Shown piece after piece: positions 1 through 64,000 of a stretch of DNA of 64,000 nt. Both the position numbers and the translations under genes were made by a program. Position 1 is the stretch's first letter, and the number at the start of each line of letters is the position of its first letter. The DNA is from Oricola nitratireducens (GTDB lineage: Bacteria; Pseudomonadota; Alphaproteobacteria; Rhizobiales; Rhizobiaceae). The stretch spans positions 124,001 through 188,000 of the forward strand of contig NZ_JACZCS010000008.1 of the NCBI RefSeq assembly GCF_014904745.1. Reading direction: 5' to 3'. The notes under the pieces were generated by a model. It saw nothing but the letters and a program-made list of their open reading frames with translations, was not told the origin of the DNA and made no database searches.

Positions 1-1
1 G

Positions 2-1135
2 TTCATCATCCTCAGCTTCCTCATGCCGATCGCGGACATGCTGTTCCGGTCGGTCGAGAACGGGATCGTGAAGGAGACGATCCCGCAGACGGTCGCGCTT
101 CTGAAGACATGGGATCCGACCACCGGGGAAGCGCCAGGCGAAGAGGTGTTCGCCGCGTTCCACGAGGATTTCGTCAAGGCTTACAAGGACAAGTCCCATA
201 CGCGCCTCGGATTGCGGCTCAACTACGACGAGCCCGGCATGTCCGGCCTGTTCCGCAAGACCGGGCGCAAGGTGGCCAAGATGGAGCCGCCCTACAAAGA
301 TGCCTTCATCAAGGTCGACAAGGACTGGGGCAAGGTCGAGACATGGGCGGTGATCAAGCGCGCCAGCCCGGTCCTGACCGACGGCTATTTCCTGAGCGCC
401 CTGGACGCCAAGAGAACGTCCAACGGCATCGAGATGCTGCCCGAGAAGGAACGGATCTATCTGTTCCTGTTCAAGCGAACGATGATCCTCTCCATCGTGA
501 TCACCGTGTCATGCCTGCTGCTCGGCTATCCGATCGCCTATCTGCTCGCCAATCTTCCGCTCAGGACATCGAACATGCTGATGATCCTGGTGCTGCTGCC
601 GTTCTGGACGTCGCTGCTGGTGCGCACCTCGGCGTGGAAGGTGCTGCTGCAGCAGCAAGGCGTCATCAACGATTTCCTGGTCTGGATCGGCGTCATCGAC
701 GACGCCAACCGCCTGATCATGATCAACAACCAGACCGGCACGATCATCGCGATGACGCATATCCTGCTGCCGTTCATGATCCTGCCGCTGTTCTCGGTGA
801 TGAAGACCATCTCGCCGTCCTATGTGCGGGCGGCGAAAAGCCTCGGCGCAAACGACTGGACGGCATTCTGGCGGGTCTATTTCCCGCAATCGGTGCCGGG
901 CATCGGGGCGGGCGCGATCCTCGTCTTCATCCTGTCGATCGGCTATTACATCACGCCGGAACTGGTCGGCGGCACGAGCGGCATCTTCATCTCGAACCGG
1001 ATCGCCTACCATATCTCGACGTCGCTCAACTGGGGGCTCGCGGCCGCGCTCGGCACGATCCTGCTGGCGCTGGTGATGCTGCTCTTCTACGTCTACGACA
1101 AGATCGTCGGCATCGATAACGTGAAGCTGGGCTAG
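2..1135 (+). CDS. ABC transporter permease, PotB-type (5' end outside window)
   Basis: Inner-membrane permease of a polyamine-type (PotABCD-like) ABC importer. The reading frame is open to the left edge, so the true start lies upstream. What remains begins inside the first membrane helix, followed by a periplasmic stretch of about 130 residues and then five hydrophobic helices. The cytoplasmic EAA-type loop that contacts the ATPase is visible as YVRAAKSLGANDWTAFWRV. The long insertion after helix 1 is common in alphaproteobacterial PotB relatives. A second permease follows after 10 bases, so the two form the channel. The substrate cannot be read from the permease; the downstream creatinase suggests creatine or another guanidino or amine compound, which is inference. 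Confidence 0.85.
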   Translation, partial: FIILSFLMPIADMLFRSVENGIVKETIPQTVALLKTWDPTTGEAPGEEVFAAFHEDFVKAYKDKSHTRLGLRLNYDEPGMSGLFRKTGRKVAKMEPPYKDAFIKVDKDWGKVETWAVIKRASPVLTDGYFLSALDAKRTSNGIEMLPEKERIYLFLFKRTMILSIVITVSCLLLGYPIAYLLANLPLRTSNMLMILVLLPFWTSLLVRTSAWKVLLQQQGVINDFLVWIGVIDDANRLIMINNQTGTIIAMTHILLPFMILPLFSVMKTISPSYVRAAKSLGANDWTAFWRVYFPQSVPGIGAGAILVFILSIGYYITPELVGGTSGIFISNRIAYHISTSLNWGLAAALGTILLALVMLLFYVYDKIVGIDNVKLG

Positions 1136-1145
1136 GAGAACCACG

Positions 1146-2000
1146 ATGTCCGCACTTCCGCCCTATGCCTCGACGGCGCAGATCTCCTGGTATTACGGTT
1201 TCCGCGTCATCTGCGCGCTGATCTTCTTCTTCCTGATCTTTCCGATCATCGTGATCATGCCGCTGTCGTTCAACGCGGAGGATTTCTTCACCTTCACGCC
1301 GAAGATGCTGGCGCTCGATCCTGCGGGCTATTCGCTGAAGCACTACCAGGACTTCTTCACCAATCCCGACTGGCAGCAGGCGCTGTGGAACTCGGTGCGG
1401 ATCGCGCCGGTGGCGACGCTTCTGGCGACCTCTTTCGGGACGCTTGCCGCGATCGGCCTCAGCCAGAGCCATGTGCCGTTCAAGTCGGCGATCATGGCGA
1501 TCCTGATCTCGCCGATGATCGTGCCGCTGATCATCTCGGCGGCGGGGATGTATTTCTTCTATTCGCGCATCGGGCTGCAGGGCACCTATTGGGGCGTCGT
1601 GCTGGCGCATGCCGCACTCGGCACGCCGTTCGTCATCATCACCGTGACGGCGACGCTGGTCGGTTTCGACCGGTCGCTGACGCGGGCTGCTGCTTCCATG
1701 GGCGCCGATCCGGTGCGCACCTTCTTCAAGGTGCAGATGCCGCTGATCCTGCCCGGCGTGATCTCCGGCGCGCTGTTCGCCTTCATCACCTCCTTCGACG
1801 AGGTGGTGGTGGTTCTGTTCCTCGGCTCGGCCTCCCAGAAGACGCTGCCCTGGCAGATGTTTACCGGGCTGCGCGAGCAGATCTCGCCGACGATCCTTGC
1901 CGTGGCGACGATCCTGGTCGTGATCTCGGTGGTGCTGCTGACGGTTCTCGAGCTGTTGCGGCGGCGCTCGGAGCGGCTGCGCGGTCTCGCGCCGAGCTGA
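1146..2000 (+). CDS. ABC transporter permease, PotC-type
   Basis: Second inner-membrane permease of the same importer, 284 residues, the usual length for PotC. An AGGAG ribosome binding site precedes the ATG. Six hydrophobic helices are visible, with the EAA-loop signature around RAAASMGADPVRTFFKV. It pairs with the PotB-type permease immediately upstream. The ATPase and binding protein are presumably upstream of the window. About 155 bases separate it from the creatinase gene, so co-transcription is possible but not proven. Confidence 0.88.
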   Translation: MSALPPYASTAQISWYYGFRVICALIFFFLIFPIIVIMPLSFNAEDFFTFTPKMLALDPAGYSLKHYQDFFTNPDWQQALWNSVRIAPVATLLATSFGTLAAIGLSQSHVPFKSAIMAILISPMIVPLIISAAGMYFFYSRIGLQGTYWGVVLAHAALGTPFVIITVTATLVGFDRSLTRAAASMGADPVRTFFKVQMPLILPGVISGALFAFITSFDEVVVVLFLGSASQKTLPWQMFTGLREQISPTILAVATILVVISVVLLTVLELLRRRSERLRGLAPS

Positions 2001-2155
2001 CGCCCGTCGCAATCAGACAAACCGATGTCATTGCCGGATATGGCGTTTTGAACACGCCGTCATAATATCCTCGCGCCGGTTTCACTTCCCGGCTCGGCCA
2101 ACGTTCGCGGCAATAGGGCCGCGGGCCATCAGGCCCAACGAAGCGAACCTCAAAC

Positions 2156-3388
2156 ATGACGATCAAGACCAGCACCGAAGACATGCTGCATGTCTTCCAG
2201 TGGAAGAATGGCGACAAGGAATGGTCGCCGTTTTCCGACACTGAGATGGACCGGCGGCAGAACGCCATGCGGGGCCATCTCGCCGCACAGGACATCGACG
2301 CGGCGGTTTTTACTTCCTACCAGGGCATCTGCTACCATTCCGGTTTCCTGTACTGCCAGTTCGGCCGCAAGTTCGGTTTCGTGCTGACGCAGGACAGCGC
2401 GACGACGGTCAGCGCCGGCATCGACGGCGGCCAGCCGTGGCGGCGCACGCATGGCGACAACATCATCTATTCGGACTGGCGGCGCGACAATTTCTTCACG
2501 GCGCTGAAATCGCTGATTCCGGCCGGCGCGAAACGCATCGGCATCGAGTTCGACCATGTCTCGCTCGATTATCGCCGCCAGCTGGGCGACGCATTTCCAG
2601 GCGTCGAGTTCGTCGACGTGTCGGAAGCCTCGATGTGGATGCGCACGATCAAGTCGGGCGAGGAGCAGGCGCTGATCCGCGAAGGCGCGCGGATCTGCAA
2701 TGTCGGCGCGCGCGCGGTTATGGGCGCGGTCGGGGAGGGTGTGCCGGAATACGAGGTGGCGCTCGCATCGACCAACGCGATGGTGCGCGAGATCGGCAAG
2801 AGCTTTCCCTTCGTCGAGCTGATGGACACCTGGACGTGGTTTCAGTCGGGCATCATGACCGACGGGGCACACAATCCGGTGACAAACAAGAAGGTGGCGC
2901 GCGGCGACATCCTGTCACTGAACTGTTTCCCGATGATCTTCGGCTACTACACCGCGATCGAGCGGACCCTGTTCTGCGAGGAAGCATCCGACGCGCATCT
3001 CGACCTGTGGGAGAAGAACTGCGCGGTGATGAAAGCGGGCTCGGCGATGATCGCGCCGGGGCGGAAATGCTCGGAGATCGCGCTGGCGCTCAACGAGATG
3101 TATCGCTCATGGGACCTGTTGCAGTACCGCTCGTTCGGTTACGGCCATTCCTTCGGCGTGCTGTCGCATTATTACGGCCGCGAGGCGGGCGTCGAACTGC
3201 GCGAGGATGTCGACACCGTGCTGGAGCCGGGGATGGTCGTGTCGATGGAGCCGATGATCATGATCCCGGAAGGAACGCCCGGGGCGGGCGGCTATCGCGA
3301 GCACGATATCTTCATCATCACCGAGGACGGGGCGGAGAACATCACCAATTTCCCCTACGGACCCGAGGAGATGATCATCAAGGCATGA
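2156..3388 (+). CDS. creatinase (creatine amidinohydrolase)
   Basis: Hydrolyses creatine to sarcosine and urea. The 410-residue protein has an N-terminal creatinase domain and a C-terminal pita-bread M24 fold, and is close to the Pseudomonas putida enzyme throughout as I recall that sequence. The residues equivalent to its active-site His232, Glu262 and Glu358 are present at 239, 269 and 365, a constant offset of seven. The substrate-pocket stretch DTWTWFQSGI and the block DGGQPWRRT are also conserved. This makes creatinase more likely than a general Xaa-Pro peptidase. The PotBC-type importer upstream may deliver substrate. No sarcosine oxidase is in the window. A creatininase-family gene lies about 24 kb downstream on the other strand. 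Confidence 0.9.
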   Translation: MTIKTSTEDMLHVFQWKNGDKEWSPFSDTEMDRRQNAMRGHLAAQDIDAAVFTSYQGICYHSGFLYCQFGRKFGFVLTQDSATTVSAGIDGGQPWRRTHGDNIIYSDWRRDNFFTALKSLIPAGAKRIGIEFDHVSLDYRRQLGDAFPGVEFVDVSEASMWMRTIKSGEEQALIREGARICNVGARAVMGAVGEGVPEYEVALASTNAMVREIGKSFPFVELMDTWTWFQSGIMTDGAHNPVTNKKVARGDILSLNCFPMIFGYYTAIERTLFCEEASDAHLDLWEKNCAVMKAGSAMIAPGRKCSEIALALNEMYRSWDLLQYRSFGYGHSFGVLSHYYGREAGVELREDVDTVLEPGMVVSMEPMIMIPEGTPGAGGYREHDIFIITEDGAENITNFPYGPEEMIIKA

Positions 3389-3501
3389 CGTTGGCGGTCC
3401 GCGTCGATCTTGACGCGATCCGCCGCGACTTCCATCATGCCGGCAACACGGCATTGCAGCGATAATGCGAAGCAGCCCGACGGCGAGAGGACGCAAGACA
3501 A

Positions 3502-5181
3502 GTGACCGGCGATACGCGCCGCATAGGTCCCTTCTTCTCGTCGCTTGCGGGCTACCGGGCGTTATGGCTCGCAAGCGATGCGAAAGCGGGCCTCTTGCTT
3601 GCGGCGATTGCCCTGCCTGAACAATTCGCGACGGCCCGGCTGGCGGGATTGCCGCCTGTCGCCGGGCTGTTGGCCTTCGCCGCCGGAACGCTGGCCTTCG
3701 CGGCGTTCGGCCGGCACCGTCTGATGTCGGTCGGCGCGGACTCCACTATCGCACCCATCATCGCGGGCACCCTGTCTGCCCTAGCGGTCGCCGGATCGGC
3801 GCAATATGCGAGCTTCGCAGCAGTGTTGGGGGTGCTGGTCGGCGTTATCTTGATGTCGTCGTACAGATTTCACCTCGGATGGGTCGCCGACCTCCTTTCC
3901 ATCCCGGTCACGACGGGGCTGCTTGCCGGCATCGCCTGTCACATCGTCGTGGGCCAGGTTCCGACGGTTCTCGGTCTGCAGATCTCTCCGGGCTCCCTTC
4001 CCGCAACCGCGGCCGCCATTGCCGGGCAACTCGGCGAAGCGCAGATGATCCCGCTGATCATCGCCGGCTGTGTGCTGGCCATAACGTTGCTGGTGCAGGC
4101 GACGGACAGGCAGATTCCCGGACCGCTCATTGGCCTCATGGCGAGCGGCGTCGCAGTCTGGTGGTTCGGGCTGAAGGCCAGCGGGCTCGATACGCTCGAG
4201 GATCTCGCCATATCGCCGCCATCGTTTTCGCTGGCGATTCCGAACCTGTCCGACTTCGCCACGCTGTTGCCGCTGGCGCTTGTCGTCTCGCTTTTGTGCA
4301 TGATCCAGACGTCGAGCGTGATTCAAGCCTTCGGCGGCCATGATGCGGACCCCGAGACCGTATCGCGCGATTTTGCCGCGATTGGCGCCGGTAATGTCCT
4401 TGCCGGGCTAATCGGCGCCTTTCCCGTCAACTCCAGCCCTCCGCGGACCGGAATCGTCGCGGAGGCAGGGGGATTGACCCAATTGAGCGGATTGCTGGCG
4501 ATCCTCGTTTGCGGTCTGGTGGTCGCGTTCGGCAGCACCGCCTTTTCATATGTCCCGCAAGCCGCCTTGAGCGGCGTGTTGCTGTTCGTCGCCATCCGGA
4601 TCATCCGCGTTGCGACGATCCGCCGGATATGGCGTCAAAGCCCCGTCGAGGCCGGACTGGTATTCGGAAGCGCGGCTCTCGTCGTGTTCCTGCCGATCGG
4701 GGTCGGGGTCGGGCTTGGAATCGTCCTGTCACTGATGCACAGCCTTTACACGATCGCCCGTCCGAACTGCCGTGAGTTGTTCCGTGTCGAGGGTACGACA
4801 ATCTGGTGGGCCGACATGCCGGACGCTCGCGGCGAGCGTGTGCCCGGCGTGCTCGCTTTCTCGCTGGCGGCGCCGCTCAATTTCTTGAGCACGAAGTTCA
4901 TTCTCGGGCAATTGACCCGGGCGATCGAAGGGATGCCGGACCCCTGCAAGCTTGTGGTTCTGGAAGGCAACAGCGTGGTCGACATCGATTTCACCGGGGC
5001 CGAACTGTTGCGGGAGCGGATCGAGATGCTGCGCGGGAGCGGAATAACGGTCGCCCTGGCGCGGCTTGAATCGGTTAGGGCGATACGGGCGGCGAGACGC
5101 ACAGGGTTGATCGAGTCACTCGGGCCGGATCATGTTTTCCGCTCTGTCGAGGAAGCCGTGCGGGCGCTCGGACCGCAGTGA
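3502..5181 (+). CDS. SulP family anion transporter with STAS domain
   Basis: Inner-membrane SulP (SLC26-like) transporter of 559 residues, normally sulfate, bicarbonate or another anion by proton or sodium symport. The first two thirds contain about ten or more hydrophobic helices. The C-terminal ~110 residues form a STAS domain, seen in VVLEGNSVVDIDFTGAELL. It starts at GTG with a GAGAGG ribosome binding site. It lies 113 bases after creatinase and ends before a bidirectional terminator. Sulfate would fit as a substrate given the sulfur-oxidation genes further on, but the family also carries bicarbonate and dicarboxylates, so specificity is open. Confidence 0.85.
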   Translation: MTGDTRRIGPFFSSLAGYRALWLASDAKAGLLLAAIALPEQFATARLAGLPPVAGLLAFAAGTLAFAAFGRHRLMSVGADSTIAPIIAGTLSALAVAGSAQYASFAAVLGVLVGVILMSSYRFHLGWVADLLSIPVTTGLLAGIACHIVVGQVPTVLGLQISPGSLPATAAAIAGQLGEAQMIPLIIAGCVLAITLLVQATDRQIPGPLIGLMASGVAVWWFGLKASGLDTLEDLAISPPSFSLAIPNLSDFATLLPLALVVSLLCMIQTSSVIQAFGGHDADPETVSRDFAAIGAGNVLAGLIGAFPVNSSPPRTGIVAEAGGLTQLSGLLAILVCGLVVAFGSTAFSYVPQAALSGVLLFVAIRIIRVATIRRIWRQSPVEAGLVFGSAALVVFLPIGVGVGLGIVLSLMHSLYTIARPNCRELFRVEGTTIWWADMPDARGERVPGVLAFSLAAPLNFLSTKFILGQLTRAIEGMPDPCKLVVLEGNSVVDIDFTGAELLRERIEMLRGSGITVALARLESVRAIRAARRTGLIESLGPDHVFRSVEEAVRALGPQ

Positions 5182-5226
5182 CGCCCGCTTGCCGTCGCCG
5201 GGTGATCATCAGCCGCAAGATCCATG

Positions 5227-5259
5227 AAAAACGCCCGGGCGAGATGCCCGGGCGTTTTT
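5227..5259. terminator. bidirectional rho-independent terminator between sulP and ligB
   Basis: A perfect 10-bp stem (ACGCCCGGGC / GCCCGGGCGT) with a 5-base loop, flanked by A4 on the left and T4-5 on the right. It can terminate both the SulP gene from the left and ligB from the right. Confidence 0.9.
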
Positions 5260-5278
5260 GTCGGCCAGTGCTTGCCGA

Positions 5279-6127
5279 TTACGCGGCGCATTCCAGCAGC
5301 AGCGTGCCGGCGGCGGTGTTGGAAATCGGGATGTGGTAGTTGCGGGTGATCTCGTTGACGTCGTCGCCGAGCGCGCCGCGCATCATCATCCACATCAGGA
5401 ATTCGGTGCCCTGTGCGCCGGCCTTCTCGACCAGCTCCATGCGGGTGATCTTGGTCAGTTCCTCGGGATTGTGGACAATGTTTTCCAGGCAGTACTGGTC
5501 GAACTCCTTGTTGATGAAGCCCGCCCGCTGTCCGTCGAGCTGGTGCGACAGGCCACCGGTGCCCAGAACAACGATCTTTGCATCCTCGGGGAAGGAACGC
5601 AGGGCCTTGCCCAGCGCCTTACCGAAGTTCAGGGCGCGGTGCAGCGTCGGAATCGGATGCTGCACCGTGTTGGCCGAAATCGGCACGGCGCGCGGCATGT
5701 CCGGATTGTTCGGCGCGCCCGGCCAGAAGAGCTGCATCGGCACGACGAAGCCGTGATCGACAGCCAGTTCCTGGCAAGAGGTGATGTCGAACTCGTCGGC
5801 GACCATCGACTCGATGATGTGCCAAGAAAGTTCCGGTGCGCCGGGGAACGGATCGAGCGACGGCAGGCCCCAGCCTTCGTCCTCGTTCTTGTACTCGTGC
5901 GCGGCGCCGATCGCGAAGGTCGGCATCTGGTCGAGGAAGAAGCCGAGGCCGTGATCGTTGTAGATGTTGATCACGTAGTCGGGCTTGTGCTCTTTGATCC
6001 ACGCATGAACCTTCGGATAGCCTTCGAAGAAGGGTTTCCAGTAGGGATCGTCGTAGAGTTCCTTCTGGATCGCGTTGCCTACCGCGGGAATGTGGGAGGT
6101 GGTGATGCCACCGAGAATCTTTGCCAT
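5279..6127 (-). CDS. ligB: protocatechuate 4,5-dioxygenase, beta (catalytic) subunit
   Basis: Extradiol ring-cleavage enzyme that opens protocatechuate between carbons 4 and 5 to 4-carboxy-2-hydroxymuconate semialdehyde. The 282-residue protein is a class III extradiol dioxygenase. The residues known in LigB as iron ligands or catalytic base are all present: His12, His59 (family His61), His195 and Glu242. An AAGGAGG ribosome binding site precedes the ATG. ligA lies 12 bases upstream in the same operon, as usual for LigAB. The terminator just downstream ends the transcript. Confidence 0.95.
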   Translation of the reverse strand: MAKILGGITTSHIPAVGNAIQKELYDDPYWKPFFEGYPKVHAWIKEHKPDYVINIYNDHGLGFFLDQMPTFAIGAAHEYKNEDEGWGLPSLDPFPGAPELSWHIIESMVADEFDITSCQELAVDHGFVVPMQLFWPGAPNNPDMPRAVPISANTVQHPIPTLHRALNFGKALGKALRSFPEDAKIVVLGTGGLSHQLDGQRAGFINKEFDQYCLENIVHNPEELTKITRMELVEKAGAQGTEFLMWMMMRGALGDDVNEITRNYHIPISNTAAGTLLLECAA

Positions 6128-6139
6128 GGTCTGTCCTCC

Positions 6140-6496
6140 TTACGCCTGACTTTTCAGGAATTCCTTGAATTCCTCGGTGGTGCGGCCGGTTTGCAGGCCG
6201 CCGACATCCTGCACCGACAGCTTGAAGATGCCAGCGAACTTGGCGAGGTAATAGATGTTGCCGCCGGCGTCGATCAGCCCGAGAATGTCACGGTCGCGGA
6301 CCGCCTTTTTCTGCTGATCGTTGAGGCCGTATTTTTCCATATAAGCCTCTTCGTCGGCCACGAAGGCGTCGCGGTTTTCCTTCTTGTTGAACGAGTAGCA
6401 CATCTTGTTGAGCGCATAGCCTTTCATTGCCTGCTTGCCGTCGAAGATCGTCGTACCCGGAATGTCGATGTGATAGTCAAAACCTGGCTGGTCCAT
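6140..6496 (-). CDS. ligA: protocatechuate 4,5-dioxygenase, alpha subunit
   Basis: Small helical subunit that caps the LigB active site. It is 118 residues from the chosen start. That start was taken because AGGAGGA lies 7 bases upstream. An in-frame ATG six codons earlier at 6514 would place the ribosome binding site inside the gene. Typical LigA features include the early block IPGTTIFDG and the later TEEFKEFLKSQ. It is first in a two-gene operon with ligB. A FixK/FNR-like box lies 55 bases upstream of the start. Confidence 0.93.
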   Translation of the reverse strand: MDQPGFDYHIDIPGTTIFDGKQAMKGYALNKMCYSFNKKENRDAFVADEEAYMEKYGLNDQQKKAVRDRDILGLIDAGGNIYYLAKFAGIFKLSVQDVGGLQTGRTTEEFKEFLKSQA

Positions 6497-6551
6497 GGTC
6501 CGTTCCTCCTGCATTTCATTTATGTATACGCAGGCGCCGCGAGAGGCGGGT

Positions 6552-6565
6552 TTGACCTAAATCAA
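6552..6565. promoter_or_regulatory. FNR/FixK/CRP-type box upstream of ligAB
   Basis: TTGACCTAAATCAA fits the TTGAY-N4-RTCAA consensus of Crp-Fnr family regulators. It lies about 55 bases before the ligA start. This is the only strong palindrome in the 257-base gap between ligA and ligI. Oxygen or redox control of the ring-cleavage operon is inferred. Confidence 0.5.
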
Positions 6566-6670
6566 GTGGATCCGGCGAGGGTATGAGAATGAATGCCCAT
6601 TACGCAAAACTTATATGTACTTTCCCTCGCTCCATGCGGGGCCTGCCGCCGAAAACCTGGATTTTACCAC

Positions 6671-6696
6671 AAAAAATGCCCGGATGTGCGGGGCAT
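6671..6696 (-). terminator. rho-independent terminator after ligI
   Basis: Read on the minus strand, ATGCCC and GGGCAT form a stem followed by a run of T residues (the A6 at 6671-6676 on the plus strand). It lies about 60 bases past the ligI stop, so ligI and ligAB are separate transcripts. Confidence 0.6.
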
Positions 6697-6753
6697 CCGA
6701 GCCAATATGCGTTGCGTGCGGTTTCCGGCGGACGCCACGGGCGTCCTGTGTGC

Positions 6754-7623
6754 TCAGCTCCAGTATAGCCGCATTGGATTGTCGACGAGCAACGCCTGCT
6801 GTTCGGCGGCGGACGGTGCGATCCGCGGAATGAAATCGACCAGCTTGCCGTCGTCGGGCATGTGGGACTTCATGTTCGGGTGAGGCCAGTCGGTGCCCCA
6901 GATTACGCGGTCGGGGAACGTCTCGACGAGTTTGCGCCCGAAGGGAACGACATCGTCATAGGGCGGACCGTCGACAGTCAATCGCTCGGGGCAGGTGACC
7001 TTGGTCCAGATCGTGTCGACATCCGCCATAAGATCGACGAAGCGCTGGAAATCGGGATGATCGACGCCCTTGGTGACGTCCGGCCGGCCCATGTGATCGA
7101 CGACGATGGTCGTCGGAAGCTGTTTCAGGAACGGAATCAGACCTTCAAGATCCTGCGCCTCGAAATAGACGACGATATGCCAGCCGAGCGTGGCGATCTT
7201 CTCGGCGATGGAGAGGAAGACCTCCCTCGGGGTGTTGTCGACGAGGCGCTTGACGAAATTGAAGCGCACGCCGCGCACGCCGGCCTCGTTCATCGCCTTC
7301 AGTTCGTCCATGGAAATGTCGGGGCCGACCGAGGCGACGCCGCGGGCCTTGCCGCCGGCGGCGATCAGGGCATCGACGAGGGCGCGGTTATCGCGGCCGT
7401 GGCAGGTCGCCTGGACGATGACGTTGCGTTCGAAGCCGAGATAATCGCGCAGTTCGAACAGCTTCTCCTTCGGCGCGTCGCAAGGAGTGTATTTGCGTTC
7501 CGGCGCATAGGGGAATTTGTCGGCGGGGCCGAAGACATGGCAATGCGCATCCACGGCACCGGCAGGCGGAACGAAAGCCGGTTTCGAGGGATTGGGGTGG
7601 AAAGGCAGGTAATCAGCGTCCAT
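6754..7623 (-). CDS. ligI: 2-pyrone-4,6-dicarboxylate hydrolase
   Basis: Amidohydrolase-superfamily enzyme that opens 2-pyrone-4,6-dicarboxylate to 4-oxalomesaconate in the protocatechuate 4,5-cleavage pathway. It is 289 residues, matching the usual ~290. Family landmarks are VDAHCHVFGP near residue 25, VIVQATCHG, VVDHMGRPD, VIWGTDWPHPN and the C-terminal NPMRLYWS. The start at 7623 is chosen on family length. An in-frame ATG at 7677 would add 18 residues and has an AAGGCG upstream, so the start is not certain. It is divergent from the double-HTH LysR regulator, the likely activator. Confidence 0.92.
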   Translation of the reverse strand: MDADYLPFHPNPSKPAFVPPAGAVDAHCHVFGPADKFPYAPERKYTPCDAPKEKLFELRDYLGFERNVIVQATCHGRDNRALVDALIAAGGKARGVASVGPDISMDELKAMNEAGVRGVRFNFVKRLVDNTPREVFLSIAEKIATLGWHIVVYFEAQDLEGLIPFLKQLPTTIVVDHMGRPDVTKGVDHPDFQRFVDLMADVDTIWTKVTCPERLTVDGPPYDDVVPFGRKLVETFPDRVIWGTDWPHPNMKSHMPDDGKLVDFIPRIAPSAAEQQALLVDNPMRLYWS

Positions 7624-7763
7624 GGGTCCCGTTTCGTCCGTTTTGTCTTGCGGCGCATTGATCTGCCGCAAATTCATTATTGCGCCTTGTCGGCGGATTG
7701 GTCGAGAAAATGCGCCAATTGCTGGCATTTTCCCATTCCAAATAGTTCGCCGGATATAAAATA

Positions 7764-7775
7764 TTGCTATAGCAA
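7764..7775. promoter_or_regulatory. perfect palindrome in the ligI-lysR divergent promoter region
   Basis: TTGCTATAGCAA is a perfect 12-bp palindrome about 25 bases before the LysR start, in the 177-base divergent region. A second imperfect inverted repeat (GCCA...TGGC) lies about 50 bases nearer ligI. It is a candidate binding site for the adjacent regulator. Confidence 0.4.
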
Positions 7776-7800
7776 GCTCCAAAGGAGATTTCTGGCCGCC

Positions 7801-9039
7801 ATGAGGCTGAGCGTTCCCAATATTCGTCACCTGCGGGTGTTTCGCGAAGTCGCCCATTGCCACAGCGTCAGCATGGCGGCCGAAAGGGCAGCGCTTTCGC
7901 AACCCGCCGTCACCCAGGCGGTGGCGAAGCTGGAGGAGGAACTCGGGGTTCCGTTGTTCGAGCGGCGCCGGGACGGCATGTTCGCCACGGAGGTCGGGAC
8001 GCGGTTCCTCGGGCGCGTGGAACGGGCGCTCGATCATCTGCAGGCCGGCGCGCGCGAGGCATCGCGTCTCGGCCTGCGGCAGAAGGCGCGCGGCTTCGCC
8101 GATTTCGACCGCCTGCTGACGGCGGCGCAGCTCAGGGCACTGATCGCGGTATCGGAGGCGAAGAATTTCTCCATGGCGGCGCGCAATCTCGGCATCTCGC
8201 AACCGTCGATCCACCGGGCGGCGCGCAACCTGGAGCGGTTGTCGGGCATCAAACTGTTCGAAAGCGCGCATGACGGCATCTCGCTGACGCCGGCGGCGCA
8301 TGTCCTTGCGCAGCGCACCAAGCTGGCGTTGTCCGAACTGCAGCAGGGCTTCGACGAGGTCGACGATTTTCTCGGCCAGGATTCAACCCATATCGCCGTC
8401 GGGGCGCTGCCGCTGGTGCGCACCTTCATCCTGCCGACGGCGATCGATCTCATGGTGCGCCATTCCGAGCGCGTACAGATCCGCGCGGTCGACGGGCGCT
8501 ATGACGAATTGCTGCAGGGCGTGCGCCAGGGCGATCTCGATTTCCTGATCGGGGCATTGCGCGATCCGCCGCCTGTGGACGACATCATCCAGGAGCGGTT
8601 GTTCGACGATCCGCTGGCGCTTGTAACCGGCCGGAATCACCCGCTTGCCGGCCGGCAATCGGTGACGATCGACGATGTTCTGCGCTTTCCGTGGGTCGCG
8701 CCGCCGAAGACGACCCCGGCGGGAAGTTATTTGTATAACACGCTGAAGATCCAGGACCTGCCGGAGACGCCGGTACGCGTCGTTTCCAGTTCGCTTGTAC
8801 TCTTGCGCGGCCTGTTGATGACCGGCGACTACATCACGATCATCTCGCTGAGCCAGATCCGCCATGAACACGAGCAGGGAATCCTGGTACCGCTGCCGAT
8901 CGAACTGACGGACAGCGCCCGCGCGATCGGGCTGACCTACCGGCGCGACTGGCGTCCGACCAAGACGCAGCAGCAGTTTCTCGGCTATCTGCGGGAGGTG
9001 ACGGGGTCGATGCGGGCGGCAAACACCGCTATTGAATAA
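7801..9039 (+). CDS. LysR-family regulator with two tandem HTH domains
   Basis: Likely regulator of the lig genes on both sides. The frame is open far upstream, but the LysR fold begins at the ATG at 7801, giving 413 residues, about 100 longer than a normal LysR protein. The first winged-helix HTH covers roughly residues 5-65 (SMAAERAALSQPAVTQAVAK). A second complete one follows at roughly 105-170 (SMAARNLGISQPSIHRAARN). The periplasmic-binding-like effector domain then runs from about 195. Both helices keep the LysR pattern of A-A-x-L-x-x-S-Q-P. It is divergent to ligI and upstream of ligC. The effector is probably a pathway intermediate; this is inferred from position. Confidence 0.88.
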   Translation: MRLSVPNIRHLRVFREVAHCHSVSMAAERAALSQPAVTQAVAKLEEELGVPLFERRRDGMFATEVGTRFLGRVERALDHLQAGAREASRLGLRQKARGFADFDRLLTAAQLRALIAVSEAKNFSMAARNLGISQPSIHRAARNLERLSGIKLFESAHDGISLTPAAHVLAQRTKLALSELQQGFDEVDDFLGQDSTHIAVGALPLVRTFILPTAIDLMVRHSERVQIRAVDGRYDELLQGVRQGDLDFLIGALRDPPPVDDIIQERLFDDPLALVTGRNHPLAGRQSVTIDDVLRFPWVAPPKTTPAGSYLYNTLKIQDLPETPVRVVSSSLVLLRGLLMTGDYITIISLSQIRHEHEQGILVPLPIELTDSARAIGLTYRRDWRPTKTQQQFLGYLREVTGSMRAANTAIE

Positions 9040-9170
9040 ATGAATGACGGCCGAAGAGATTGAATACCCAATCCAATCAAGGAGATGGTAAGCAAGCGGG
9101 AAATTCGGCCAGCGGGACCGGCGGCCTCGCCCGGTCGCGCGGCCTGTAATCGTGAGCTGGAGGATCAGAC

Positions 9171-10115
9171 ATGAAGCTATGTGTTGCCGGCGCCTATGGC
9201 GCTTTCGGTTTGAAGCACCTGGACGCGCTGTCCAACATCGAGGACGTCGAAGTCACCTCGGTGATGGGGCCGACCAGGGCGAAGATCGACGCATTGGCCG
9301 GCGAGCGCGGCATCGGCCATGCGGCCACGGACCTCGCAGAATGCCTCGCCCGCGACGACGTCGATGCGGTGATCCTTTCCACCCCGACACAGATGCATGC
9401 GAGCCAGGCGATCCAGTGCATGGAAGCGGGCAAGCACGTGCTGGTGGAAATCCCGATGGCCGACAGCCTCGCCGACAGCCAGGCGGTGGTGGCCAAGCAA
9501 AAGGAGACCGGCCTGATCGCGATGGCCGGGCAGGTGCGCCGGTTCAATCCGTCGCACCAGTGGATCCACAACAAGATCGTGGCGGGCGAACTGAAGATCC
9601 AGCAGATGGACGTCCAGACCTACTTCTTCCGCCGCTCCAACATGAACGCCAAGGGCGAGCCGCGCAGCTGGACCGACCACCTGCTCTGGCACCATGCCTG
9701 CCACACCGTGGACCTGTTCCAGTACCAGACCGGCGAGACCTGCTCGCAGGCTTTCGGCCTGCAGGGTCCGATCCATCCGGAGCTGGACATCGCCATGGAC
9801 ATGGCGATCGGCATGAAGACGCCGTCGGGGGCGATCTGCACCCTGTCGCTCTCCTTCAACAATGAAGGGCCGTTCGGCACCTTCTTCCGCTATATCTGCG
9901 ACAACGGTACCTATCTGGCGCGCTATGACGACCTTTTCGACGGCTACGACAAGCCGGTCGACCTGACGGGCGTGGCGGTGTCGAACAACGGCATCGAACT
10001 GATCGACCGGGAGTTCTGCTCGGCGATCAGGGAAGGCCGCGAGCCGAACGGTAGTGTTGCCCAGGTCTTGCCGGCCATGGAGACGCTGGATCGTATCGAA
10101 CGGTCCTTCGGCTAA
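9171..10115 (+). CDS. ligC: 4-carboxy-2-hydroxymuconate-6-semialdehyde dehydrogenase
   Basis: NAD(P)-dependent Gfo/Idh/MocA-family dehydrogenase that oxidises the LigAB product, in its cyclic hemiacetal form, to 2-pyrone-4,6-dicarboxylate, the LigI substrate. It has 314 residues. The N-terminal Rossmann start is GAYGAFGLKHL. The blocks STPTQMHASQAIQCMEAGKH, QQMDVQTYFFRR and SWTDHLLWHHACHTVDLF agree with the Sphingobium LigC sequence as I recall it. GGAGG precedes the ATG. The gap to the LysR gene is 131 bases, so it may have its own promoter. ligJ, ligK and ligU are not in the window. Confidence 0.93.
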   Translation: MKLCVAGAYGAFGLKHLDALSNIEDVEVTSVMGPTRAKIDALAGERGIGHAATDLAECLARDDVDAVILSTPTQMHASQAIQCMEAGKHVLVEIPMADSLADSQAVVAKQKETGLIAMAGQVRRFNPSHQWIHNKIVAGELKIQQMDVQTYFFRRSNMNAKGEPRSWTDHLLWHHACHTVDLFQYQTGETCSQAFGLQGPIHPELDIAMDMAIGMKTPSGAICTLSLSFNNEGPFGTFFRYICDNGTYLARYDDLFDGYDKPVDLTGVAVSNNGIELIDREFCSAIREGREPNGSVAQVLPAMETLDRIERSFG

Positions 10116-10153
10116 CACACCAAGAATCGATCTGGCGGCGCAAAGCCTGTCAC

Positions 10154-10187
10154 GCCCGTCCGCTGGAGCTCCGGCGGGCGGGTTTTT
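10154..10187 (+). terminator. rho-independent terminator after ligC
   Basis: A long GC-rich hairpin centred on GGAGCTCC (arms 10154-10168 and 10169-10183, with a few G-T pairs) followed by T5. It separates ligC from sqr. Confidence 0.85.
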
Positions 10188-10191
10188 GCGT

Positions 10192-10205
10192 TTGATGTCG
10201 ATCAA
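10192..10205. promoter_or_regulatory. FNR/FixK box upstream of sqr
   Basis: TTGATGTCGATCAA is a perfect TTGAT-N4-ATCAA palindrome, the textbook FNR/FixK site. It lies 71 bases before the sqr start and just after the ligC terminator, so it can only serve sqr. Low-oxygen activation of sulfide oxidation is inferred. Confidence 0.6.
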
Positions 10206-10223
10206 TGAGTGGATTTCGCTAGA

Positions 10224-10240
10224 TATGCCATAAGCGGTAT
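10224..10240. promoter_or_regulatory. 17-bp element shared with the soeA upstream region
   Basis: TATGCCATAAGCGGTAT is identical at 15 of 17 positions to the element at 12046-12062 before soeA. It contains an imperfect inverted repeat ATRCC-N6-GGTAT. It ends 36 bases before the sqr ATG, so it would overlap the core promoter, as a repressor operator would. Confidence 0.5.
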
Positions 10241-10276
10241 GAGAAATTAACTTTTTGACTAATTTGGAGGAGCGTC

Positions 10277-11569
10277 ATGGCGCATGTCGTCGTTCTTGGT
10301 GCCGGGCTTGGCGGCACCATCATGGCTTACGAGGTCCGCGAGGAACTCGCGAAAGAGCACAAGGTTTCCGTGGTCACGAACGGAAGCAGCTATTCCTTCG
10401 TGCCGTCCAATCCCTGGGTCGCGGTCGGCTGGCGCGACAAGGACGCGATCGAAGTCGACCTGACCTCGGTGATGAAGCGGCGTAAGATCGACCTGCATCC
10501 GCAGGGCGCCAAGAGATTGCATCCCGACGAAAAGCGGATCGAGCTCAATGACGGAACGTCGATCAATTACGACTATCTGGTGATCGCCACCGGGCCGGAA
10601 CTTGCCTTCGACGAGATCGAGGGGCTCGGACCGGAAGCGCATACGCAGTCGGTCTGCCATGTCGATCACGCGGTGCAGGCGAAGAGCGCTTTCGACAAGC
10701 TGGTGGCCAATCCCGGCCCGGTCGTCATCGGCGCCGTTCAGGGGGCGTCCTGCTACGGACCGGCCTACGAGTTCGCCTTCATCCTCGACAAGGCGCTGCG
10801 CGACGCCAAGGTGCGCGACCGCGTGCCGATGACGTTTGTCACCTCCGAACCCTATGTCGGCCATCTCGGCCTCGACGGCGTCGGCGACACGAAGGGGCTT
10901 CTCGAGAGCGAGATGCGCGACCACCACATCAAGTGGATCACCAATGCCAAGGTCGACAAGGTCGAAGAAGGCATGATGCATGTGACGGAGGTCAACGAGG
11001 ACGGTTCCGACAAGGCGAAGCACGAATTGCCGCAGGTCTTCACGATGATGCTGCCGGCCTTCCGGGGCGTCGAGGCGGTGTTCGGTCTCGAGGGACTGAC
11101 CAATCCGCGTGGCTTCATCATCGTCGACGAACACCAGAGCAACCCGAAATACCCCGAAATCTTCGCGGTCGGCGTTTGCGTCGCCATCCCGCCCGTCGGC
11201 AAGACGCCGGTTCCGGTCGGCGTGCCGAAGACCGGCTTCATGATCGAATCCATGGTGACGGCGACGGCGCACAATATCGGCCGGATGGTGCGCAACGAGA
11301 AGCCGGATGCGCGCGGCACGTGGAACGCCGTCTGTCTCGCCGATTTCGGCGACTCGGGCATCGCCTTCGTGGCGCAGCCGCAGATCCCGCCGCGCAACGT
11401 CAACTGGTCGTCGTCGGGCAAGTGGGTCCACCTCGCCAAGGTGGGCTTCGAGAAGTACTTCCTGCACAAGATCAAGTCGGGCAAATCCGAGCCCGCCTAT
11501 GAGCGTCTCGCCATGCAGGTGATGGGCATCCAGAAGCTGAAGGAAGTCAAGATCGACGCTGGAGAGTAA
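10277..11569 (+). CDS. sqr: sulfide:quinone oxidoreductase
   Basis: Membrane-associated flavoprotein that oxidises sulfide and passes electrons to quinone. The 430-residue protein resembles the Acidithiobacillus ferrooxidans enzyme from end to end as I recall it. It has the FAD-binding GAGLGG at the N terminus, SFVPSNPWVAVGW, and all three redox cysteines at Cys127, Cys159 and Cys353, matching Cys128, Cys160 and Cys356. Retention of all three separates it from the many SQR-like proteins of unknown function. The C-terminal KVGFEKYFLHKIKSG is the amphipathic membrane-binding part. GGAGGAG precedes the ATG. A FixK-type box and the 17-bp soe-like element lie upstream. Confidence 0.92.
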   Translation: MAHVVVLGAGLGGTIMAYEVREELAKEHKVSVVTNGSSYSFVPSNPWVAVGWRDKDAIEVDLTSVMKRRKIDLHPQGAKRLHPDEKRIELNDGTSINYDYLVIATGPELAFDEIEGLGPEAHTQSVCHVDHAVQAKSAFDKLVANPGPVVIGAVQGASCYGPAYEFAFILDKALRDAKVRDRVPMTFVTSEPYVGHLGLDGVGDTKGLLESEMRDHHIKWITNAKVDKVEEGMMHVTEVNEDGSDKAKHELPQVFTMMLPAFRGVEAVFGLEGLTNPRGFIIVDEHQSNPKYPEIFAVGVCVAIPPVGKTPVPVGVPKTGFMIESMVTATAHNIGRMVRNEKPDARGTWNAVCLADFGDSGIAFVAQPQIPPRNVNWSSSGKWVHLAKVGFEKYFLHKIKSGKSEPAYERLAMQVMGIQKLKEVKIDAGE

Positions 11570-11640
11570 CGCCGCGAGGGGCTCTTGAACCGGGCGCAAT
11601 GCGGTACGATATATGCAAAAAAACATATGGAAACGGACTA

Positions 11641-11841
11641 ATGTCTCTCGATAAAATGGTACTCGCATTCGCCGGCGTCATGACGCTGCTCTCTGTCGTG
11701 CTCACTGTCTACGTGTCGCCGTACTTCCTGTGGTTCACCGTGTTCATCGGGCTGAACCTGCTGCAGTCGGCGTTCACCGGGTTCTGCCCCGCGGCGATGA
11801 TCTTCAAGAAGCTCGGCGCCAAGGCCGGCAACGCGTTTTAA
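11641..11841 (+). CDS. small DUF2892 (YgaP transmembrane-type) protein
   Basis: A 66-residue protein with two hydrophobic helices (about residues 5-25 and 30-48) and the conserved block FTGFCPAAMIFKKLG. This is the membrane hairpin found at the C terminus of YgaP-type rhodaneses, here standing alone. The ATG at 11641 fits the family. An upstream in-frame ATG at 11599 would add 14 poorly conserved residues. It lies 71 bases after sqr and before a terminator. The conserved cysteine and the neighbour suggest a role in sulfane-sulfur handling at the membrane; no activity is established for stand-alone forms. Confidence 0.8.
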   Translation: MSLDKMVLAFAGVMTLLSVVLTVYVSPYFLWFTVFIGLNLLQSAFTGFCPAAMIFKKLGAKAGNAF

Positions 11842-11886
11842 GCGAAACAAAGAAGGGAAGGCACGCTTTCCCTCCTGACATGAACC

Positions 11887-11922
11887 GGACACGCCGTGGA
11901 AACGCGGCGTGTCCTTTATTTT
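11887..11922 (+). terminator. rho-independent terminator after sqr-DUF2892
   Basis: Perfect 10-bp stem GGACACGCCG / CGGCGTGTCC with an 8-base loop, followed by a T-rich tail. It ends the sqr transcript 45 bases after the DUF2892 stop. Confidence 0.85.
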
Positions 11923-12045
11923 GCGAGGCCGCGCGCCTCCCGCACCCTCCATCCAGCCGATTATTCCGACGTAACAGCGCCCGAGCCGGCCGGAATTTTC
12001 GGAAAACATACGGGGGCGAAATTGACCTATCGTGCGTTTTCGACG

Positions 12046-12062
12046 TATGCCATATTCGGTAT
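12046..12062. promoter_or_regulatory. 17-bp element upstream of soeA shared with sqr
   Basis: TATGCCATATTCGGTAT differs from the element before sqr only at the two central bases. It lies 68 bases before the soeA start. The right half extends to TTCGGTATATT, which recurs at 19340-19350 before lipS1. It is a candidate operator for a shared sulfur-responsive regulator. Confidence 0.5.
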
Positions 12063-12130
12063 ATTAATTTCGTGACCGCAAACCGGAGGGGGCGGCGGTC
12101 GCGGAGTGCCAGGGAGGCTTGCCGAACCGC

Positions 12131-14974
12131 ATGAACGCGCAACCTGATCTCGATCTCTCGCCGCTTGTGTCCGACGAGATCCGCCAGACGACCTGCTACA
12201 TGTGCGCATGCCGCTGCGGTATCAATGTGCATCTGAGAAACGGGCCGGACGGGCGCAGGATCGTCAGCTACATCGAGGGCAACCGCGATCACCCGACCAA
12301 CCGGGGCGTTCTGTGCGCCAAGGGATCCTCGGGGATCATGCAGCATTATTCGCCGGCCCGCCTGCGCAAGCCGCTGAAGCGCAAGGGCCCGCGTGGATCC
12401 GGCGAGTTCGAGGAGATCTCCTGGGACGAGGCGCTGACGCTCGCCACGGACTGGCTCAAGCCGATCCGCGAGACCGACCCAAAAAAACTCGCCTTCTTCA
12501 CCGGCCGCGACCAGTCGCAATCCTTTACCTCGTGGTGGGCTCAGGCCTTCGGCACCCCCAACTATGCCGCCCATGGCGGCTTCTGCTCGGTCAACATGGC
12601 GGCCGGCGGCATCTACACGATGGGCGGGGCGTTCTGGGAGTTCGGCACCGCCGACTGGGACCGCACGAAGATGTTCATGATCTTCGGCGTCGCCGAGGAT
12701 CACGATTCCAATCCGATCAAGATCGGATTGTCGAAGCTCAAGAATAACGGCGCCAAGATCGTCGGGGTCAATCCGGTGCGTACCGGCTACAACGCCATCG
12801 CCGACGAGTGGGTGGGCATTACGCCCGGTACCGACGGGCTGTTCATTCTCGCCCTGATCCACGAATTGCTGCGCAACGGCAGCGTCGATGTCTCCTATCT
12901 GGTGCGCTACACCAACGCTCCGTGGCTGGTGATCGAGGATCCCGGCGCGCCGGACCACGGTCTTTTCGCGCGTGACAAGGACGGCAATCCGCTGGTCATC
13001 GACCGGCGCACCGGCAAGCCCGCCTCGGCGGAAGACAATGACGCCAAACCCGACCTCAAGGGCGAGGCGACGCTTTCCGACGGACGCAAGGCGCGGCCCG
13101 CCTTCGAGATCATGGCCGAGAAATATCTCGACGGATCCTATGCGCCGGCGGCGGTCGCCGAGCAGTGCGGGATCGCCCCCGGAACCATCGAGCGGCTGGC
13201 CGGCGAACTGGCGCATGCCGCTTTCGAGGAAGAGATCGTTCTCGACCGGCCCTGGACCGACTGGCGCGGCCGCAAGCACGACAAGATGATCGGCCGTCCG
13301 GTCAGCTTCCACGCCATGCGCGGCATCTCGGCCCATTCCAACGGTTTCCAGACCGCGCGCGCGCTGCACCTGTTGCAGATCCTGCTCGGTTCGGTGGAAA
13401 CGCCCGGCGGCTTCCGCTTCAAGCCGCCCTATCCCAAGCCGGTCGAGGGACACCCCAAGCCGCATACCGGCTACAAGCCGAACACCCCGCTCGACGGACC
13501 GCATCTCGGCTATCCGCTGAGCCCGGACGATCTGCAGATCAACGAGGACGGCAGCCCGCGGCGGATCGACAAGGCGTTTTCCTGGGAAGCGCCGATGTCG
13601 GCGCACGGGCTGATGCATATGGTCATCGCCAACGCGGCGGAGAAGGACCCCTACGGCATCGACGTCCTGTTCCTCTACATGGCCAACATGGCCTGGAACT
13701 CGTCGATGAACACGGCCGGCACGATGGAGATGCTGACCCGTACCGACGAGAACGGCGACTATGTGATCCCCAAGATCATCTATTCGGACGCCTATTCGTC
13801 GGAGATGGTGGCCTTCGCCGACCTGATCCTGCCGGACACGACCTATCTCGAACGCCACGATTGCATCTCGCTGCTCGACCGGCCGATCTCCGAGCCCGAC
13901 GCGGCCGCCGATGCCATCCGCTGGCCGGTGGTCGAGCCCGATCGCGACGTGCGCGGCTTCCAGACCGCCCTGCTCGATCTCGGCGCGCGGCTCGGCCTGC
14001 CGGGCTTCGTCGAGGAAGACGGCATGCCGCGTTACAAGGACTATGCCGACTACATCGTCCGGCACGAAAGGCGGCCCGGTGTCGGCCCGCTGGCCGGCTG
14101 GCGCGGCAATGGCGAGGAGGCGGGGCGCGGCGCGCCCAATCCGGACCAGCTCAACAAATATATCGAGAACGGCGGCTTCTTTACCGCCCACATTCCCGAG
14201 GAAGCCCAGTTCTTCAAGCCCTGGAACAAGGCCTATCAGGACTGGGCGGTGTCGGTGGGCCTGTACGACAAGCCTCAACCCTACGTGTTCAGCGTCTATT
14301 CGGAACCGCTGCGCAAATTCCAGCTTGCCGCCGAGGGGCATGGCGACAGGCAACCGCCCGACAATATGCGCGACCGTATCAGCCGGGCCTTCGACCCGCT
14401 TCCGGCCTGGTATCCGCCCTACGAGGGCGAACTGATCGACACGAGCGAGTTCCCCTATCACGCGCTGACCCAGCGGCCGGCCGCGATGTATCATTCCTGG
14501 GGATCGCAGAACGCCTGGCTGCGGCAGATCCACGGCGAGAACCCGCTCTACGTTCCGGAGAAGATCGCGAACGAGGTCGGTCTGAAGAATGGCGACTGGG
14601 CCTGGGTGACCTCGCATCACGGGCGCATCCGCGTGCCGGTGCATGTCACCGCCGCCTCCAACGAGAAGACCTTGTGGACATGGAACGCCATCGGCAAGCG
14701 CAAGGGCGCCTGGGCGCTCGGCGAGGGCGCGCCGGAAACGGAGCGCGGCTTCCTGCTCAACCATCTGATCCACGAATTGCTGCCGCCGAAGGGCGATGGC
14801 ATGCGCTGGACGAACTCCGACCCGGTGACCGGCCAGGCCGCATGGTTCGACCTGCGGGTGCGCATCGAAAAGGCGGCCGACGGCGAGGAAAGCCTCTCGC
14901 CGGATACCGGATCGCAGAAATCGCCGGTCGGGACCGGCCCTGCCACCGTGGCGTTCGGAAAGGCCTGGAAATGA
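12131..14974 (+). CDS. soeA: sulfite dehydrogenase SoeA, molybdopterin catalytic subunit
   Basis: Catalytic subunit of the cytoplasm-facing SoeABC complex, which oxidises sulfite to sulfate and feeds the quinone pool. From the ATG at 12131 it is 947 residues, usual for SoeA. The N-terminal [4Fe-4S] motif is CYMCACRCGINVH with a fourth Cys in RGVLCAKG. The molybdo-bis(MGD) oxidoreductase domains and the C-terminal dinucleotide-binding domain (HALTQRPAAMYHSW, TLWTWNAIGK) follow. There is no twin-arginine signal, consistent with a cytoplasmic enzyme. An in-frame TTG at 12119 is possible, but GGGAGG would then be only one or two bases away. It overlaps soeB by 4 bases. Polysulfide or DMSO reductases are related; the Fe-S and anchor partners and sqr favour SoeA. 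Confidence 0.85.
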   Translation: MNAQPDLDLSPLVSDEIRQTTCYMCACRCGINVHLRNGPDGRRIVSYIEGNRDHPTNRGVLCAKGSSGIMQHYSPARLRKPLKRKGPRGSGEFEEISWDEALTLATDWLKPIRETDPKKLAFFTGRDQSQSFTSWWAQAFGTPNYAAHGGFCSVNMAAGGIYTMGGAFWEFGTADWDRTKMFMIFGVAEDHDSNPIKIGLSKLKNNGAKIVGVNPVRTGYNAIADEWVGITPGTDGLFILALIHELLRNGSVDVSYLVRYTNAPWLVIEDPGAPDHGLFARDKDGNPLVIDRRTGKPASAEDNDAKPDLKGEATLSDGRKARPAFEIMAEKYLDGSYAPAAVAEQCGIAPGTIERLAGELAHAAFEEEIVLDRPWTDWRGRKHDKMIGRPVSFHAMRGISAHSNGFQTARALHLLQILLGSVETPGGFRFKPPYPKPVEGHPKPHTGYKPNTPLDGPHLGYPLSPDDLQINEDGSPRRIDKAFSWEAPMSAHGLMHMVIANAAEKDPYGIDVLFLYMANMAWNSSMNTAGTMEMLTRTDENGDYVIPKIIYSDAYSSEMVAFADLILPDTTYLERHDCISLLDRPISEPDAAADAIRWPVVEPDRDVRGFQTALLDLGARLGLPGFVEEDGMPRYKDYADYIVRHERRPGVGPLAGWRGNGEEAGRGAPNPDQLNKYIENGGFFTAHIPEEAQFFKPWNKAYQDWAVSVGLYDKPQPYVFSVYSEPLRKFQLAAEGHGDRQPPDNMRDRISRAFDPLPAWYPPYEGELIDTSEFPYHALTQRPAAMYHSWGSQNAWLRQIHGENPLYVPEKIANEVGLKNGDWAWVTSHHGRIRVPVHVTAASNEKTLWTWNAIGKRKGAWALGEGAPETERGFLLNHLIHELLPPKGDGMRWTNSDPVTGQAAWFDLRVRIEKAADGEESLSPDTGSQKSPVGTGPATVAFGKAWK

Positions 14975-15720
14975 CGACGCTGCCCCAATCGACAGCCAAG
15001 AAACTCGGTCTTGTCATCGATCTCGACATCTGCGTCGGCTGCCATGCCTGCGCGGTCGCGTGCAAGGAGTGGAACACCGGCGCCTATGGCGCGCCGCTGT
15101 CGGACCAGGACGCCTATGGCGCCGAGCCGTCCGGAACCTGGCTCAACCGTGTCCACTCTTACGAGGTCAAACCGAAGGAAGGCCCGGCGCAGATCATCCA
15201 TTTTCCGCGCTCCTGCCTGCATTGCGAGGACGCGCCCTGCGTGACCGTGTGCCCCACCGGCGCAAGCTACAAGCGCGCCGAGGACGGCATCGTGCTGGTC
15301 AACGAGGACCGCTGCATGGGCTGCGGCTTGTGCGCCTGGGCCTGCCCCTACGGTGCGCGCGAAATGGACATGGACGCGGGCGTGATGAAGAAGTGCACGC
15401 TGTGTGTCGACCGCATCTACAACGACAACATTCCGGAGGAGGACCGGGTGCCTTCCTGTGTACGCACTTGCCCCGCCAATGCGCGCCATTTCGGCGATTT
15501 CGCCGATCCGGACAGCGCGGTTTCGCGGATGACTGCCGAGCGCGGCGGTTTCGACCTGATGCCGGACCAGAAGACGCGCCCGGTCAACAAATACCTTCCG
15601 CCGCGCCCCAAGACCGACGCCACGCAAACGGCCGGCGGCTGCGGCAAACCAGCAACAGCGACGCCGCAGCCGGGTGGATTGCTCGGCTGGCTCGATCGCG
15701 CATTGGCGGTGATTGACTGA
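14971..15720 (+). CDS. soeB: sulfite dehydrogenase SoeB, iron-sulfur subunit
   Basis: Electron-transfer subunit of 249 residues carrying four [4Fe-4S] clusters, shown by four cysteine groups: CVGCHACAVACK, CLHCEDAPCVTVCP, CMGCGLCAWACP and CTLCVDR with CVRTCP. This is the DmsB/NrfC pattern. It lacks a signal peptide, in line with a cytoplasmic location. ATGA overlaps with the soeA stop and the TGATG junction with soeC show tight translational coupling. The C-terminal ~40 residues are Pro/Ala/Gly-rich with one extra CG pair and appear disordered. Confidence 0.87.
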   Translation: MTTLPQSTAKKLGLVIDLDICVGCHACAVACKEWNTGAYGAPLSDQDAYGAEPSGTWLNRVHSYEVKPKEGPAQIIHFPRSCLHCEDAPCVTVCPTGASYKRAEDGIVLVNEDRCMGCGLCAWACPYGAREMDMDAGVMKKCTLCVDRIYNDNIPEEDRVPSCVRTCPANARHFGDFADPDSAVSRMTAERGGFDLMPDQKTRPVNKYLPPRPKTDATQTAGGCGKPATATPQPGGLLGWLDRALAVID

Positions 15721-16646
15721 TGCATCCAGCTCTCTCCGTCATCGTTTTCACCACACTTTCCGGCATCGGCTTCGGCCTGATGACGCTGCTCGGCATCGGC
15801 CTCGGCGCGCATGACCTGGCCTTCCGCTGGACAGCGGTCGTGCTGGCATTCGCGTTCACTGTCATCGGGTTGTTGTCGTCGGTGCTGCATCTGAAAAGCC
15901 CGTCACGGGCGATATTCTCCTTCTCGCAGTGGCGATCGTCCTGGTTGTCGCGCGAAGGCGTGCTGTCGGTCCTGACGCTCGGCGTCTTCGGGCTTTATTC
16001 GCTGGCATTCCTGTTCATGGACATGCGCGTTGCCGGGCTCGGCATCGCCGCCGCCGTGCTGGCGCTGGTGACCGTCTATTCGACCTCGATGATCTATGCG
16101 CAATTGCGCACGGTTCCGCACTGGGCGACATGGCTGACATCGGCGGCCTTCCTGTGTTTCGCCGCTGCTGGTTCCCTGTTGTTGCTGGCGGCACTGCTCG
16201 CGGTCTTCGGCGCGGCGGGCGCACGTCAAACCGCTCAATACGCTCTTGTCGCCCTCGTCGTGGCATGGGCGGTCAAGGCGCTCTGGTGGCGGCGCGCGGC
16301 GCGGACCACGCTCGATAGCGCCGGCTCGGGGATCGGCCAGGCGACCGGTCTCGACCGGATCGGCACGGTGCGGCCGTTCGAATTGCCGCATACGTCGCCC
16401 AACTATCTGATGCGCGAAATGGCGTTCCAGGTCGGGCGCAACCGGGCGCGGGCGTTGAGGCGGGTGGCTGTCCTCGCGGGCGCGCTTCTTCCCGCCCTGC
16501 TGGTGCTTCTCGCGCTGGTGACCGGGCCGCTGGCAGCGCTGCTGGTGATTGCCGTTCTCGTTCACCTCGGCGGTATGCTGGCGGAGCGCTGGCTGTTCTT
16601 CGCGGAAGCGCGGCACGCGGTCTCGTCCTTTTACGGCGTCCAGTAG
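15720..16646 (+). CDS. soeC: sulfite dehydrogenase SoeC, membrane anchor
   Basis: DmsC-type quinone-reducing membrane anchor of 308 residues with about eight hydrophobic helices. The ATG shares a base with the soeB stop. The stretch after helix 6 (SPNYLMREMAFQVGRNRAR) is the cytoplasmic loop typical of the DmsC family. It delivers electrons from SoeB to quinone. It ends 78 bases before the M81 gene. Confidence 0.85.
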   Translation: MHPALSVIVFTTLSGIGFGLMTLLGIGLGAHDLAFRWTAVVLAFAFTVIGLLSSVLHLKSPSRAIFSFSQWRSSWLSREGVLSVLTLGVFGLYSLAFLFMDMRVAGLGIAAAVLALVTVYSTSMIYAQLRTVPHWATWLTSAAFLCFAAAGSLLLLAALLAVFGAAGARQTAQYALVALVVAWAVKALWWRRAARTTLDSAGSGIGQATGLDRIGTVRPFELPHTSPNYLMREMAFQVGRNRARALRRVAVLAGALLPALLVLLALVTGPLAALLVIAVLVHLGGMLAERWLFFAEARHAVSSFYGVQ

Positions 16647-16724
16647 CGCGGTCTTTCCGCCGGTCCTTGCGATAATGCGCGCCGTCGTGTCTTGCGTTCG
16701 AAGCGGAAGCATCACGGGGTATCC

Positions 16725-18191
16725 ATGAAAATCGGCGTGGCGCAGTTCTGGCATGAGGCCAACTCCTTTGCGGCCAATCCCGTCGGGCTTGCCGCTTTCG
16801 AGGAGAGGACCTGGCTGCGCGGCGCCGAGGTGGCGCCGGGGTTTAAGGGGTCGGCGACCGAACTCGGCGGCACGATCGGCTGGGCGGACGAAAAGCACGA
16901 TACCGAACTGGTTTTCTCGCGCTGCGCATCGGCCACGCCGGGCGGCCCCGTGGAGCAGGCGATTCTCGACCGGATCGTCACCGAGATCACGACGGACACG
17001 GTCTTCGATGCCGTCGACGGTATCTATTTGTCGCTGCATGGCGCTTCGCTCGGCACGAAGGAACCGGCACCGGAAGAGCGGCTTGTCGCAGGACTCCGGC
17101 ACCGATTTCCGGACCTGCCGATCGTCGCCTCCTTCGACATGCATGCCTGCCCGACCAGTGCGACGGCGGCGATGCTGAACGGCGCGACCGTCTATCGCAG
17201 CTATCCGCATGTGGACATGGCCGAAACCGCCGTCGCGGCGCTGGAGCTTCTCGCGGACATGATCGCGAGCGGCGTGCGGCCCAAGGTGGTGCACCGCACG
17301 ATCGATCGCGTGTTGCCCAGTTTCCGGATGGCGACGGCGCCGGGTTCGCCGATGGCGGAGATCGAAGCGATTTCGCAGGACATCGCCGCGGCAACCGGGG
17401 AAGGCGTTTGTTGCGCCTATCCCTTCGCCAGTTTCGCCTATGCCGACACACCGGCGGCGGATGCCGGCGTTCTGGTTACCTGTCTCGATCAGCCGGAAGG
17501 CGAGCGCGTGGCGGAAACGGTTTGCGACGCGATGTTCGCACGGCGCGGCCGGTTCCGACCGGACCTGCCGGACGCGGCGAAGGTGCTCGCCGCGCGGCCC
17601 TGGGCGGACGGCCGCCGGGTCGCGATCCTCGAACCGTCGGACAACCCGCTTTCCGGCGGTGCGGGCGACACGCCCGGGCTTCTTTCGGCCGCGCTCGCCT
17701 GCGACCTGCCCGAGGGAACGGTCTTCGCCTTCTTTCACGATCCGGCCATGGTCAGGAAGGCCGCGGATGCGGGAACCGGCTCCCGTATCCGGGCGATGCT
17801 CGGTGGCCGTCACGGCGGCGGTTTCGGAGCGCCGGTACCGGTCGACGCCGTCGTGGCCCGGGTGACCGACGGACGTTTCGTCAATGCGGGGCCGATGGAG
17901 CGCGGCCGGCCGGTAACGCTCGGTGCGACGGCGGTCCTCGAAACCGGTCCGCTGCGCATCATCGTCACGTCGCTTTGCCAGTCGCCCAACGACCTGAACT
18001 ATTTCGCGCTGCACGGGATAGACCTGACCCGCGTCCCGCTGCTCCTCGCCAAGGCCAAGAACCATTTCATGGCGGCGCTCGGCCCGGCGTTCGATGCCGT
18101 TATCCAGGCCGAGACGCCGGGACCGGCAATGGCCGATGTCAGCGCCCTGCCGTTCCGCCACATTCCGAAGCACCGCTTCGATCTGGACTGA
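16725..18191 (+). CDS. M81 family metallopeptidase (MlrC-like)
   Basis: Zinc metallohydrolase of the microcystin-degradation MlrC family, 488 residues from the ATG at 16725. A TTG start at 16692 is possible but has no family support. The N-terminal opening KIGVAQFWHEANSF, the LHGA block near residue 105, and FDMHACPTSAT followed by YPHVDMAETA give the expected Asp/His metal ligands. C-terminal DUF1485/MlrC_C features include SDNPLSGGAGDTPGLL. Members often act on D-amino-acid or cyclic amide compounds; the substrate here is unknown. It sits between soeC and the HDAC-like gene on the same strand with small gaps, so it may be co-transcribed with soeABC. Confidence 0.8.
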   Translation: MKIGVAQFWHEANSFAANPVGLAAFEERTWLRGAEVAPGFKGSATELGGTIGWADEKHDTELVFSRCASATPGGPVEQAILDRIVTEITTDTVFDAVDGIYLSLHGASLGTKEPAPEERLVAGLRHRFPDLPIVASFDMHACPTSATAAMLNGATVYRSYPHVDMAETAVAALELLADMIASGVRPKVVHRTIDRVLPSFRMATAPGSPMAEIEAISQDIAAATGEGVCCAYPFASFAYADTPAADAGVLVTCLDQPEGERVAETVCDAMFARRGRFRPDLPDAAKVLAARPWADGRRVAILEPSDNPLSGGAGDTPGLLSAALACDLPEGTVFAFFHDPAMVRKAADAGTGSRIRAMLGGRHGGGFGAPVPVDAVVARVTDGRFVNAGPMERGRPVTLGATAVLETGPLRIIVTSLCQSPNDLNYFALHGIDLTRVPLLLAKAKNHFMAALGPAFDAVIQAETPGPAMADVSALPFRHIPKHRFDLD

Positions 18192-18219
18192 CAACCGCTG
18201 CCATCGGAAGGACGTTTTG

Positions 18220-19332
18220 TTGCGACCCGAATTCATTTCCAGCGAGATCTACCGGCAGACCGGATATTCCGGGAACCATCCGCTCGCCATCCAGCGTATC
18301 GGCTCCGTGCTGACCTTGTGCGAGCAACTCGGCTGGCTCGCGAAGTCGGGGCCGGATGCCTATGTGCAAAGCCCGGTGGCGACGCTGGAGGACCTGCTGA
18401 AATTTCACACACGCGATTACGTCGCCGCCCTGCAGGCTGCGGAGGCGCGCGGCGGCGCGACGCCGGAGGAACGCGAGACATACGCGCTCGGCACGCTGGA
18501 GAACCCGATCTTCAAGGGGCTCTTCAACCGCGCGGCGACCTCGGTCGGCGGTTCGATCCACGCCGCGCGCCGCGCCGCTGAAGGCCGTATCGTCTATCAC
18601 CCGTCGGGCGGCACGCATCATGGCTTCAAGGACCATGCCTCGGGGTTCTGCTTTTTCAACGATCCGGTCTTCTCGGTCCTGACCTTTCTCGAACAGGGCC
18701 TGGAGCGTGTGCTCTATGTCGATCTCGACGCCCATCACGGCGATGGCGTCGAGACGGCTTTCGCCGATGACAAGCGGGTGTTCCTGATCTCCGTTCACGA
18801 GGAGAAGCGCTGGCCATACACCGGCACGCTCGACGACCGCGCCGGCGGCAATGCGTGCAACCTGCCGGTGCCGAAAAAGATGAATGACAGCGAACTGAAT
18901 TTTCTCATGCGCGAGGCTGTGCTGCCGCTCGCAAAAAGGTTCGAGCCGCGGGCGCTGGTGGTCACTTGCGGGGCGGACGCGCTTATGGGCGATCCGCTGT
19001 CGTCGCTGGAACTGTCGAATTCCTGTCTTTGGGATGCGGTGATGGCGCTGACGGAAACCGTGCCGGCCTCCGTCATTCTCGGCGGCGGCGGCTACAATCC
19101 GTGGACCGTGGCGCGCTGCTGGACGGGGCTCTGGGGCCGCATCGCCGGCAAGGAGATGCCGGAAAAACTGCCAGCGGAATCTGTCGCCTATCTGGAAAGC
19201 CTCGAATGCGATCTGGTCGATGACGAGGACGACATGCAGCCCTGGTGGACGACGACGCTCGTCGATCCGCGCAATGACGGTCCGGTGCGCCCGGAATTCG
19301 GCGAGATCGCCAAGGCCGTATTGGCGCCCTAG
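18220..19332 (+). CDS. histone deacetylase-like amidohydrolase
   Basis: Zinc-dependent deacetylase-fold hydrolase (AcuC/HDAC family), 370 residues. The family-like sequence begins at a TTG at 18220, with GGAAGGA 7 bases upstream; no ATG fits. Active-site elements are present: HPSGGTHHGFKDH (paired histidines), VDLDAHHGDG (Asp and His zinc ligands), CGADALMGD (third ligand Asp) and GGGGYNP (catalytic Tyr). Bacterial members deacetylate acetylpolyamines, acetyl-CoA synthetase or small amides. It lies 28 bases after the M81 gene, suggesting a two-step hydrolytic pair, which is inference. Confidence 0.82.
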   Translation: MRPEFISSEIYRQTGYSGNHPLAIQRIGSVLTLCEQLGWLAKSGPDAYVQSPVATLEDLLKFHTRDYVAALQAAEARGGATPEERETYALGTLENPIFKGLFNRAATSVGGSIHAARRAAEGRIVYHPSGGTHHGFKDHASGFCFFNDPVFSVLTFLEQGLERVLYVDLDAHHGDGVETAFADDKRVFLISVHEEKRWPYTGTLDDRAGGNACNLPVPKKMNDSELNFLMREAVLPLAKRFEPRALVVTCGADALMGDPLSSLELSNSCLWDAVMALTETVPASVILGGGGYNPWTVARCWTGLWGRIAGKEMPEKLPAESVAYLESLECDLVDDEDDMQPWWTTTLVDPRNDGPVRPEFGEIAKAVLAP

Positions 19333-19339
19333 TCTTCTG

Positions 19340-19350
19340 TTCGGTATATT
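19340..19350. promoter_or_regulatory. soe-like half-site upstream of lipS1
   Basis: TTCGGTATATT is identical to the right half of the soeA element (12055-12065). A weaker inverted version, CGGAATATGAC, follows at 19411-19421 just before the lipS1 ribosome binding site. Both lie in the 104-base gap before lipS1. This may link the lipoate genes to the sqr/soe regulator; statistical support is modest. Confidence 0.35.
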
Positions 19351-19436
19351 GTGCCGGGCCGATATAAAGCGTGTTGCGGCCATTGGGGAATGGACGTTAT
19401 ATTACTTTTTCGGAATATGACGTGGGAGGCGTTGTG

Positions 19437-20480
19437 ATGAGCGGTTGGCTTGACCGTATCCAGACGATCGAAGACCTGGAGGATGCCGAATTCGACGCCG
19501 GCCTCGTCGCCGAAATGGAGCGCGCCGTCGCGGAACGCGCGCCGGGTCCGATCCGGTTTTCGACCCCGACCTTCAAGGAATACGACAATTCCGAGATCAA
19601 GGGCTGCGGCAAGAACTCGTTTCCCGCCTTCTCGATCACTGCCGGCGCCTGCGCGCTCGACTGCGACCATTGCCAGGCGAAGATCCTCGAGCCGATGATC
19701 CCGGCGACCAAGCCGGACATGCTCGACCGCAAGGTGCGCGCCCTGATCCAGTTGCAGGACCTGCAGGGTTTCCTGCTGTCGGGCGGCTCCAACCGCAAGA
19801 ACGAGATCAACTACGAACGCTTCTATCCCGTCATCGAGGGGCTGAAGCGCGATTTTCCGCATCTGAAGGTTGCGATCCACACCGCACTGACCGACGAGGT
19901 CGGCGCGAAGCGCATGGAATCGGCCGGTGTCGACACGGCGATGATGGACGTCATCGGCGCGCAGGAGACGATCGAGCAGGTTTACCACCTCGACCGGCCG
20001 GTGGAGGATTTCGAAAAGACGCTGGCCGCATTGTCCGCGACGAACATGGAGATCTCGCCGCATATCGTGGTCGGGCTGCATTACGGCGAGATTCTCGGCG
20101 AAGCGAACGCGCTCGACATGGTCGCGCGGCACAATGTCAACGCGCTGGTGCTGGTCGTCATCATGCCGTTTTACGCCAAGCCCGGCACCTTCAAGACGCC
20201 GAGTACCGGCGATGTCGGCCGCATCTTCCTGGAAGCGCGCCAGCGTCTCGCCGACAAGCAGGTGCTGCTCGGCTGCGCGCGGCCTCCGGGCATGCACAAG
20301 CGCGTCACCGACGCCTATGCGGTCATGGCCGGCCTCGACGGCATCGCCTTTCCGGCGGAAGGCGCGGTCGCGGTTTCGCGGGCGATCGGTCGCGAATTCA
20401 ACCAGGAGCACGCTTGCTGCTCGATCAAGATCGGCGCCAAGATTGGCGGGAGCCGCGCCGTCTCTCCGTGCGCGGCGTGA
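19437..20480 (+). CDS. lipS1: lipoate synthase subunit LipS1, radical SAM
   Basis: Radical SAM enzyme that, with LipS2, inserts the two sulfur atoms into a protein-bound octanoyl chain in the LipS1/LipS2 pathway known from sulfur oxidisers. It has 347 residues from the ATG, with GGGAGG 8 bases upstream. The SAM cluster motif is CALDCDHC near residue 73. Further cysteines are GCGKN before it and a C-terminal cluster (ACCSIKIGAKIGGSRAV). It opens a four-gene lipoate-assembly operon; lipT follows after 7 bases. The assignment rests strongly on this gene order. Confidence 0.85.
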   Translation: MSGWLDRIQTIEDLEDAEFDAGLVAEMERAVAERAPGPIRFSTPTFKEYDNSEIKGCGKNSFPAFSITAGACALDCDHCQAKILEPMIPATKPDMLDRKVRALIQLQDLQGFLLSGGSNRKNEINYERFYPVIEGLKRDFPHLKVAIHTALTDEVGAKRMESAGVDTAMMDVIGAQETIEQVYHLDRPVEDFEKTLAALSATNMEISPHIVVGLHYGEILGEANALDMVARHNVNALVLVVIMPFYAKPGTFKTPSTGDVGRIFLEARQRLADKQVLLGCARPPGMHKRVTDAYAVMAGLDGIAFPAEGAVAVSRAIGREFNQEHACCSIKIGAKIGGSRAVSPCAA

Positions 20481-20487
20481 GGCGCGC

Positions 20488-21627
20488 ATGACCAGTGACG
20501 CAGGTTTCGATGTCGATGTGCTTGTCGTCGGGCTCGGCCCGGCGGGCGCATCGGCGGCCGCCGCAGCGGCGGAGAAGGGCCTGAGCGTCCTCGCCATCGA
20601 ACGCAATGCCGAACCCGGCCTGCCTGTGCAATGCGCGGAATTCGTGCCGATGATGATCGGCATGCAGCTTCCCGAGATGGGCGACAGCCGCGTCCAGGCG
20701 ATCAGTGAAATGCAGACCTTCATCGGCGGCGAAGAGGCCGTCGTGACGCCGGATTTCCGCGGCTACATGGTCGATCGCGCCCGTTTCGACCAATATCTGA
20801 TCGCACAGGCACAAAAGGCCGGTGCGCAATGCCGCTTCGCCACGTCGTTGCGCGGCCTCGATGCCAACGGAATGGCGACGATCGGCGACGGCGAGACGGT
20901 CAAGGCGAAGCTCGTCATCGGCGCCGATGGCCCGCGCTCGCGCGTCGGCGAGGCGATCGGCGCGGTGAACACGGAGCTGGTCGAAACGCGGCAGATCACG
21001 CTCGACCTCACCGATCCGCACGCCGCGACGGACATTTTCCTCAATGCCGAGATCGTCGGCGGCTATGCCTGGCTGTTCCCGCGCGGAGATGTCTGCAATC
21101 TCGGCCTCGGGGTTACGGCTGAACACAAGGCGCGGCTGAAGCCGTTGCTCGATGCGCTGCATGCGCAACTGGTCGCCGAAGGCCGCGTCGGCGAGACGAT
21201 TATTCGCCATACGGGCGGGTTGATTCCCGTCGGCGGTCTTGTCGGGCCGGCGGGCATGCTCGGCGAAACGGCAGTTCTTCTGGCAGGCGATGCGGCGGGG
21301 CTGACCAATCCGGTCACCGGCGCGGGCATCCCCTCTGCCGTCATGTCCGGTAAAAGCGCCGGGGTGGCCGCCGCCGGTTTCGTTGCCGGCGATGCGGACG
21401 CGCCCGGCGACTACGCCGAGGAACTGGACGACATTTTCGGGCCGTCGCTGGCGCTGGCGCTCAGCCGCCGCCGCGAGATCCTCGACACCTACCGGCAGGG
21501 CGGCCTGCCGGACAAGGGCGACATGCGCAAGTCATGGATCGCCTTCCCGCAATACTGGAAGAAGGACGCGGCGGGCATACCCCTGTCGCAGACCGGACAA
21601 ACCCTGGAGGCCACGCAAGCGATATGA
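20488..21627 (+). CDS. lipT: LipT-type FAD-dependent oxidoreductase (geranylgeranyl-reductase-like)
   Basis: FAD-binding oxidoreductase of 379 residues from the geranylgeranyl reductase/PHBH superfamily. The N-terminal dinucleotide-binding motif is VVGLGPAGASAAAAAAEKG. The second FAD motif is VIGADGPRS near 150, and the third is VLLAGDAAGLTNPVTGAGI near 270. Between two radical SAM lipoate synthase genes, this type of protein is known as LipT and probably supplies electrons or redox control for LipS1/S2. It overlaps lipS2 by the ATGA motif. An archaeal-type lipid reductase is the alternative but lacks context. Confidence 0.8.
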   Translation: MTSDAGFDVDVLVVGLGPAGASAAAAAAEKGLSVLAIERNAEPGLPVQCAEFVPMMIGMQLPEMGDSRVQAISEMQTFIGGEEAVVTPDFRGYMVDRARFDQYLIAQAQKAGAQCRFATSLRGLDANGMATIGDGETVKAKLVIGADGPRSRVGEAIGAVNTELVETRQITLDLTDPHAATDIFLNAEIVGGYAWLFPRGDVCNLGLGVTAEHKARLKPLLDALHAQLVAEGRVGETIIRHTGGLIPVGGLVGPAGMLGETAVLLAGDAAGLTNPVTGAGIPSAVMSGKSAGVAAAGFVAGDADAPGDYAEELDDIFGPSLALALSRRREILDTYRQGGLPDKGDMRKSWIAFPQYWKKDAAGIPLSQTGQTLEATQAI

Positions 21628-22913
21628 CCTGTCTTAAGCCGGAAAACGCGATGCCGGGCGCCAAGGGTGCCGGCGGCTCGGATTTCAATCCTTTTGCGCT
21701 GATGGAGCCGCGCGCGCCGGGCCGCGTGCCCGTCGAGATGAAGAACGGCAAACCGGTGAAGGAAGCCAACCTGACGCCGGAAGGGCTCTATCGCCCCGAT
21801 TACCGGGTGATGACGCCGCATATGCGCTCGCCCGAGTATGTGCAGATGTCGACCGCCGCCGCGATCACGCTGGGGCTGGTCGAGGGCCAGATGCACCGCT
21901 GCGCCTGCACGCGCTGCCTGAACCTGCTCTTGACCTATCCGGAAGGCTGCCGCGCCAACTGCGCCTATTGCGGCTTGGCCCGTCATCGCGAGGCCGAACG
22001 CAATTATGCCGACCGCAACTTCATCCGGGTCGACTGGCCGGCGGTGTCGATGGACGAGATCGTCGATCGCGTCGCCGCCGATGTCGAGGGCTCGCCCTTC
22101 CACCGCATGTGCATCTCGATGATCACCCATCCGAATTCGGACGAGGACACGGTGACGGTGCTGAAGAAATGGGTCGACCGGATCGACCCCGACGCGATTC
22201 CGATCTCGATCCTGTCGAACCCGACGACGATGACGCGCAACGACGTCCAGACGCTGCGCGACATGGGCTCGGACATCTTCACGGTGGCGCTCGACGCCGC
22301 CACACCGGAACTGTTCGACCGGACCCGTGGCAAGGGTGTGCAGTCGCCGCATACCTGGAAGAAATACTGGGAAATCATGCTCGAGGCGCGCGACATTTTC
22401 GGGCCGAAGAAGTTCGGCGCGCATATCATCGTCGGCATGGGCGAGACCGAGCACGACGTGATGAAGGTGGTGCAGGAACTGGTCGATCTCGGCGGCCACA
22501 GCCACATGTTCTGCTTCTTCCCGGAGAAGGGGTCGCTGATGGATCACCTGCCGGCGACGCCGCGCGACCAGTGGCGCCGCGTCCAACTGGCACGTTACCT
22601 CGTCGATTATTGCGGTGTGCGCATCGAGCACATGACATTCGACGAGGAAGGCCGGATCGCCGATTTCGGCCTGCCGAAGTCGGAACTCGACGGAATCGTC
22701 GATGCCGGTATCGCGTTCCGTACCTCGGGCTGCCCGGGCAAGTTCGCCGACGACATCTCGGCCTGCGACCGGCCCTATGGCGACAGCCCGCCGAGCAATA
22801 TCGCGAGCTATCCGTTCCCGCTTGAGGACGTCGACATCCGCAAGGTGCGGAGCCAGTTGCAGATGGACCGGCCGGGCGAAAGCTACGAGCCGGGCGAAGA
22901 GTTCGACGACTGA
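21624..22913 (+). CDS. lipS2: lipoate synthase subunit LipS2, radical SAM
   Basis: Second radical SAM enzyme of the LipS1/LipS2 sulfur-insertion pair, 429 residues. The SAM cluster motif is CRANCAYC near residue 113. A preceding CACTRC near 93 probably binds an auxiliary cluster that donates sulfur, as in classic LipA. A C-terminal Cys pair occurs in RTSGCPGKFADDISACDRP. It follows lipT with a 4-base overlap and precedes sLpl by 36 bases. Confidence 0.85.
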   Translation: MTCLKPENAMPGAKGAGGSDFNPFALMEPRAPGRVPVEMKNGKPVKEANLTPEGLYRPDYRVMTPHMRSPEYVQMSTAAAITLGLVEGQMHRCACTRCLNLLLTYPEGCRANCAYCGLARHREAERNYADRNFIRVDWPAVSMDEIVDRVAADVEGSPFHRMCISMITHPNSDEDTVTVLKKWVDRIDPDAIPISILSNPTTMTRNDVQTLRDMGSDIFTVALDAATPELFDRTRGKGVQSPHTWKKYWEIMLEARDIFGPKKFGAHIIVGMGETEHDVMKVVQELVDLGGHSHMFCFFPEKGSLMDHLPATPRDQWRRVQLARYLVDYCGVRIEHMTFDEEGRIADFGLPKSELDGIVDAGIAFRTSGCPGKFADDISACDRPYGDSPPSNIASYPFPLEDVDIRKVRSQLQMDRPGESYEPGEEFDD

Positions 22914-22949
22914 CACGCGGACGCTGCGCCGCGGCCGAGGGAGGACAGC

Positions 22950-24032
22950 ATGACCAAGACATTCCGGGTGATCGACACCGGCGTGCGCCATTGCCGCGCG
23001 CAGATCGCGTTCGACCAGGCGCTGATCGAGACACACAAGGCGGGCCAGATCCCCGACACGGTACGGTTCCTGCAATTCCCGCCCTCGGTGCTGGTCGGCC
23101 GGCACCAGGCGATCTCGCACGAACTCAATCTCAATGCCTGCCGGGCGGCCGGCGTCGGCATCGGCCGGCGGATCACCGGAGGCGGCGCGCTCTATCTCGA
23201 CGAGGGCCAGTTCGGCTGGGAGCTGATCTTCCACAAGAACACGCTCGGTATCACCAGCCTCGGCGACCTGGCGCGCGAAATCTGCGAGGCGGCCGCCGCG
23301 GGCCTGTCGAAGCTCGGCGTCGACGTCCGCTACCGGCCGCGCAACGACCTCGAGGTCGACGGACGCAAGATCGGCGGCACCGGAGGGTTCTTCGACGGCG
23401 ACACGATCTTCTACCAGGGCACGACGCTGGTGGAGATGGATGGCGCCAAGATGGCCTCGCTGCTCAACATCCCGGCCGCCAAGCTGGCCAAGCGCGGCCA
23501 GTCGAGCGGCGCGCAGCGCGTCGTCACGCTGAAGGAACTGTTCGACGGGGCTCCGCCGCCGGTCGGCGAGGTGCAGCAGGCGATGCTGGAGGGGTTTGCG
23601 GAGAAACTCGGCATTTCGCCCGAATGGGGCGCGATCACGCCGGCCGAGGAAGCGGCGGCGCGGTCGCTCTTCGACAGCGAGATCGGCCAGGACGAGTTCG
23701 TCTACGAGATCGACGACCAGAAGAATTCGCCGGGCGTGCTGACCGGCAGCCATACCGGGCAGGGCGGCACGATCACCGCCTATCTGCGCCTCGAAGGCGC
23801 GAACCAGGACCGCATCCGCGAGGTGCTGATCACCGGCGATTTCTTCGTCACGCCGCCGAAGACGATCTACAATCTGGAGGCTGCGCTGCGTGGTGTCGCC
23901 GTGGCCGACGTGGCGCAGGCGACAGAGGATTTTTTCACAAACGCCAATGTCGGGTTGCTGACGGCGGCGCCGGCGGATTTCGCCGAGGCCGTCCTCAATG
24001 CGGCTTCGACGGGTGAACTCGTGCCCGCCTGA
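22950..24032 (+). CDS. lipoate-protein ligase, sLpl(AB)-type
   Basis: Attaches lipoate or octanoate to the target lysine of a carrier domain through an acyl-AMP. It has 360 residues and contains both the catalytic domain and a C-terminal accessory domain. The lipoate-binding motif is RRITGGGALYLDEGQ near residue 75 and the catalytic lysine is in GRKIGGTGGFFDGD near 140. GGGAGG precedes the ATG. Together with lipS1, lipT and lipS2 it makes a complete alternative lipoate assembly set. In sulfur oxidisers with sHdr the target is the lipoate-binding protein LbpA. No lbpA or shdr gene is in the window. Confidence 0.85.
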   Translation: MTKTFRVIDTGVRHCRAQIAFDQALIETHKAGQIPDTVRFLQFPPSVLVGRHQAISHELNLNACRAAGVGIGRRITGGGALYLDEGQFGWELIFHKNTLGITSLGDLAREICEAAAAGLSKLGVDVRYRPRNDLEVDGRKIGGTGGFFDGDTIFYQGTTLVEMDGAKMASLLNIPAAKLAKRGQSSGAQRVVTLKELFDGAPPPVGEVQQAMLEGFAEKLGISPEWGAITPAEEAAARSLFDSEIGQDEFVYEIDDQKNSPGVLTGSHTGQGGTITAYLRLEGANQDRIREVLITGDFFVTPPKTIYNLEAALRGVAVADVAQATEDFFTNANVGLLTAAPADFAEAVLNAASTGELVPA

Positions 24033-24082
24033 CCCTTACGGCTCAGGCTGTTTTCGCGGTCAAAAATATCGGCAAGATTCCA

Positions 24083-24119
24083 ATCCGCACCGCTCGTATC
24101 AGAAAAAAGCGGTGCGGAT
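24083..24119. terminator. inverted repeat between the lipoate operon and the Omp gene
   Basis: Perfect 12-bp stem ATCCGCACCGCT / AGCGGTGCGGAT with a 13-base loop, between two convergent genes. There is no T-run right after the stem in either direction, so termination is likely but not certain. Confidence 0.5.
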
Positions 24120-24129
24120 AGTTCCTCGG

Positions 24130-24801
24130 TCAGAAATGCCAGTTCAGCCCGCCACGCACCACGACAAAGTCGGTGATCGGCGCTGCAACCGGGATAGCCA
24201 CGGTATAACTGGAGTCATTCAAATCAACGTAAAGCGCCTCGGCTTTAAGCGAGAGATGATTGTTTACACCGACCTCGACGCCACCACCGGCCGTCCAGCC
24301 CGAAACCCATTCATCGGAACTAAATCCACCTGCGACCTGTCCGGCCTTCACTTGGGCGAATGCGGCACCGCCGGTCACATAGGGAAGGAACTTGCCGTAG
24401 GCATAGCCAATGCGGGCCCGGGCCGTCGCGAATGCGTCGATATCGGTGTAGCAAACCGAGGGGCAACCCGCGACCGTGCTACCGTCGATATCGGCCTTGG
24501 CGATATCGCCCTCGACGCCAAAAACCATCTGGTTACGTTGCCAATTGTAACCCAGCGTGCCGCCGATCAGCCCTCCCTCGATATCAAAGCCGTCGCTACG
24601 AGTACCGAGAGTATCCACGTGGTAGCCGTTGGCAGAGCCGTAACCGCCCTGCACACCGGCATAAATCCCGGACCAATCGTAGACCGCCATGGGAGCCGCA
24701 GGCTCCATCACGGGGTCGGCCGCCGACATCAGATCAGCAGCATTTGCTCCGGTCGCAATCAAGGTGATCGCAGCCGCGGAAGTCATGAGAAGTCGCAGCA
24801 T
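24130..24801 (-). CDS. outer membrane beta-barrel protein, Omp25/Omp31-like
   Basis: Surface-exposed 8-strand porin-like barrel of the rhizobial/Brucella Omp25-Omp31 type, 223 residues. A signal peptide of about 21 residues ends near TGANA-ADL. The mature start has YDWSGIYAGVQGGYG, the family hallmark. The chain ends in an aromatic residue (GGLNWHF), the usual recognition signal of the barrel-assembly machinery. The ATG at 24801 is preferred over an upstream TTG. Its local coding sequence is less GC-rich than its neighbours. It is monocistronic. Confidence 0.85.
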   Translation of the reverse strand: MLRLLMTSAAAITLIATGANAADLMSAADPVMEPAAPMAVYDWSGIYAGVQGGYGSANGYHVDTLGTRSDGFDIEGGLIGGTLGYNWQRNQMVFGVEGDIAKADIDGSTVAGCPSVCYTDIDAFATARARIGYAYGKFLPYVTGGAAFAQVKAGQVAGGFSSDEWVSGWTAGGGVEVGVNNHLSLKAEALYVDLNDSSYTVAIPVAAPITDFVVVRGGLNWHF

Positions 24802-25021
24802 TGTTGTTCCCAATTCTGAGTTCGCCGATAAGTTGTAGGTAAATAATCACAATTGTCCGAGCAATACTGTAGGAAACGCGCAACACCTGGTTCCAAATTC
24901 ACGCTGGGGAAACGTGGCTGATCGGCGCCATTCCTGAATCAAGATCCCTGATATTTCCCGCTGATCAGTTCTTTCCGCAATATGATTCGGTGCGTCTTTT
25001 GGTGCTGTCCGATTTGCTGGA

Positions 25022-25993
25022 TCAAGCCTTTTTCCCGGCGACGGCCCGCGCCATGACGCAGAGCATCTCGAACATCAGCGACGCGCCGAGCCATGCCGTG
25101 CCGCCGGCATTGTCGAAGGGTGGCGAGACCTCGACGAGATCGGCGCCGATGATGTTGACGCCTTCGAGTTCGCGCACGACCTGGATCGCCTGATAGGAGT
25201 TCGGCCCGCCGATCTCCGGCGTTCCGGTTCCGGGTGCAAAGGCCGGATCGACGAAATCGATGTCGTAGGAGACATATGTCGGGTCGGTACCGACGATCTC
25301 GCGCGCCTCGGCCATCACGTCCTCGATGCCGCGCTTGAAGAACTCCTCGATGGGGATGACGCGAATGCCGACGGAATCGGCGAAGTCTCGATCCTCGCGG
25401 TCATAGGTGGTGCCGCGGATGCCGATCTGCACCACGCGCTTCGGTTCGAGCAGACCCTCCTCGACGGCGCGGCGGAACGGCGTGCCGTGGGTGTACATCG
25501 AGCCATTGAAATAAGAATGGAACAGGTCGGTGTGGCTGTCGAAATGGATCATGCCGACCGGCTTGTCGGAGGCGAGGCCGCGCAGGATCGGCAGGGAACA
25601 GAGATGGTCGCCGCCCGCCGTCAGCGGGACGATGCCGGCTTCCCTGACGCGCTTGTAGAAGCGGGTGAAGCGGTCGAGGCTGTCCTGGACGTCGGCCGGG
25701 TTGGGCGCGACGTCGCCGATATCGGCGCAATTGACGAGCTCGAACGGCCGCACGCCGGTGGCGCCGTTTTCGGCGCGGATCATGGTCGAGAGATCGCGCA
25801 ACTGGCGCGGGCCGTGACGCGGGCCGGGGCGGTTGGTCGTGCCGCTGTCCCAGGGCGCGCCGATGATGCCGATCTGCACGTCGGCGATCCTCGGATCGTC
25901 GGGGCCGACATGGGGCAGGCGCATGAAAGTCGGCACCCCGGCGTAGCGGGGCAGGTCGAAGCCCGAAACGGGCTGGAAGAAAGTGTCGCTCAT
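25022..25993 (-). CDS. agmatinase-family ureohydrolase
   Basis: Binuclear manganese ureohydrolase that releases urea from a guanidino compound, 323 residues. All metal-binding motifs are intact: GGDH, FDSHTD and YDIDFVDPAFAPGTGTPE. The last block, with PGTGTPE, is agmatinase-like rather than arginase-like. Relatives act on guanidinobutyrate, guanidinopropionate or guanidinoacetate. It is the last gene of a minus-strand operon with two SDRs, a creatininase-like protein and an ABC importer, so a substrate other than agmatine is plausible. The in-frame region upstream of 25993 overlaps the SDR gene and is not family sequence. Confidence 0.85.
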   Translation of the reverse strand: MSDTFFQPVSGFDLPRYAGVPTFMRLPHVGPDDPRIADVQIGIIGAPWDSGTTNRPGPRHGPRQLRDLSTMIRAENGATGVRPFELVNCADIGDVAPNPADVQDSLDRFTRFYKRVREAGIVPLTAGGDHLCSLPILRGLASDKPVGMIHFDSHTDLFHSYFNGSMYTHGTPFRRAVEEGLLEPKRVVQIGIRGTTYDREDRDFADSVGIRVIPIEEFFKRGIEDVMAEAREIVGTDPTYVSYDIDFVDPAFAPGTGTPEIGGPNSYQAIQVVRELEGVNIIGADLVEVSPPFDNAGGTAWLGASLMFEMLCVMARAVAGKKA

Positions 25994-26019
25994 CGTCAGT
26001 CTCCGGACAAATCTGGAAA

Positions 26020-26781
26020 TCAATACATCGCGCTGCCGCCATTGGCGCCGTAGCACTGGCCGGTCACGAAACTCGCGCCGTCACCGGCAAGGAATACCGC
26101 CAGCGCCGCGATCTCGCTTGGTTCGGCGAAACGCGCCAGCGGGGTCGCGAGATCCTTGGCGAGCGCCTCCGGGCTCATCGATTGCGGGCTGGTCATGTCG
26201 GTTTCGACCGGGCCGGGGGCGATCGCGTTGACCAAGATCTTCGGCGCGAGTTCGCGCGCCAGCGACCGGGTCAGCGAAACGATGCCGCCCTTGGAGGCGC
26301 AATAGGCGCTCATCTCCTCGCGGCCGAGAAAAGCGAGATCGGACGAAATGGTGATGATCCGGCCGGCCGGCGCAGTGACGGGCCGCGCGAGCATCATCCG
26401 CGCGGCCTCGCGCGCCGTCAGGAACGCGCCACGAAGATTGACGGAAATGACCGCATCGAAATCCGCCGCGCTCGTCTCCAGCAGCGGCGCCTCGCGAAGG
26501 ATGCCGGCATTGGCGACGGCGATGTCGAGCGTGCCGAGATTTTTGGCGATCTTCGCGAACAGGGCGACAACGTCCGTCTCTGTCGACACGTCCGCCTCGA
26601 GGGCAAGCGCCTTGGCGCCTGTTTGCCTGAGTTCGGAAAGCGTGTCGCCGGCGCGCGGATCGCCGTTGTGGCAGATGGCGACATCGGCGCCTTCGCGCGC
26701 GAAGGCCAGCGCGATGGCACGGCCGATGCCGCGCGATCCGCCGGTGACCAGAGCCGTGCGCCCGGCAAGCGATCCGCTCAT
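26020..26781 (-). CDS. short-chain dehydrogenase/reductase
   Basis: Classical SDR of 253 residues. The cofactor-binding motif is TGGSRGIGRA near residue 13, NAG is at about 92, and the catalytic residues lie in ISSDLAFLG (Ser) and YCASKGG (Tyr-x3-Lys). It resembles FabG-type 3-oxoacyl reductases but sits in a catabolic operon. It overlaps the upstream SDR by 4 bases and precedes the ureohydrolase by 26 bases. The substrate is not known; oxidation of a hydroxy intermediate released from the guanidino or lactam compound is an inference. Confidence 0.85.
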   Translation of the reverse strand: MSGSLAGRTALVTGGSRGIGRAIALAFAREGADVAICHNGDPRAGDTLSELRQTGAKALALEADVSTETDVVALFAKIAKNLGTLDIAVANAGILREAPLLETSAADFDAVISVNLRGAFLTAREAARMMLARPVTAPAGRIITISSDLAFLGREEMSAYCASKGGIVSLTRSLARELAPKILVNAIAPGPVETDMTSPQSMSPEALAKDLATPLARFAEPSEIAALAVFLAGDGASFVTGQCYGANGGSAMY

Positions 26782-27557
26782 GCCAGAACCTCGCCGCGAT
26801 CCACATTGATCGCCTGGCCGGTGATGTTGGCGGCGGCGTCGGAGGCGAGGAAGAGATAGAGGCCGGCGACATCGGCCGGCTGCATCAAACCGCCGATCGC
26901 CTGCGCGGCGACGATCTCGTCGAGCAGGACGTCCGGTTTGGCGCCGGTTTTTACGGCCATGGAATTCAGCGAGCGCATCGCGGCTTCGGTCTTGACCCAG
27001 CCGGGGCAGACCGCGTTGACAGTGATTGCGCGGGGGCCGAGTTCCTTTGCCCATGTGCGCGTCATTCCGATCAGGGCGTGCTTGGAGGCGATATAGGCGG
27101 AGAAGTCCGGCACCGCCGTCTTGCCCCAGATCGACGAGGTGATAACGATCCGGCCGCCATCGGGGATCTTCGCTATCGCCGCACGGGTGACGTTGTGGGT
27201 GCCGGTGACATTCACCGCCATGACGCGGGCGAAGGTGTCGTCGATCGCCGGATCGGCATCCTGTAGCGGTGTCGGGCGTTCGAGCCCGGCATTGTTGACC
27301 AGGACGTCGATGCGGTCGAAACCGGAAAGCGCGTCGGCGACGGATTTGCGGTCGGTGATATCGCAGGCAATGGCGCGAACCGGGCGCTTCGCCATGTCCG
27401 ACAGTTTTTGCGCGGCCTCGTGGACGAGGTCGTTTTCGGCGAGGATCGCCAGATCGGCGCAGGACGCGGCGAAAGCCTCGGCGATGCCGTAGCCGATGCC
27501 GCGGCTCGCGCCCGTCACCAGCACGGTCTTTCCGGAAAAGTCGAATGCCGCGCGCAT
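26778..27557 (-). CDS. short-chain dehydrogenase/reductase
   Basis: A second classical SDR of 259 residues, only moderately similar to its neighbour. It has TGASRGIGYG near residue 17, NNAG near 88, and the catalytic Ser in ITSSIWG and Tyr-x3-Lys in YIASKHA. It starts 7 bases after the creatininase-like gene and overlaps the next SDR by ATGA. Two adjacent SDRs suggest two successive or alternative dehydrogenation steps. Function is unassigned. Confidence 0.85.
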   Translation of the reverse strand: MRAAFDFSGKTVLVTGASRGIGYGIAEAFAASCADLAILAENDLVHEAAQKLSDMAKRPVRAIACDITDRKSVADALSGFDRIDVLVNNAGLERPTPLQDADPAIDDTFARVMAVNVTGTHNVTRAAIAKIPDGGRIVITSSIWGKTAVPDFSAYIASKHALIGMTRTWAKELGPRAITVNAVCPGWVKTEAAMRSLNSMAVKTGAKPDVLLDEIVAAQAIGGLMQPADVAGLYLFLASDAAANITGQAINVDRGEVLA

Positions 27558-27564
27558 TGTCGCC

Positions 27565-28335
27565 TCAGCCCAGTTCGTAGAATTCGCGCTTCACCGCCGC
27601 CGTGATGTCGCGACGGTACTGGGCGGCGATGATGGCGCCCTTTTCCGGGCTCGCGCCCCTGGCGGAGATCAGCGAGCCTTCCGGCGCCACCCATTCGCGG
27701 CGCGGCGGCCAGACATCATAGCACGGCGCGTCTGCCGCTTCGTTGTCGGGCACCTTGTCGAACCTGACCAGCTCGGGGTGGAAATTCATCATCAGCGAGG
27801 TTTCGAGCACGGCAGCGTGTTCCAGTTCGATACCGGGGTAGCCGTCGGGGAAGACCGCGGCAAGGGTTTCCTCGGTGAGGAATTCCCAGTGCTGCAGGCA
27901 CATCACGCGGACGCCCTTGTCGGCGATTTCGCGCATGGCAAGGTCGATGCCCTCGTTGAGGAACCAGAGGTTCTCGTAATTGCCGTCGAGAACGCAGATG
28001 CGGCGCGCGCCATGGCGTACCAGTTCGCGGATGACGTCGCGCACCACGGCGGACAGCGTAGCGCCGTCAAGGCCGGTTGAGCCCGGAAAGAACGGGCCGC
28101 CGGCCGAACGCGTCATTGACTTGTAGCCGTAGGTCACCGGAGCGGCTACGACGCCGCCGACCTCGGTCGCGACTTCGCGGGCGATCGCCGAGGGCAGCAG
28201 GTAGTCGACCGACATCGGCAGATGGGGGCCGTGCTGTTCGAGCGCACCGGTCGGCAGGAACACGACGGGATTACTTTCCAGCGCGGCTGCGTATTCCGGC
28301 CATGTCATTTCCGACATCATCACCGACGAGGTCAT
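27565..28335 (-). CDS. creatininase-family amidohydrolase with altered active site
   Basis: Creatininase-fold hydrolase (cyclic amide opening) of 256 residues, collinear with Pseudomonas creatininase as I recall that sequence. Metal ligands equivalent to Glu34, His36 and Asp45 are present (GALEQHGPHLPMSVD, residues 33, 35, 44), as are Glu122 (here 121) and His178 (in ELEHAA). The ligand equivalent to His120 is Asn119, because the usual GHYEN reads GNYEN. The substrate-flap Trp174 is Ile. True creatininase activity is therefore doubtful and a related lactam or amide may be the substrate. AAGGAG precedes the ATG. It is the first enzyme gene after the ABC importer in the operon. Confidence 0.82.
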   Translation of the reverse strand: MTSSVMMSEMTWPEYAAALESNPVVFLPTGALEQHGPHLPMSVDYLLPSAIAREVATEVGGVVAAPVTYGYKSMTRSAGGPFFPGSTGLDGATLSAVVRDVIRELVRHGARRICVLDGNYENLWFLNEGIDLAMREIADKGVRVMCLQHWEFLTEETLAAVFPDGYPGIELEHAAVLETSLMMNFHPELVRFDKVPDNEAADAPCYDVWPPRREWVAPEGSLISARGASPEKGAIIAAQYRRDITAAVKREFYELG

Positions 28336-28349
28336 GGGTACTCCTTCGC

Positions 28350-29165
28350 TTAGTCCTTGGCGCCTTCTTCGCGCATCAGGCGCATGATCTGGCGTTCGAT
28401 CTCGCTGTAGCCATCGAGATCGATGACCTTTTCCTTTTCGGTGATCCGCTTCCCGTTCTTGAATTCGGGGACGATCTCGCATTTCACGCGGCCGGGATGG
28501 CGCGACATGAAGACGATCTTGTCGGCGAGGAAGATCGCTTCCTCGATATCGTGGGTCACCATCACGATGGTGGTCCTGGTGCTCTCGGCGATCTCGACGA
28601 GCAGTTCCTGCATGTGCCAGCGGGTCTCGGCGTCGAGCGCGCCGAAAGGCTCGTCCATGAGCAGGAGCTCGGGACCGTTGGCGAGCGTGCGGGCGATCGC
28701 CACACGCTGGCGCATGCCGCCGGAAAGCTGGGTCGGATAGGCGTCGGCGAACTTCGTCAGCCCGACCAGCCTGATGTAGTGGTCGGCGCGGTCGCGCCGC
28801 TCGCTGGCTGGCACGCCGTTGATCTTCATGCCGAACTCGACGTTCCTGCGCACGCTCATCCAGTCGAACGACGTGTAGGCCTGGAACACCATGCCGCGGT
28901 CGCGGCCGGGACCGTCGATGTGGCGGCCCTCCAGCATGAGGTCGCCGGATGTCGGCGTCTCGAGGCCGGCCATCATACGCAGCACGGTGGACTTGCCGCA
29001 GCCCGACGGGCCGAGGATGACGCATATCTCGTTGCGGCTGACGCCGAAGGAGACGCCGGTGATGGCTTCGAGCGTCTTTCCCTTGCCGAGATCGAACGAT
29101 TTGGAGATGCCGTCCAGCGTCAGGATCGGCGCCTGTTCGGCCGCTGCTTCCTTGGCGGGGCTCAT
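28350..29165 (-). CDS. ABC transporter ATP-binding protein, TauB/SsuB-type
   Basis: Cytoplasmic ATPase of a nitrate/sulfonate/taurine-type importer, 271 residues. Walker A is GPSGCGKST, the signature is LSGGMRQRVAIART, and Walker B with catalytic Glu is LLLMDEP; the switch histidine is in VMVTHDIEEA. It overlaps the permease gene by 4 bases and precedes the creatininase-like gene by 14 bases. It energises uptake of the operon's substrate. Confidence 0.9.
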   Translation of the reverse strand: MSPAKEAAAEQAPILTLDGISKSFDLGKGKTLEAITGVSFGVSRNEICVILGPSGCGKSTVLRMMAGLETPTSGDLMLEGRHIDGPGRDRGMVFQAYTSFDWMSVRRNVEFGMKINGVPASERRDRADHYIRLVGLTKFADAYPTQLSGGMRQRVAIARTLANGPELLLMDEPFGALDAETRWHMQELLVEIAESTRTTIVMVTHDIEEAIFLADKIVFMSRHPGRVKCEIVPEFKNGKRITEKEKVIDLDGYSEIERQIMRLMREEGAKD

Positions 29166-29986
29166 CGCCGTTTCTCCTGGATATAGGGGAAGAGCTGGCG
29201 GTGCAGGCGCACGAAGAGGAGATCGAAGATCAACCCGAGCGCGCCGATCACGATGATGCCGGCCATGATCTCGTCGGTGTGGAGGAAGCGGCGGGCGCGC
29301 ATCATCATGGCACCGATACCTGTGGTCGAGGCGACGATCTCGGCGATGACAAGGTAGGTCCAGGTGACGGCGAGCATCTGGCGCATGGCGATGACGATTT
29401 CCGGCAATACCGCGGGCAAAATGACCGAGCGGACCGTGACGTAGCGGTTGGCGCCGAGCGTCAGCGCGGTTTCGACGAGTTCGTGGCGGACATTCTTGGT
29501 GTGGTCCATGACGAGCGTGATCAGCAAGAAGACCACGCCGATAAAGAGCAGGGCCAGTTTTGGCGTTTCGCCGGTGCCGAACCACATCAGCAGAATCGGG
29601 ATGAAGGACGGTGCGGGCAGGTAACGCCAGGCCGAGACGAAAGGATTGACGATTCCCTCGACGGCCGGGAAGGAGCCCATCATGACGCCGAGCGGAATGG
29701 CGACGATCGAGGCTAACAGAAAGGCGATCAGCACGCGCATGATGCTGATCAGGACGTCCGCAGCGAATGCGCGCTCGGCGAACAGATCATAGATCGTGAA
29801 GAGGACTTTCTGCGGTGCCGGAACGAGAAGCTCGTTGACCATGCCGCTTGCCGAAGCCGCGGCCCAGATCCCGAAGAACACGACCCATATGGCGATGGCG
29901 GAAAGGACGGCCTGCCGTTTCGAGACGGGCTTTCTGACTTCGAGAAAGTGGCGCCGCCTGGGAGGCGCGCTGACAGATTCCGACAT
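29162..29986 (-). CDS. ABC transporter permease, TauC/SsuC-type
   Basis: Inner-membrane permease of 274 residues with six predicted helices. The EAA loop is visible in ELVETALTLGANRYVTVRSV. The ATG at 29986 has GAGGGG 4 bases upstream, while an upstream in-frame region rich in Arg/Gly is not conserved. It lies between the binding-protein gene (81-base gap) and the ATPase (overlap). Confidence 0.9.
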   Translation of the reverse strand: MSESVSAPPRRRHFLEVRKPVSKRQAVLSAIAIWVVFFGIWAAASASGMVNELLVPAPQKVLFTIYDLFAERAFAADVLISIMRVLIAFLLASIVAIPLGVMMGSFPAVEGIVNPFVSAWRYLPAPSFIPILLMWFGTGETPKLALLFIGVVFLLITLVMDHTKNVRHELVETALTLGANRYVTVRSVILPAVLPEIVIAMRQMLAVTWTYLVIAEIVASTTGIGAMMMRARRFLHTDEIMAGIIVIGALGLIFDLLFVRLHRQLFPYIQEKRR

Positions 29987-30067
29987 GGGGCCCTCACTGG
30001 CTTCCGGCGCGGTTGCGAGGAAAAGTGCGGTGCGCGGGCCGAAACCCGCGCGCCGCAATCACACACA

Positions 30068-31132
30068 TCAGTTGGCCGTGAAGGACTGCCGGTAGCCGCT
30101 GGCCACCAGATCGCCCATCAGGCTGCAGTCGATGCCTTTCGCGGCATCGATCTTGTTATTCATCAAGCCGAGCTTGATCCACCAATCGTTGGTGAGCGAA
30201 ACCACATCGGCCATCGAGCCGTTGGCGAGACCGAACGGGGGCTCGCCGTCGAGAACGCCGCAGACGCGGGCGGACTCGTCGAAATCGTACATGTAGATGC
30301 CGCCCTCGAAGCTCTTGCCGTTGGTGCCGATCACGAAGCCGACGTCTTCGGCCGGCCACTTCAGGTAGTCGGCGATGAGCTGGTTGGTTTCCTCGGTGTG
30401 GTCATGCCAGTAGCCGAGACCATCCCAGCGCGCCTTCAGGACGGCGGCGGCCGCCTTGCGGTTCTTTTCGATGAAGCCCTTGTTCATGAACATGGAGTCC
30501 ATGAAGATGCCGGTCTTCAGCATCGCCGGGTCGGCGGTGTTAACGACGCTGCGTGCGCCCGGCATCGCCTCGAGGACCTTGGTGATCCAAGGTTCGTACA
30601 TGTAGGCGGCGGACAGGTCGCCCGACAGCATCGGACCGACGGCCTCGTCGGCGTTGAGGTTGACCCATTCGACCTGGTCCGGTGCGATGCCCTGGCTGTC
30701 GAGCCACAGGCCCATCAGCAGGTGGCCGATATAGGCCTGCGGAGCGGAAACCTTCTTGCCGGGGAGATCTGCCGGCTCGACGTCCGGCGCCATGATGATG
30801 TGGTCGACGCCGTAGGACGGGTTCATGAAGGCAACGTTGACGACATCGGTGCCGCTGTCGACGGTGAGCGGGATGTAGTCGGCCGTGCAGCCGTAGACAT
30901 CGATCTGGCCGGCCGCCAGAGCCGAGTGGCCGCCAAGCGGATCCTCGAAGATGGTCAGGTTCAGGTCGTAGTCGGGGATGAGGTTCTTCTGCCGGGCGAC
31001 CTCGAGCATGGCGTAGCCCGGCCACGAGACGCAGATCCCGACATTGATCGTTTCCTTCGCTTGCGCGGCAGGCATGGACAGGGCGGTCGCCATGGCGGCG
31101 GCACCCACGAGAGAGAGGAACTTGTTCAGCAT
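30068..31132 (-). CDS. ABC transporter substrate-binding protein, TauA/NMT1-type
   Basis: Periplasmic binding protein of 354 residues with a signal peptide cleaved near PAAQA-KET. The mature chain begins NVGICVSWPGYAMLEVA, typical of the TauA/SsuA/NMT1 group. The ATG at 31132 is chosen because CTGGAG lies 8 bases upstream. It is first in the seven-gene minus-strand operon and divergent from a TetR regulator. The ligand is presumably the compound attacked by the creatininase-like and ureohydrolase enzymes. Confidence 0.88.
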   Translation of the reverse strand: MLNKFLSLVGAAAMATALSMPAAQAKETINVGICVSWPGYAMLEVARQKNLIPDYDLNLTIFEDPLGGHSALAAGQIDVYGCTADYIPLTVDSGTDVVNVAFMNPSYGVDHIIMAPDVEPADLPGKKVSAPQAYIGHLLMGLWLDSQGIAPDQVEWVNLNADEAVGPMLSGDLSAAYMYEPWITKVLEAMPGARSVVNTADPAMLKTGIFMDSMFMNKGFIEKNRKAAAAVLKARWDGLGYWHDHTEETNQLIADYLKWPAEDVGFVIGTNGKSFEGGIYMYDFDESARVCGVLDGEPPFGLANGSMADVVSLTNDWWIKLGLMNNKIDAAKGIDCSLMGDLVASGYRQSFTAN

Positions 31133-31189
31133 TGTGCACACTCCAGGTGACGAGACGCTCCCAATCTAGGCATATAAAAAAATGAATAT

Positions 31190-31224
31190 CAATAAAATTT
31201 TTAGTGGAGTAAAAGTTTTTATTG
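31190..31224. promoter_or_regulatory. AT-rich inverted repeat, probable TetR operator
   Basis: An interrupted inverted repeat: left arm CAATAAAATTTTTA at 31190-31203, right arm TAAAAGTTTTTATTG at 31210-31224. It sits in the 127-base gap between the ABC operon and the TetR gene. It is strikingly AT-rich for this genome and positioned to block both promoters. Confidence 0.55.
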
Positions 31225-31259
31225 TGGCACAAGAAAATGCAACCGAACGGACCTGATTC

Positions 31260-31874
31260 ATGTCGAGCCTGAGAGAGCGCCAGAAGAGCAATCGCCGCCG
31301 CAACATCCTGCAGGCGGCGCGCGGGCTTTTTTCCAGCAACGGATTCGATGCCACGACAATCGAGATGATTGCCGAGAAGGCGGAGGTCTCGAGCGTGACC
31401 GTCTACAATTACTATGGTACCAAAACCCATCTGCTGCTCGCGCTGGTTGCTGAGAGCGACACGCTGCTGATGGAGCGGATCGGGGCCGTTCTTTCCGATC
31501 CGCCGGACGACATCGTCGAGGCGTTCGCCGCGTTTTCCGAGGTGATCCGCGATCACGCGCTGTCGTTCCTGACCAAGCCGTTGTGGCGGCAGGTGATCGC
31601 AGCGAGCATCATCGAGGGCAACTCAAACTTCGGTCGCGCCTATGCGCGGCTCGACCGCGAGCTTGCCCGGCAGCTCTCCCTGATCCTTGCCAAGCTTCGC
31701 GAGCGCGGCCATCTCAGGACCGATTCCGATATCGACATCCTCGGCGAAAGCCTGTTCCATCTGCAGAATGCCCGCTTCACCCAGTTCATCTCGATCGATG
31801 AACTCAAGAACGAAACGGTCGACCGGTATTTGCGCGAGGACATCGCGGCCTTGCTGTCGGCGTCGCCAGCCTGA
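31260..31874 (+). CDS. TetR-family transcriptional regulator
   Basis: Dimeric repressor of 204 residues. The N-terminal HTH spans about residues 12-58, with TTIEMIAEKAEVSSVTVYNY as the recognition region, and the C-terminal helical part binds an inducer. Divergent transcription from the ABC/creatininase-like/SDR/ureohydrolase operon, with an inverted repeat between them, makes that operon the likely target. The RND efflux pair downstream on the same strand, 120 bases away, could be a second target. Confidence 0.88.
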   Translation: MSSLRERQKSNRRRNILQAARGLFSSNGFDATTIEMIAEKAEVSSVTVYNYYGTKTHLLLALVAESDTLLMERIGAVLSDPPDDIVEAFAAFSEVIRDHALSFLTKPLWRQVIAASIIEGNSNFGRAYARLDRELARQLSLILAKLRERGHLRTDSDIDILGESLFHLQNARFTQFISIDELKNETVDRYLREDIAALLSASPA

Positions 31875-31994
31875 CCGCGCGACACAGGTAAATCGTAATA
31901 GCGGCTATCCTGTTGCGGGAAAACGTCTTTCGGCACTTTGCAAGACATGGGGCCGCGCTTAATCTCCTCCCGTAAATGCGGAGGGGAGCCCCTG

Positions 31995-33290
31995 ATGACA
32001 AGCTGGTTGACAATTTTCTCGCGTGCGGCGGCCGTGGCGGTTCCCCTGGCGGCCGGGGCGCTGACGATCGCCTATTCCGACGTGATCAAACAGGCGCCGG
32101 CCGGCAAGGAGCGCTCGCCGCAGCCGACGCCGGTGCGGGTCATCACGCTGCAGCCGACGGACCTGGTTCCGCGCGTCACCGGTTACGGAACGATCGCCCC
32201 GGCGCGCGAATGGCGCGCGGTCGCCCGCGTGGAAGGCGAAGTGGTGCAGACCTCGGACCTGCTGGCCAATGGCGAGATCGCCGAAGCCGGCACGGAACTG
32301 CTTCGCATCGACGATACCGATCTCCGCCTGTCGCTCGCCCAGACCGACGCGCAGCTGGCGGCGCTGGACGTGAAGGACGAGACGCTTTCGGCTAGCCTGG
32401 AGATCAACAAGTCCGATCTCGAACTGAGCCGGAGCGATCTGAAGCGCCAGGAGGACCTGAATACCCAGGGCATCGCGACACAGGCCGCGCTCGACCAGAT
32501 CCGGCGCCAGGAACTCGCTGCCCGCTTGAAAGTTACCGACATCGAGAACCAGCTGGCGCTCAATTCCGCCGAGCGCGAGGTCCTGAAGGCGCAGCGCGCC
32601 ATTGCCGCGCGTAGCCTGGAATTCACCACCGTTACCGCGCCTTACGACGTGCGCATCGGCAGCGTCGAGGCCGAGGAAGGCCAGGTCGTGACGCGCGGCC
32701 AGACGCTGTTTACCGCCGAGGGTATCGACGCGGTGGAAATCGCCGCGCAGTTCTCGATCGGCCGGATCGGACCGCTGGTGCGTTCGCTCGGCAAGGGCGC
32801 GACGGTGATGACGCTCGATGCACGCGTTCGCCTTCCCGTTCCCGGGCACACGGTTACCTGGGACGCGACGGTCGCGCGGGTCGGCGAGGCAATCGACGCA
32901 CGCACGCAAAGCGCCGCTGTCGTCGTGCGGGTCGACCAGCCGATGGCGCAGGTGCAGGCCGGACAGCGGCCGCCTCTGCGGCGCAACATGTTCGTCGAGG
33001 TGGAACTGAGCGCGCCGCCACGCAAGGCGCTGGTCGCGCCGCGCGACGCTGTGCGCGGCGGAGAGGCACTGGTGGTGACCGAAGAGGGCACGCTCGAAAA
33101 GCGCCCGGTCACGGTGGATTACAGCATCGATTCCGTTTCGGTCATTACCGGCGGGCTGAAGGCGGGCGACAGGCTGGTGGTCACCGATCCCGCCATCGCG
33201 GTGCCGGGCATGAAGGTCAAGCCGGTCGAGGACAAGGCGCTGAAAGCCGAGATCGGCAGAATGGCGATGGGCCGGGAGACGGCGGAATGA
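31995..33290 (+). CDS. RND efflux periplasmic adaptor (membrane fusion protein)
   Basis: Periplasmic adaptor of 431 residues linking an RND pump to an outer membrane channel. An N-terminal signal anchor, a lipoyl half (YGTIAPAREWRAVARVEG), a long coiled-coil hairpin at about residues 105-205, the second lipoyl half (VTAPYDVRIGSVEAEEG) and beta-barrel parts follow in order. The ATG at 31995 has GGAGGGGAG upstream. It overlaps the RND gene by ATGA. No TolC-like gene is in the window. Confidence 0.88.
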   Translation: MTSWLTIFSRAAAVAVPLAAGALTIAYSDVIKQAPAGKERSPQPTPVRVITLQPTDLVPRVTGYGTIAPAREWRAVARVEGEVVQTSDLLANGEIAEAGTELLRIDDTDLRLSLAQTDAQLAALDVKDETLSASLEINKSDLELSRSDLKRQEDLNTQGIATQAALDQIRRQELAARLKVTDIENQLALNSAEREVLKAQRAIAARSLEFTTVTAPYDVRIGSVEAEEGQVVTRGQTLFTAEGIDAVEIAAQFSIGRIGPLVRSLGKGATVMTLDARVRLPVPGHTVTWDATVARVGEAIDARTQSAAVVVRVDQPMAQVQAGQRPPLRRNMFVEVELSAPPRKALVAPRDAVRGGEALVVTEEGTLEKRPVTVDYSIDSVSVITGGLKAGDRLVVTDPAIAVPGMKVKPVEDKALKAEIGRMAMGRETAE

Positions 33291-36200
33291 TCAGGCTTTT
33301 CGCCGCGCATCCGACGGCCGCCAACATCCTCATGCTGGCCTTTCTGGGGCTGGGGCTGTTCGCGCTGCCGACATTGCAGCGCGACACGTTTCCGCTGATC
33401 CCGCCATCCGACGTCGAGGTTCGCATTTCCTATCCCGGCGCATCGCCGGCCGAAGTCGAGACGGGCATCTGTCAGGCCGTCGAGGATCCGATCCGGGCGG
33501 TCGAAAACCTTGCCGAACTCTCCTGCCTCGCGCGCGACAATCTGGCGATCGTCACCGCCGAGATGGTCGAAGGCGCGGACATGGGCCGGTTCCATGATGA
33601 CGTGAAGGCGGCGGTGGCCGGCGTCAGCAGCCTGCCCGACAAGTCGGACGATCCCGTCACGCGGATCGTCGAGCGCGTGGCGACGGTGGCCTCGATTGCG
33701 GTGACCGGCCCTGATGACCCGAAGGTCCTGCTCGCCTATGCCGATCAGTTGGCGGAAAGGCTGAAGGCCGATCCGGGAATTTCGCAGGCGGCCGTGTTCG
33801 GGTTTTCCGACCGTGAGATTTCCGTCGAGATCGAGGCGAACGAATTGCAGCGTTACGGGCTGACCATCGCCGACGTCGCAAGCGCGCTCACCCGCAACAG
33901 CCTCGACATGCCGGCCGGCACGATGGAGGGCGAGCAGGGCGACGCGTCGATCCGGTTCATCGGCGAGCGGCGCAATCCGGCCGAACTCGCAACCATTCCG
34001 CTGACGGGATCGTCGGCGGGCGGCGAGGTGCTGCTCGGCGACGTGGCGAAGATCAAAACCGGGTTTTCCGATCCCTCGCAGGCGTCCTATTACAACGGCA
34101 AGCGCGCGGCGATCGTCACCGTCAGCAAGTCCGAGACGCAGGACGCGCTGAAGGTCATGGCGGCGTTGCAGCGGGTGATGGCGGCGGCGCAGGCCGAGGC
34201 GCCGGGCAATATCGAACTGGCGATCTCGCAGGATTCCACCTCCAATATCCGCGACAGGCTGCAGATCATCACCTCGAACGGTATCCAGGGCCTCGTCCTC
34301 GTGCTGGTCGTAATGTGGCTGTTTTTCGGATTCCGCTTCTCGTTCTGGGTGGCGATGGGCCTGCCGGTGTCGTTCCTCGGTACGATCTTCGCGATGCAGG
34401 TCTTCGGGCTGACGATCAACATGATGACCATGGTGGCGCTGCTCGTCGCCATCGGCCTGCTGATGGACGACGCCATCGTGATCTCGGAGAACATCATCCG
34501 GCGGCGGCAGGCGGGAGAGACGGCCCTCAAGGCGGCGATCAACGGCGCGGGGCAGGTGATGCCGGGCGTGTTCGCGTCCTTCCTGACGACGGTGATGATC
34601 GTCGGACCGCTCAGCTACATGTCGGGCAATATCGGGGCGGTGCTGAAATACATCCCGATGGTTCTGGTCATGACCCTGATCATCAGTCTGGTCGAGGCCT
34701 TCCTGATCCTGCCGAACCACATGCATCACACGCTGAAAGGCGACCTGTCGCCGGGCCGTGTCAGCCGGGCGGTGAACGGCGTCTTCGACCGCATCCGCGA
34801 CAGCGTGATCGTGCCGCTGTCGGGGCTGACGCTGCGGTTCCGCTACTTGACGCTCGGCATGGCCGGGTTCCTGCTGCTGTTTTCGTTCGCGCCGTTCGCC
34901 GGCGGGTTCATCAAGTTCCAGAGTTTCCCGACGCTGGAAAGCGACACGGTGGAGGCGCGGCTGCTGCTGGTCCAGGGCTCGCCGCTGGCCCGTACGGAGC
35001 AACGGGTGGGCAAGGTCGTGTCGGCGCTGACGAAGCTCGATGAGGAACTGACGCCGCAACAGCCGAACGGCATGCCGCTGGTGCAGAGCTACACGATCTC
35101 CTACGGGGTCAATGCGGATGCGCCGGAAACCGGGCCGCATATGGCGACGGTCAGCGCCAGCCTGCTGCCGGCCGGCGTGCGCACCACGGAAGTCACCGAC
35201 ATCGTCGACCAGTGGAAGAAGCTGACCGGACCGATGCCGGACATGGCGGCGATGCGCTTCACCGACAAGGAACGCGGCGTCGGCGGCAAGCCGATCGACA
35301 TTCGCCTGCAGGGGCCTGATCTATTGGCGCTGCAGGCCACAGCGCGCGAGATGCGCAAGTTCTTCCTCGGTTTCGCCGGCGTGCGTGACGTGACCTACGA
35401 CCTGCAGCCGGGCAAGCCCGAATTCATCATCACGGTGCGGCCGACGGCGGCGAGCGCGCTCGGCGTGACCGCGCAGGGCATCGCCACGCAATTGCGCGCC
35501 GCTTTCCGCGGCGATACGGGGCTGGTGGTGCGCGACGCGCTGGGAAGCCTCGACATCACCGCGCGGCTCGATCCCGGCGACCGCAACACCGTCGCCGATC
35601 TCGCCGAAATCCGCGTCGCCGGGCCGGACGGCGCGCTGGTGCCGCTCTCGGCGGTGGCCGATATCACCGAAAGCCGCGGCTATGCGAGCATCCACCGCAT
35701 CGACGGCCAGCGCACGGTCTCCGTGCAGGGATCGATCAATCCCGCCGTCGCCAATGCGCGTGAATTGATGGCGGCGCTGAAGAAGGATTTCCTGCCGAAA
35801 CTGACCGACAAGCGGCCGGACGTGAAGGTCACGATCGTCGGCGAGGCCAAGGACACGGCGACGACCGGATCGTCGCTCAGCCGCAACCTGCTGATCGGGC
35901 TGATCGGCGTTTTCCTGATCCTGTCGTTCCAGTTCCGCAGCTTCATCCAGCCGCTGGCGGTGTTCGTGGCGATCCCGCTCGGGATCATCGGCGTCGTCTG
36001 GGGCCACATGGCGTTGGGGATGCAGCTGTCGCTGCCGAGCCTGGTCGGGCTCGCGACGCTGGCCGGCGTGGTGGTGAACGACTCGATCCTGCTGATTGCC
36101 TTCATCAAGGAACGTTTCAACGACGGCGACGACATGATCGAGGCGGCGCAAAACGCCGTGCGCGACCGGTTCCGCGCGATTTTCCTGACGTCGCTGACGA

Positions 36201-36388
36201 CCGTGGTCGGGCTCGGGCCGCTGTTGTTCGAGCAAAGCACGCAGGCGCAGTTCCTGCGGCCGATCGTGGCGAGCCTCGCCTTCGGGCTGACCGGCGCGAC
36301 GCTGCTGGCGCTGTTCGTCACGCCGGCGGTCTTCGTCATCCTGCACGATCTGCGGCTGATCCGCAGGGACGAGGCGCCGGAAGCCTGA
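33287..36388 (+). CDS. RND family efflux transporter (inner-membrane pump)
   Basis: Proton-driven export pump of 1033 residues with the AcrB/HAE1 layout: helix 1 at the N terminus, a porter domain at about 35-335, five helices, a second porter domain at about 560-865 and the final five helices. The proton-relay stretch is seen as ALLVAIGLLMDDAIVISENI in helix 4. The second-half counterpart is GLATLAGVVVNDSILLIAFI. It is encoded with its adaptor. Substrates are unknown; cation versus drug export cannot be decided by eye. Confidence 0.88.
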   Translation: MIRLFAAHPTAANILMLAFLGLGLFALPTLQRDTFPLIPPSDVEVRISYPGASPAEVETGICQAVEDPIRAVENLAELSCLARDNLAIVTAEMVEGADMGRFHDDVKAAVAGVSSLPDKSDDPVTRIVERVATVASIAVTGPDDPKVLLAYADQLAERLKADPGISQAAVFGFSDREISVEIEANELQRYGLTIADVASALTRNSLDMPAGTMEGEQGDASIRFIGERRNPAELATIPLTGSSAGGEVLLGDVAKIKTGFSDPSQASYYNGKRAAIVTVSKSETQDALKVMAALQRVMAAAQAEAPGNIELAISQDSTSNIRDRLQIITSNGIQGLVLVLVVMWLFFGFRFSFWVAMGLPVSFLGTIFAMQVFGLTINMMTMVALLVAIGLLMDDAIVISENIIRRRQAGETALKAAINGAGQVMPGVFASFLTTVMIVGPLSYMSGNIGAVLKYIPMVLVMTLIISLVEAFLILPNHMHHTLKGDLSPGRVSRAVNGVFDRIRDSVIVPLSGLTLRFRYLTLGMAGFLLLFSFAPFAGGFIKFQSFPTLESDTVEARLLLVQGSPLARTEQRVGKVVSALTKLDEELTPQQPNGMPLVQSYTISYGVNADAPETGPHMATVSASLLPAGVRTTEVTDIVDQWKKLTGPMPDMAAMRFTDKERGVGGKPIDIRLQGPDLLALQATAREMRKFFLGFAGVRDVTYDLQPGKPEFIITVRPTAASALGVTAQGIATQLRAAFRGDTGLVVRDALGSLDITARLDPGDRNTVADLAEIRVAGPDGALVPLSAVADITESRGYASIHRIDGQRTVSVQGSINPAVANARELMAALKKDFLPKLTDKRPDVKVTIVGEAKDTATTGSSLSRNLLIGLIGVFLILSFQFRSFIQPLAVFVAIPLGIIGVVWGHMALGMQLSLPSLVGLATLAGVVVNDSILLIAFIKERFNDGDDMIEAAQNAVRDRFRAIFLTSLTTVVGLGPLLFEQSTQAQFLRPIVASLAFGLTGATLLALFVTPAVFVILHDLRLIRRDEAPEA

Positions 36389-36396
36389 CGGGACGA

Positions 36397-37365
36397 TTAT
36401 TCCGGAACGCAGATATTGCGTTGCCTGATCGCGCGGGCCGTGCGGATCAGAAGGCCGGCGACGATGACGATCAGGCCGGCATAGAGGAAGCCGGCAACGA
36501 ACTGGTGACCTTCGGAAGCGGTGTGCTCCGCATAGAGGAAGGACGCGATCGTCAGCGCGGCAACCGGGAAGGACAGCGCCCACCAGGACAGCGCGAAGGG
36601 GATCTGCGCGAATTTGCGGAACTGCGTCAGCACGACTCCGGCAAAGACGAAGCCGACATTCAGCAGGATGCGGGCGAAGGCGTCGATCTCGCCGGTCAGG
36701 CGGAAATAGGCGACGAATGCCACCGCCGGCGGGGCGATCAGGATGACGAGGGTCGGGACGAGGCGCGCGGGCAGCGGATCGTGGAAGATCAGCCGGTTCA
36801 TCACCAGCGTCAGGAGCACGATCCAGAAGACGAGCCCGGCGGAAAAGAACAGCCACGAAAGCTCGGTGTAGCCGAGCGCCGCGCCGGAGACCGGAACGAT
36901 CACGTTGCCGACCGCGGGTATGAACCAGGCCGGGCTCAGATGTCCCGGCTGGAAGGCGCGGTGGCCGATCCAGTTGGCGACGACGGTGAGGGTGAGCGCG
37001 CCCTGGGCGAGCATGCCAGCCCACCACAGGACGGTCGCGATGTCGCGATGGTGCGGCAGGATGGCGATGGACAGCAGCAGCACCGAAATCGAGATCGTCG
37101 GAAAGAAGGCGATCTTGACCGGATGGTTCCACTCCTCGATCACCGCCTTGCGGTGGATCAGCAGTTTCGAAACATAGATTACCGAGATTGCAAGCATGAT
37201 CGTGGCGGATACGGCCAGGATGATGAGCGAGGCCGTCGCCTTCGCGCCGAGCGCCGTCTCGGCGGCGTGGGTGGCGAGCGTCAGGCCGAGCATGCCCATG
37301 ACGATCGCGAAGAAGGTCACCGGGAAGTTTTCGAGCCGATCATCGGAGAAGTTCGGTTTTTGCAT
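36397..37365 (-). CDS. SLAC1/TehA-family anion channel or exporter
   Basis: Integral membrane protein of 322 residues with about ten helices of the TDT/SLAC1 family (TehA, Mae1, plant SLAC1, yeast sulfite pump Ssu1). The opening LENFPVTFFAIVMGMLGLTL is typical. The ATG at 37365 has AGGAG upstream. It lies 123 bases after cydX on the same strand and converges on the RND gene with an 8-base gap. Sulfite export would suit a sulfite-oxidising cell, but the family also carries chloride, nitrate and dicarboxylates. Confidence 0.8.
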   Translation of the reverse strand: MQKPNFSDDRLENFPVTFFAIVMGMLGLTLATHAAETALGAKATASLIILAVSATIMLAISVIYVSKLLIHRKAVIEEWNHPVKIAFFPTISISVLLLSIAILPHHRDIATVLWWAGMLAQGALTLTVVANWIGHRAFQPGHLSPAWFIPAVGNVIVPVSGAALGYTELSWLFFSAGLVFWIVLLTLVMNRLIFHDPLPARLVPTLVILIAPPAVAFVAYFRLTGEIDAFARILLNVGFVFAGVVLTQFRKFAQIPFALSWWALSFPVAALTIASFLYAEHTASEGHQFVAGFLYAGLIVIVAGLLIRTARAIRQRNICVPE

Positions 37366-37488
37366 TTTGCACTCCTGTCGCACGCGGCCCGGCGTCGGCT
37401 CCTTCGCCATATATAGCAGGGACGGCGAAGCGTCCCGGCCGCGGCGCACGCCGGCAGTGGCGTGACGTCGCAATCCGGCGGACGCGGT

Positions 37489-37614
37489 TTACCGTTCGAT
37501 CGGGGCGTCGTCCTCGGTCAGTTTACGGTCTTCCTGCAGTTCGAGCCACATCGCGTTCACGACCGCGAAGAGCGCTGCGACCGGAAGACCGAGGAGCCAA
37601 GTGAAATACCACAT
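37489..37614 (-). CDS. cydX: cytochrome bd oxidase small subunit CydX
   Basis: A 41-residue single-helix subunit that stabilises the haems of cytochrome bd oxidase. The start MWYFTWLLGLPVAALFAVVN and the following AMWLE are the CydX/YbgT signature. It lies 15 bases after cydB in the same direction, the standard place. It is short enough to be missed by length-limited gene calling. Confidence 0.92.
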   Translation of the reverse strand: MWYFTWLLGLPVAALFAVVNAMWLELQEDRKLTEDDAPIER

Positions 37615-37629
37615 CGTTGTCTTCCTTCT

Positions 37630-38793
37630 TCAGTAAACGCTGTCGCTGTTTTCGGTGACGGAGGTCTCGGTCACCTTGCCCCACAGCACCTTGTAGACCC
37701 AGGCGGTGTAGAGGAGGATGATCGGCATGAAGATCACCGTCACGACCAGCATGACGAACAGCGTCAGGTGCGACGACGAGGCGTCCCACACGGTCAGCGA
37801 CGATCTCGGATCTATCGAAGACGGCAGGATGAACGGGAACATCGTCAGCCCGACCGTCGAGATGACGCCGAAGATGCCGAGCTTCGACCACAGCAGCGTC
37901 GAGACTTCGCCGTGGCCGCGCAGGCCGCGTATGGCCATTGCCATGCCGAGGAACCCGAGGACAGGCGCAATGGCGATCCACGGGCGGACCACGTAGGCGG
38001 CGAGCCAGCTCCCGCCCTTGGCCACATCCGAATATAGCGGGTTGGATGGGCCGTCGGCGACAACCGGGCCGACGATCGCGTAGCCGTCGATGCCCAGGTA
38101 TAGCCAGATGCCGGCCAGCGCGAACCCCAGGAAGGCGATGAGCCCCATGACGGTGCCGATGGAGCGGGCGCGCGCGGCGATCGCGCCCTCGGTCTTGACC
38201 GTCAGCCAGGCCGCGCCATGCATCAGCAGCATGCCGAAGGATACCAGGCCAGCGAGAATGGCGAACGGATTCAAAAGGCCAAGAAACTTGGCGTAGAACG
38301 TGCCGTCATACATCGGCAGCAGATCTTCGGTCAGGTGGAACGGCACGCCCTGCAGGACGTTTCCGACCGCGACGCCGAAGATCAGCGCCGGAACGGCGCC
38401 GCCGACGAAGAGCGCCCAGTCCCAGCCGCCGCGCCAGGCCGCGCCGTCGCGCTTGGACCGGTACTTGAAGCCGACCGGCCGCAGGATCAGCGCCGCCAGG
38501 ATGGCGAACATGGCGAGATAGAAACCGGAGAAGGACACCGCGTAGAGCGGCGGCCAGGCGGCGAAGATCGCGCCGCCGCCGAGGATGAACCACACCTGGT
38601 TGCCTTCCCATACCGGGCCGACCGTGTTGATCACGACGCGGCGTTCGATATCGGTTTTTGCGACAAAGGGCAGCAGCGCGCCGACACCCATGTCGAAGCC
38701 GTCGGTGAGCGCGAAGCCGATCAGCAGTACGCCCAGAAGCAGCCACCAGACGACGCGCAGAAGTTCAAAACTGACGAGTTCGTAAAGGATCAT
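37630..38793 (-). CDS. cydB: cytochrome bd ubiquinol oxidase subunit II
   Basis: Membrane subunit of 387 residues with about nine helices. The conserved segment GFALTDGFDMGVGALLPF and GPVWEGNQVWFI near residue 60 identify CydB. It supports haem assembly in CydA. It begins 5 bases after cydA. Confidence 0.95.
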   Translation of the reverse strand: MILYELVSFELLRVVWWLLLGVLLIGFALTDGFDMGVGALLPFVAKTDIERRVVINTVGPVWEGNQVWFILGGGAIFAAWPPLYAVSFSGFYLAMFAILAALILRPVGFKYRSKRDGAAWRGGWDWALFVGGAVPALIFGVAVGNVLQGVPFHLTEDLLPMYDGTFYAKFLGLLNPFAILAGLVSFGMLLMHGAAWLTVKTEGAIAARARSIGTVMGLIAFLGFALAGIWLYLGIDGYAIVGPVVADGPSNPLYSDVAKGGSWLAAYVVRPWIAIAPVLGFLGMAMAIRGLRGHGEVSTLLWSKLGIFGVISTVGLTMFPFILPSSIDPRSSLTVWDASSSHLTLFVMLVVTVIFMPIILLYTAWVYKVLWGKVTETSVTENSDSVY

Positions 38794-38798
38794 CTCTC

Positions 38799-40409
38799 TT
38801 ACTCCGCTGGCATGGTGACCGGGACGTTGCCGTCATGGGTCCGCAGGCGATGTTCGTGGCGCGCCATCCAGGCCTTCGTCTCCGCGACGTCCATATACGG
38901 GCCCTTGCGGATGTATTTGACCATCAGCCCCATCTCGATGATGAACAGAATGGTATAGAAGGCGACGAAGCCGGCGAGCGTGATCACCAGGTCGCCGATG
39001 CCCAGATGCGAGACCGACAAGGCGGTCGGCAGGACGCCGTCGACCGTCCATGGCTGGCGCCCGAATTCGGAGACGAACCAGCCGAGTTCGGCGGCAATCC
39101 ATGGCGTCGGGATAATCGCGACCCCGAAATAGAGCGCCCAGCGCGGGAATTGCATCTTCCTGAAAGATGCGAGGTAGAAGAAATAGGCCATCACCGCGAT
39201 GAAGGAGAAGCCGAGCGCCACCATGAAACGGAAGGCCCAGAATAGCGGCCATACGGTCGGAACAGTGTCATTGGCGGCCTGCAATATCTGATCTTCGGTG
39301 GCCGTGCGCGGATCCTCGACATAGCGCTTCAAAAGCAACGCATATCCGAGATCGGCGCTGTGTTCCTCGAACCTGCCACGGACATCAGGGGCGACCTCGC
39401 CGCGATCGGCGCGGATGGTCATCAGCGCGTCATAGGCGATCAGGCCGGAGCGGATGCGTTCCTCAGACCGTTTGACGAGCTCCTCGATGCCGGGAATGAC
39501 CGTGTCGAGCGAGCGCGTTCCGATCAGGCCCATGGCCCATGGAATCTTGATGGCGTAGTTGGTTTCGCGCGCTTCCTGATCCGGTATGCCGAACAGGGTG
39601 AACGGAGCTGGCGCCGGTTCGGTCTCCCACATCGCCTCGATGGCCGCGAGCTTCATCTTCTGGTTCAGCGAGGTGTCATAACCGGACTCGTCACCCAGGA
39701 CGACGACAGACAGAGCCGAGGCCAGGCCGAAGCTTGCCGCCACCGCGATGGAGCGGCGGGCCAGTTCGCAATGGCGTCCCTTGAGCATGTACCAAGCCGA
39801 GACGCCGAGAACGAAGACCGCGGCCGTCACATAGCCGGCGGAAACGGTGTGGACGAACTTGGCCTGCGCGACCTCGTTGAACAGCACGTCGTAGAATGAG
39901 GTCATCTCCATGCGCATGGTCATCGGATTGAACTTGGCGCCGACCGGATTCTGCATCCAGCCATTGGCGATCAGGATCCAGAGCGCGGAGAAATTCGAAC
40001 CGATGGCGACAAGCCATGCGACGATTAGGTGCTGGACTTTCGACAGCTTGTCCCAGCCGAAGAAGAACAGGCCGACGAAGGTCGCCTCGAGGAAGAAGGC
40101 CATCAGCCCCTCGATCGCGAGCGGTGCGCCGAAAATGTCGCCGACATAGTGGCTGTAGTAGCTCCAGTTCATGCCGAACTGGAATTCCATCGTGATCCCG
40201 GTGGCAACGCCGAGAACGAAGTTGATACCGAACAGCGTGCCCCAGAACTTGGTCATCTGCCGCCAGATCGGACGGTTCGTCATCACATAGACCGTTTCCA
40301 TGATCGCGACGATCACCGACAGCCCGAGCGTGAGCGGGACAAAAAGGAAATGATACATCGCCGTCATCGCGAATTGCAGGCGAGACAGCTCAACGACACC
40401 GAACTCCAT
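38799..40409 (-). CDS. cydA: cytochrome bd ubiquinol oxidase subunit I
   Basis: Catalytic subunit of the high-affinity quinol oxidase, 536 residues from the ATG at 40409. It carries haems b558, b595 and d. SRLQFAMTAMYHFLFVPLTL at the N terminus contains the haem-ligand histidine of the family. The segment with GTRSLDTVIPGIEELVKRSE shows the long Q-loop, E. coli-like form. An in-frame extension upstream is not conserved. An FNR/FixK box lies 83 bases upstream, so cydABX has its own oxygen-controlled promoter, although cydDC lies upstream on the same strand. Confidence 0.95.
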   Translation of the reverse strand: MEFGVVELSRLQFAMTAMYHFLFVPLTLGLSVIVAIMETVYVMTNRPIWRQMTKFWGTLFGINFVLGVATGITMEFQFGMNWSYYSHYVGDIFGAPLAIEGLMAFFLEATFVGLFFFGWDKLSKVQHLIVAWLVAIGSNFSALWILIANGWMQNPVGAKFNPMTMRMEMTSFYDVLFNEVAQAKFVHTVSAGYVTAAVFVLGVSAWYMLKGRHCELARRSIAVAASFGLASALSVVVLGDESGYDTSLNQKMKLAAIEAMWETEPAPAPFTLFGIPDQEARETNYAIKIPWAMGLIGTRSLDTVIPGIEELVKRSEERIRSGLIAYDALMTIRADRGEVAPDVRGRFEEHSADLGYALLLKRYVEDPRTATEDQILQAANDTVPTVWPLFWAFRFMVALGFSFIAVMAYFFYLASFRKMQFPRWALYFGVAIIPTPWIAAELGWFVSEFGRQPWTVDGVLPTALSVSHLGIGDLVITLAGFVAFYTILFIIEMGLMVKYIRKGPYMDVAETKAWMARHEHRLRTHDGNVPVTMPAE

Positions 40410-40492
40410 TGCGGGTTCCTTTCTCGTTTGCGGACATGCATCCGGCTGCATGTCGCGGGGTGAGTGTTCGCATGCCCCGGCCACGGCCGGCA

Positions 40493-40506
40493 TTGATACA
40501 AATCAA
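40493..40506. promoter_or_regulatory. FNR/FixK box upstream of cydABX
   Basis: TTGATACAAATCAA is a perfect TTGAT-N4-ATCAA palindrome in the 119-base gap between cydC and cydA. The position suits activation of cydABX at low oxygen, as known for cyd operons in other proteobacteria. Confidence 0.75.
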
Positions 40507-40528
40507 AAAGGCGCATCCATGTTGCATC

Positions 40529-42193
40529 TTATCGGCGCAGCCTGACCGTGCGATTGGCGAATGCCTGTTCGACCTGGCGATGAGACGCGATCAATATGGC
40601 GGAATCGGGCAGGAATCGACGGACCCCGGCGAGCACGGTTTCGGCGGTCGCTCGATCGAGGCCTTCCGTCGGCTCGTCAAGCAGGAGAAGGCGCGGCCGG
40701 CGCAAGAGAACGCGTGCAAGGGCAAGGCGGCGGCTTTCTCCGCCGGACAGTCCGGACCCGGATTCTCCGAGCCGGCTTTCGAGGCCGCCGCGTTGCGAAA
40801 TGACCATGTCGAGCCCGGCGGCGGCGAGTGCTTCCCAGGCATCGGCGTCGGTGATGTCCGGGTTTGCCAGGCGAAGCGCGTCGCGAATTGTTCCGCTCAA
40901 CAAGGCGCTTCTTTGCGGCAAGAGCGTAACCGTTTCACGCAGTTCTTTTTCGTCCCACCGGCCGATCGGCAACCCGTTCAACTCGGCCGATCCGCTTTCG
41001 GGAATCAAAACGCCGGCGGCGATGTGCAGAATGGTGGATTTGCCGCTTCCGCTGGAGCCGGTGAGAGCGCAGATCTCGCCTTGCCGCAAAACGAGGTCGA
41101 AACCGCTTATAACCGGCGATGCCGCGCCCTGGTGACGGAAGCCTATGCCCCGCAATGAGAGGACGGTTCCTGTGTCGATTTGTCCTGGCGGATTTTCGAC
41201 ACTGGCGCGCGAAGGCAGTTCAGGCGTTTGCAACATGCGCGCGACGCGGCGCGCGGCGTCGGCCATCTTGCCGTATTCCGACAAGCCGCGACGCAGCGGT
41301 ACGATCGTTTCCGCAAGCGCGAGCGTCGCGAAAAAGCCGAGCGCGGCAAGCGCAGGGTCGCTTCGTCCGGACCGTGTAAGCCAGACGGCGGTGACAAGCG
41401 CGCCGGCGGCGGCGATTGTCTCGGCAAGCGACAGGACGAAGCCACCGGTGCGTTCGATCCGGTCGTTGCGGCGCATCGCGGCGCGCATGCGTTCCTCGGC
41501 GGTATGAACATGCTCCCTCTGGGCGGCGAGCCTGCCGAAGACGGCGAGTTCGCTTCGCGCGTGCAGCAAGTCGACGAGGCGCATGCGGAAGGCGTTCAAT
41601 GCGAGTTGTGCCGACCGCGACGGACGCCGGGCCCTGGCGAGAACCAGCGCCAGCGCGATACTCGCGCCGGGCAGGAAACTCGCCGACAGCCAGACGACGA
41701 TCGCCGGATCGACGAGATACCAAAGCGCAGCGAAGGCGATCGCGATCGCCAGCGTTCCGGCGACAACCGGGATGAAAAGCCGCAGGGCGATCCCGTCGAG
41801 GGCATCTACGTCGAGGGTCAGCCGGTTGAGCTGTTCGGAGGCCCGCAGGGCCGATTGTCGCGGGGCCGGGAGCCGCGCCAGCGCGGCCAGCAACTGGACG
41901 CGCAGCCGGGCGAGGCCGCGCAAGGTCGCGTCATGCGTCAGCATGCGCTCGCCGTAGCGCGCGGCCGTGCGCCCGAGCGCGAGAAACCGGACGCCGGCGC
42001 TCGGCCGGAAGACGTCGAAGAGAATGCCTGCGCCCGCGAGGCCGGCAACACCGGCAGCGGTGATGAACCAGCCGGACAGGCCGAGGAGACCAATACCGGC
42101 GAGAAGTACGGTCGCGGAGAGGGCCATGCCGCGCAGGAGGGACCACCATTCGAGCGACCAGATGCGTCGCGCTATCTGCAGCAGCGCAATCAT
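40529..42193 (-). CDS. cydC: thiol ABC exporter subunit CydC
   Basis: Half-transporter of 554 residues: an exporter membrane domain of six helices (about 1-310) followed by an ATPase domain. Walker A is LTGSSGSGKSTIL, the signature LSGGESRRLALARVL, and Walker B LLLLDEP. With CydD it forms the heterodimeric cysteine/glutathione or haem-linked exporter needed to assemble cytochrome bd. It overlaps cydD by ATGA and precedes cydA, the usual cyd arrangement. Confidence 0.9.
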   Translation of the reverse strand: MIALLQIARRIWSLEWWSLLRGMALSATVLLAGIGLLGLSGWFITAAGVAGLAGAGILFDVFRPSAGVRFLALGRTAARYGERMLTHDATLRGLARLRVQLLAALARLPAPRQSALRASEQLNRLTLDVDALDGIALRLFIPVVAGTLAIAIAFAALWYLVDPAIVVWLSASFLPGASIALALVLARARRPSRSAQLALNAFRMRLVDLLHARSELAVFGRLAAQREHVHTAEERMRAAMRRNDRIERTGGFVLSLAETIAAAGALVTAVWLTRSGRSDPALAALGFFATLALAETIVPLRRGLSEYGKMADAARRVARMLQTPELPSRASVENPPGQIDTGTVLSLRGIGFRHQGAASPVISGFDLVLRQGEICALTGSSGSGKSTILHIAAGVLIPESGSAELNGLPIGRWDEKELRETVTLLPQRSALLSGTIRDALRLANPDITDADAWEALAAAGLDMVISQRGGLESRLGESGSGLSGGESRRLALARVLLRRPRLLLLDEPTEGLDRATAETVLAGVRRFLPDSAILIASHRQVEQAFANRTVRLRR

Positions 42194-43887
42194 GACGTCG
42201 CCTCAAGGGCGATTGTCTGATCCATGCGCCGCGCGAGGCGCATGTCATGGGTCGCAACGATGAGCGTCGCGCCGCGGGCGGCAATGGCGAGCAGTCCGTC
42301 GATGACGGCATCGGCCGTCTCGTCGTCAAGATCGGCGGTGGGTTCGTCGGCAAGGACGATATCGGCGCCGGAATATAGTGCGCGCGCCACGGTTAGCCGC
42401 CGCGCCTCACCGCCGGAAACGCCATATCCGGTTTCGCCGATGCGGGTGTCGAGGCCGCGCGGCAATGCCTGGACTATTCCAGATGCGGAGGCCCCGGCCA
42501 GTGCCCGTTCAAGCCGGGCGTCGTCGCGCTCCGGCCCGGCAAGCAGCAGATTGGCGCGCAAGCTCGCATTGACGAAATGCGGCATCTGTCCGATCCAGGT
42601 GAGGCGCGCGCGCCAGGCGTCGGCGGACGTTGCGTCGAGCGGTTGCCCGGCGACCCCGATGTGGCCTTCGGCGGCTGGAGCGAGGCCCGCCAGAAGCGAC
42701 AGCAGGGTCGTCTTGCCGCTGCCGCTCTGTCCGGTGATCGCGACCGCCGATCCGGCGCCGACATGAAAATCCGGAAAACGGATGGTGCGATCCGATGGCG
42801 TTCTCCAGGCGAGCGCACCGACATCGACCGTTGCCGGGCCGGTGAGCGGCGTTGCGGGCTTTCCGTCACCGACGATGCCGAGGGCGTATTCGCGTTCGAC
42901 GGCCGCGATCTCGCCGGCGACGGCCAGCGCCGCGGCCTTGTCGTGCCAGGCGGCGGCAAGGTCGCGCAGCGGCTGGAAGAAGTCCGGCGCGAGCAGGAGC
43001 AGAAATATTCCCTGCGATACCGTCAGCGGCGTCGCGTAGGCGCCGAAGGAAAACTCGCCGATCAGTGCGAAGCCGACATAGACCGCGACGAGCGCAACGC
43101 CGATGGCGGAAAACAGTTCGAGGACCGCGGAGGACAGGAAGGCGATGCGCAGGACTTCCATCGTCTGGCGGCGCAGGCGGTCGGCCGCCTGGTCGAAATC
43201 GGCGACGGCCCTGCGCGTCGCGTCGAGCAGGCGGAGATCGGCGAGCGCGCGGATGCGTTCCAGCAACAGCGCGTTCATGCCGCCGATTTCCTGCATCTGG
43301 CGCTCGCTGGCGTCGCGGGCGGCGAGGCCGACAAGCGCCATGAACACCGGGATGAGCGGCCCCGAAACGAGCAGCACCAGCCCGACCGCCCAGGAAATGG
43401 AAAAGGCGACGATCAGCAGGACGAGCGGCACGGCCCGCGTGCGCGCCATGGCGGGCGCATAGCGCGTAAGATAAGGCGTGACGGCCGACAGCTTGTCGGC
43501 GGCGAGGCTGGCGATCTCGGCGGAGGAGAATGCGCCGGCGACGACCGCCGACTTGCGGCTTTCGGCTGCCACGAGCGCCCCGCGCGCTTCGGCGATCGCC
43601 TCGTCGGCGGCGGCGAAGGCGAGGCCCTCGGCGTAACTCGTGACGGCGGCGCGGGTGATGCCGATGGCTAGGAACAGTCCAACCGCGCTCCAAACACCGA
43701 GGAAACCCGGTTCCCGGGTCACCAGCATGGCCAGAATCTGCGCGGCGCAGGCGGCCTGGGGAATCCACAGCAATGCCGAGACGACCGAGAGCGCGGATGC
43801 CGCGTTCAGGCGGCCGTGAACCGGCCGGCGGAGCCTGCGCAGGCGCTCGGACGCGCCGTCGTGCTCCTCCGTTTCTGTGATGCTCAT
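42190..43887 (-). CDS. cydD: thiol ABC exporter subunit CydD
   Basis: Partner half-transporter of 565 residues. The membrane domain begins after a short charged N terminus and the ATPase domain has Walker A ITGQSGSGKTTLL and signature VSGGEARRLTVARAL, with Walker B IVLADEP. It is the first gene of the cydDC unit, preceded by about 175 bases that also contain an inverted repeat. Its role in periplasmic redox balance and bd assembly follows from the family. Confidence 0.9.
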   Translation of the reverse strand: MSITETEEHDGASERLRRLRRPVHGRLNAASALSVVSALLWIPQAACAAQILAMLVTREPGFLGVWSAVGLFLAIGITRAAVTSYAEGLAFAAADEAIAEARGALVAAESRKSAVVAGAFSSAEIASLAADKLSAVTPYLTRYAPAMARTRAVPLVLLIVAFSISWAVGLVLLVSGPLIPVFMALVGLAARDASERQMQEIGGMNALLLERIRALADLRLLDATRRAVADFDQAADRLRRQTMEVLRIAFLSSAVLELFSAIGVALVAVYVGFALIGEFSFGAYATPLTVSQGIFLLLLAPDFFQPLRDLAAAWHDKAAALAVAGEIAAVEREYALGIVGDGKPATPLTGPATVDVGALAWRTPSDRTIRFPDFHVGAGSAVAITGQSGSGKTTLLSLLAGLAPAAEGHIGVAGQPLDATSADAWRARLTWIGQMPHFVNASLRANLLLAGPERDDARLERALAGASASGIVQALPRGLDTRIGETGYGVSGGEARRLTVARALYSGADIVLADEPTADLDDETADAVIDGLLAIAARGATLIVATHDMRLARRMDQTIALEATS

Positions 43888-43918
43888 GGGTCTGCCCGGA
43901 TCCGGGTGGATGATGTTT

Positions 43919-43938
43919 GCGGCCTGCAGGCAGGCCGC
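43919..43938. terminator. perfect inverted repeat between emrB and cydD
   Basis: GCGGCCTGC and GCAGGCCGC form a 9-bp perfect stem with a very short loop. It lies after the EmrB-like gene and about 30 bases before cydD. There is no clear T-run, so a terminator is only one possibility; a protein-binding site is another. Confidence 0.3.
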
Positions 43939-44063
43939 GTCCTTTCAAATGGTCCCGAACGCAACGAAATCGAGCGGTCGATTTGTCGCGGGCAAGACGC
44001 CGACCGCAACGATCACCGAATTGACGCCGCGGTCAAGGATGTTTGCTGCGGCGAGGAGCCGCC

Positions 44064-45620
44064 TCAAGCGCCGTGTCGTTCGGTCTGACCGTCGCCTTTT
44101 CTCCCGTCCGGGTTGCCTGTTCCGCGAAGCAGCAGGACGAGGGGGGCGAGCAGGACGAAGCTGCCGGAGATGAAGACGAATGTATTGACGAAGCCGATCA
44201 TCGCCGACTGCTCGGTCAGTTGCCGGTAGAGGATCGCGATCGTTTCGGGCGACCCCAGTTTCAGATGCAGATGCGCGAGCCAGGCCAGCATGTCCGGGTT
44301 CGAGGGCACGAGATTCGTGGCGAGGGCGCCTTTGGCTTCGGCGATCTTGCGTGTCAGTACGGTGCTTGCGATCGAGATGCCGATGCTCGAGCCGATGGTG
44401 CGGCTGAGATTGAAGATGCCCGACCCGAAATCGGTTTGCGACCTGTGCAGGGTGGCGAAGGCGAGCGTCGACAGCGGCACGAAGATCATCCCCATGCCGA
44501 CACCCTGCACCATGGAGGGCAGTACGATCCAGAAGACGTCGGCCTGGAGATTGAGGACGCCCATCATGAAGGACCCGACTGCCGACAGGGTAAGCCCGGC
44601 GGTGACGAGATAGCGTGGATCTGTCCTGTTGATCAGGCCGGCAACGGTGAACATGCCGACGGCCGCGGCGAGGCCGCGCGGCGCCATGACGAGCCCGATC
44701 GTCTCGGGCGGGTAGCCGAAAAGCTGGCTCATCATGATCGGCTGCAGGGCGATGGTGCCGAACATGCCGAGCCCGAAGGCCATCATCATCAGCGAGGCGG
44801 TGGCGAGATTGCGGTCGCGCAACAGGTTGATCCTGAGGATCGCGTCATTGCGGCCGAGACTACGCAGGATAAACGCCGCGAGCCCGACGACCGCGACCAC
44901 GAGCAGGGCGGTTATCAGGCCGGAATTGAACCAGTCGCGCTGGTTGCCCTGGTCGAGCATGGCCTGAAGCGCGCCGACTCCGACGGCCAGCAGCAGTGCG
45001 CCGAACCAGTCGGCGGGGACCTTGTTGCGTGTCGTCTCGCGCAGGAAGGCGCCGAGCAGGACGATATTCAACAGTCCTGTCGGCACATTGATGTAGAACA
45101 CCCAACGCCAGGACAGATGTTGCGAAATATATCCGCCCAGCGTCGGACCGAGGATCGGGCCGAGCATGATGCCGATGCCCCAGATCGCCATGGCGCGGCC
45201 GCGCTTGTCGGGCGGGAACGTGTCCACCATGACGGATTGCGACACCGGCACGATGCTGGCGCCGAAGACGCCCTGCGCGAGGCGGAACAGCACCATCGCC
45301 GAAAGGGTGGTGGCCTGTCCGCAAAGCGCCGACGCGGCGACGAAACCGGTGACGCTTGCGAGCATCAGGCGTTTGCGGCCGAGACGCTGCGCAAGCACGC
45401 CGCCGAGCGGAATGACCACGGCCTCGGCGACGATATAGGAGGTCAGCACCCAGGTGATCTGGTCGCTGGTGGCGCCGAGCGCGCCCATCATCTCGTCCAG
45501 GTTCACATTGACCACCGTCATGTCGAGGATGACCATGATCGTGGCCAGCATGACGGCGATCGATACGAGCAGCGGATTGCCCGCATCGGGGCGGACGTCG
45601 GGAACGGCCGCGGTTCCCAT
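44064..45620 (-). CDS. MFS multidrug efflux transporter, EmrB/DHA2-type
   Basis: Inner-membrane drug:proton antiporter of 518 residues with 14 predicted helices. The DHA2 motif region LDMTVVNVNLDEMMGALGAT is at the N terminus, and RLAQGVFGASIVPVSQSVMV is the motif C region. It begins 2 bases after the EmrA-like gene, so the two form a pump with an outer membrane channel encoded elsewhere. It is the last gene of an operon that appears to start at a sigma54 promoter near 48060. Confidence 0.88.
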   Translation of the reverse strand: MGTAAVPDVRPDAGNPLLVSIAVMLATIMVILDMTVVNVNLDEMMGALGATSDQITWVLTSYIVAEAVVIPLGGVLAQRLGRKRLMLASVTGFVAASALCGQATTLSAMVLFRLAQGVFGASIVPVSQSVMVDTFPPDKRGRAMAIWGIGIMLGPILGPTLGGYISQHLSWRWVFYINVPTGLLNIVLLGAFLRETTRNKVPADWFGALLLAVGVGALQAMLDQGNQRDWFNSGLITALLVVAVVGLAAFILRSLGRNDAILRINLLRDRNLATASLMMMAFGLGMFGTIALQPIMMSQLFGYPPETIGLVMAPRGLAAAVGMFTVAGLINRTDPRYLVTAGLTLSAVGSFMMGVLNLQADVFWIVLPSMVQGVGMGMIFVPLSTLAFATLHRSQTDFGSGIFNLSRTIGSSIGISIASTVLTRKIAEAKGALATNLVPSNPDMLAWLAHLHLKLGSPETIAILYRQLTEQSAMIGFVNTFVFISGSFVLLAPLVLLLRGTGNPDGRKGDGQTERHGA

Positions 45621-45622
45621 GA

Positions 45623-46714
45623 TCAGCCGCCGGCCGTGTCGACCGTCGCCGTGGCCGAACCGCCGACCCTGAGGGCGGCGAGGTCAGGCGAGGGATCGAG
45701 CCTGATGCGAACGGGGAAACGCTGCGTGACCTTCACCCAGTTGCCGGTGGCGTTTTCGGGCGGAAACAGCGAAAAGCTCGCGCCGCTTGCCGGGCTGACC
45801 GAGATGACAGTTCCGGAAAAGGTGACGCCGGGAACCATGTCGACCGAAACGCTTGCCTTCTGGCCGGGCTTTATTCTTGAGAGATTGCTTTCCTTGAAAT
45901 TGGCATCGACCCACCAGTCGCCGGTTTCGATCAGCTGGAGCATTTCCACGCCCGACGCGGCCAGCGTGCCGGGGCGCGCCGATATCTTGCCGACAATACC
46001 GTCCGCAGGCGCGGCAATCTTCGTGTGGGCCAGATTCAATTCGGCAGCCTCGAGCTGCGCCTTCGCCGCGAGGATGAGAGGATTTTTCTCGCCGGAAACG
46101 CCGAGCTGGGCCCTGGCCGTTTCGAGTGCGCTGGCCGCAGCGTTCGCGCCGGCTTTCGCCTCGCGCAGCGCGGCCTTCTGGGTGTCGCCCTGGGCTTTCG
46201 GAACAGTTCCGTCGGCGACGAGCGGGCCGATCCTGTCCCAGGCGCTTTGCGCATCGGCGAGCACTGCCTTTTTTACCGCCAGTTGCGCCTTCGCTTCGTT
46301 GACCGCGCTTTGCAGCATTTGCACCTTCTGCCGTGCCTGCGCCAGGTTCGCCTGCGCGGCATCGACGGCGTTGCTGAAGGACGCGGGATCGATGCGGACC
46401 AGAAGGTCGCCCTTCTTCACCGGCGAGAAGGATCCGGCGCCCACCGTCTCGACCGTTCCCGTCACCTCGGGGGCGACGTGAACCACATGGGCGCCGACAT
46501 AAGCGTCGTTCGTCGACGGATAGAGAGCCGCATAATGCGACCATGCCAGATAGGCCGCGATCGCGGCCGCCGCCAAAAGGACCGCGCCGGCGAGCTTGAC
46601 GGCAGTTCCATGTTTCCGGCGGCCCGGACCGGCCGTTTCCGCCGGAGAGCGGGCGGGTTCGCCGCCCGCGTCATGCGCCTTCTCCGGCTGCCTGAACGCA
46701 GTCTGGGTGTCCAT
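45623..46714 (-). CDS. HlyD/EmrA-type efflux adaptor
   Basis: Membrane-anchored periplasmic adaptor of 363 residues. After a cytoplasmic tail of about 35 residues there is one helix, then YPSTNDAYVGAHVVHVAPEV, the EmrA biotinyl-lipoyl start, a coiled-coil hairpin and the second lipoyl half near KIAAPADGIVGKISARPG. It is coupled to the DHA2 transporter just downstream. Confidence 0.88.
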   Translation of the reverse strand: MDTQTAFRQPEKAHDAGGEPARSPAETAGPGRRKHGTAVKLAGAVLLAAAAIAAYLAWSHYAALYPSTNDAYVGAHVVHVAPEVTGTVETVGAGSFSPVKKGDLLVRIDPASFSNAVDAAQANLAQARQKVQMLQSAVNEAKAQLAVKKAVLADAQSAWDRIGPLVADGTVPKAQGDTQKAALREAKAGANAAASALETARAQLGVSGEKNPLILAAKAQLEAAELNLAHTKIAAPADGIVGKISARPGTLAASGVEMLQLIETGDWWVDANFKESNLSRIKPGQKASVSVDMVPGVTFSGTVISVSPASGASFSLFPPENATGNWVKVTQRFPVRIRLDPSPDLAALRVGGSATATVDTAGG

Positions 46715-46761
46715 GGTGATAGTTCCGTTTGCGTTGTTGTCGCGTGATCGCGCGTGCCGCC

Positions 46762-47130
46762 TCAGTTCGCTCCGGCGACCAGCCGGTCGGCGCGGTCTGC
46801 GAAGTTCTTGATCCGGGTCCGGGCCCGGGCGCCGTCATAGCCCTCGGCCTTGAGTTCGGAGCAGTAGGCTGTGACGAGGAAATTGGTGATCTCCGCGTCG
46901 GTGACGCCGGGGTATTTTTTCCGCAGCTCCTGCGCGATGACGCCGACCGCATTGCCGGTGTCGTTCCCGGCCAGCGTGGCGCCATATTCGCGGATTTGCG
47001 GTTGCGTCTCGGTGATGATTCCGGGGCGCGGCAGCACGTGGGGAACCGGGCATTCGAGCGCCCGGGCGGGCAGCGCGGCGAAGAGGACGGGCAAGGCGAT
47101 GGCCGTTGCCTTGATGAAGGAAGCGTTCAT
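46762..47130 (-). CDS. small secreted protein of unknown function
   Basis: A 122-residue protein with a clear signal peptide (about 24 residues, ending PARA). The mature part of about 98 residues is alpha-helical by composition and has two cysteines (ALECPVP and TAYCSEL) that could form a disulfide. I do not recognise a family. It lies between the DUF3096 gene and emrA, with gaps of 76 and 47 bases, and is probably in the same sigma54-controlled operon. Confidence 0.75.
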   Translation of the reverse strand: MNASFIKATAIALPVLFAALPARALECPVPHVLPRPGIITETQPQIREYGATLAGNDTGNAVGVIAQELRKKYPGVTDAEITNFLVTAYCSELKAEGYDGARARTRIKNFADRADRLVAGAN

Positions 47131-47206
47131 GGAAAAAGCTCCTTGTTCGCAATGGGGAAGGGGTGGCGGCCCGGCCAGCCCCAGGCCGGACCGCCTTTCG
47201 TGCCGG

Positions 47207-47365
47207 TCAGTTGCCGACCATGCCGCCGAGGTGAGGGAAGATGCCGATCAATCCGATGAGGATCAGATAGATCGCGACGACATAGTTCAGCACTTTCGGC
47301 ACGAAGAGAATGATGAGGCCGGCAATCAGCGCCAGCAGCGGCGGGACGATGAGGATCGTGTCCAT
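47207..47365 (-). CDS. DUF3096 small membrane protein
   Basis: A 52-residue protein made of two hydrophobic helices, with the DUF3096 core FVPKVLNYVVAIYLILIGLI. The ATG at 47365 is chosen because the family begins at the first helix; the longer frame adds an Arg-rich stretch. It is 22 bases downstream of the DUF1269 gene. Function is unknown; such proteins often occur beside stress genes. Confidence 0.82.
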   Translation of the reverse strand: MDTILIVPPLLALIAGLIILFVPKVLNYVVAIYLILIGLIGIFPHLGGMVGN

Positions 47366-47387
47366 GATCTTGCCGTTCCGGCGCCGC

Positions 47388-47900
47388 TCAGGCGGCCTTC
47401 TTGCCCAGTTCGTGGCGCGAGCGCTCGAATGCATCGCGGACGCGCTGTTCCTGGGTGGTGTCGAGATTGGTGCGCATGATCCTGCCGCCGTTCGCGCCGA
47501 GCTTCTCGAGCACGCGGTCCGAGCTTGTCTGGCGGGCCATGATGAACAGGGCGGCCTGGCCCGGCTGCAGCGCCGCGGCGACCTCTTTCATGAAGGTGTC
47601 GTTGATGCCGTAGTCGCTCAGCGCGCCCATCACGGCGCCCGATGCCGCGCCGGCGGCCACTCCGAGCAGGGGATGCAGGAACAGGAGCCCCACCAGGATG
47701 CCCCAGAAAGCGCCGCCGCTGGCTCCGACGGTCCACAGATTGACCATCTGGTTGAGCTTGATGTGGCCGTTCTTGTCGGCCGTCGCGACAACGGCGTCGC
47801 CGACGTCGACGAGATATTCATGGGCCAGGTCGAGAAGCGTCGAGCGGGCCTTTTCTGCTTCTTCGGGTGTGTCGTACCCGATGACGATCAGTTCTGACAT
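47388..47900 (-). CDS. DUF1269 membrane-associated protein
   Basis: A 170-residue protein of the DUF1269 family. The N-terminal ferredoxin-like part (SELIVIGYDTPEEAEKARST) is followed by a glycine-rich hydrophobic hairpin at about residues 58-92 and a soluble C-terminal part. It is the first gene of the operon running to emrB. A sigma54-type promoter on the minus strand at 48052-48066 implies a leader of roughly 140 bases. No biochemical function is known for the family. Confidence 0.82.
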   Translation of the reverse strand: MSELIVIGYDTPEEAEKARSTLLDLAHEYLVDVGDAVVATADKNGHIKLNQMVNLWTVGASGGAFWGILVGLLFLHPLLGVAAGAASGAVMGALSDYGINDTFMKEVAAALQPGQAALFIMARQTSSDRVLEKLGANGGRIMRTNLDTTQEQRVRDAFERSRHELGKKAA

Positions 47901-48051
47901 TGTCTTGTCTCCTTGGGTCGAGAACCATGGTCAACGATGTTGACCCCGGTCCGGGCGGCCGATTCACGGGCCGTTCGCTCTCCTCCCGATTGCCGCCCCG
48001 ACCGGTTGCGCCGAGTCCGGAACGGTTTCTTCCGTGGTCGCATTCAGGGGA

Positions 48052-48066
48052 GCAAAGGGCATGCCA
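48052..48066 (-). promoter_or_regulatory. sigma54 (-24/-12) promoter for the DUF1269-emrAB operon
   Basis: On the minus strand TGGCAT-GCCCT-TTGC matches the TGGCAC-N5-TTGC consensus with only one change and the correct GG-N10-GC spacing. The paired palindromic sites at 48129-48165 are about 80 bases upstream. Confidence 0.65.
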
Positions 48067-48128
48067 TCGGATAAGGGTCTGAAAAATATGCGATAAAAGT
48101 CAGCGGCAGGGCGCGGGCGTCGCGAACT

Positions 48129-48165
48129 GGTTGATATCCACCGGATGCGTCGGCTTAAATCCACC
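48129..48165. promoter_or_regulatory. paired upstream activator sites in the divergent region
   Basis: Two 14-bp sites, GGTTGATATCCACC (48129-48142) and GGCTTAAATCCACC (48152-48165), start 23 bases apart. They lie midway between two divergent sigma54 promoters, about 80 bases from each. The first is a near-perfect palindrome (GGTTGA / TCCACC). They fit a dimeric NtrC-type activator, most simply the one encoded at 49793. The rest of the 409-base gap holds no gene. Confidence 0.65.
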
Positions 48166-48224
48166 ACATATGGGCCACAAAGGATGGAATTGACGCCGAA
48201 ACGCGCGTTTTACGGGCCTTTTGC

Positions 48225-48240
48225 TTGGCACAGGGCTTGC
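48225..48240 (+). promoter_or_regulatory. sigma54 (-24/-12) promoter for the two-component operon
   Basis: TTGGCACAGGGCTTGC is a full match to the sigma54 consensus TTGGCAC-N5-TTGC. Transcription would start near 48252, 58 bases before the kinase ATG. Confidence 0.8.
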
Positions 48241-48309
48241 GTCGGCAACAGACAGAGACACAGGCAACGCAGAGGGGCCGCGGCAAGCGGCATCACATCG
48301 AACACCGGA

Positions 48310-49788
48310 ATGTCGAAAAACAGAGCTCAATCGATGTCCAGCCGGATTCCGCCGTCGGACAGTATTCACCGCACGCTCCTGAAACCGTTCAGGCTGGCGT
48401 CGATCCTGGTCGCGGCGGCGCTTTTCGTGTCGCTTGGATTCTTGGCCTATACAGCGTGGTCATCGGCCAACCGCCTCGATCCGCTCGAGCGGCACCTGAC
48501 GCATCTGCAGGGCCTGCAGAAGACGAGCCTCGGAATCCAGGAACTGCTGATCCGCCATCTCGAAGACAAGGCGCAGGCCGAACCCGGCGAATTCGCCGAA
48601 CTGAGCGCCGGCCTCGAACAATTGTTGGAAGCCGGCGATAATCTTCATCCCGACACGCCGGACAGTTTGCGCCGGGCGCGCGACCTGCTGGATTCCGGCG
48701 GCGGGGATTCTCAGGCCAGCCTGCTTTCGGCACTGCAGGTGATCAGGCACGCGCTGAGCGAGGAAAACGACCTGCAGCGCCAGGCCGTCATGTCTACGCG
48801 CAGATCAGCCGAAACCGAATTCGCCGTCGCCGCGGTCGCGATGCTGCTGGTGCCGCTTTCCACCATGCTGCTGCTCGCCTATATCCGGCACCGGTCATTC
48901 CGCTCGATCGGCATGTTGTCGAACCTGCTCGACAATGTCGGCAATCTGGATTTCCGGACGATGGATGAGGTCGCGGCCGACGACCCGCTGGCCGGGGTGT
49001 TCGAGCGCTACAATCAGATGACGGCGAAGCTGCGCGAGGCGAATGACGCCGCCAGCCAACGGGCCGAGAACCTGGAAAACCAGGTTCGCACCGCCTCGGA
49101 GACCCTGCTGCGGCAGCAATCGGAGCTGGAAAACGGCGCCAGGCTTGCCGCCCTCGGCGAGTTCTCGGCGCGTGTCGCGCATGAATTGCGCAACCCTATT
49201 TCGGGCATCACGGTCGCGCTGCGCAATCTCGAAACGGAAATCGAGGAACCCGAACACGTCGAACGCGTGGCGCTGATCGCCGACGAGATGGATCGCGTGA
49301 CCCGGCTGCTCAATTCCCTGCTGGAAAAGGCGCCGGGCAAGCCCGAAACCCCGGTCCGGGTCAATATGACGGCGCTGGTCGGCGACGTCGCACGGCTGTT
49401 CCGGTACCAGCTTCCGCCCGGGGTGGCGGTCGAAACGGATGTCGAGGACGCGTTCTGCATGCTGCCCCGCGATACCGTTCGCCAGGTCCTCATCAATCTC
49501 CTGAAGAATTCCGGCGAGGCGATCGGCGGCGATGCGGGTGTCATCGGCGTCGAGATGAAGCGGACGGGAAACACCTGCCGGCTCGTCGTGTCGGACAGCG
49601 GTCCGGGTTATCCCGACGATCTGCTGAAGCAGGGGGTACGGCCTTTCCAGACCGGCAAGACGAGCGGGACCGGGCTTGGCATGTCGGTGATCCAGCGGCT
49701 CGTGCAATCGGTTGGCGGGGGAATCGATCTCTCGCGCGGACCCAATGGCGGGGCGGTGACCACCGTGACCCTACCCTTCGAGGACTAG
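48310..49788 (+). CDS. sensor histidine kinase
   Basis: Membrane sensor kinase of 492 residues. Helix 1 is at about 29-50, an alpha-helical periplasmic domain of about 120 residues follows, then helix 2 at about 172-191, a HAMP-like linker and a coiled coil. The phosphorylation site is His291 in VAHELRNPISG. The ATP-binding boxes follow (NLLKNSGEAI, SDSGPGYPDD, GTGLGMSVI). The open frame extends further upstream across the sigma54 promoter, so the start must lie downstream of it; ATG 48310 or 48334 are both possible. It is coupled to the response regulator 4 bases downstream. The signal is unknown. Confidence 0.88.
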   Translation: MSKNRAQSMSSRIPPSDSIHRTLLKPFRLASILVAAALFVSLGFLAYTAWSSANRLDPLERHLTHLQGLQKTSLGIQELLIRHLEDKAQAEPGEFAELSAGLEQLLEAGDNLHPDTPDSLRRARDLLDSGGGDSQASLLSALQVIRHALSEENDLQRQAVMSTRRSAETEFAVAAVAMLLVPLSTMLLLAYIRHRSFRSIGMLSNLLDNVGNLDFRTMDEVAADDPLAGVFERYNQMTAKLREANDAASQRAENLENQVRTASETLLRQQSELENGARLAALGEFSARVAHELRNPISGITVALRNLETEIEEPEHVERVALIADEMDRVTRLLNSLLEKAPGKPETPVRVNMTALVGDVARLFRYQLPPGVAVETDVEDAFCMLPRDTVRQVLINLLKNSGEAIGGDAGVIGVEMKRTGNTCRLVVSDSGPGYPDDLLKQGVRPFQTGKTSGTGLGMSVIQRLVQSVGGGIDLSRGPNGGAVTTVTLPFED

Positions 49789-49792
49789 AACG

Positions 49793-51222
<1,430 letters not shown>

Positions 51223-51226
<4 letters not shown>

Positions 51227-51822
51227 CCGGCTTGGTCGCGGCAATCGTGCAGTACGGCTATCCGGTGGTGGTGCTGGCCGTCGCGCTGGAATCGCTGGGA
51301 CTGCCGCTGCCGGGCGAGGCGCTGATGATCGCGCTTGGCGCGTCGGCGGCCACGGAGCATCTGAATATCGCGGTGATCTTCCTTTCGGTGTGGGCCGGGT
51401 CGGTGATCGGGGACAATATCGGTTTCCTGATCGGGCGGCGATATGGCGGCAAGGCCGTGTCTGTCCTCGGCAGGCGCGCCGGCCTCACGGAGACGCGGTT
51501 TGCGGCCATCGAGGCATCGTTTCGCCGTTACGGTGTTTTCGTCGTCGTCTTTGCCCGTTTCTTCGTGCTGCTGCGGCAGTTGAACGGCGTCATGTCGGGC
51601 AGCCTCGGACTTCCGTGGTGGCGTTTCCTCCTGGCCAACGTGGTCGGCGCCGCCCTGTGGGCCGGCTTCTGGCTCTATGCGAGTTCGCGCCTGTCGGCCG
51701 GTTTCATCTCCGCGATCGAAGGGGCGCACCGGATCAAGGTGGTCCTATTCAGCATGCTGATTGTCGGCGGTCTCGTCATGATTGCCATCTGGCTGTTGCG
51801 CCGGCGGCGGACAAACCGATAG
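51223..51822 (+). CDS. DedA family (VTT domain) membrane protein
   Basis: Integral membrane protein of 199 residues of the DedA/SNARE-associated family, probably a lipid-carrier flippase or a contributor to envelope and membrane-potential homeostasis. It has PLPGEALMIALGASAA near residue 28, GDNIGFLIGRRYGG near 64 and the amphipathic FARFFVLLRQLNGVMSG. It overlaps the response regulator by ATGA, so it belongs to the two-component operon. Confidence 0.88.
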
Positions 51823-51833
51823 CGCTCGCTTAC

Positions 51834-51868
51834 GGTTTAAGTGAACCATTTGCTGGCTGAAAACCACC
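51834..51868. promoter_or_regulatory. paired upstream activator sites before the glycine-zipper gene
   Basis: GGTTTAAGTGAACC (51834-51847) is a near-perfect palindrome and GGCTGAAAACCACC (51855-51868) is a second copy starting 21 bases later. Both resemble the sites at 48129-48165. They lie about 70 bases before the -24 element. Confidence 0.6.
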
Positions 51869-51918
51869 CGAAGCAGCGGGTCTCGGATCGAAAATCAAGG
51901 TAAAACAGGTGCTTACAG

Positions 51919-51935
51919 TTCGGCATGGTTCTTGC
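51919..51935 (+). promoter_or_regulatory. sigma54-like promoter of the glycine-zipper/PRC unit
   Basis: TTCGGCATGGTTCTTGC keeps the invariant GG and GC with correct spacing and a perfect TTGC. The predicted start is near 51947, 23 bases before the ATG. Confidence 0.6.
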
Positions 51936-51969
51936 GAGGTTGGCATGCAGTCAACCATGGGAGAGAGCC

Positions 51970-52638
51970 ATGACAATGAAGGCACATACCGCAGTCACCG
52001 ATGTATCGAATTCCGCGGACGGTTACGTCCTGCGCGAAGCTGTCGCCGTATTCGACAGCGAGGAGGCGTTCCTCGGGGCGGTCGACGATTTGCAGGAGCA
52101 CGGCTTCGACCGTTCGGAACTCTCCGTTCTGGCGGATGGCCGGTATATCGGCAGCGGCGTCAGCCGGCTCTTTGCCGGCGCAAGGGCGCTTACCGATATC
52201 GACAGTCTCCCGCGCGCTGCGGTGGTCAGCCCCGACGCGCTCGCGGAAGCCGAGGCGGCGGCAGTCGGCCTTCCTGTCTATATCGGGACGCTGGGTGGAT
52301 TCCTTGCCGCTGCCGCCACAGGCGGGGCCCTGGCAGCCACCATACCGCTGGCGCTTGCCGGCGGGCTTGCCGGCGGCGGCCTTGGCGCGCTCGGCGCGCG
52401 GATCATTTCGGATCGGCACCGTTCCGCCATCGAACGGCAACTGGATGTCGGAGGCATCGTCCTGTGGGTGCGGACCCGAACCCCGGATTTCGAGGAGCGC
52501 GCCCTGAGCATTCTCAAATCGGCCGGCGGAACCGACGCCCATGTTCATGAAGCGGTCGTGCGCTGGGGGGTCGACGATATCCCGCTTTCGCATGTCAATC
52601 CCGATCCGCTGCTCGAACGGAGCGCCGAATACGACTGA
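51970..52638 (+). CDS. general-stress-type protein with glycine-rich membrane hairpin
   Basis: A 222-residue protein. The N-terminal ~95 residues have a ferredoxin-like or YflT-like part (VAVFDSEEAFLGAVDDLQEH). A Gly/Ala-rich hydrophobic hairpin follows at about 103-140 (GTLGGFLAAAATGGALAATI). The C-terminal part has repeated ferredoxin-like beta strands and an acidic end. It resembles DUF1269/general-stress 17M-type proteins in layout. GGGAGAGAG precedes the ATG at 51970; a frame extension upstream would cross the promoter. No enzyme motif was seen. Confidence 0.72.
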   Translation: MTMKAHTAVTDVSNSADGYVLREAVAVFDSEEAFLGAVDDLQEHGFDRSELSVLADGRYIGSGVSRLFAGARALTDIDSLPRAAVVSPDALAEAEAAAVGLPVYIGTLGGFLAAAATGGALAATIPLALAGGLAGGGLGALGARIISDRHRSAIERQLDVGGIVLWVRTRTPDFEERALSILKSAGGTDAHVHEAVVRWGVDDIPLSHVNPDPLLERSAEYD

Positions 52639-52694
52639 CGGCGCGAGCCGGATTTCCGGCACCCCGGCCTGTCCCGCAAGAAAGGAAAACCGTG

Positions 52695-53117
52695 ATGATC
52701 GTGAACAGCAAACGGCTGCTGCCGGCACTCGCCGCCGCCGCCATCGCCCTTTCCGCCATGCCGGCCCTTTCGGCAACCACGCAGGACGCGGCCGGGGCGC
52801 CGGACGCGCATCCCAAGGTCGACAGCCCCGTCCTGTTCGGCAGCATTGACACCATGCCGGCCAATCTTGTCAGCAACATCATCGGCCACGAAGTCTATAC
52901 CGAGGACGAAAAGGATCTCGGCACGGTGTCGGACATCGTGCTGGACGACAGCAACCGGATGATCGCGCTGAAGGTCGGCGTCGGCGGCTTCCTCGGGGTC
53001 GACGAGACCTATCTGGCGGTGCCCATCGGGGATGTGCGGTTCAGCTATGTCGACGGGCACCTGCGGATCGGAACCGATCTCGTCGAACAGGACATTCGTG
53101 ACGCGACCGGCCATTAG
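52695..53117 (+). CDS. secreted PRC-barrel domain protein
   Basis: A 140-residue protein with a signal peptide (about 26 residues, ending PALSA) and one PRC-barrel domain at about 62-125, visible as IIGHEVYTEDEKDLGTVSDI and YLAVPIGDVRF. AAAGGA is spaced for the ATG at 52695, with GTG 52692 just before. Rhizobial relatives occur beside stress genes; a binding or structural role in the periplasm is likely. It follows the glycine-zipper gene by 56 bases and is probably co-transcribed. Confidence 0.8.
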   Translation: MIVNSKRLLPALAAAAIALSAMPALSATTQDAAGAPDAHPKVDSPVLFGSIDTMPANLVSNIIGHEVYTEDEKDLGTVSDIVLDDSNRMIALKVGVGGFLGVDETYLAVPIGDVRFSYVDGHLRIGTDLVEQDIRDATGH

Positions 53118-53135
53118 GCGCGGCGGTAACCGGAC

Positions 53136-53172
53136 GCATCATATCCACCATTCGGGGCGGTTGAAATCCACC
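53136..53172. promoter_or_regulatory. paired upstream activator sites before the patatin operon
   Basis: GCATCATATCCACC (53136-53149) and GGTTGAAATCCACC (53159-53172) start 23 bases apart, exactly the spacing seen at 48129-48165. The second is the best match to the palindrome consensus. They end about 50 bases before the -24 element. Confidence 0.65.
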
Positions 53173-53222
53173 ATCAGTCGTGCGGTTCGGAAAATAAACA
53201 CAATGAAATCAATATATTATGC

Positions 53223-53238
53223 TTGGCACGATTGCTGC
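53223..53238 (+). promoter_or_regulatory. sigma54 promoter of the patatin operon
   Basis: TTGGCACGATTGCTGC has a perfect -24 element and a -12 element CTGC that keeps the GC. The predicted start near 53250 is 23 bases before the patatin ATG. Confidence 0.65.
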
Positions 53239-53272
53239 GTTTGTACTCGTAGAAAGCGAAAGGCAAACGGGC

Positions 53273-54412
53273 ATGAACCAGATCGAGCAATTTCCTCCAC
53301 ACCACCTCTACCGCGAAACGGCATTCGTCCTGCAGGGCGGCGGCGCGCTCGGCGCCTACCAGGCGGGTGTCTACGAGGCGATGGCGGCGGCGAAGGTTCA
53401 TCCACGCTGGTTTGCCGGTATCTCCATCGGCGCCATCAATGCGGCGATCATGGCCGGCAACAAGCCGGAAGAGCGCGTCGACAAGCTGAGGTCCTTCTGG
53501 ACCAGGGTGACCACCGACCTGCCGCAATCGTTCTACGTGCTCGACGATACCTATTCGCGGCGCGCATTCGGTGCGCTGCACAGCATGAGCGCCGTGGCCG
53601 GGGGCATTTCCGGTTTCTTCAAACCGCGCGCGCATCCGGCGGTCCTGCAACTGCCCGGCGCCGCCGACGCGTTGAGCGTCTATGATACGGGACCGCTGCG
53701 CGAGACGCTCGAGGAGCATGTCGATTTCGAGCTGATCAACAGCGGGCACAACCGTCTCAGCCTTGGCGCGGTCAATGTGCGGACAGGCAATTTCACCTAT
53801 TTCGATAACGAGCGGCTGAAGATCGGTCCCGAGCATGTGATGGCCAGCGGCGCGCTGCCGCCGGGATTTCCGCCGATCGAGATCGACGGGGAATATTACT
53901 GGGACGGCGGGCTCGTTTCCAATACGCCGCTCAGCTACGTGCTCGGCGATGCGCCGGCCGGAAGCATGCTGGTGTTCCAGGTCGATCTCTACAGCGCCTC
54001 CGGGCCTTTCCCGGAGACGATCGGGGACGTGGAAGAGCGCCGCAAGGACATCGTCTATTCCAGCCGCACCCGCATGAACACGGACATGTTCCGGGAAAAG
54101 CAGGCGTTGCGCCAGGCGGTCGCCGAACTGGCGGAGAGGCTGCCCGAGAACGTGCGTGAAGATCCCGAAGTCGCGTCGCTGACAGCGCTTGGATCGGAAC
54201 ACGCCATTTCCGTCATTCATCTCATCTACCGCCGCCGCGCCTATGACGGCCCGGCGAAGGATTTCGAGTTTTCCCGCCGCTCGATGAGGGAGCATTGGAC
54301 GGCGGGACGTGCGGACGCAGTCCGCACGCTGCGTGCCGTCGACTGGCGGACCCCGCCCACGCCGGCCGACGGTATCGCGGTGTACGACATGAACCGCTCG
54401 GGCGTCGTCTGA
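53273..54412 (+). CDS. patatin-like phospholipase
   Basis: Serine acyl hydrolase of 379 residues. The oxyanion-hole motif is GGGALGAYQAG near residue 24, the nucleophile elbow GISIGA near 52 and the catalytic Asp lies in DGGLVSNTPL near 215. A C-terminal extension of about 90 residues (DUF3734-like) ends the protein. Upstream in-frame codons would lie in the promoter, so the ATG at 53273 is used. It heads an operon with 3-hydroxybutyrate dehydrogenase, a pairing that suggests release and oxidation of membrane-lipid or PHB-derived acids. It may act on lipids or polyesters. Confidence 0.87.
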   Translation: MNQIEQFPPHHLYRETAFVLQGGGALGAYQAGVYEAMAAAKVHPRWFAGISIGAINAAIMAGNKPEERVDKLRSFWTRVTTDLPQSFYVLDDTYSRRAFGALHSMSAVAGGISGFFKPRAHPAVLQLPGAADALSVYDTGPLRETLEEHVDFELINSGHNRLSLGAVNVRTGNFTYFDNERLKIGPEHVMASGALPPGFPPIEIDGEYYWDGGLVSNTPLSYVLGDAPAGSMLVFQVDLYSASGPFPETIGDVEERRKDIVYSSRTRMNTDMFREKQALRQAVAELAERLPENVREDPEVASLTALGSEHAISVIHLIYRRRAYDGPAKDFEFSRRSMREHWTAGRADAVRTLRAVDWRTPPTPADGIAVYDMNRSGVV

Positions 54413-54470
54413 GCAATGGAAAGCGGAACCGGACCCGCTGCAAATCCGGAAGACCAGAAGGAGTAGTTAG

Positions 54471-55253
54471 ATGAATCTCATTGACAACATAGCCGTCGTG
54501 ACCGGCGCCGGCTCGGGCATCGGCAGGCAGATCGCCCTGTCGTTAGCGAAAGAGGGTGCCACGGTCGCGGTGTGCGACATCAACATGGATGGCGCCAACG
54601 AGACCGTCGCGATGATCGAGAAAGGAAACGGCCCGAAGGCACAAGCGGTGCATATGGACGTGACCGACGAAGCCGAGGTCAATTCGGCCATGGACGAGGT
54701 CGCCGCCAAATACGGCCAGATCGACACGCTTGTCTCGAACGCCGGTATCCAGATCGTCCATCCGATCGAGGAATTTCCCTACGAGGCTTTCCGCAAGCTG
54801 GTCGCGATCCATCTCGACGGGGCGTTCCTGACGACGAAGGCCGCGGTCAGGCACATGTACAAGCAGGGTTCCGGTTCGCTGATCTACATGGGCTCAGTGC
54901 ACAGCCACGAGGCATCGGCTTTGAAATCCGCCTATGTCGCGGCCAAGCACGGCATTCTCGGCCTGGCGCGGGTGATGGCGAAAGAGGGCGCCGGACACGG
55001 CGTGCGCTCCAACGTCATCTGTCCCGGATTCGTGAAGACACCGCTAGTCGAAAAGCAGATCCCGGAACAGGCCCACGACCTCGGGATCAGCGAACAGGAA
55101 GTCATCGACGACGTGATGCTCGGCGGCACCGTCGACAAGGAATTCACCACCATGCAGGACGTCGCGGATCTCGCGGTCTTCCTGGCGGGCTTCCCGACCA
55201 ATGCGCTGACGGGGCAGTCGATTGTCGCCAGCCACGGCTGGTACATGAACTGA
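54471..55253 (+). CDS. 3-hydroxybutyrate dehydrogenase
   Basis: NAD-dependent SDR of 260 residues that interconverts (R)-3-hydroxybutyrate and acetoacetate. [12 protein letters not shown] near residue 13 binds NAD, SNAGIQ is near 90, and the catalytic Ser/Tyr/Lys lie in [11 protein letters not shown] and YVAAKHG. The C-terminal [12 protein letters not shown] closely resembles known BdhA enzymes. AGAAGGAG precedes the ATG. It is second in the patatin operon. Confidence 0.85.
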
Positions 55254-55266
55254 CAGGAGAAGCTTG

Positions 55267-55917
55267 ATGACAAGACATTTCATGGCCACCGTGAACAATG
55301 CCGCCTCGCTCGACGAAGCCATCGAGATCGTGTCCGACGCGCTCGGCACATTCGGTTTCGATGTCGTCTGGGACATCGACGCGGCGGCGCTCATCAAGGA
55401 GAAGACCGGCACCGAGATCGCGCCGCGCCGGATCCTCGGCGTCTTCCACTCCGCTGCGAACAAGAACGGCGGCGGAAACGAGCCGGCGCCGGACCAGCTC
55501 CTGCCGTTTACCTTCGTCATGCGCGACAATGGTCCGGCCGTGGAGGTCGTGCTTGCCGGTTCGTCCGGTCCCGCGCGGAACATGAAGGATGTCTTCCGGC
55601 AGATCGAGGTCGCGGCGCGGGCGCCGGTGCACAAGGCACATAACGGGCACGACGCAATCGGGCCGGTGCCAGTCGGCGAAAGCCAGCTCAGGCCGGATCA
55701 GGCGTTGAAACTGTTCGCCGACCGGCTTGACGCCATGACCGAACGCTTCCGGCAAACCGGCAGCCTTGTGGGTGCCGAATCCGCCACCGATCCGCAAAGC
55801 GCCGAACTGGGCGAACTGAAGCACGACATTCTGACGCTCAACAGCACGGTGCGCCACATCATGACCCTGCTCGATGACGCCGAACACAAATCCTACGCCA
55901 CGCGCCATTTCGACTGA
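55267..55917 (+). CDS. DUF302 domain protein
   Basis: A 216-residue cytoplasmic protein. The first ~125 residues form a DUF302 domain (SDALGTFGFDVVWDIDAAAL), a fold of unknown function. The rest is a helical, charged tail ending in a coiled-coil-like segment. The ATG at 55267 has AGGAGA upstream; a TTG one codon earlier is unlikely. It lies 13 bases after the 3-hydroxybutyrate dehydrogenase gene in the same operon. Confidence 0.78.
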   Translation: MTRHFMATVNNAASLDEAIEIVSDALGTFGFDVVWDIDAAALIKEKTGTEIAPRRILGVFHSAANKNGGGNEPAPDQLLPFTFVMRDNGPAVEVVLAGSSGPARNMKDVFRQIEVAARAPVHKAHNGHDAIGPVPVGESQLRPDQALKLFADRLDAMTERFRQTGSLVGAESATDPQSAELGELKHDILTLNSTVRHIMTLLDDAEHKSYATRHFD

Positions 55918-55937
55918 AATGCGAAGAGGATGCCGCC

Positions 55938-56651
55938 ATGTATATGAACATCAACAAGCAACTCCTGATCCTTGCGGGTCTTGGCGCTCTCGCCGTCGGA
56001 TATTTCGCCGGCCACGCGTCGGTCTTCAATCTGCAGCACTCGCCGGCGCATATCGAGGCGATCGCCGTCAAGGATTTCCAGGAAGGCTACGACACGCAGG
56101 CGTTCAGGCTGTTCACGAATCTTGCCGGGAAGGGCGACAAGACGGCGGCATTCTATCTCGGCCAGATGTACGAGTTTGGCGACGGTGTCGCGGTCGACAG
56201 GCAAAAGGCCGTGAAGTGGTTGTCGGTCGCCGCGAATGCGGGCAACTCCGGCGCGGCCCGGCAACTCGGCTTGCTTTATCTTGACGGAATCGCCGGCGTT
56301 CAGGATTTCGCGAAGGCCCGCAAATGGCTCCTTGCGGCAGCCGATACCGGCGACGGAACGGCGTTGCGCAGCCTTGGAGACATGAACAGGGAGGGGCTCG
56401 GCGCGCCCGCCGATCCCGTCACGGCCTATGCCTATTATTCGGTCGCCGCGATCAAGGGCAACGGCTACGGAACGACGATGCGCGACAAGCTCGCCTCGTC
56501 GCTGAGCGCGGACCAGCAGCGCAAGGGGCAGGACAAGGCCCGGTCGATCCAGGCCCGGATCGACGCGGCGCAGGCGACGGCAAAGCCGCCGGCCGCCACG
56601 ACGAAAAACAAGACCGGAGCGGCCGCGCCGTCAGCAAAACCCGGCAACTGA
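55938..56651 (+). CDS. Sel1-repeat (TPR-like) membrane-anchored protein
   Basis: A 237-residue protein with a non-cleaved N-terminal helix (about residues 8-25) and then three to four Sel1 repeats, seen as AAFYLGQMYEFGDGVAVDRQ, ARQLGLLYLDGIAG and LRSLGDMNREGLGAPAD. The Ala/Lys/Pro-rich tail from about 200 is disordered. It probably serves as a periplasmic scaffold. It is last in the patatin operon, 20 bases after DUF302, and ends at a shared convergent terminator. Confidence 0.85.
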   Translation: MYMNINKQLLILAGLGALAVGYFAGHASVFNLQHSPAHIEAIAVKDFQEGYDTQAFRLFTNLAGKGDKTAAFYLGQMYEFGDGVAVDRQKAVKWLSVAANAGNSGAARQLGLLYLDGIAGVQDFAKARKWLLAAADTGDGTALRSLGDMNREGLGAPADPVTAYAYYSVAAIKGNGYGTTMRDKLASSLSADQQRKGQDKARSIQARIDAAQATAKPPAATTKNKTGAAAPSAKPGN

Positions 56652-56684
56652 CCGGGACGGGATCCGGTTTACCCCGTCCCGGTC
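56650..56684. terminator. convergent terminator overlapping both stop codons
   Basis: Perfect 12-bp stem GACCGGGACGGG / CCCGTCCCGGTC with an 11-base loop. The left arm begins at the Sel1 stop codon and the loop contains the cyoD stop codon. Two sigma54-controlled operons thus end face to face in one hairpin. Confidence 0.65.
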
Positions 56685-56995
56685 ATCATGCGCATATCCA
56701 GATTGTGCATGATCCAGATCGTGCCGCCGACCATGATGCAGATCACGACGACGGCGAGGATCACGGCGAGATTGATATCGCGCTTTCCGGTCCTCCAACC
56801 CATGTGCAGGAAGTAGCGCAGATGCACCAGCATCTGGACCGCGGCGAGACCGGCAAGGACCGACAGTCCGGCGCCGCCAGTCACCGGCTTTACCCAGACG
56901 AACAGGAACGCGGCCAGCGTCAGGACAAGCGCGAGCGCGAGGCCGGTTACGAGGCGTCCGGCGCCGGAGGCATGCAATGATGTCCTGGGGTTCAT
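56669..56995 (-). CDS. cyoD: cytochrome bo3 ubiquinol oxidase subunit IV
   Basis: Small three-helix subunit of 108 residues that helps bind copper and assemble the oxidase. VQMLVHLRYFLHMGW is the conserved CyoD helix 2. The ATG at 56995 fits family length. It is the last gene of cyoABCD, one base after cyoC. Confidence 0.9.
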   Translation of the reverse strand: MNPRTSLHASGAGRLVTGLALALVLTLAAFLFVWVKPVTGGAGLSVLAGLAAVQMLVHLRYFLHMGWRTGKRDINLAVILAVVVICIMVGGTIWIMHNLDMRMMTGTG

Positions 56996-56996
56996 G

Positions 56997-57611
56997 TCAA
57001 AGGCTCCCGGCGAGATAGACGAAGGTGAAGACCCCGATCCAGACGATATCGAGGAAATGCCAGAACAGGCCCAGCCGCTGCAACCGGGACAGAACCGGGC
57101 CGGTGAGCCCCTTCCAGGCAATCTGGCCGGTCATCACGGCGATCCATACGAGGCCGGCCGTCACGTGCAGGCCGTGGGTTCCGACGAGCGTGAAAAAGGC
57201 GGAAAGAAACCCGCTGCGCTGCGGGCCGGCGCCTTCGGCGATCATGCCGGAGAATTCCGTCAGTTCCATCGCGACGAAGCCAAGCCCCAGTACGAAGGTG
57301 ATCACGAGCCAGGCGATCGCCGGTGTCGTCCTGCCGTCGTCGGCGGCAAGGCTCGCCAGCCCGAACGTGAAGCTGCTCGCCAGGAGCAGCATGGTTTCGG
57401 CGAAGACATGGGTGAGATCGAACAATCCGGCGGCGGAGGGACCGCCGGCGGTGCGTCCCGCCATCACGCCAAAGGTGGCGAACAGCAGCGAGAAGATCAC
57501 GGCGTCGCTCAAGAGGTAGAGCCAGAACCCGGTCTGGCGCTCCTCGACGGCCTGCAGTTCCGCTGTCTGCACGGCGGTCCGCGCCTGCGCCGTATCCGCT
57601 GGGTCCGACAT
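56997..57611 (-). CDS. cyoC: cytochrome bo3 ubiquinol oxidase subunit III
   Basis: Five-helix membrane subunit of 204 residues. FWLYLLSDAVIFSLLFATF, FFTLVGTHGLHVTAGLVWI and GLFWHFLDIVWIGVFTFVYL identify CyoC. It starts 2 bases after cyoB. Confidence 0.93.
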   Translation of the reverse strand: MSDPADTAQARTAVQTAELQAVEERQTGFWLYLLSDAVIFSLLFATFGVMAGRTAGGPSAAGLFDLTHVFAETMLLLASSFTFGLASLAADDGRTTPAIAWLVITFVLGLGFVAMELTEFSGMIAEGAGPQRSGFLSAFFTLVGTHGLHVTAGLVWIAVMTGQIAWKGLTGPVLSRLQRLGLFWHFLDIVWIGVFTFVYLAGSL

Positions 57612-57613
57612 GT

Positions 57614-59563
57614 TCACCGGCTCTCTCCGGGCAGTCCGTCGGGCTGCACGAGGTGTTCGGTCCCGTCGCGGAACGAACGGTAAGTCAGCGTTGCGAAGAT
57701 GCCCGCGAACGACAGGACCGCCAGCCACCAGATGAACCAGACCAGGGCGAAGCCGAACAGGAAGGAAAACGCGCCGATCAGGAGGCCGGCCGGGGTGTTG
57801 TCCGGCATCACGATGGGCGAGCGGCGGGACGGGGTTTTTGGCTTGTAGGCGTGGCGCTTGCGCCAGGCCAGTTCATCGAGATCATGGACCTCGGGGATGT
57901 CGTCGAAATTCCAGTGCGGCGGGGGCGACGCGGTCGCCCATTCGAGCGTGCGGCCGTCCCAGGGATCGCCGGTGCAGTCGCGCAAGGTTTCACGGTTGCG
58001 GATCGAGACGACAAGCTGGATGACGAGGAAGGCGATGCCGGCAAAGATGAGGACCGCACCGGCCTCCGCGACGATCAGCAGCGGCTGCCAGGCGGCGACG
58101 TCGTAGTGTTCCATGCGCCGCGGCATGCCCATGAAGCCGAGCACATAAAGCGGCATGAAGGCGAGATAGAAGCCGAGGATCCACGCCCAGAAGGCGCATT
58201 TGCCCCATGTCTCGTCGAGCCGGAATCCGAAGACCTTCGGGAACCAGTACATGTAGCCGGCGAGATATCCGAACAGCGCGCCGGGCACGAGCATGTTGTG
58301 GAAATGGGCGACCAGGAAGACAGAATTGTGCATCAGGAAATCGACCGGCGGGATAGCCAGCAAAACGCCGGTCGCGCCGCCGATCACGAAGGTGACGATG
58401 AAGCCGAGCGTCCAGTACATCGGGGATGTCAGGCGGATTTGGCCACGATACATGGTCAATAGCCAGTCGAAGATCTTCACGCCCGTCGGCACCGCGATGA
58501 CCATCGTGGCGATCCCGAAGGCGGCGTTGACGTTCGGGCTCGCGCCCATGGTGAAGAAGTGATGCAGCCAGACGGTGAAGGACAGGATGCCGATGACGGC
58601 CGTCGCGTAGACCAGCGACCTGTAGCCGAACAGCGGCTTGCCGGAGAAGGTCGCGACGACTTCCGAGAACACGCCGAAGGCCGGCAGGATGAGGATATAG
58701 ACCTCCGGATGGCCCCAGATCCAGAACAGGTTCAGGTAGTTCATCATGTTGCCACCGCCGCCATTGGTGAAGAAGTGCATGCCGAGGTAGCGGTCGAGCG
58801 CCAGCAGGGCGGTGCTCACGGTCAATGCCGGAAAGGCAAAGACCATCAGGATGCTGGTCACCAAGGTGGTCCAGACGAATAGCGACATGCGCATTAGCGT
58901 CATGCCGGGCGCGCGGCGTTTCAGGATCGTCACGACGAAATTGATCCCCGTCATCGTCGACCCGAAGCCGGCGATGAAGACCGACCATATCCAGTAGTCG
59001 ACGCCGGTGCCCGGATTGTAGGCGACTTCCGAGAAGGGCGGGTAGGCGGTCCAGCCGGCGGTCGAAAAGGTTCCGAGGACGAGCGACGTCATCACGAGCG
59101 CGGCGCCCGCGGCGGTCAGCCAGAGGCTGACGGCATTCATGAACGGAAACGAGACATCGCGCGCGCCGATCTGCAGCGGCACCACGATGTTGAACAGGCC
59201 GGTCAGGAACGGCATCGCCATGAAGAAGATCATGATCGTGCCGTGGGCGGAAAAGATCTGGTTGAAATGCTCGGGCGGAAGATAGCCGCTGGAGCCGAAA
59301 GCCACCGCCTGCTGGGTGCGCATCATGAAGGCGTCGACGAAGCCACGCATCAGCATGACGAGCGCGAGGACGATATACATGACGCCGATCCGCTTGTGGT
59401 CGAGGCTCGTCAGCCATTCGCGCCACAGATAGCTCCACTTGCCGAGCCAAGTGACGACAAGGACGACGGCGACCAGGCCGCCAACCTCGACCAGCGCGCC
59501 GGTCAGCGCGACGGGGCTGTAGAACGGCAACGCATCGAAACCGAGTCTCCCAAGAAAGGTCAT
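57614..59563 (-). CDS. cyoB: cytochrome bo3 ubiquinol oxidase subunit I
   Basis: Catalytic haem-copper oxidase subunit, 649 residues, with about 15 helices. It reduces oxygen to water and pumps protons. Low-spin haem ligand His is in [15 protein letters not shown]. The CuB/tyrosine site is [17 protein letters not shown] and the histidine pair LHHFF. The opening quinol-oxidase segment and the C-terminal extension match CyoB rather than cytochrome c oxidase. The ATG at 59563 is used; the upstream frame overlaps cyoA. Confidence 0.95.
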
Positions 59564-59570
59564 GGGCGGT

Positions 59571-60476
59571 TCACCGGGCCGAAGCGGCTGAGGCTTGCCG
59601 GCAGCCGCCGTCGCTGCAGTATTTGGCGATGATGCCGGCAAACAGGTTATCGTCGGCGAGCGCGAATTCCTTCACGCCGCTGGCCGACTTTCTTGAACTC
59701 AACGCGTCGTAGGCCGATTGGTTCAGCACCGAGCCCGATTTCGCGGCAGCCGCCGCCCAGCGGGCGAATTGCGGCTGTGTCTCGACATGGACGGCAAAGT
59801 GCTGGTCGGGGAACTGCCCGCCCGAATATTGCGTGTTTCGGCCACGATAGTCGCGGGGTTTTTCGGCGTCGAAATTGAGCCGCGTTTCCATGCCGGCCAT
59901 CGCATAAATCTGGCCGGTCAGGCCGGGCACGAAAAGCGAGTTCATTACTGTGTCGGCGGTGATGTGCAACTGCACGGGACGGCCGGCGGGAACGACCAGC
60001 TCGTTGACGGTGGCGACCTTCTGGTCGGGATAGATGAACAGCCATTTCCAGTCGAGGGCGACGACCTGGACCTCGAGCGGAGGTCCGGTTCCCGTGGCCG
60101 GCCGGTAAGGATCGAGGCGGTGGGTGTAGATCCACACCATCGCTGCGATCACCATGACGAGGATCGCCGGCACGGCCCACACGATCGCGTCGATCAGCAG
60201 GGACTGCGACCAGTCAGGCCGGTAACCGGTTTCGTTGCCGCCGGCGCGGTATTTCCACGGAAACCACGCGGCCATCAACCAGACCGGGATCAGGACGATC
60301 AGCATCAGGCCGAAGACGACGATGACGAGATTGCGTTGGGAAAGCGCGACCGCGCTTCCCGGATGGATGATCGGCAGATCCGTCGCAGAGCAGCCGCCAA
60401 GCAGGACAATCGACGCCAGGGCCAGGAACCAGAGCGTCGAGCGGGTTTGAAGTCTGCCTTGCGGGTGAAGGTTCAT
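59571..60476 (-). CDS. cyoA: cytochrome bo3 ubiquinol oxidase subunit II
   Basis: Lipoprotein subunit of 301 residues with a signal and lipobox (VLLGGCS), two helices and a periplasmic cupredoxin domain. The CuA cysteine pair of cytochrome c oxidases is absent, so the enzyme uses quinol. [19 protein letters not shown] is typical of CyoA. It is first in cyoABCD. A sigma54-like promoter at 60520-60534 would give a leader of about 30 bases. An in-frame extension upstream would run into this promoter. Confidence 0.93.
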
Positions 60477-60519
60477 GGCGTTGCGGGTTCGAACGGGTTT
60501 CACTTGCAGGGTCTGGCCA

Positions 60520-60534
60520 ACAAGATGCGTGCCA
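60520..60534 (-). promoter_or_regulatory. sigma54-like promoter of cyoABCD
   Basis: On the minus strand TGGCAC-GCATC-TTGT has a perfect -24 element. The -12 element is TTGT instead of TTGC, so the final base of the invariant GC is changed. Correct spacing and the paired activator sites upstream still favour it. Confidence 0.5.
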
Positions 60535-60596
60535 CAATTCAAGCGCCTGAATTGTCTGGCTAAATTTCCACAAGCCGGATGAACCGGCGCGGATAT

Positions 60597-60630
60597 GGTT
60601 CAAATGCACCAGCGGCGGTTCAGTTCCACC
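60597..60630. promoter_or_regulatory. paired upstream activator sites before cyoABCD
   Basis: GGTTCAAATGCACC (60597-60610) and GGTTCAGTTCCACC (60617-60630) start 20 bases apart and are about 80 bases from the -24 element of cyoA. Both follow GGTTCA-NN-TSCACC. The rest of this 309-base gap to panB holds no gene. Confidence 0.6.
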
Positions 60631-60785
60631 GGGCACGGAGCGGCTTTCAACCATCGCCGTCCGGGCGGTGACGCAGGGGCACGGCGTGTTGCCCGCCGTT
60701 ATTGTGCCGGCAAGCCTTTCGCATTGCACAAATCCGTGGCAAATGCTCCCGCGATCCGATGAAATTGGTATCTGGAGGAGTTGAT

Positions 60786-61628
60786 ATGAGCGCAACAGGC
60801 GCAGCGGATGCCACGACCGTCCCCGACATCATGGCACGCAAGGGCGGCACGCCGCTGGTGTGCCTGACGGCCTATACGACGCCGGTCGCGGCGCTGGCCG
60901 AAAAGCATTGCGACGTCGTTCTGGTCGGCGACAGCGTCGGCATGGTGCTGCACGGACTGCCGTCCACGCTCGGTGTCACGATGGAGATGATGATCCTGCA
61001 CGGCCAGGCGGCGCGGCGCGGCGTCGAGAATGCGCTGCTGGTCGTCGACATGCCCTTCGGCTCCTACGAGGAAAGCCCAAGCCAAGCGTTTCGCAACGCG
61101 GCGCGGCTGATGGCGGAAACCGGATGCGCGGCCGTGAAACTGGAAGGCGGCGAGAGCATGCGCGAGACGATCGCCTTCCTGGCGGCGCGCGGCATTCCGG
61201 TGATGGGGCATGTCGGCCTGACGCCGCAGGCGGTCAACGCCTTCGGCGGCTACAAGGTGCAGGGCCGCGGCGAGGCGGCCGAACGGATCGGCCGCGACGC
61301 GTTGGCGGTCGCGGAGGCGGGCGCCTTTGCCGTGGTGCTCGAAAAGGTGCCGGACAGCCTGGCGCGCTCGATCACCGCCGAGATCCCCATTCCGACCATC
61401 GGCATCGGCGCGTCGCCGGCCTGTGACGGGCAGATCCTGGTTGTTGACGACATACTCGGCATGTTCACGGCGTTCCGGCCGAAATTCGTCAAGCGCTATG
61501 CCGAACTGGGCAGCGAGGCGGACGCGGCGATCGCGGTCTACGCCGAAGAGGTGCGCGCACGGCGGTTTCCCGATGAAAGCCATGTCTTCGCGGACGCGCC
61601 GAAAAGCGGCGGCAAGGAGACGGCATGA
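60786..61628 (+). CDS. panB: 3-methyl-2-oxobutanoate hydroxymethyltransferase
   Basis: First committed step of pantothenate synthesis, making ketopantoate from 2-oxoisovalerate and methylene-tetrahydrofolate. It has 280 residues in the (beta/alpha)8 fold. [57 protein letters not shown] and [21 protein letters not shown] are the known active-site blocks. GGAGGAG precedes the ATG. It overlaps panC by ATGA. Confidence 0.95.
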
Positions 61629-62524
61629 GCGTCCCGATCGTCAGAACCGTCGCGGAACTGCGCCGCATAGTCGGCACGTGGCGCGCAGAGGGGCACCGCG
61701 TGGCGGTGGTCCCCACCATGGGGGCACTGCATGAAGGCCATCTGAGCCTGGTGCGCGCGGCGCTCGCCGACGCGGAGCGGGTGATCGTGACGCTGTTCGT
61801 CAATCCGAAACAGTTCAACAGCGCCGCCGATCTGGCAGCTTATCCGCGCACCGAGAACGAGGACGCCGCCAAGCTGGCACCGCTCGGCGCGCATCTGCTT
61901 TTCTGCCCTGACGGTGACGAGATGTACCCGGCGGGATTTGCGACCACCGTCTCGGTGACCGGCGTCAGCGAAGGATTGTGCGGCGCGCATCGTCCCGGTC
62001 ATTTCGACGGGGTGGCGACTGTCGTCAGCAAACTGTTCCTGCAGGCAGGCGCGGATGCCGCCTTTTTCGGAGAGAAGGATTTTCAGCAGTTGCAGGTCGT
62101 CCGCCGCATGGCCGCCGATTTGAACATCCCGATTGAGGTGACCGGCTGCCCGACGGTGCGCGAGGCTGACGGGCTTGCGCTGTCGTCGCGCAATGTGCGG
62201 CTCTCGGCGCAAGAACGCCGCATCGCGCCGGCTCTGGCGAAAGTCCTGTTCGAGACGGCGGAGCGGCTCGGCGCGGGTGAATCGGTCGAGCTGCTGCTGG
62301 CCGAGGCCCGGGCGCGTATCGAGGCGGCGGGCTTTCGCGAGGTCGAATATCTGGAGCTGCGGGCCGAGGACGATCTGGCCCCGCTGCCGGTGCTCGACCG
62401 GGCGGGGCGTCTGCTCGTCGCCGCGTGGCTCGGCGAGACGCGACTGATCGACAATGTGAGCGCGCCGGCGCGCCAGGCTATCCCGCAGTCCCCTCCGGGG
62501 CGGCTTGTTGATGGTCAGATATAG
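61625..62524 (+). CDS. panC: pantothenate synthetase
   Basis: Condenses pantoate and beta-alanine with ATP, 299 residues. The nucleotidyltransferase motif is [14 protein letters not shown] near residue 30. GDGDEMYP-type and [10 protein letters not shown] blocks bind ATP and pantoate, and [13 protein letters not shown] is the C-terminal signature. It is translationally coupled to panB. Confidence 0.95.
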
Positions 62525-62611
62525 CCAAAACATGCAAAATAGTGCTTTACAGGCACCGCCTATCGTGTATTAAATTTCACTTATCCGGAAAGTGACCGTC
62601 GCGTGTGCATT

Positions 62612-62623
62612 AAAGTGCACTTT
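62612..62623. promoter_or_regulatory. palindrome before the Liv-type importer
   Basis: AAAGTGCACTTT is a perfect 12-bp palindrome. A second inverted repeat (TCACTT...AAGTGA) lies about 30 bases upstream and shares the AAGTG core. Both are in the 156-base gap between panC and the binding-protein gene and may be operator sites. Confidence 0.4.
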
Positions 62624-62680
62624 GATGGCCGGGTGACAGTTGCCTCAAGGGAGTGGGGCAATGCAACGGGAGGAGTTACC

Positions 62681-63841
62681 ATGAAAAAATATGTGTGCGC
62701 GGCGCTTGGCGCTTGCGCGTCGATTGCGCTGATGGCTCATGCGGCGGCGGCCGAGACCAAGGTCGGTCTGCTGCTTCCCAAGAGTGGCAACTACGCCGCG
62801 CTCGGCCAGGAAATCGATGACGGTTTCGTCATGGCCCTCGAAGAGGCCGGCATGGCGGACGACTTCACGCTGGTGCGCGAAGACAGCGAAGCCAAGCCGC
62901 CGGTCGGCGTCGCAAAGGCGCGCAAGCTCGTTCTCCAGGACGAGGTGGACGCGATGGTCGGCATCGTGTCGTCGGCGGTTCTCGGCGCCGTGCGCGACTT
63001 CGTCGACGGCTCAAAAGTGCCGTTGATCGTGGCCAATGCGGGGAATGACGCCGCGACCGGCGCGAGCTGCAGCAAATATATCGTGCGCGTTTCCTTCTCT
63101 AACGGGCAGGTGAACCGTCCGATGGGATCGTGGATGGCCGAACAGGGCATCAAGAAGGTCTACACGCTGGCGCCGGACTACGCGGCAGGCCACCAGATGA
63201 TCGACGCCTTCACCGAGAGCTTCACGGCTGCCGGCGGCGAGATCGTCGGATCGGAATATACGCCGTTCGGCAAGACGCAGGATTTCGGCCCTTATCTGAC
63301 CACGGCCAAGGCAGCGTCGCCGGATGCGATTTTCGTGTTCTATGCCGGCGGTGAGGCGATCTCCTTCGTCAAGCAGTACGACTCGTTCGGCATCAAGAAG
63401 GACATCCCGCTTTACGGCTCGGGCTTCCTGACCTCGCCGCTCTACGTCAAGGCGGAAGGCCCGGCAGCGATCGGCGTGAAAACGTCGCTGCATTACGTGC
63501 CGACGCTCGACACCCCGGAAAACAAGGCGTTCGTCGCGGCGTTCAAGGCGAAATTCGACCGTCCGCCGTCTGAATATGCGGTTCAGGGCTATGACGCCGC
63601 CCGCGTTCTGGTCGAGGCCGTCAAGGCCGGTGCCAACGACCGCGAGTCGATCGCCGAGGGCCTGACGAAGGTTTCCTATACCGGGCCGCGCGGTCCACTG
63701 ACGATCGACCCGGCGACCAACAATGTCGTCCAGAACATCTATATCTACGAGACGGTGGCCGACGGCGACGCGCTGACGCAGAAGATCATCGGCACGGTTC
63801 CCGAAGTTCGCGACCCGGCCAATGGCTGCTCGCTGAAATAA
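62681..63841 (+). CDS. ABC transporter substrate-binding protein, LivJ-type
   Basis: Periplasmic binding protein of 386 residues from the branched-chain amino acid/aromatic acid group. The signal peptide ends near AHAAAA-ETK, and KVGLLLPKSGNYAALGQEI is the usual N-terminal lobe start. Two Cys (GASCSKY and NGCSLK) may form a disulfide. AGGAG precedes the ATG; the open frame upstream is not family sequence. A LivH-type permease follows. Relatives near aromatic-degradation genes often bind aromatic acids, so the ligand is open. Confidence 0.88.
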   Translation: MKKYVCAALGACASIALMAHAAAAETKVGLLLPKSGNYAALGQEIDDGFVMALEEAGMADDFTLVREDSEAKPPVGVAKARKLVLQDEVDAMVGIVSSAVLGAVRDFVDGSKVPLIVANAGNDAATGASCSKYIVRVSFSNGQVNRPMGSWMAEQGIKKVYTLAPDYAAGHQMIDAFTESFTAAGGEIVGSEYTPFGKTQDFGPYLTTAKAASPDAIFVFYAGGEAISFVKQYDSFGIKKDIPLYGSGFLTSPLYVKAEGPAAIGVKTSLHYVPTLDTPENKAFVAAFKAKFDRPPSEYAVQGYDAARVLVEAVKAGANDRESIAEGLTKVSYTGPRGPLTIDPATNNVVQNIYIYETVADGDALTQKIIGTVPEVRDPANGCSLK

Positions 63842-63858
63842 GACGTAGTATCAATACT

Positions 63859-63884
63859 CCCGGCGCGGGCAATCCCGCGCCGGG
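63859..63884. other. intercistronic hairpin between binding protein and permease genes
   Basis: Perfect 11-bp stem CCCGGCGCGGG / CCCGCGCCGGG with the 4-base loop CAAT and no T-run. Such hairpins often protect the abundant binding-protein transcript or attenuate the permease. Confidence 0.6.
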
Positions 63885-63911
63885 CAATTCGGGGCACCAG
63901 GGGAGGGCGTC

Positions 63912-64000
63912 ATGGTCGCGGATGTCGATTTCTGGCTGACGCAGTTCCTCAACGGGCTGCAGCTTTCCATGTTGCTGTTCCTGCTTTCGATCGGCCTGAC
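63912..64000 (+). CDS. LivH-type ABC permease (3' end outside window)
   Basis: The first 29 codons of an inner-membrane permease: a short charged start followed by FLNGLQLSMLLFLLSIGL, the first LivH helix. GGGAGGG precedes the ATG. It continues beyond the window and pairs with the LivJ-type binding protein. Confidence 0.75.
   Translation, partial: MVADVDFWLTQFLNGLQLSMLLFLLSIGL

Follow-up and report, generated by a model that had tools for sequence, protein, structure and literature searches.

A shared inverted repeat upstream of sqr and soeABC in Oricola nitratireducens as a candidate variant operator of SqrR-type ArsR repressors

The stretch of Oricola nitratireducens DNA analyzed here (the window; 64,000 nucleotides, C20:124001-188000) carries a gene for a sulfide:quinone oxidoreductase-like flavoprotein (sqr) followed by one for a YgaP-like transmembrane protein, a soeABC-like set and, farther downstream, a lipoate assembly cluster beginning with lipS1 (Table 1). 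Within this cluster, LipS1 and lipoate ligase family matches score below NCBIfam cut-offs, and lipT and lipS2 are names that we presume from gene order and domains. Terminator-like hairpins precede the promoter regions of both sqr and soeA, suggesting that sqr and soeABC form separate units. Upstream of sqr lies a palindromic box that we take to be of FNR/FixK type, with an assumed consensus of TTGAT-N4-ATCAA. The box is exact in the congener designated G004, has one mismatch in the congener G002 and, at up to one mismatch, occurs in 33 of 80 relatives' sqr promoters versus 0.76 in shuffled sequences; it is an ordinary feature of sqr that the initial annotation of this DNA did not mention. In both G002 and G004, an ATP synthase-like operon, as read from translations, lies between sqr and soe.

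Table 1. Features of the window, and ArsR genes elsewhere in the genome (contig C47)
Feature	Position	Strand	Remarks
Terminator-like hairpin before sqr	10154..10183	+	13 pairs, 10 G-C, T tail
FNR/FixK-type box TTGATGTCGATCAA, TTGAT-N4-ATCAA, upstream of sqr	10192..10205	+	Exact match
Proposed sqr operator, TATGCC-ATAAGC-GGTATG	10224..10241	+	4/6 arm pairs; congener G002
sqr, sulfide:quinone oxidoreductase-like flavoprotein	10277..11569	+	Pfam Pyr_redox_2; name from initial annotation
YgaP-like transmembrane protein, downstream of sqr	11641..11841	+	PF11127
Terminator-like hairpin between sqr unit and soe	11887..11914	+	12 pairs, 9 G-C, T tail
Proposed soeABC operator, TATGCC-ATATTC-GGTATA	12046..12063	+	5/6 arm pairs; congener G004
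soeA-like molybdopterin oxidoreductase	12131..14974	+	Domain match, relatives; name from initial annotation
soeB-like iron-sulfur subunit	14971..15720	+	Start inferred from frame; matches in four congeners
soeC-like membrane subunit	15720..16646	+	Matches in four congeners
Half-site TTCGGTATATT of initial annotation	19340..19350	+	Holds -10 hexamer TATATT of predicted TTGGCG-N18-TATATT promoter
Proposed lipS1 operator, TATTAC-TTTTTC-GGAATA (ATTA-N8-GAAT)	19400..19417	+	Relatives' motif
lipS1, lipT-like flavoprotein, lipS2-like radical SAM and lipoate-protein ligase genes	19437..24032	+	Family/domain matches
SqrR-type ArsR	C47:3394-3753		Near soxA
BigR-like ArsR	C47:17428-17745		Near metallo-beta-lactamase-fold gene and SulP gene
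SqrR-type ArsR	C47:105206-105571		Downstream of dsrE-shdr genes

The initial annotation had described a common element before sqr and soe, and this claim is borne out. The two 17-mers, TATGCCATAAGCGGTAT (10224-10240) and TATGCCATATTCGGTAT (12046-12062), both lie on the plus strand where that annotation placed them and, as it stated, mismatch solely at two central bases (AG versus TT). A genome scan, the check it had proposed, found TATGCCATANNCGGTAT at up to one mismatch in just these two places of the 4.93-Mb genome (G000; 4,933,581 bases, 66 contigs), with 2 exact matches, none with one mismatch and 6 with two. The context of all six two-mismatch places was inspected by script and by eye. 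At up to three mismatches the genome total is 67, compared to 36 for a reversed control, and 5 of the matches fall in the window where 0.31 are expected. As sequence, the two 17-mers are one arm-degenerate 18-bp inverted repeat rather than a 17-bp word.

The dyad is kept at orthologous promoters in two congeners, at one promoter each. The soe promoter of G004, whose SoeA is 83% identical, contains TATGCCATATCTGGCATA at the aligned position, 82 bases 5' of the soeA match. Here the element is a perfect repeat, TATGCC-ATATCT-GGCATA (TATGCC-N6-GGCATA; 6/6 arm pairs), and the longest invariant run in the alignment with the window promoter is ACGTATGCCATAT, 13 bases. The sqr promoter of G002 (Sqr 86% identical) contains TATGCCATTTTTCGCATA, 52 bases before the sqr start versus 53 in the window, and its TATGCC-ATTTTT-CGCATA (TATGCC-N6-CGCATA; 5/6 arm pairs) keeps the left arm. 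This arm, TATGCC, is the most conserved part of the element. Upstream stretches were counted from the first matched residue, so these positions may be a few codons off. The soe promoters of G001, G002 and G005 and the sqr promoter of G004 lack the element. G002, the closest relative by SoeA (90% identity), has a divergent LysR gene at its soe promoter instead. Among 30 other soeA promoters read in the family, where a soeA match was present in 153 of 394 genomes searched, the element occurs in G004 alone. Reading 260 bases upstream of the closest sqr relatives, which are 77-83% identical and include several from Mesorhizobium, did not reveal it; many of these relatives have a divergent ArsR gene. 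None of 35 records in a plasmid search covered 80% of the query.

According to one report, the deduced SqrR site of Rhodobacter capsulatus is ATTC-N8-GAAT, and E. coli ygaV has a sequence like it (PMC9774250). Our sqr and soe sites read ATGC-N8-GTAT, and the G004 soe site ATGC-N8-GCAT; the spacing is equal and one base is changed per half-site. Inverted repeats with 8 bases between four-base cores were found in the window, G002 and G004 alike, and both window copies lie in promoters of sulfur oxidation genes (10224 at sqr, 12046 at soeA), each downstream of a terminator-like hairpin. The initial annotation had not recognized an ArsR-type operator here. In architecture this was probably wrong, TAT-N-C-N8-G-N-AT being the geometry of SqrR sites, although strict membership fails with two mismatches to the ATTC-N8-GAAT core at both sqr and soe. 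By the same measure, the lipS1 and TauE-gene sites discussed below have one mismatch each and the shdr promoter of this genome has two.

To place these sites among those of relatives, sqr, soeA, lipS1 and shdr promoters were taken from genomes that contain a LipS1 relative (7 of 151 and 16 of 397 genomes, our own counted in both; 16 others overall). At up to one mismatch, ATTC-N8-GAAT occurs in 20 of 51 promoters from 17 genomes, our own included (shuffles, 6.6 +/- 2.3), while at the other spacer lengths between 3 and 15 the count is 3 to 11 of 51; exact sites occur in 8 of 51 promoters versus 0.46 in shuffles. When two mismatches are allowed, ATTC-type matches abound whatever the spacer length (42 to 66 across the 51 promoters). 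By gene, again with our own genome included, sites within one mismatch precede lipS1 in 9/15 promoters (shuffles, 2.2), sqr in 5/11 (1.3) and shdr in 4/10 (1.4). As a class, soeA promoters show no enrichment (2/15 versus 1.5), and both of their sites are exact, one being from a member of the same family (G058). These counts leave out soeA of G221 and G337 and lipS1 of G383 and G410, whose 5' ends are cut, and shdr of G058, where the script found no gene start. In 80 further sqr loci, the best 80 of at least 585 and several of them shorter than 10 kb per side, a site within one mismatch is present in 29 versus 9.6 in shuffles, and spacer N9 is likewise raised (20/80). Among loci whose fetched stretch included an ArsR relative, 25 of 45 had a site, versus 4 of 35 among those without one (Fisher p = 4.9e-5, a value that overstates independence, the 80 loci being related to each other).

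Matrices built from these sites rank soe well ahead of sqr. Of the 63,979 positions in the window, the matrix from 19 relatives' sites ranks soe 3 (just behind an overlapping register) and sqr 42. When the 80 sqr loci supply the matrix, lipS1 ranks 2, soe 37 and sqr 154, and the pooled matrix ranks them 1, 11 and 66. In its own 20 kb, the dsrE-shdr promoter of this genome ranks 1, 5 and 2 with the three matrices, respectively. Support for assignment to the canonical network is therefore graded: good at lipS1, fair at shdr, moderate at soe and weak at sqr, where it comes from the congener.

At lipS1 the predicted operator lies elsewhere than initially thought. The half-site TTCGGTATATT that the initial annotation reported before lipS1 is indeed exact at 19340, and it recurs at 12055 and at no other place in the window on either strand; it is absent from three other 20-kb stretches of the genome, one of which overlaps the window. 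Its role as an operator half-site did not hold up, as it overlaps a predicted -10 box (TATATT, 19345-19350). In 7 of 14 relatives, the lipS1 promoter has a site within one mismatch of ATTC-N8-GAAT between -25 and -36. The window contains ATTACTTTTTCGGAAT at -36 of lipS1, matching what relatives keep, and this site (19400-19417) ranks first of the 63,979 window positions with a matrix from relatives only. It is likely the true lipS1 operator.

TATGC half-sites are also found elsewhere in the genome. The pattern TATDC-N8-GHATA has 17 places compared to 6 for a reversed control, and 15 were read for context, two being without a locus. By a rough script judgement, about half of the 15 lie inside reading frames. 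Three are sulfur-related, namely soe, a bigR leader and a TauE-family gene; a fourth precedes an Lrp/AsnC-type gene, and the rest are in or near genes of no evident sulfur function. The TauE/SafE-family reading frame (PF01925) has TATGC-TGTTTTGT-GAATA 31 bases 5' of it. The bigR leader has a pair of tandem repeats. In 5 of the 6 genomes of the genus the second repeat carries a TATGC arm (TATGC-N8-GAATA in four, TATGC-N8-TAATA in a fifth), and in G004 the leader is probably noncoding because of an in-frame stop there. The site at the Lrp/AsnC-type gene, TATTC-N8-GCATA (C47:114299-114316), ends two bases before the start codon. TauE-family sulfite exporters are described as neighbors and likely targets of such regulators in PMC12423496.

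When 40 proteins of the window were compared with Pfam, none proved to be an ArsR protein, and no repressor gene adjoins sqr or soe. The DNA-binding regulators that this comparison did return are of LysR, TetR and sigma-54 response regulator type. The genome has 16 HTH_5 matches, none of them in the window, including three ArsR proteins with the SqrR cysteine pair, all on contig C47, with sqr on another contig. The cysteines of all three align with those of solved SqrR or HlyU chains, which places them among the two-cysteine ArsR proteins; all three score below the NCBIfam BigR equivalog cut-off, and the BigR-like one is nearest to HlyU chains. The ArsR proteins beside sox and shdr keep most of the presumed recognition helix. 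Each of six genomes of the genus has three ArsR matches, full-length in five. The third match of G001 is weak and partial (E 6.3e-14) and was left out of the leader reading and the tree; in a quick tree, the 17 remaining matches cluster according to type. With three paralogous candidates in the genome, the proposal of the initial annotation that one regulator serves sqr, soe and lipS1 is unsupported. The window LysR gene (7792-9036), which adjoins LigAB-type dioxygenase genes, was not adopted as the regulator.

We hold with considerable confidence that the element is regulatory in some form. We also infer, with rather more confidence than doubt, that the sqr and soe copies are read by an SqrR-type ArsR protein as variant operators of SqrR-like architecture. 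Each copy spans 18 bp, with TATGCC half-sites inverted about a mostly A+T center of 6 bp, and would function in the manner of operators bound by the sulfane-sulfur-responsive ArsR repressors SqrR, BigR, SoxR and sHdrR. When sulfane sulfur is scarce, a repressor dimer would occupy the promoter; a sulfur bridge between its two conserved cysteines would then release it and turn on sqr with the ygaP-type membrane protein gene, and soeABC. An oxygen signal is probably added at sqr by the FNR-type activator box. The lipS1, dsrE-shdr and bigR sites, predicted to belong to the same scheme, are nearer ATTC-N8-GAAT, and that of the TauE-type exporter gene is a mixed ATGC-N8-GAAT. Sulfide, sulfane-sulfur and sulfite handling would in this way form one network, with its three paralogous repressors encoded elsewhere. 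In a more speculative version, to which we attach limited weight, one of the three paralogues reads TATGC in place of TATTC, and sqr, for the entry of sulfide, and soe, for the exit of sulfite, perhaps with the TauE-type exporter gene, constitute a separate sub-regulon.

The sites may instead be true operators of a non-ArsR regulator (CsoR/CstR-like, Lrp/AsnC, LysR, MarR or TetR) that reads TATGCC-N6-GGCATA and governs sqr and soe, an explanation we consider doubtful. It would account for the fact that, in either arm and at either promoter, TATGCC departs from TATTC at one and the same position, and for the low scores of the sqr and soe sites with the canonical motif; the TATTC-N8-GCATA site of the Lrp/AsnC-type gene would fit autoregulation, but that gene has no known tie to sulfur genes. 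Against it, TATGC half-sites adjoin an ArsR gene in the bigR leaders. A LysR gene stands beside soe in G002 and G005, yet the soe promoters of these genomes lack the element, which does not have the setting of a LysR-type site in a divergent LysR intergenic region. The CsoR-family regulators CstR and TTHA1953 share thiol-based control of sulfur genes and TAC/GTA-type arms with the arrangement proposed here, but most CsoR-type sites described in PMC10318464 contain four or more consecutive G or C bases, and TTHA1953 has a 4-bp spacer. Neither feature is present in our sites, with their centers ATAAGC, ATATTC, ATATCT and ATTTTT, and a CsoR/CstR operator was rejected on site form as compared to that account (PMC10318464).

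Less probable still is a chance likeness between two promoter segments that are rich in A+T and have no regulator in common. Taken alone, the 17-mer pair is only moderately unlikely under shuffling: at least 15/17 identity arose in 11 of 1500 shuffles of the sqr and soe intergenic regions, and a 64-kb scan implies many comparisons. The 11-mer common to soe and lipS1 is explained by the -10 box, and most relatives' soeA promoters read are without the element. Nonetheless, the pair is the only one with at least 15/17 identity among the 27 intergenic regions of the window (each at least 40 bases, 3,859 bases summed, gene limits partly set by eye), and two copies within one mismatch are all that 4.93 Mb contain. 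The argument from congener conservation is stronger than the shuffle statistics: G004 has the invariant 13-bp block within a perfect dyad, and at G002 sqr the left arm and dyad are kept with a start distance one base off. An extended -10 region common to the sulfur genes through one sigma factor is highly improbable, for while GGTATATT in soe and lipS1 contains a -10-like TATATT, no sigma-70-type promoter is predicted at either the sqr or the soe element, the sqr copy continues TATGAG, and neither inverted symmetry nor a conserved left arm TATGCC is expected of a -10 element.

Read as variant ArsR operators, the elements resemble SqrR operators in their dyad, in the N8 between four-base cores, in the outer TAT...ATA of relatives' sites and in their position before sqr; they differ in the third core base, which is G or A for T, and in that no repressor gene is adjacent. 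BigR operons have the order bigR, YgaP-like transmembrane protein, beta-lactamase-like hydrolase and transporter. The BigR-like gene on C47 likewise lies near genes for a metallo-beta-lactamase-fold protein, a SulP protein and a small membrane protein read as YgaP-like, whereas sqr is on another contig. The closest parallel in gene content is the sHdrR/SoxR regulon described in Hyphomicrobium denitrificans, where two-cysteine ArsR repressors are encoded next to sox and shdr, the targets include lipS1 and dsrE-shdr, and a single genome has more than one paralogue (PMC12423496, PMC10451225). Compared to these accounts, sqr and soeABC would be added in O. nitratireducens, with a variant site (PMC12423496, PMC10451225); H. 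denitrificans is itself described as being without efficient sulfite-oxidizing enzymes (PMC12423496). In that organism, sHdrR is reported to bind upstream of lipS1 and dsrE3C, and its loss to make lipS1 and shdrA constitutive (PMC12423496). By analogy, these data agree with the lipS1 site predicted here.

The presence of several SqrR-type repressors in one organism raises the question of how targets are divided among paralogues, and the Hyphomicrobium study leaves undecided whether there is competition or interaction between SoxR and sHdrR at the sites they bind (PMC12423496). A variant operator at sqr and soe, beside more canonical sites at lipS1 and shdr, would offer a simple test of such division. 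Among the titles and abstract openings listed in searches of open-licence papers, we found no report of sulfane-sulfur control of SoeABC. If the proposed reading is true, sulfite oxidation by SoeABC would be placed under such control, and a sub-regulon set apart from the shdr/lip/sox core would insulate paralogous repressors within one pathway.

The sqr upstream region carries an exact FNR/FixK-type box, TTGAT-N4-ATCAA, which is kept in two congeners and is common upstream of sqr in relatives. The cytochrome bd oxidase subunit I frame has another such box at its upstream end; two ABC transporter genes and subunit II lie beside this frame. Among 80 sqr promoters (L021-L100), ATTC-N9-GAAT was present in 20, versus 29 with the N8 form. 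One sqr relative (L171, genome G186) is reported to contain a single in-frame TGA.

In the window scan, the palindrome-like TATATGCAAAAAAACATATGGA, immediately 5' of the YgaP-like gene, ranked among the top matches of the operator matrix built from relatives' ATTC-N8-GAAT-type sites; at this position before the YgaP-like gene, congeners have a different A+T-rich promoter. Elsewhere in the O. nitratireducens genome, TATGC-N8-GAATA immediately precedes a TauE/SafE-family (sulfite exporter) gene, and TATTC-N8-GCATA ends 2 bp short of the initiation codon of an Lrp/AsnC-type regulator gene located approximately 9 kb from the sHdrR-like gene. The shdr promoters of two relatives (L162 and L164) display TTTAGAA-N2-TTCTAA upstream of the dsrE-like gene, presumably resembling an iron-responsive (Irr-type) box. 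The window also encodes a LysR-type protein, with HTH_1 in two separate stretches, beside LigAB-type aromatic dioxygenase genes.

Coordinates of features in the window, in O. nitratireducens (G000) and in fetched loci (L handles, own coordinates)
Feature	Coordinates	Strand	Basis
LysR-type gene	window 7792-9036		
FNR/FixK-type box, sqr	window 10192-10205		
TATATGCAAAAAAACATATGGA	window 11610-11631		
Cytochrome bd subunit I frame	window 38799-40493	minus	
TTGAT-N4-ATCAA, cytochrome bd	window 40493-40506		
TATGC-N8-GAATA, TauE/SafE-family gene	L191 1501-1518 = G000:C44:17547-17564		
TATTC-N8-GCATA, Lrp/AsnC-type gene	L194 1501-1518 = G000:C47:114299-114316		
LysR-type gene divergent from soeA, G002	L250 6076-6963		Pfam
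LysR-type gene divergent from soeA, G005	L252 13749-14645		Pfam
ATP synthase-like operon, sqr unit-soeABC interval	L251 5992-12571; L250 7349-13898		translations

The sqr unit and soeABC are adjacent in the window; in two congeners they are separated by an ATP synthase-like operon. At soeA, the congeners G002 and G005 lack the TATGCC element, the proposed operator before sqr and soeABC, and have a divergent LysR-type gene there. The LysR-type gene in place of this element suggests that control of soe has been exchanged within the genus.
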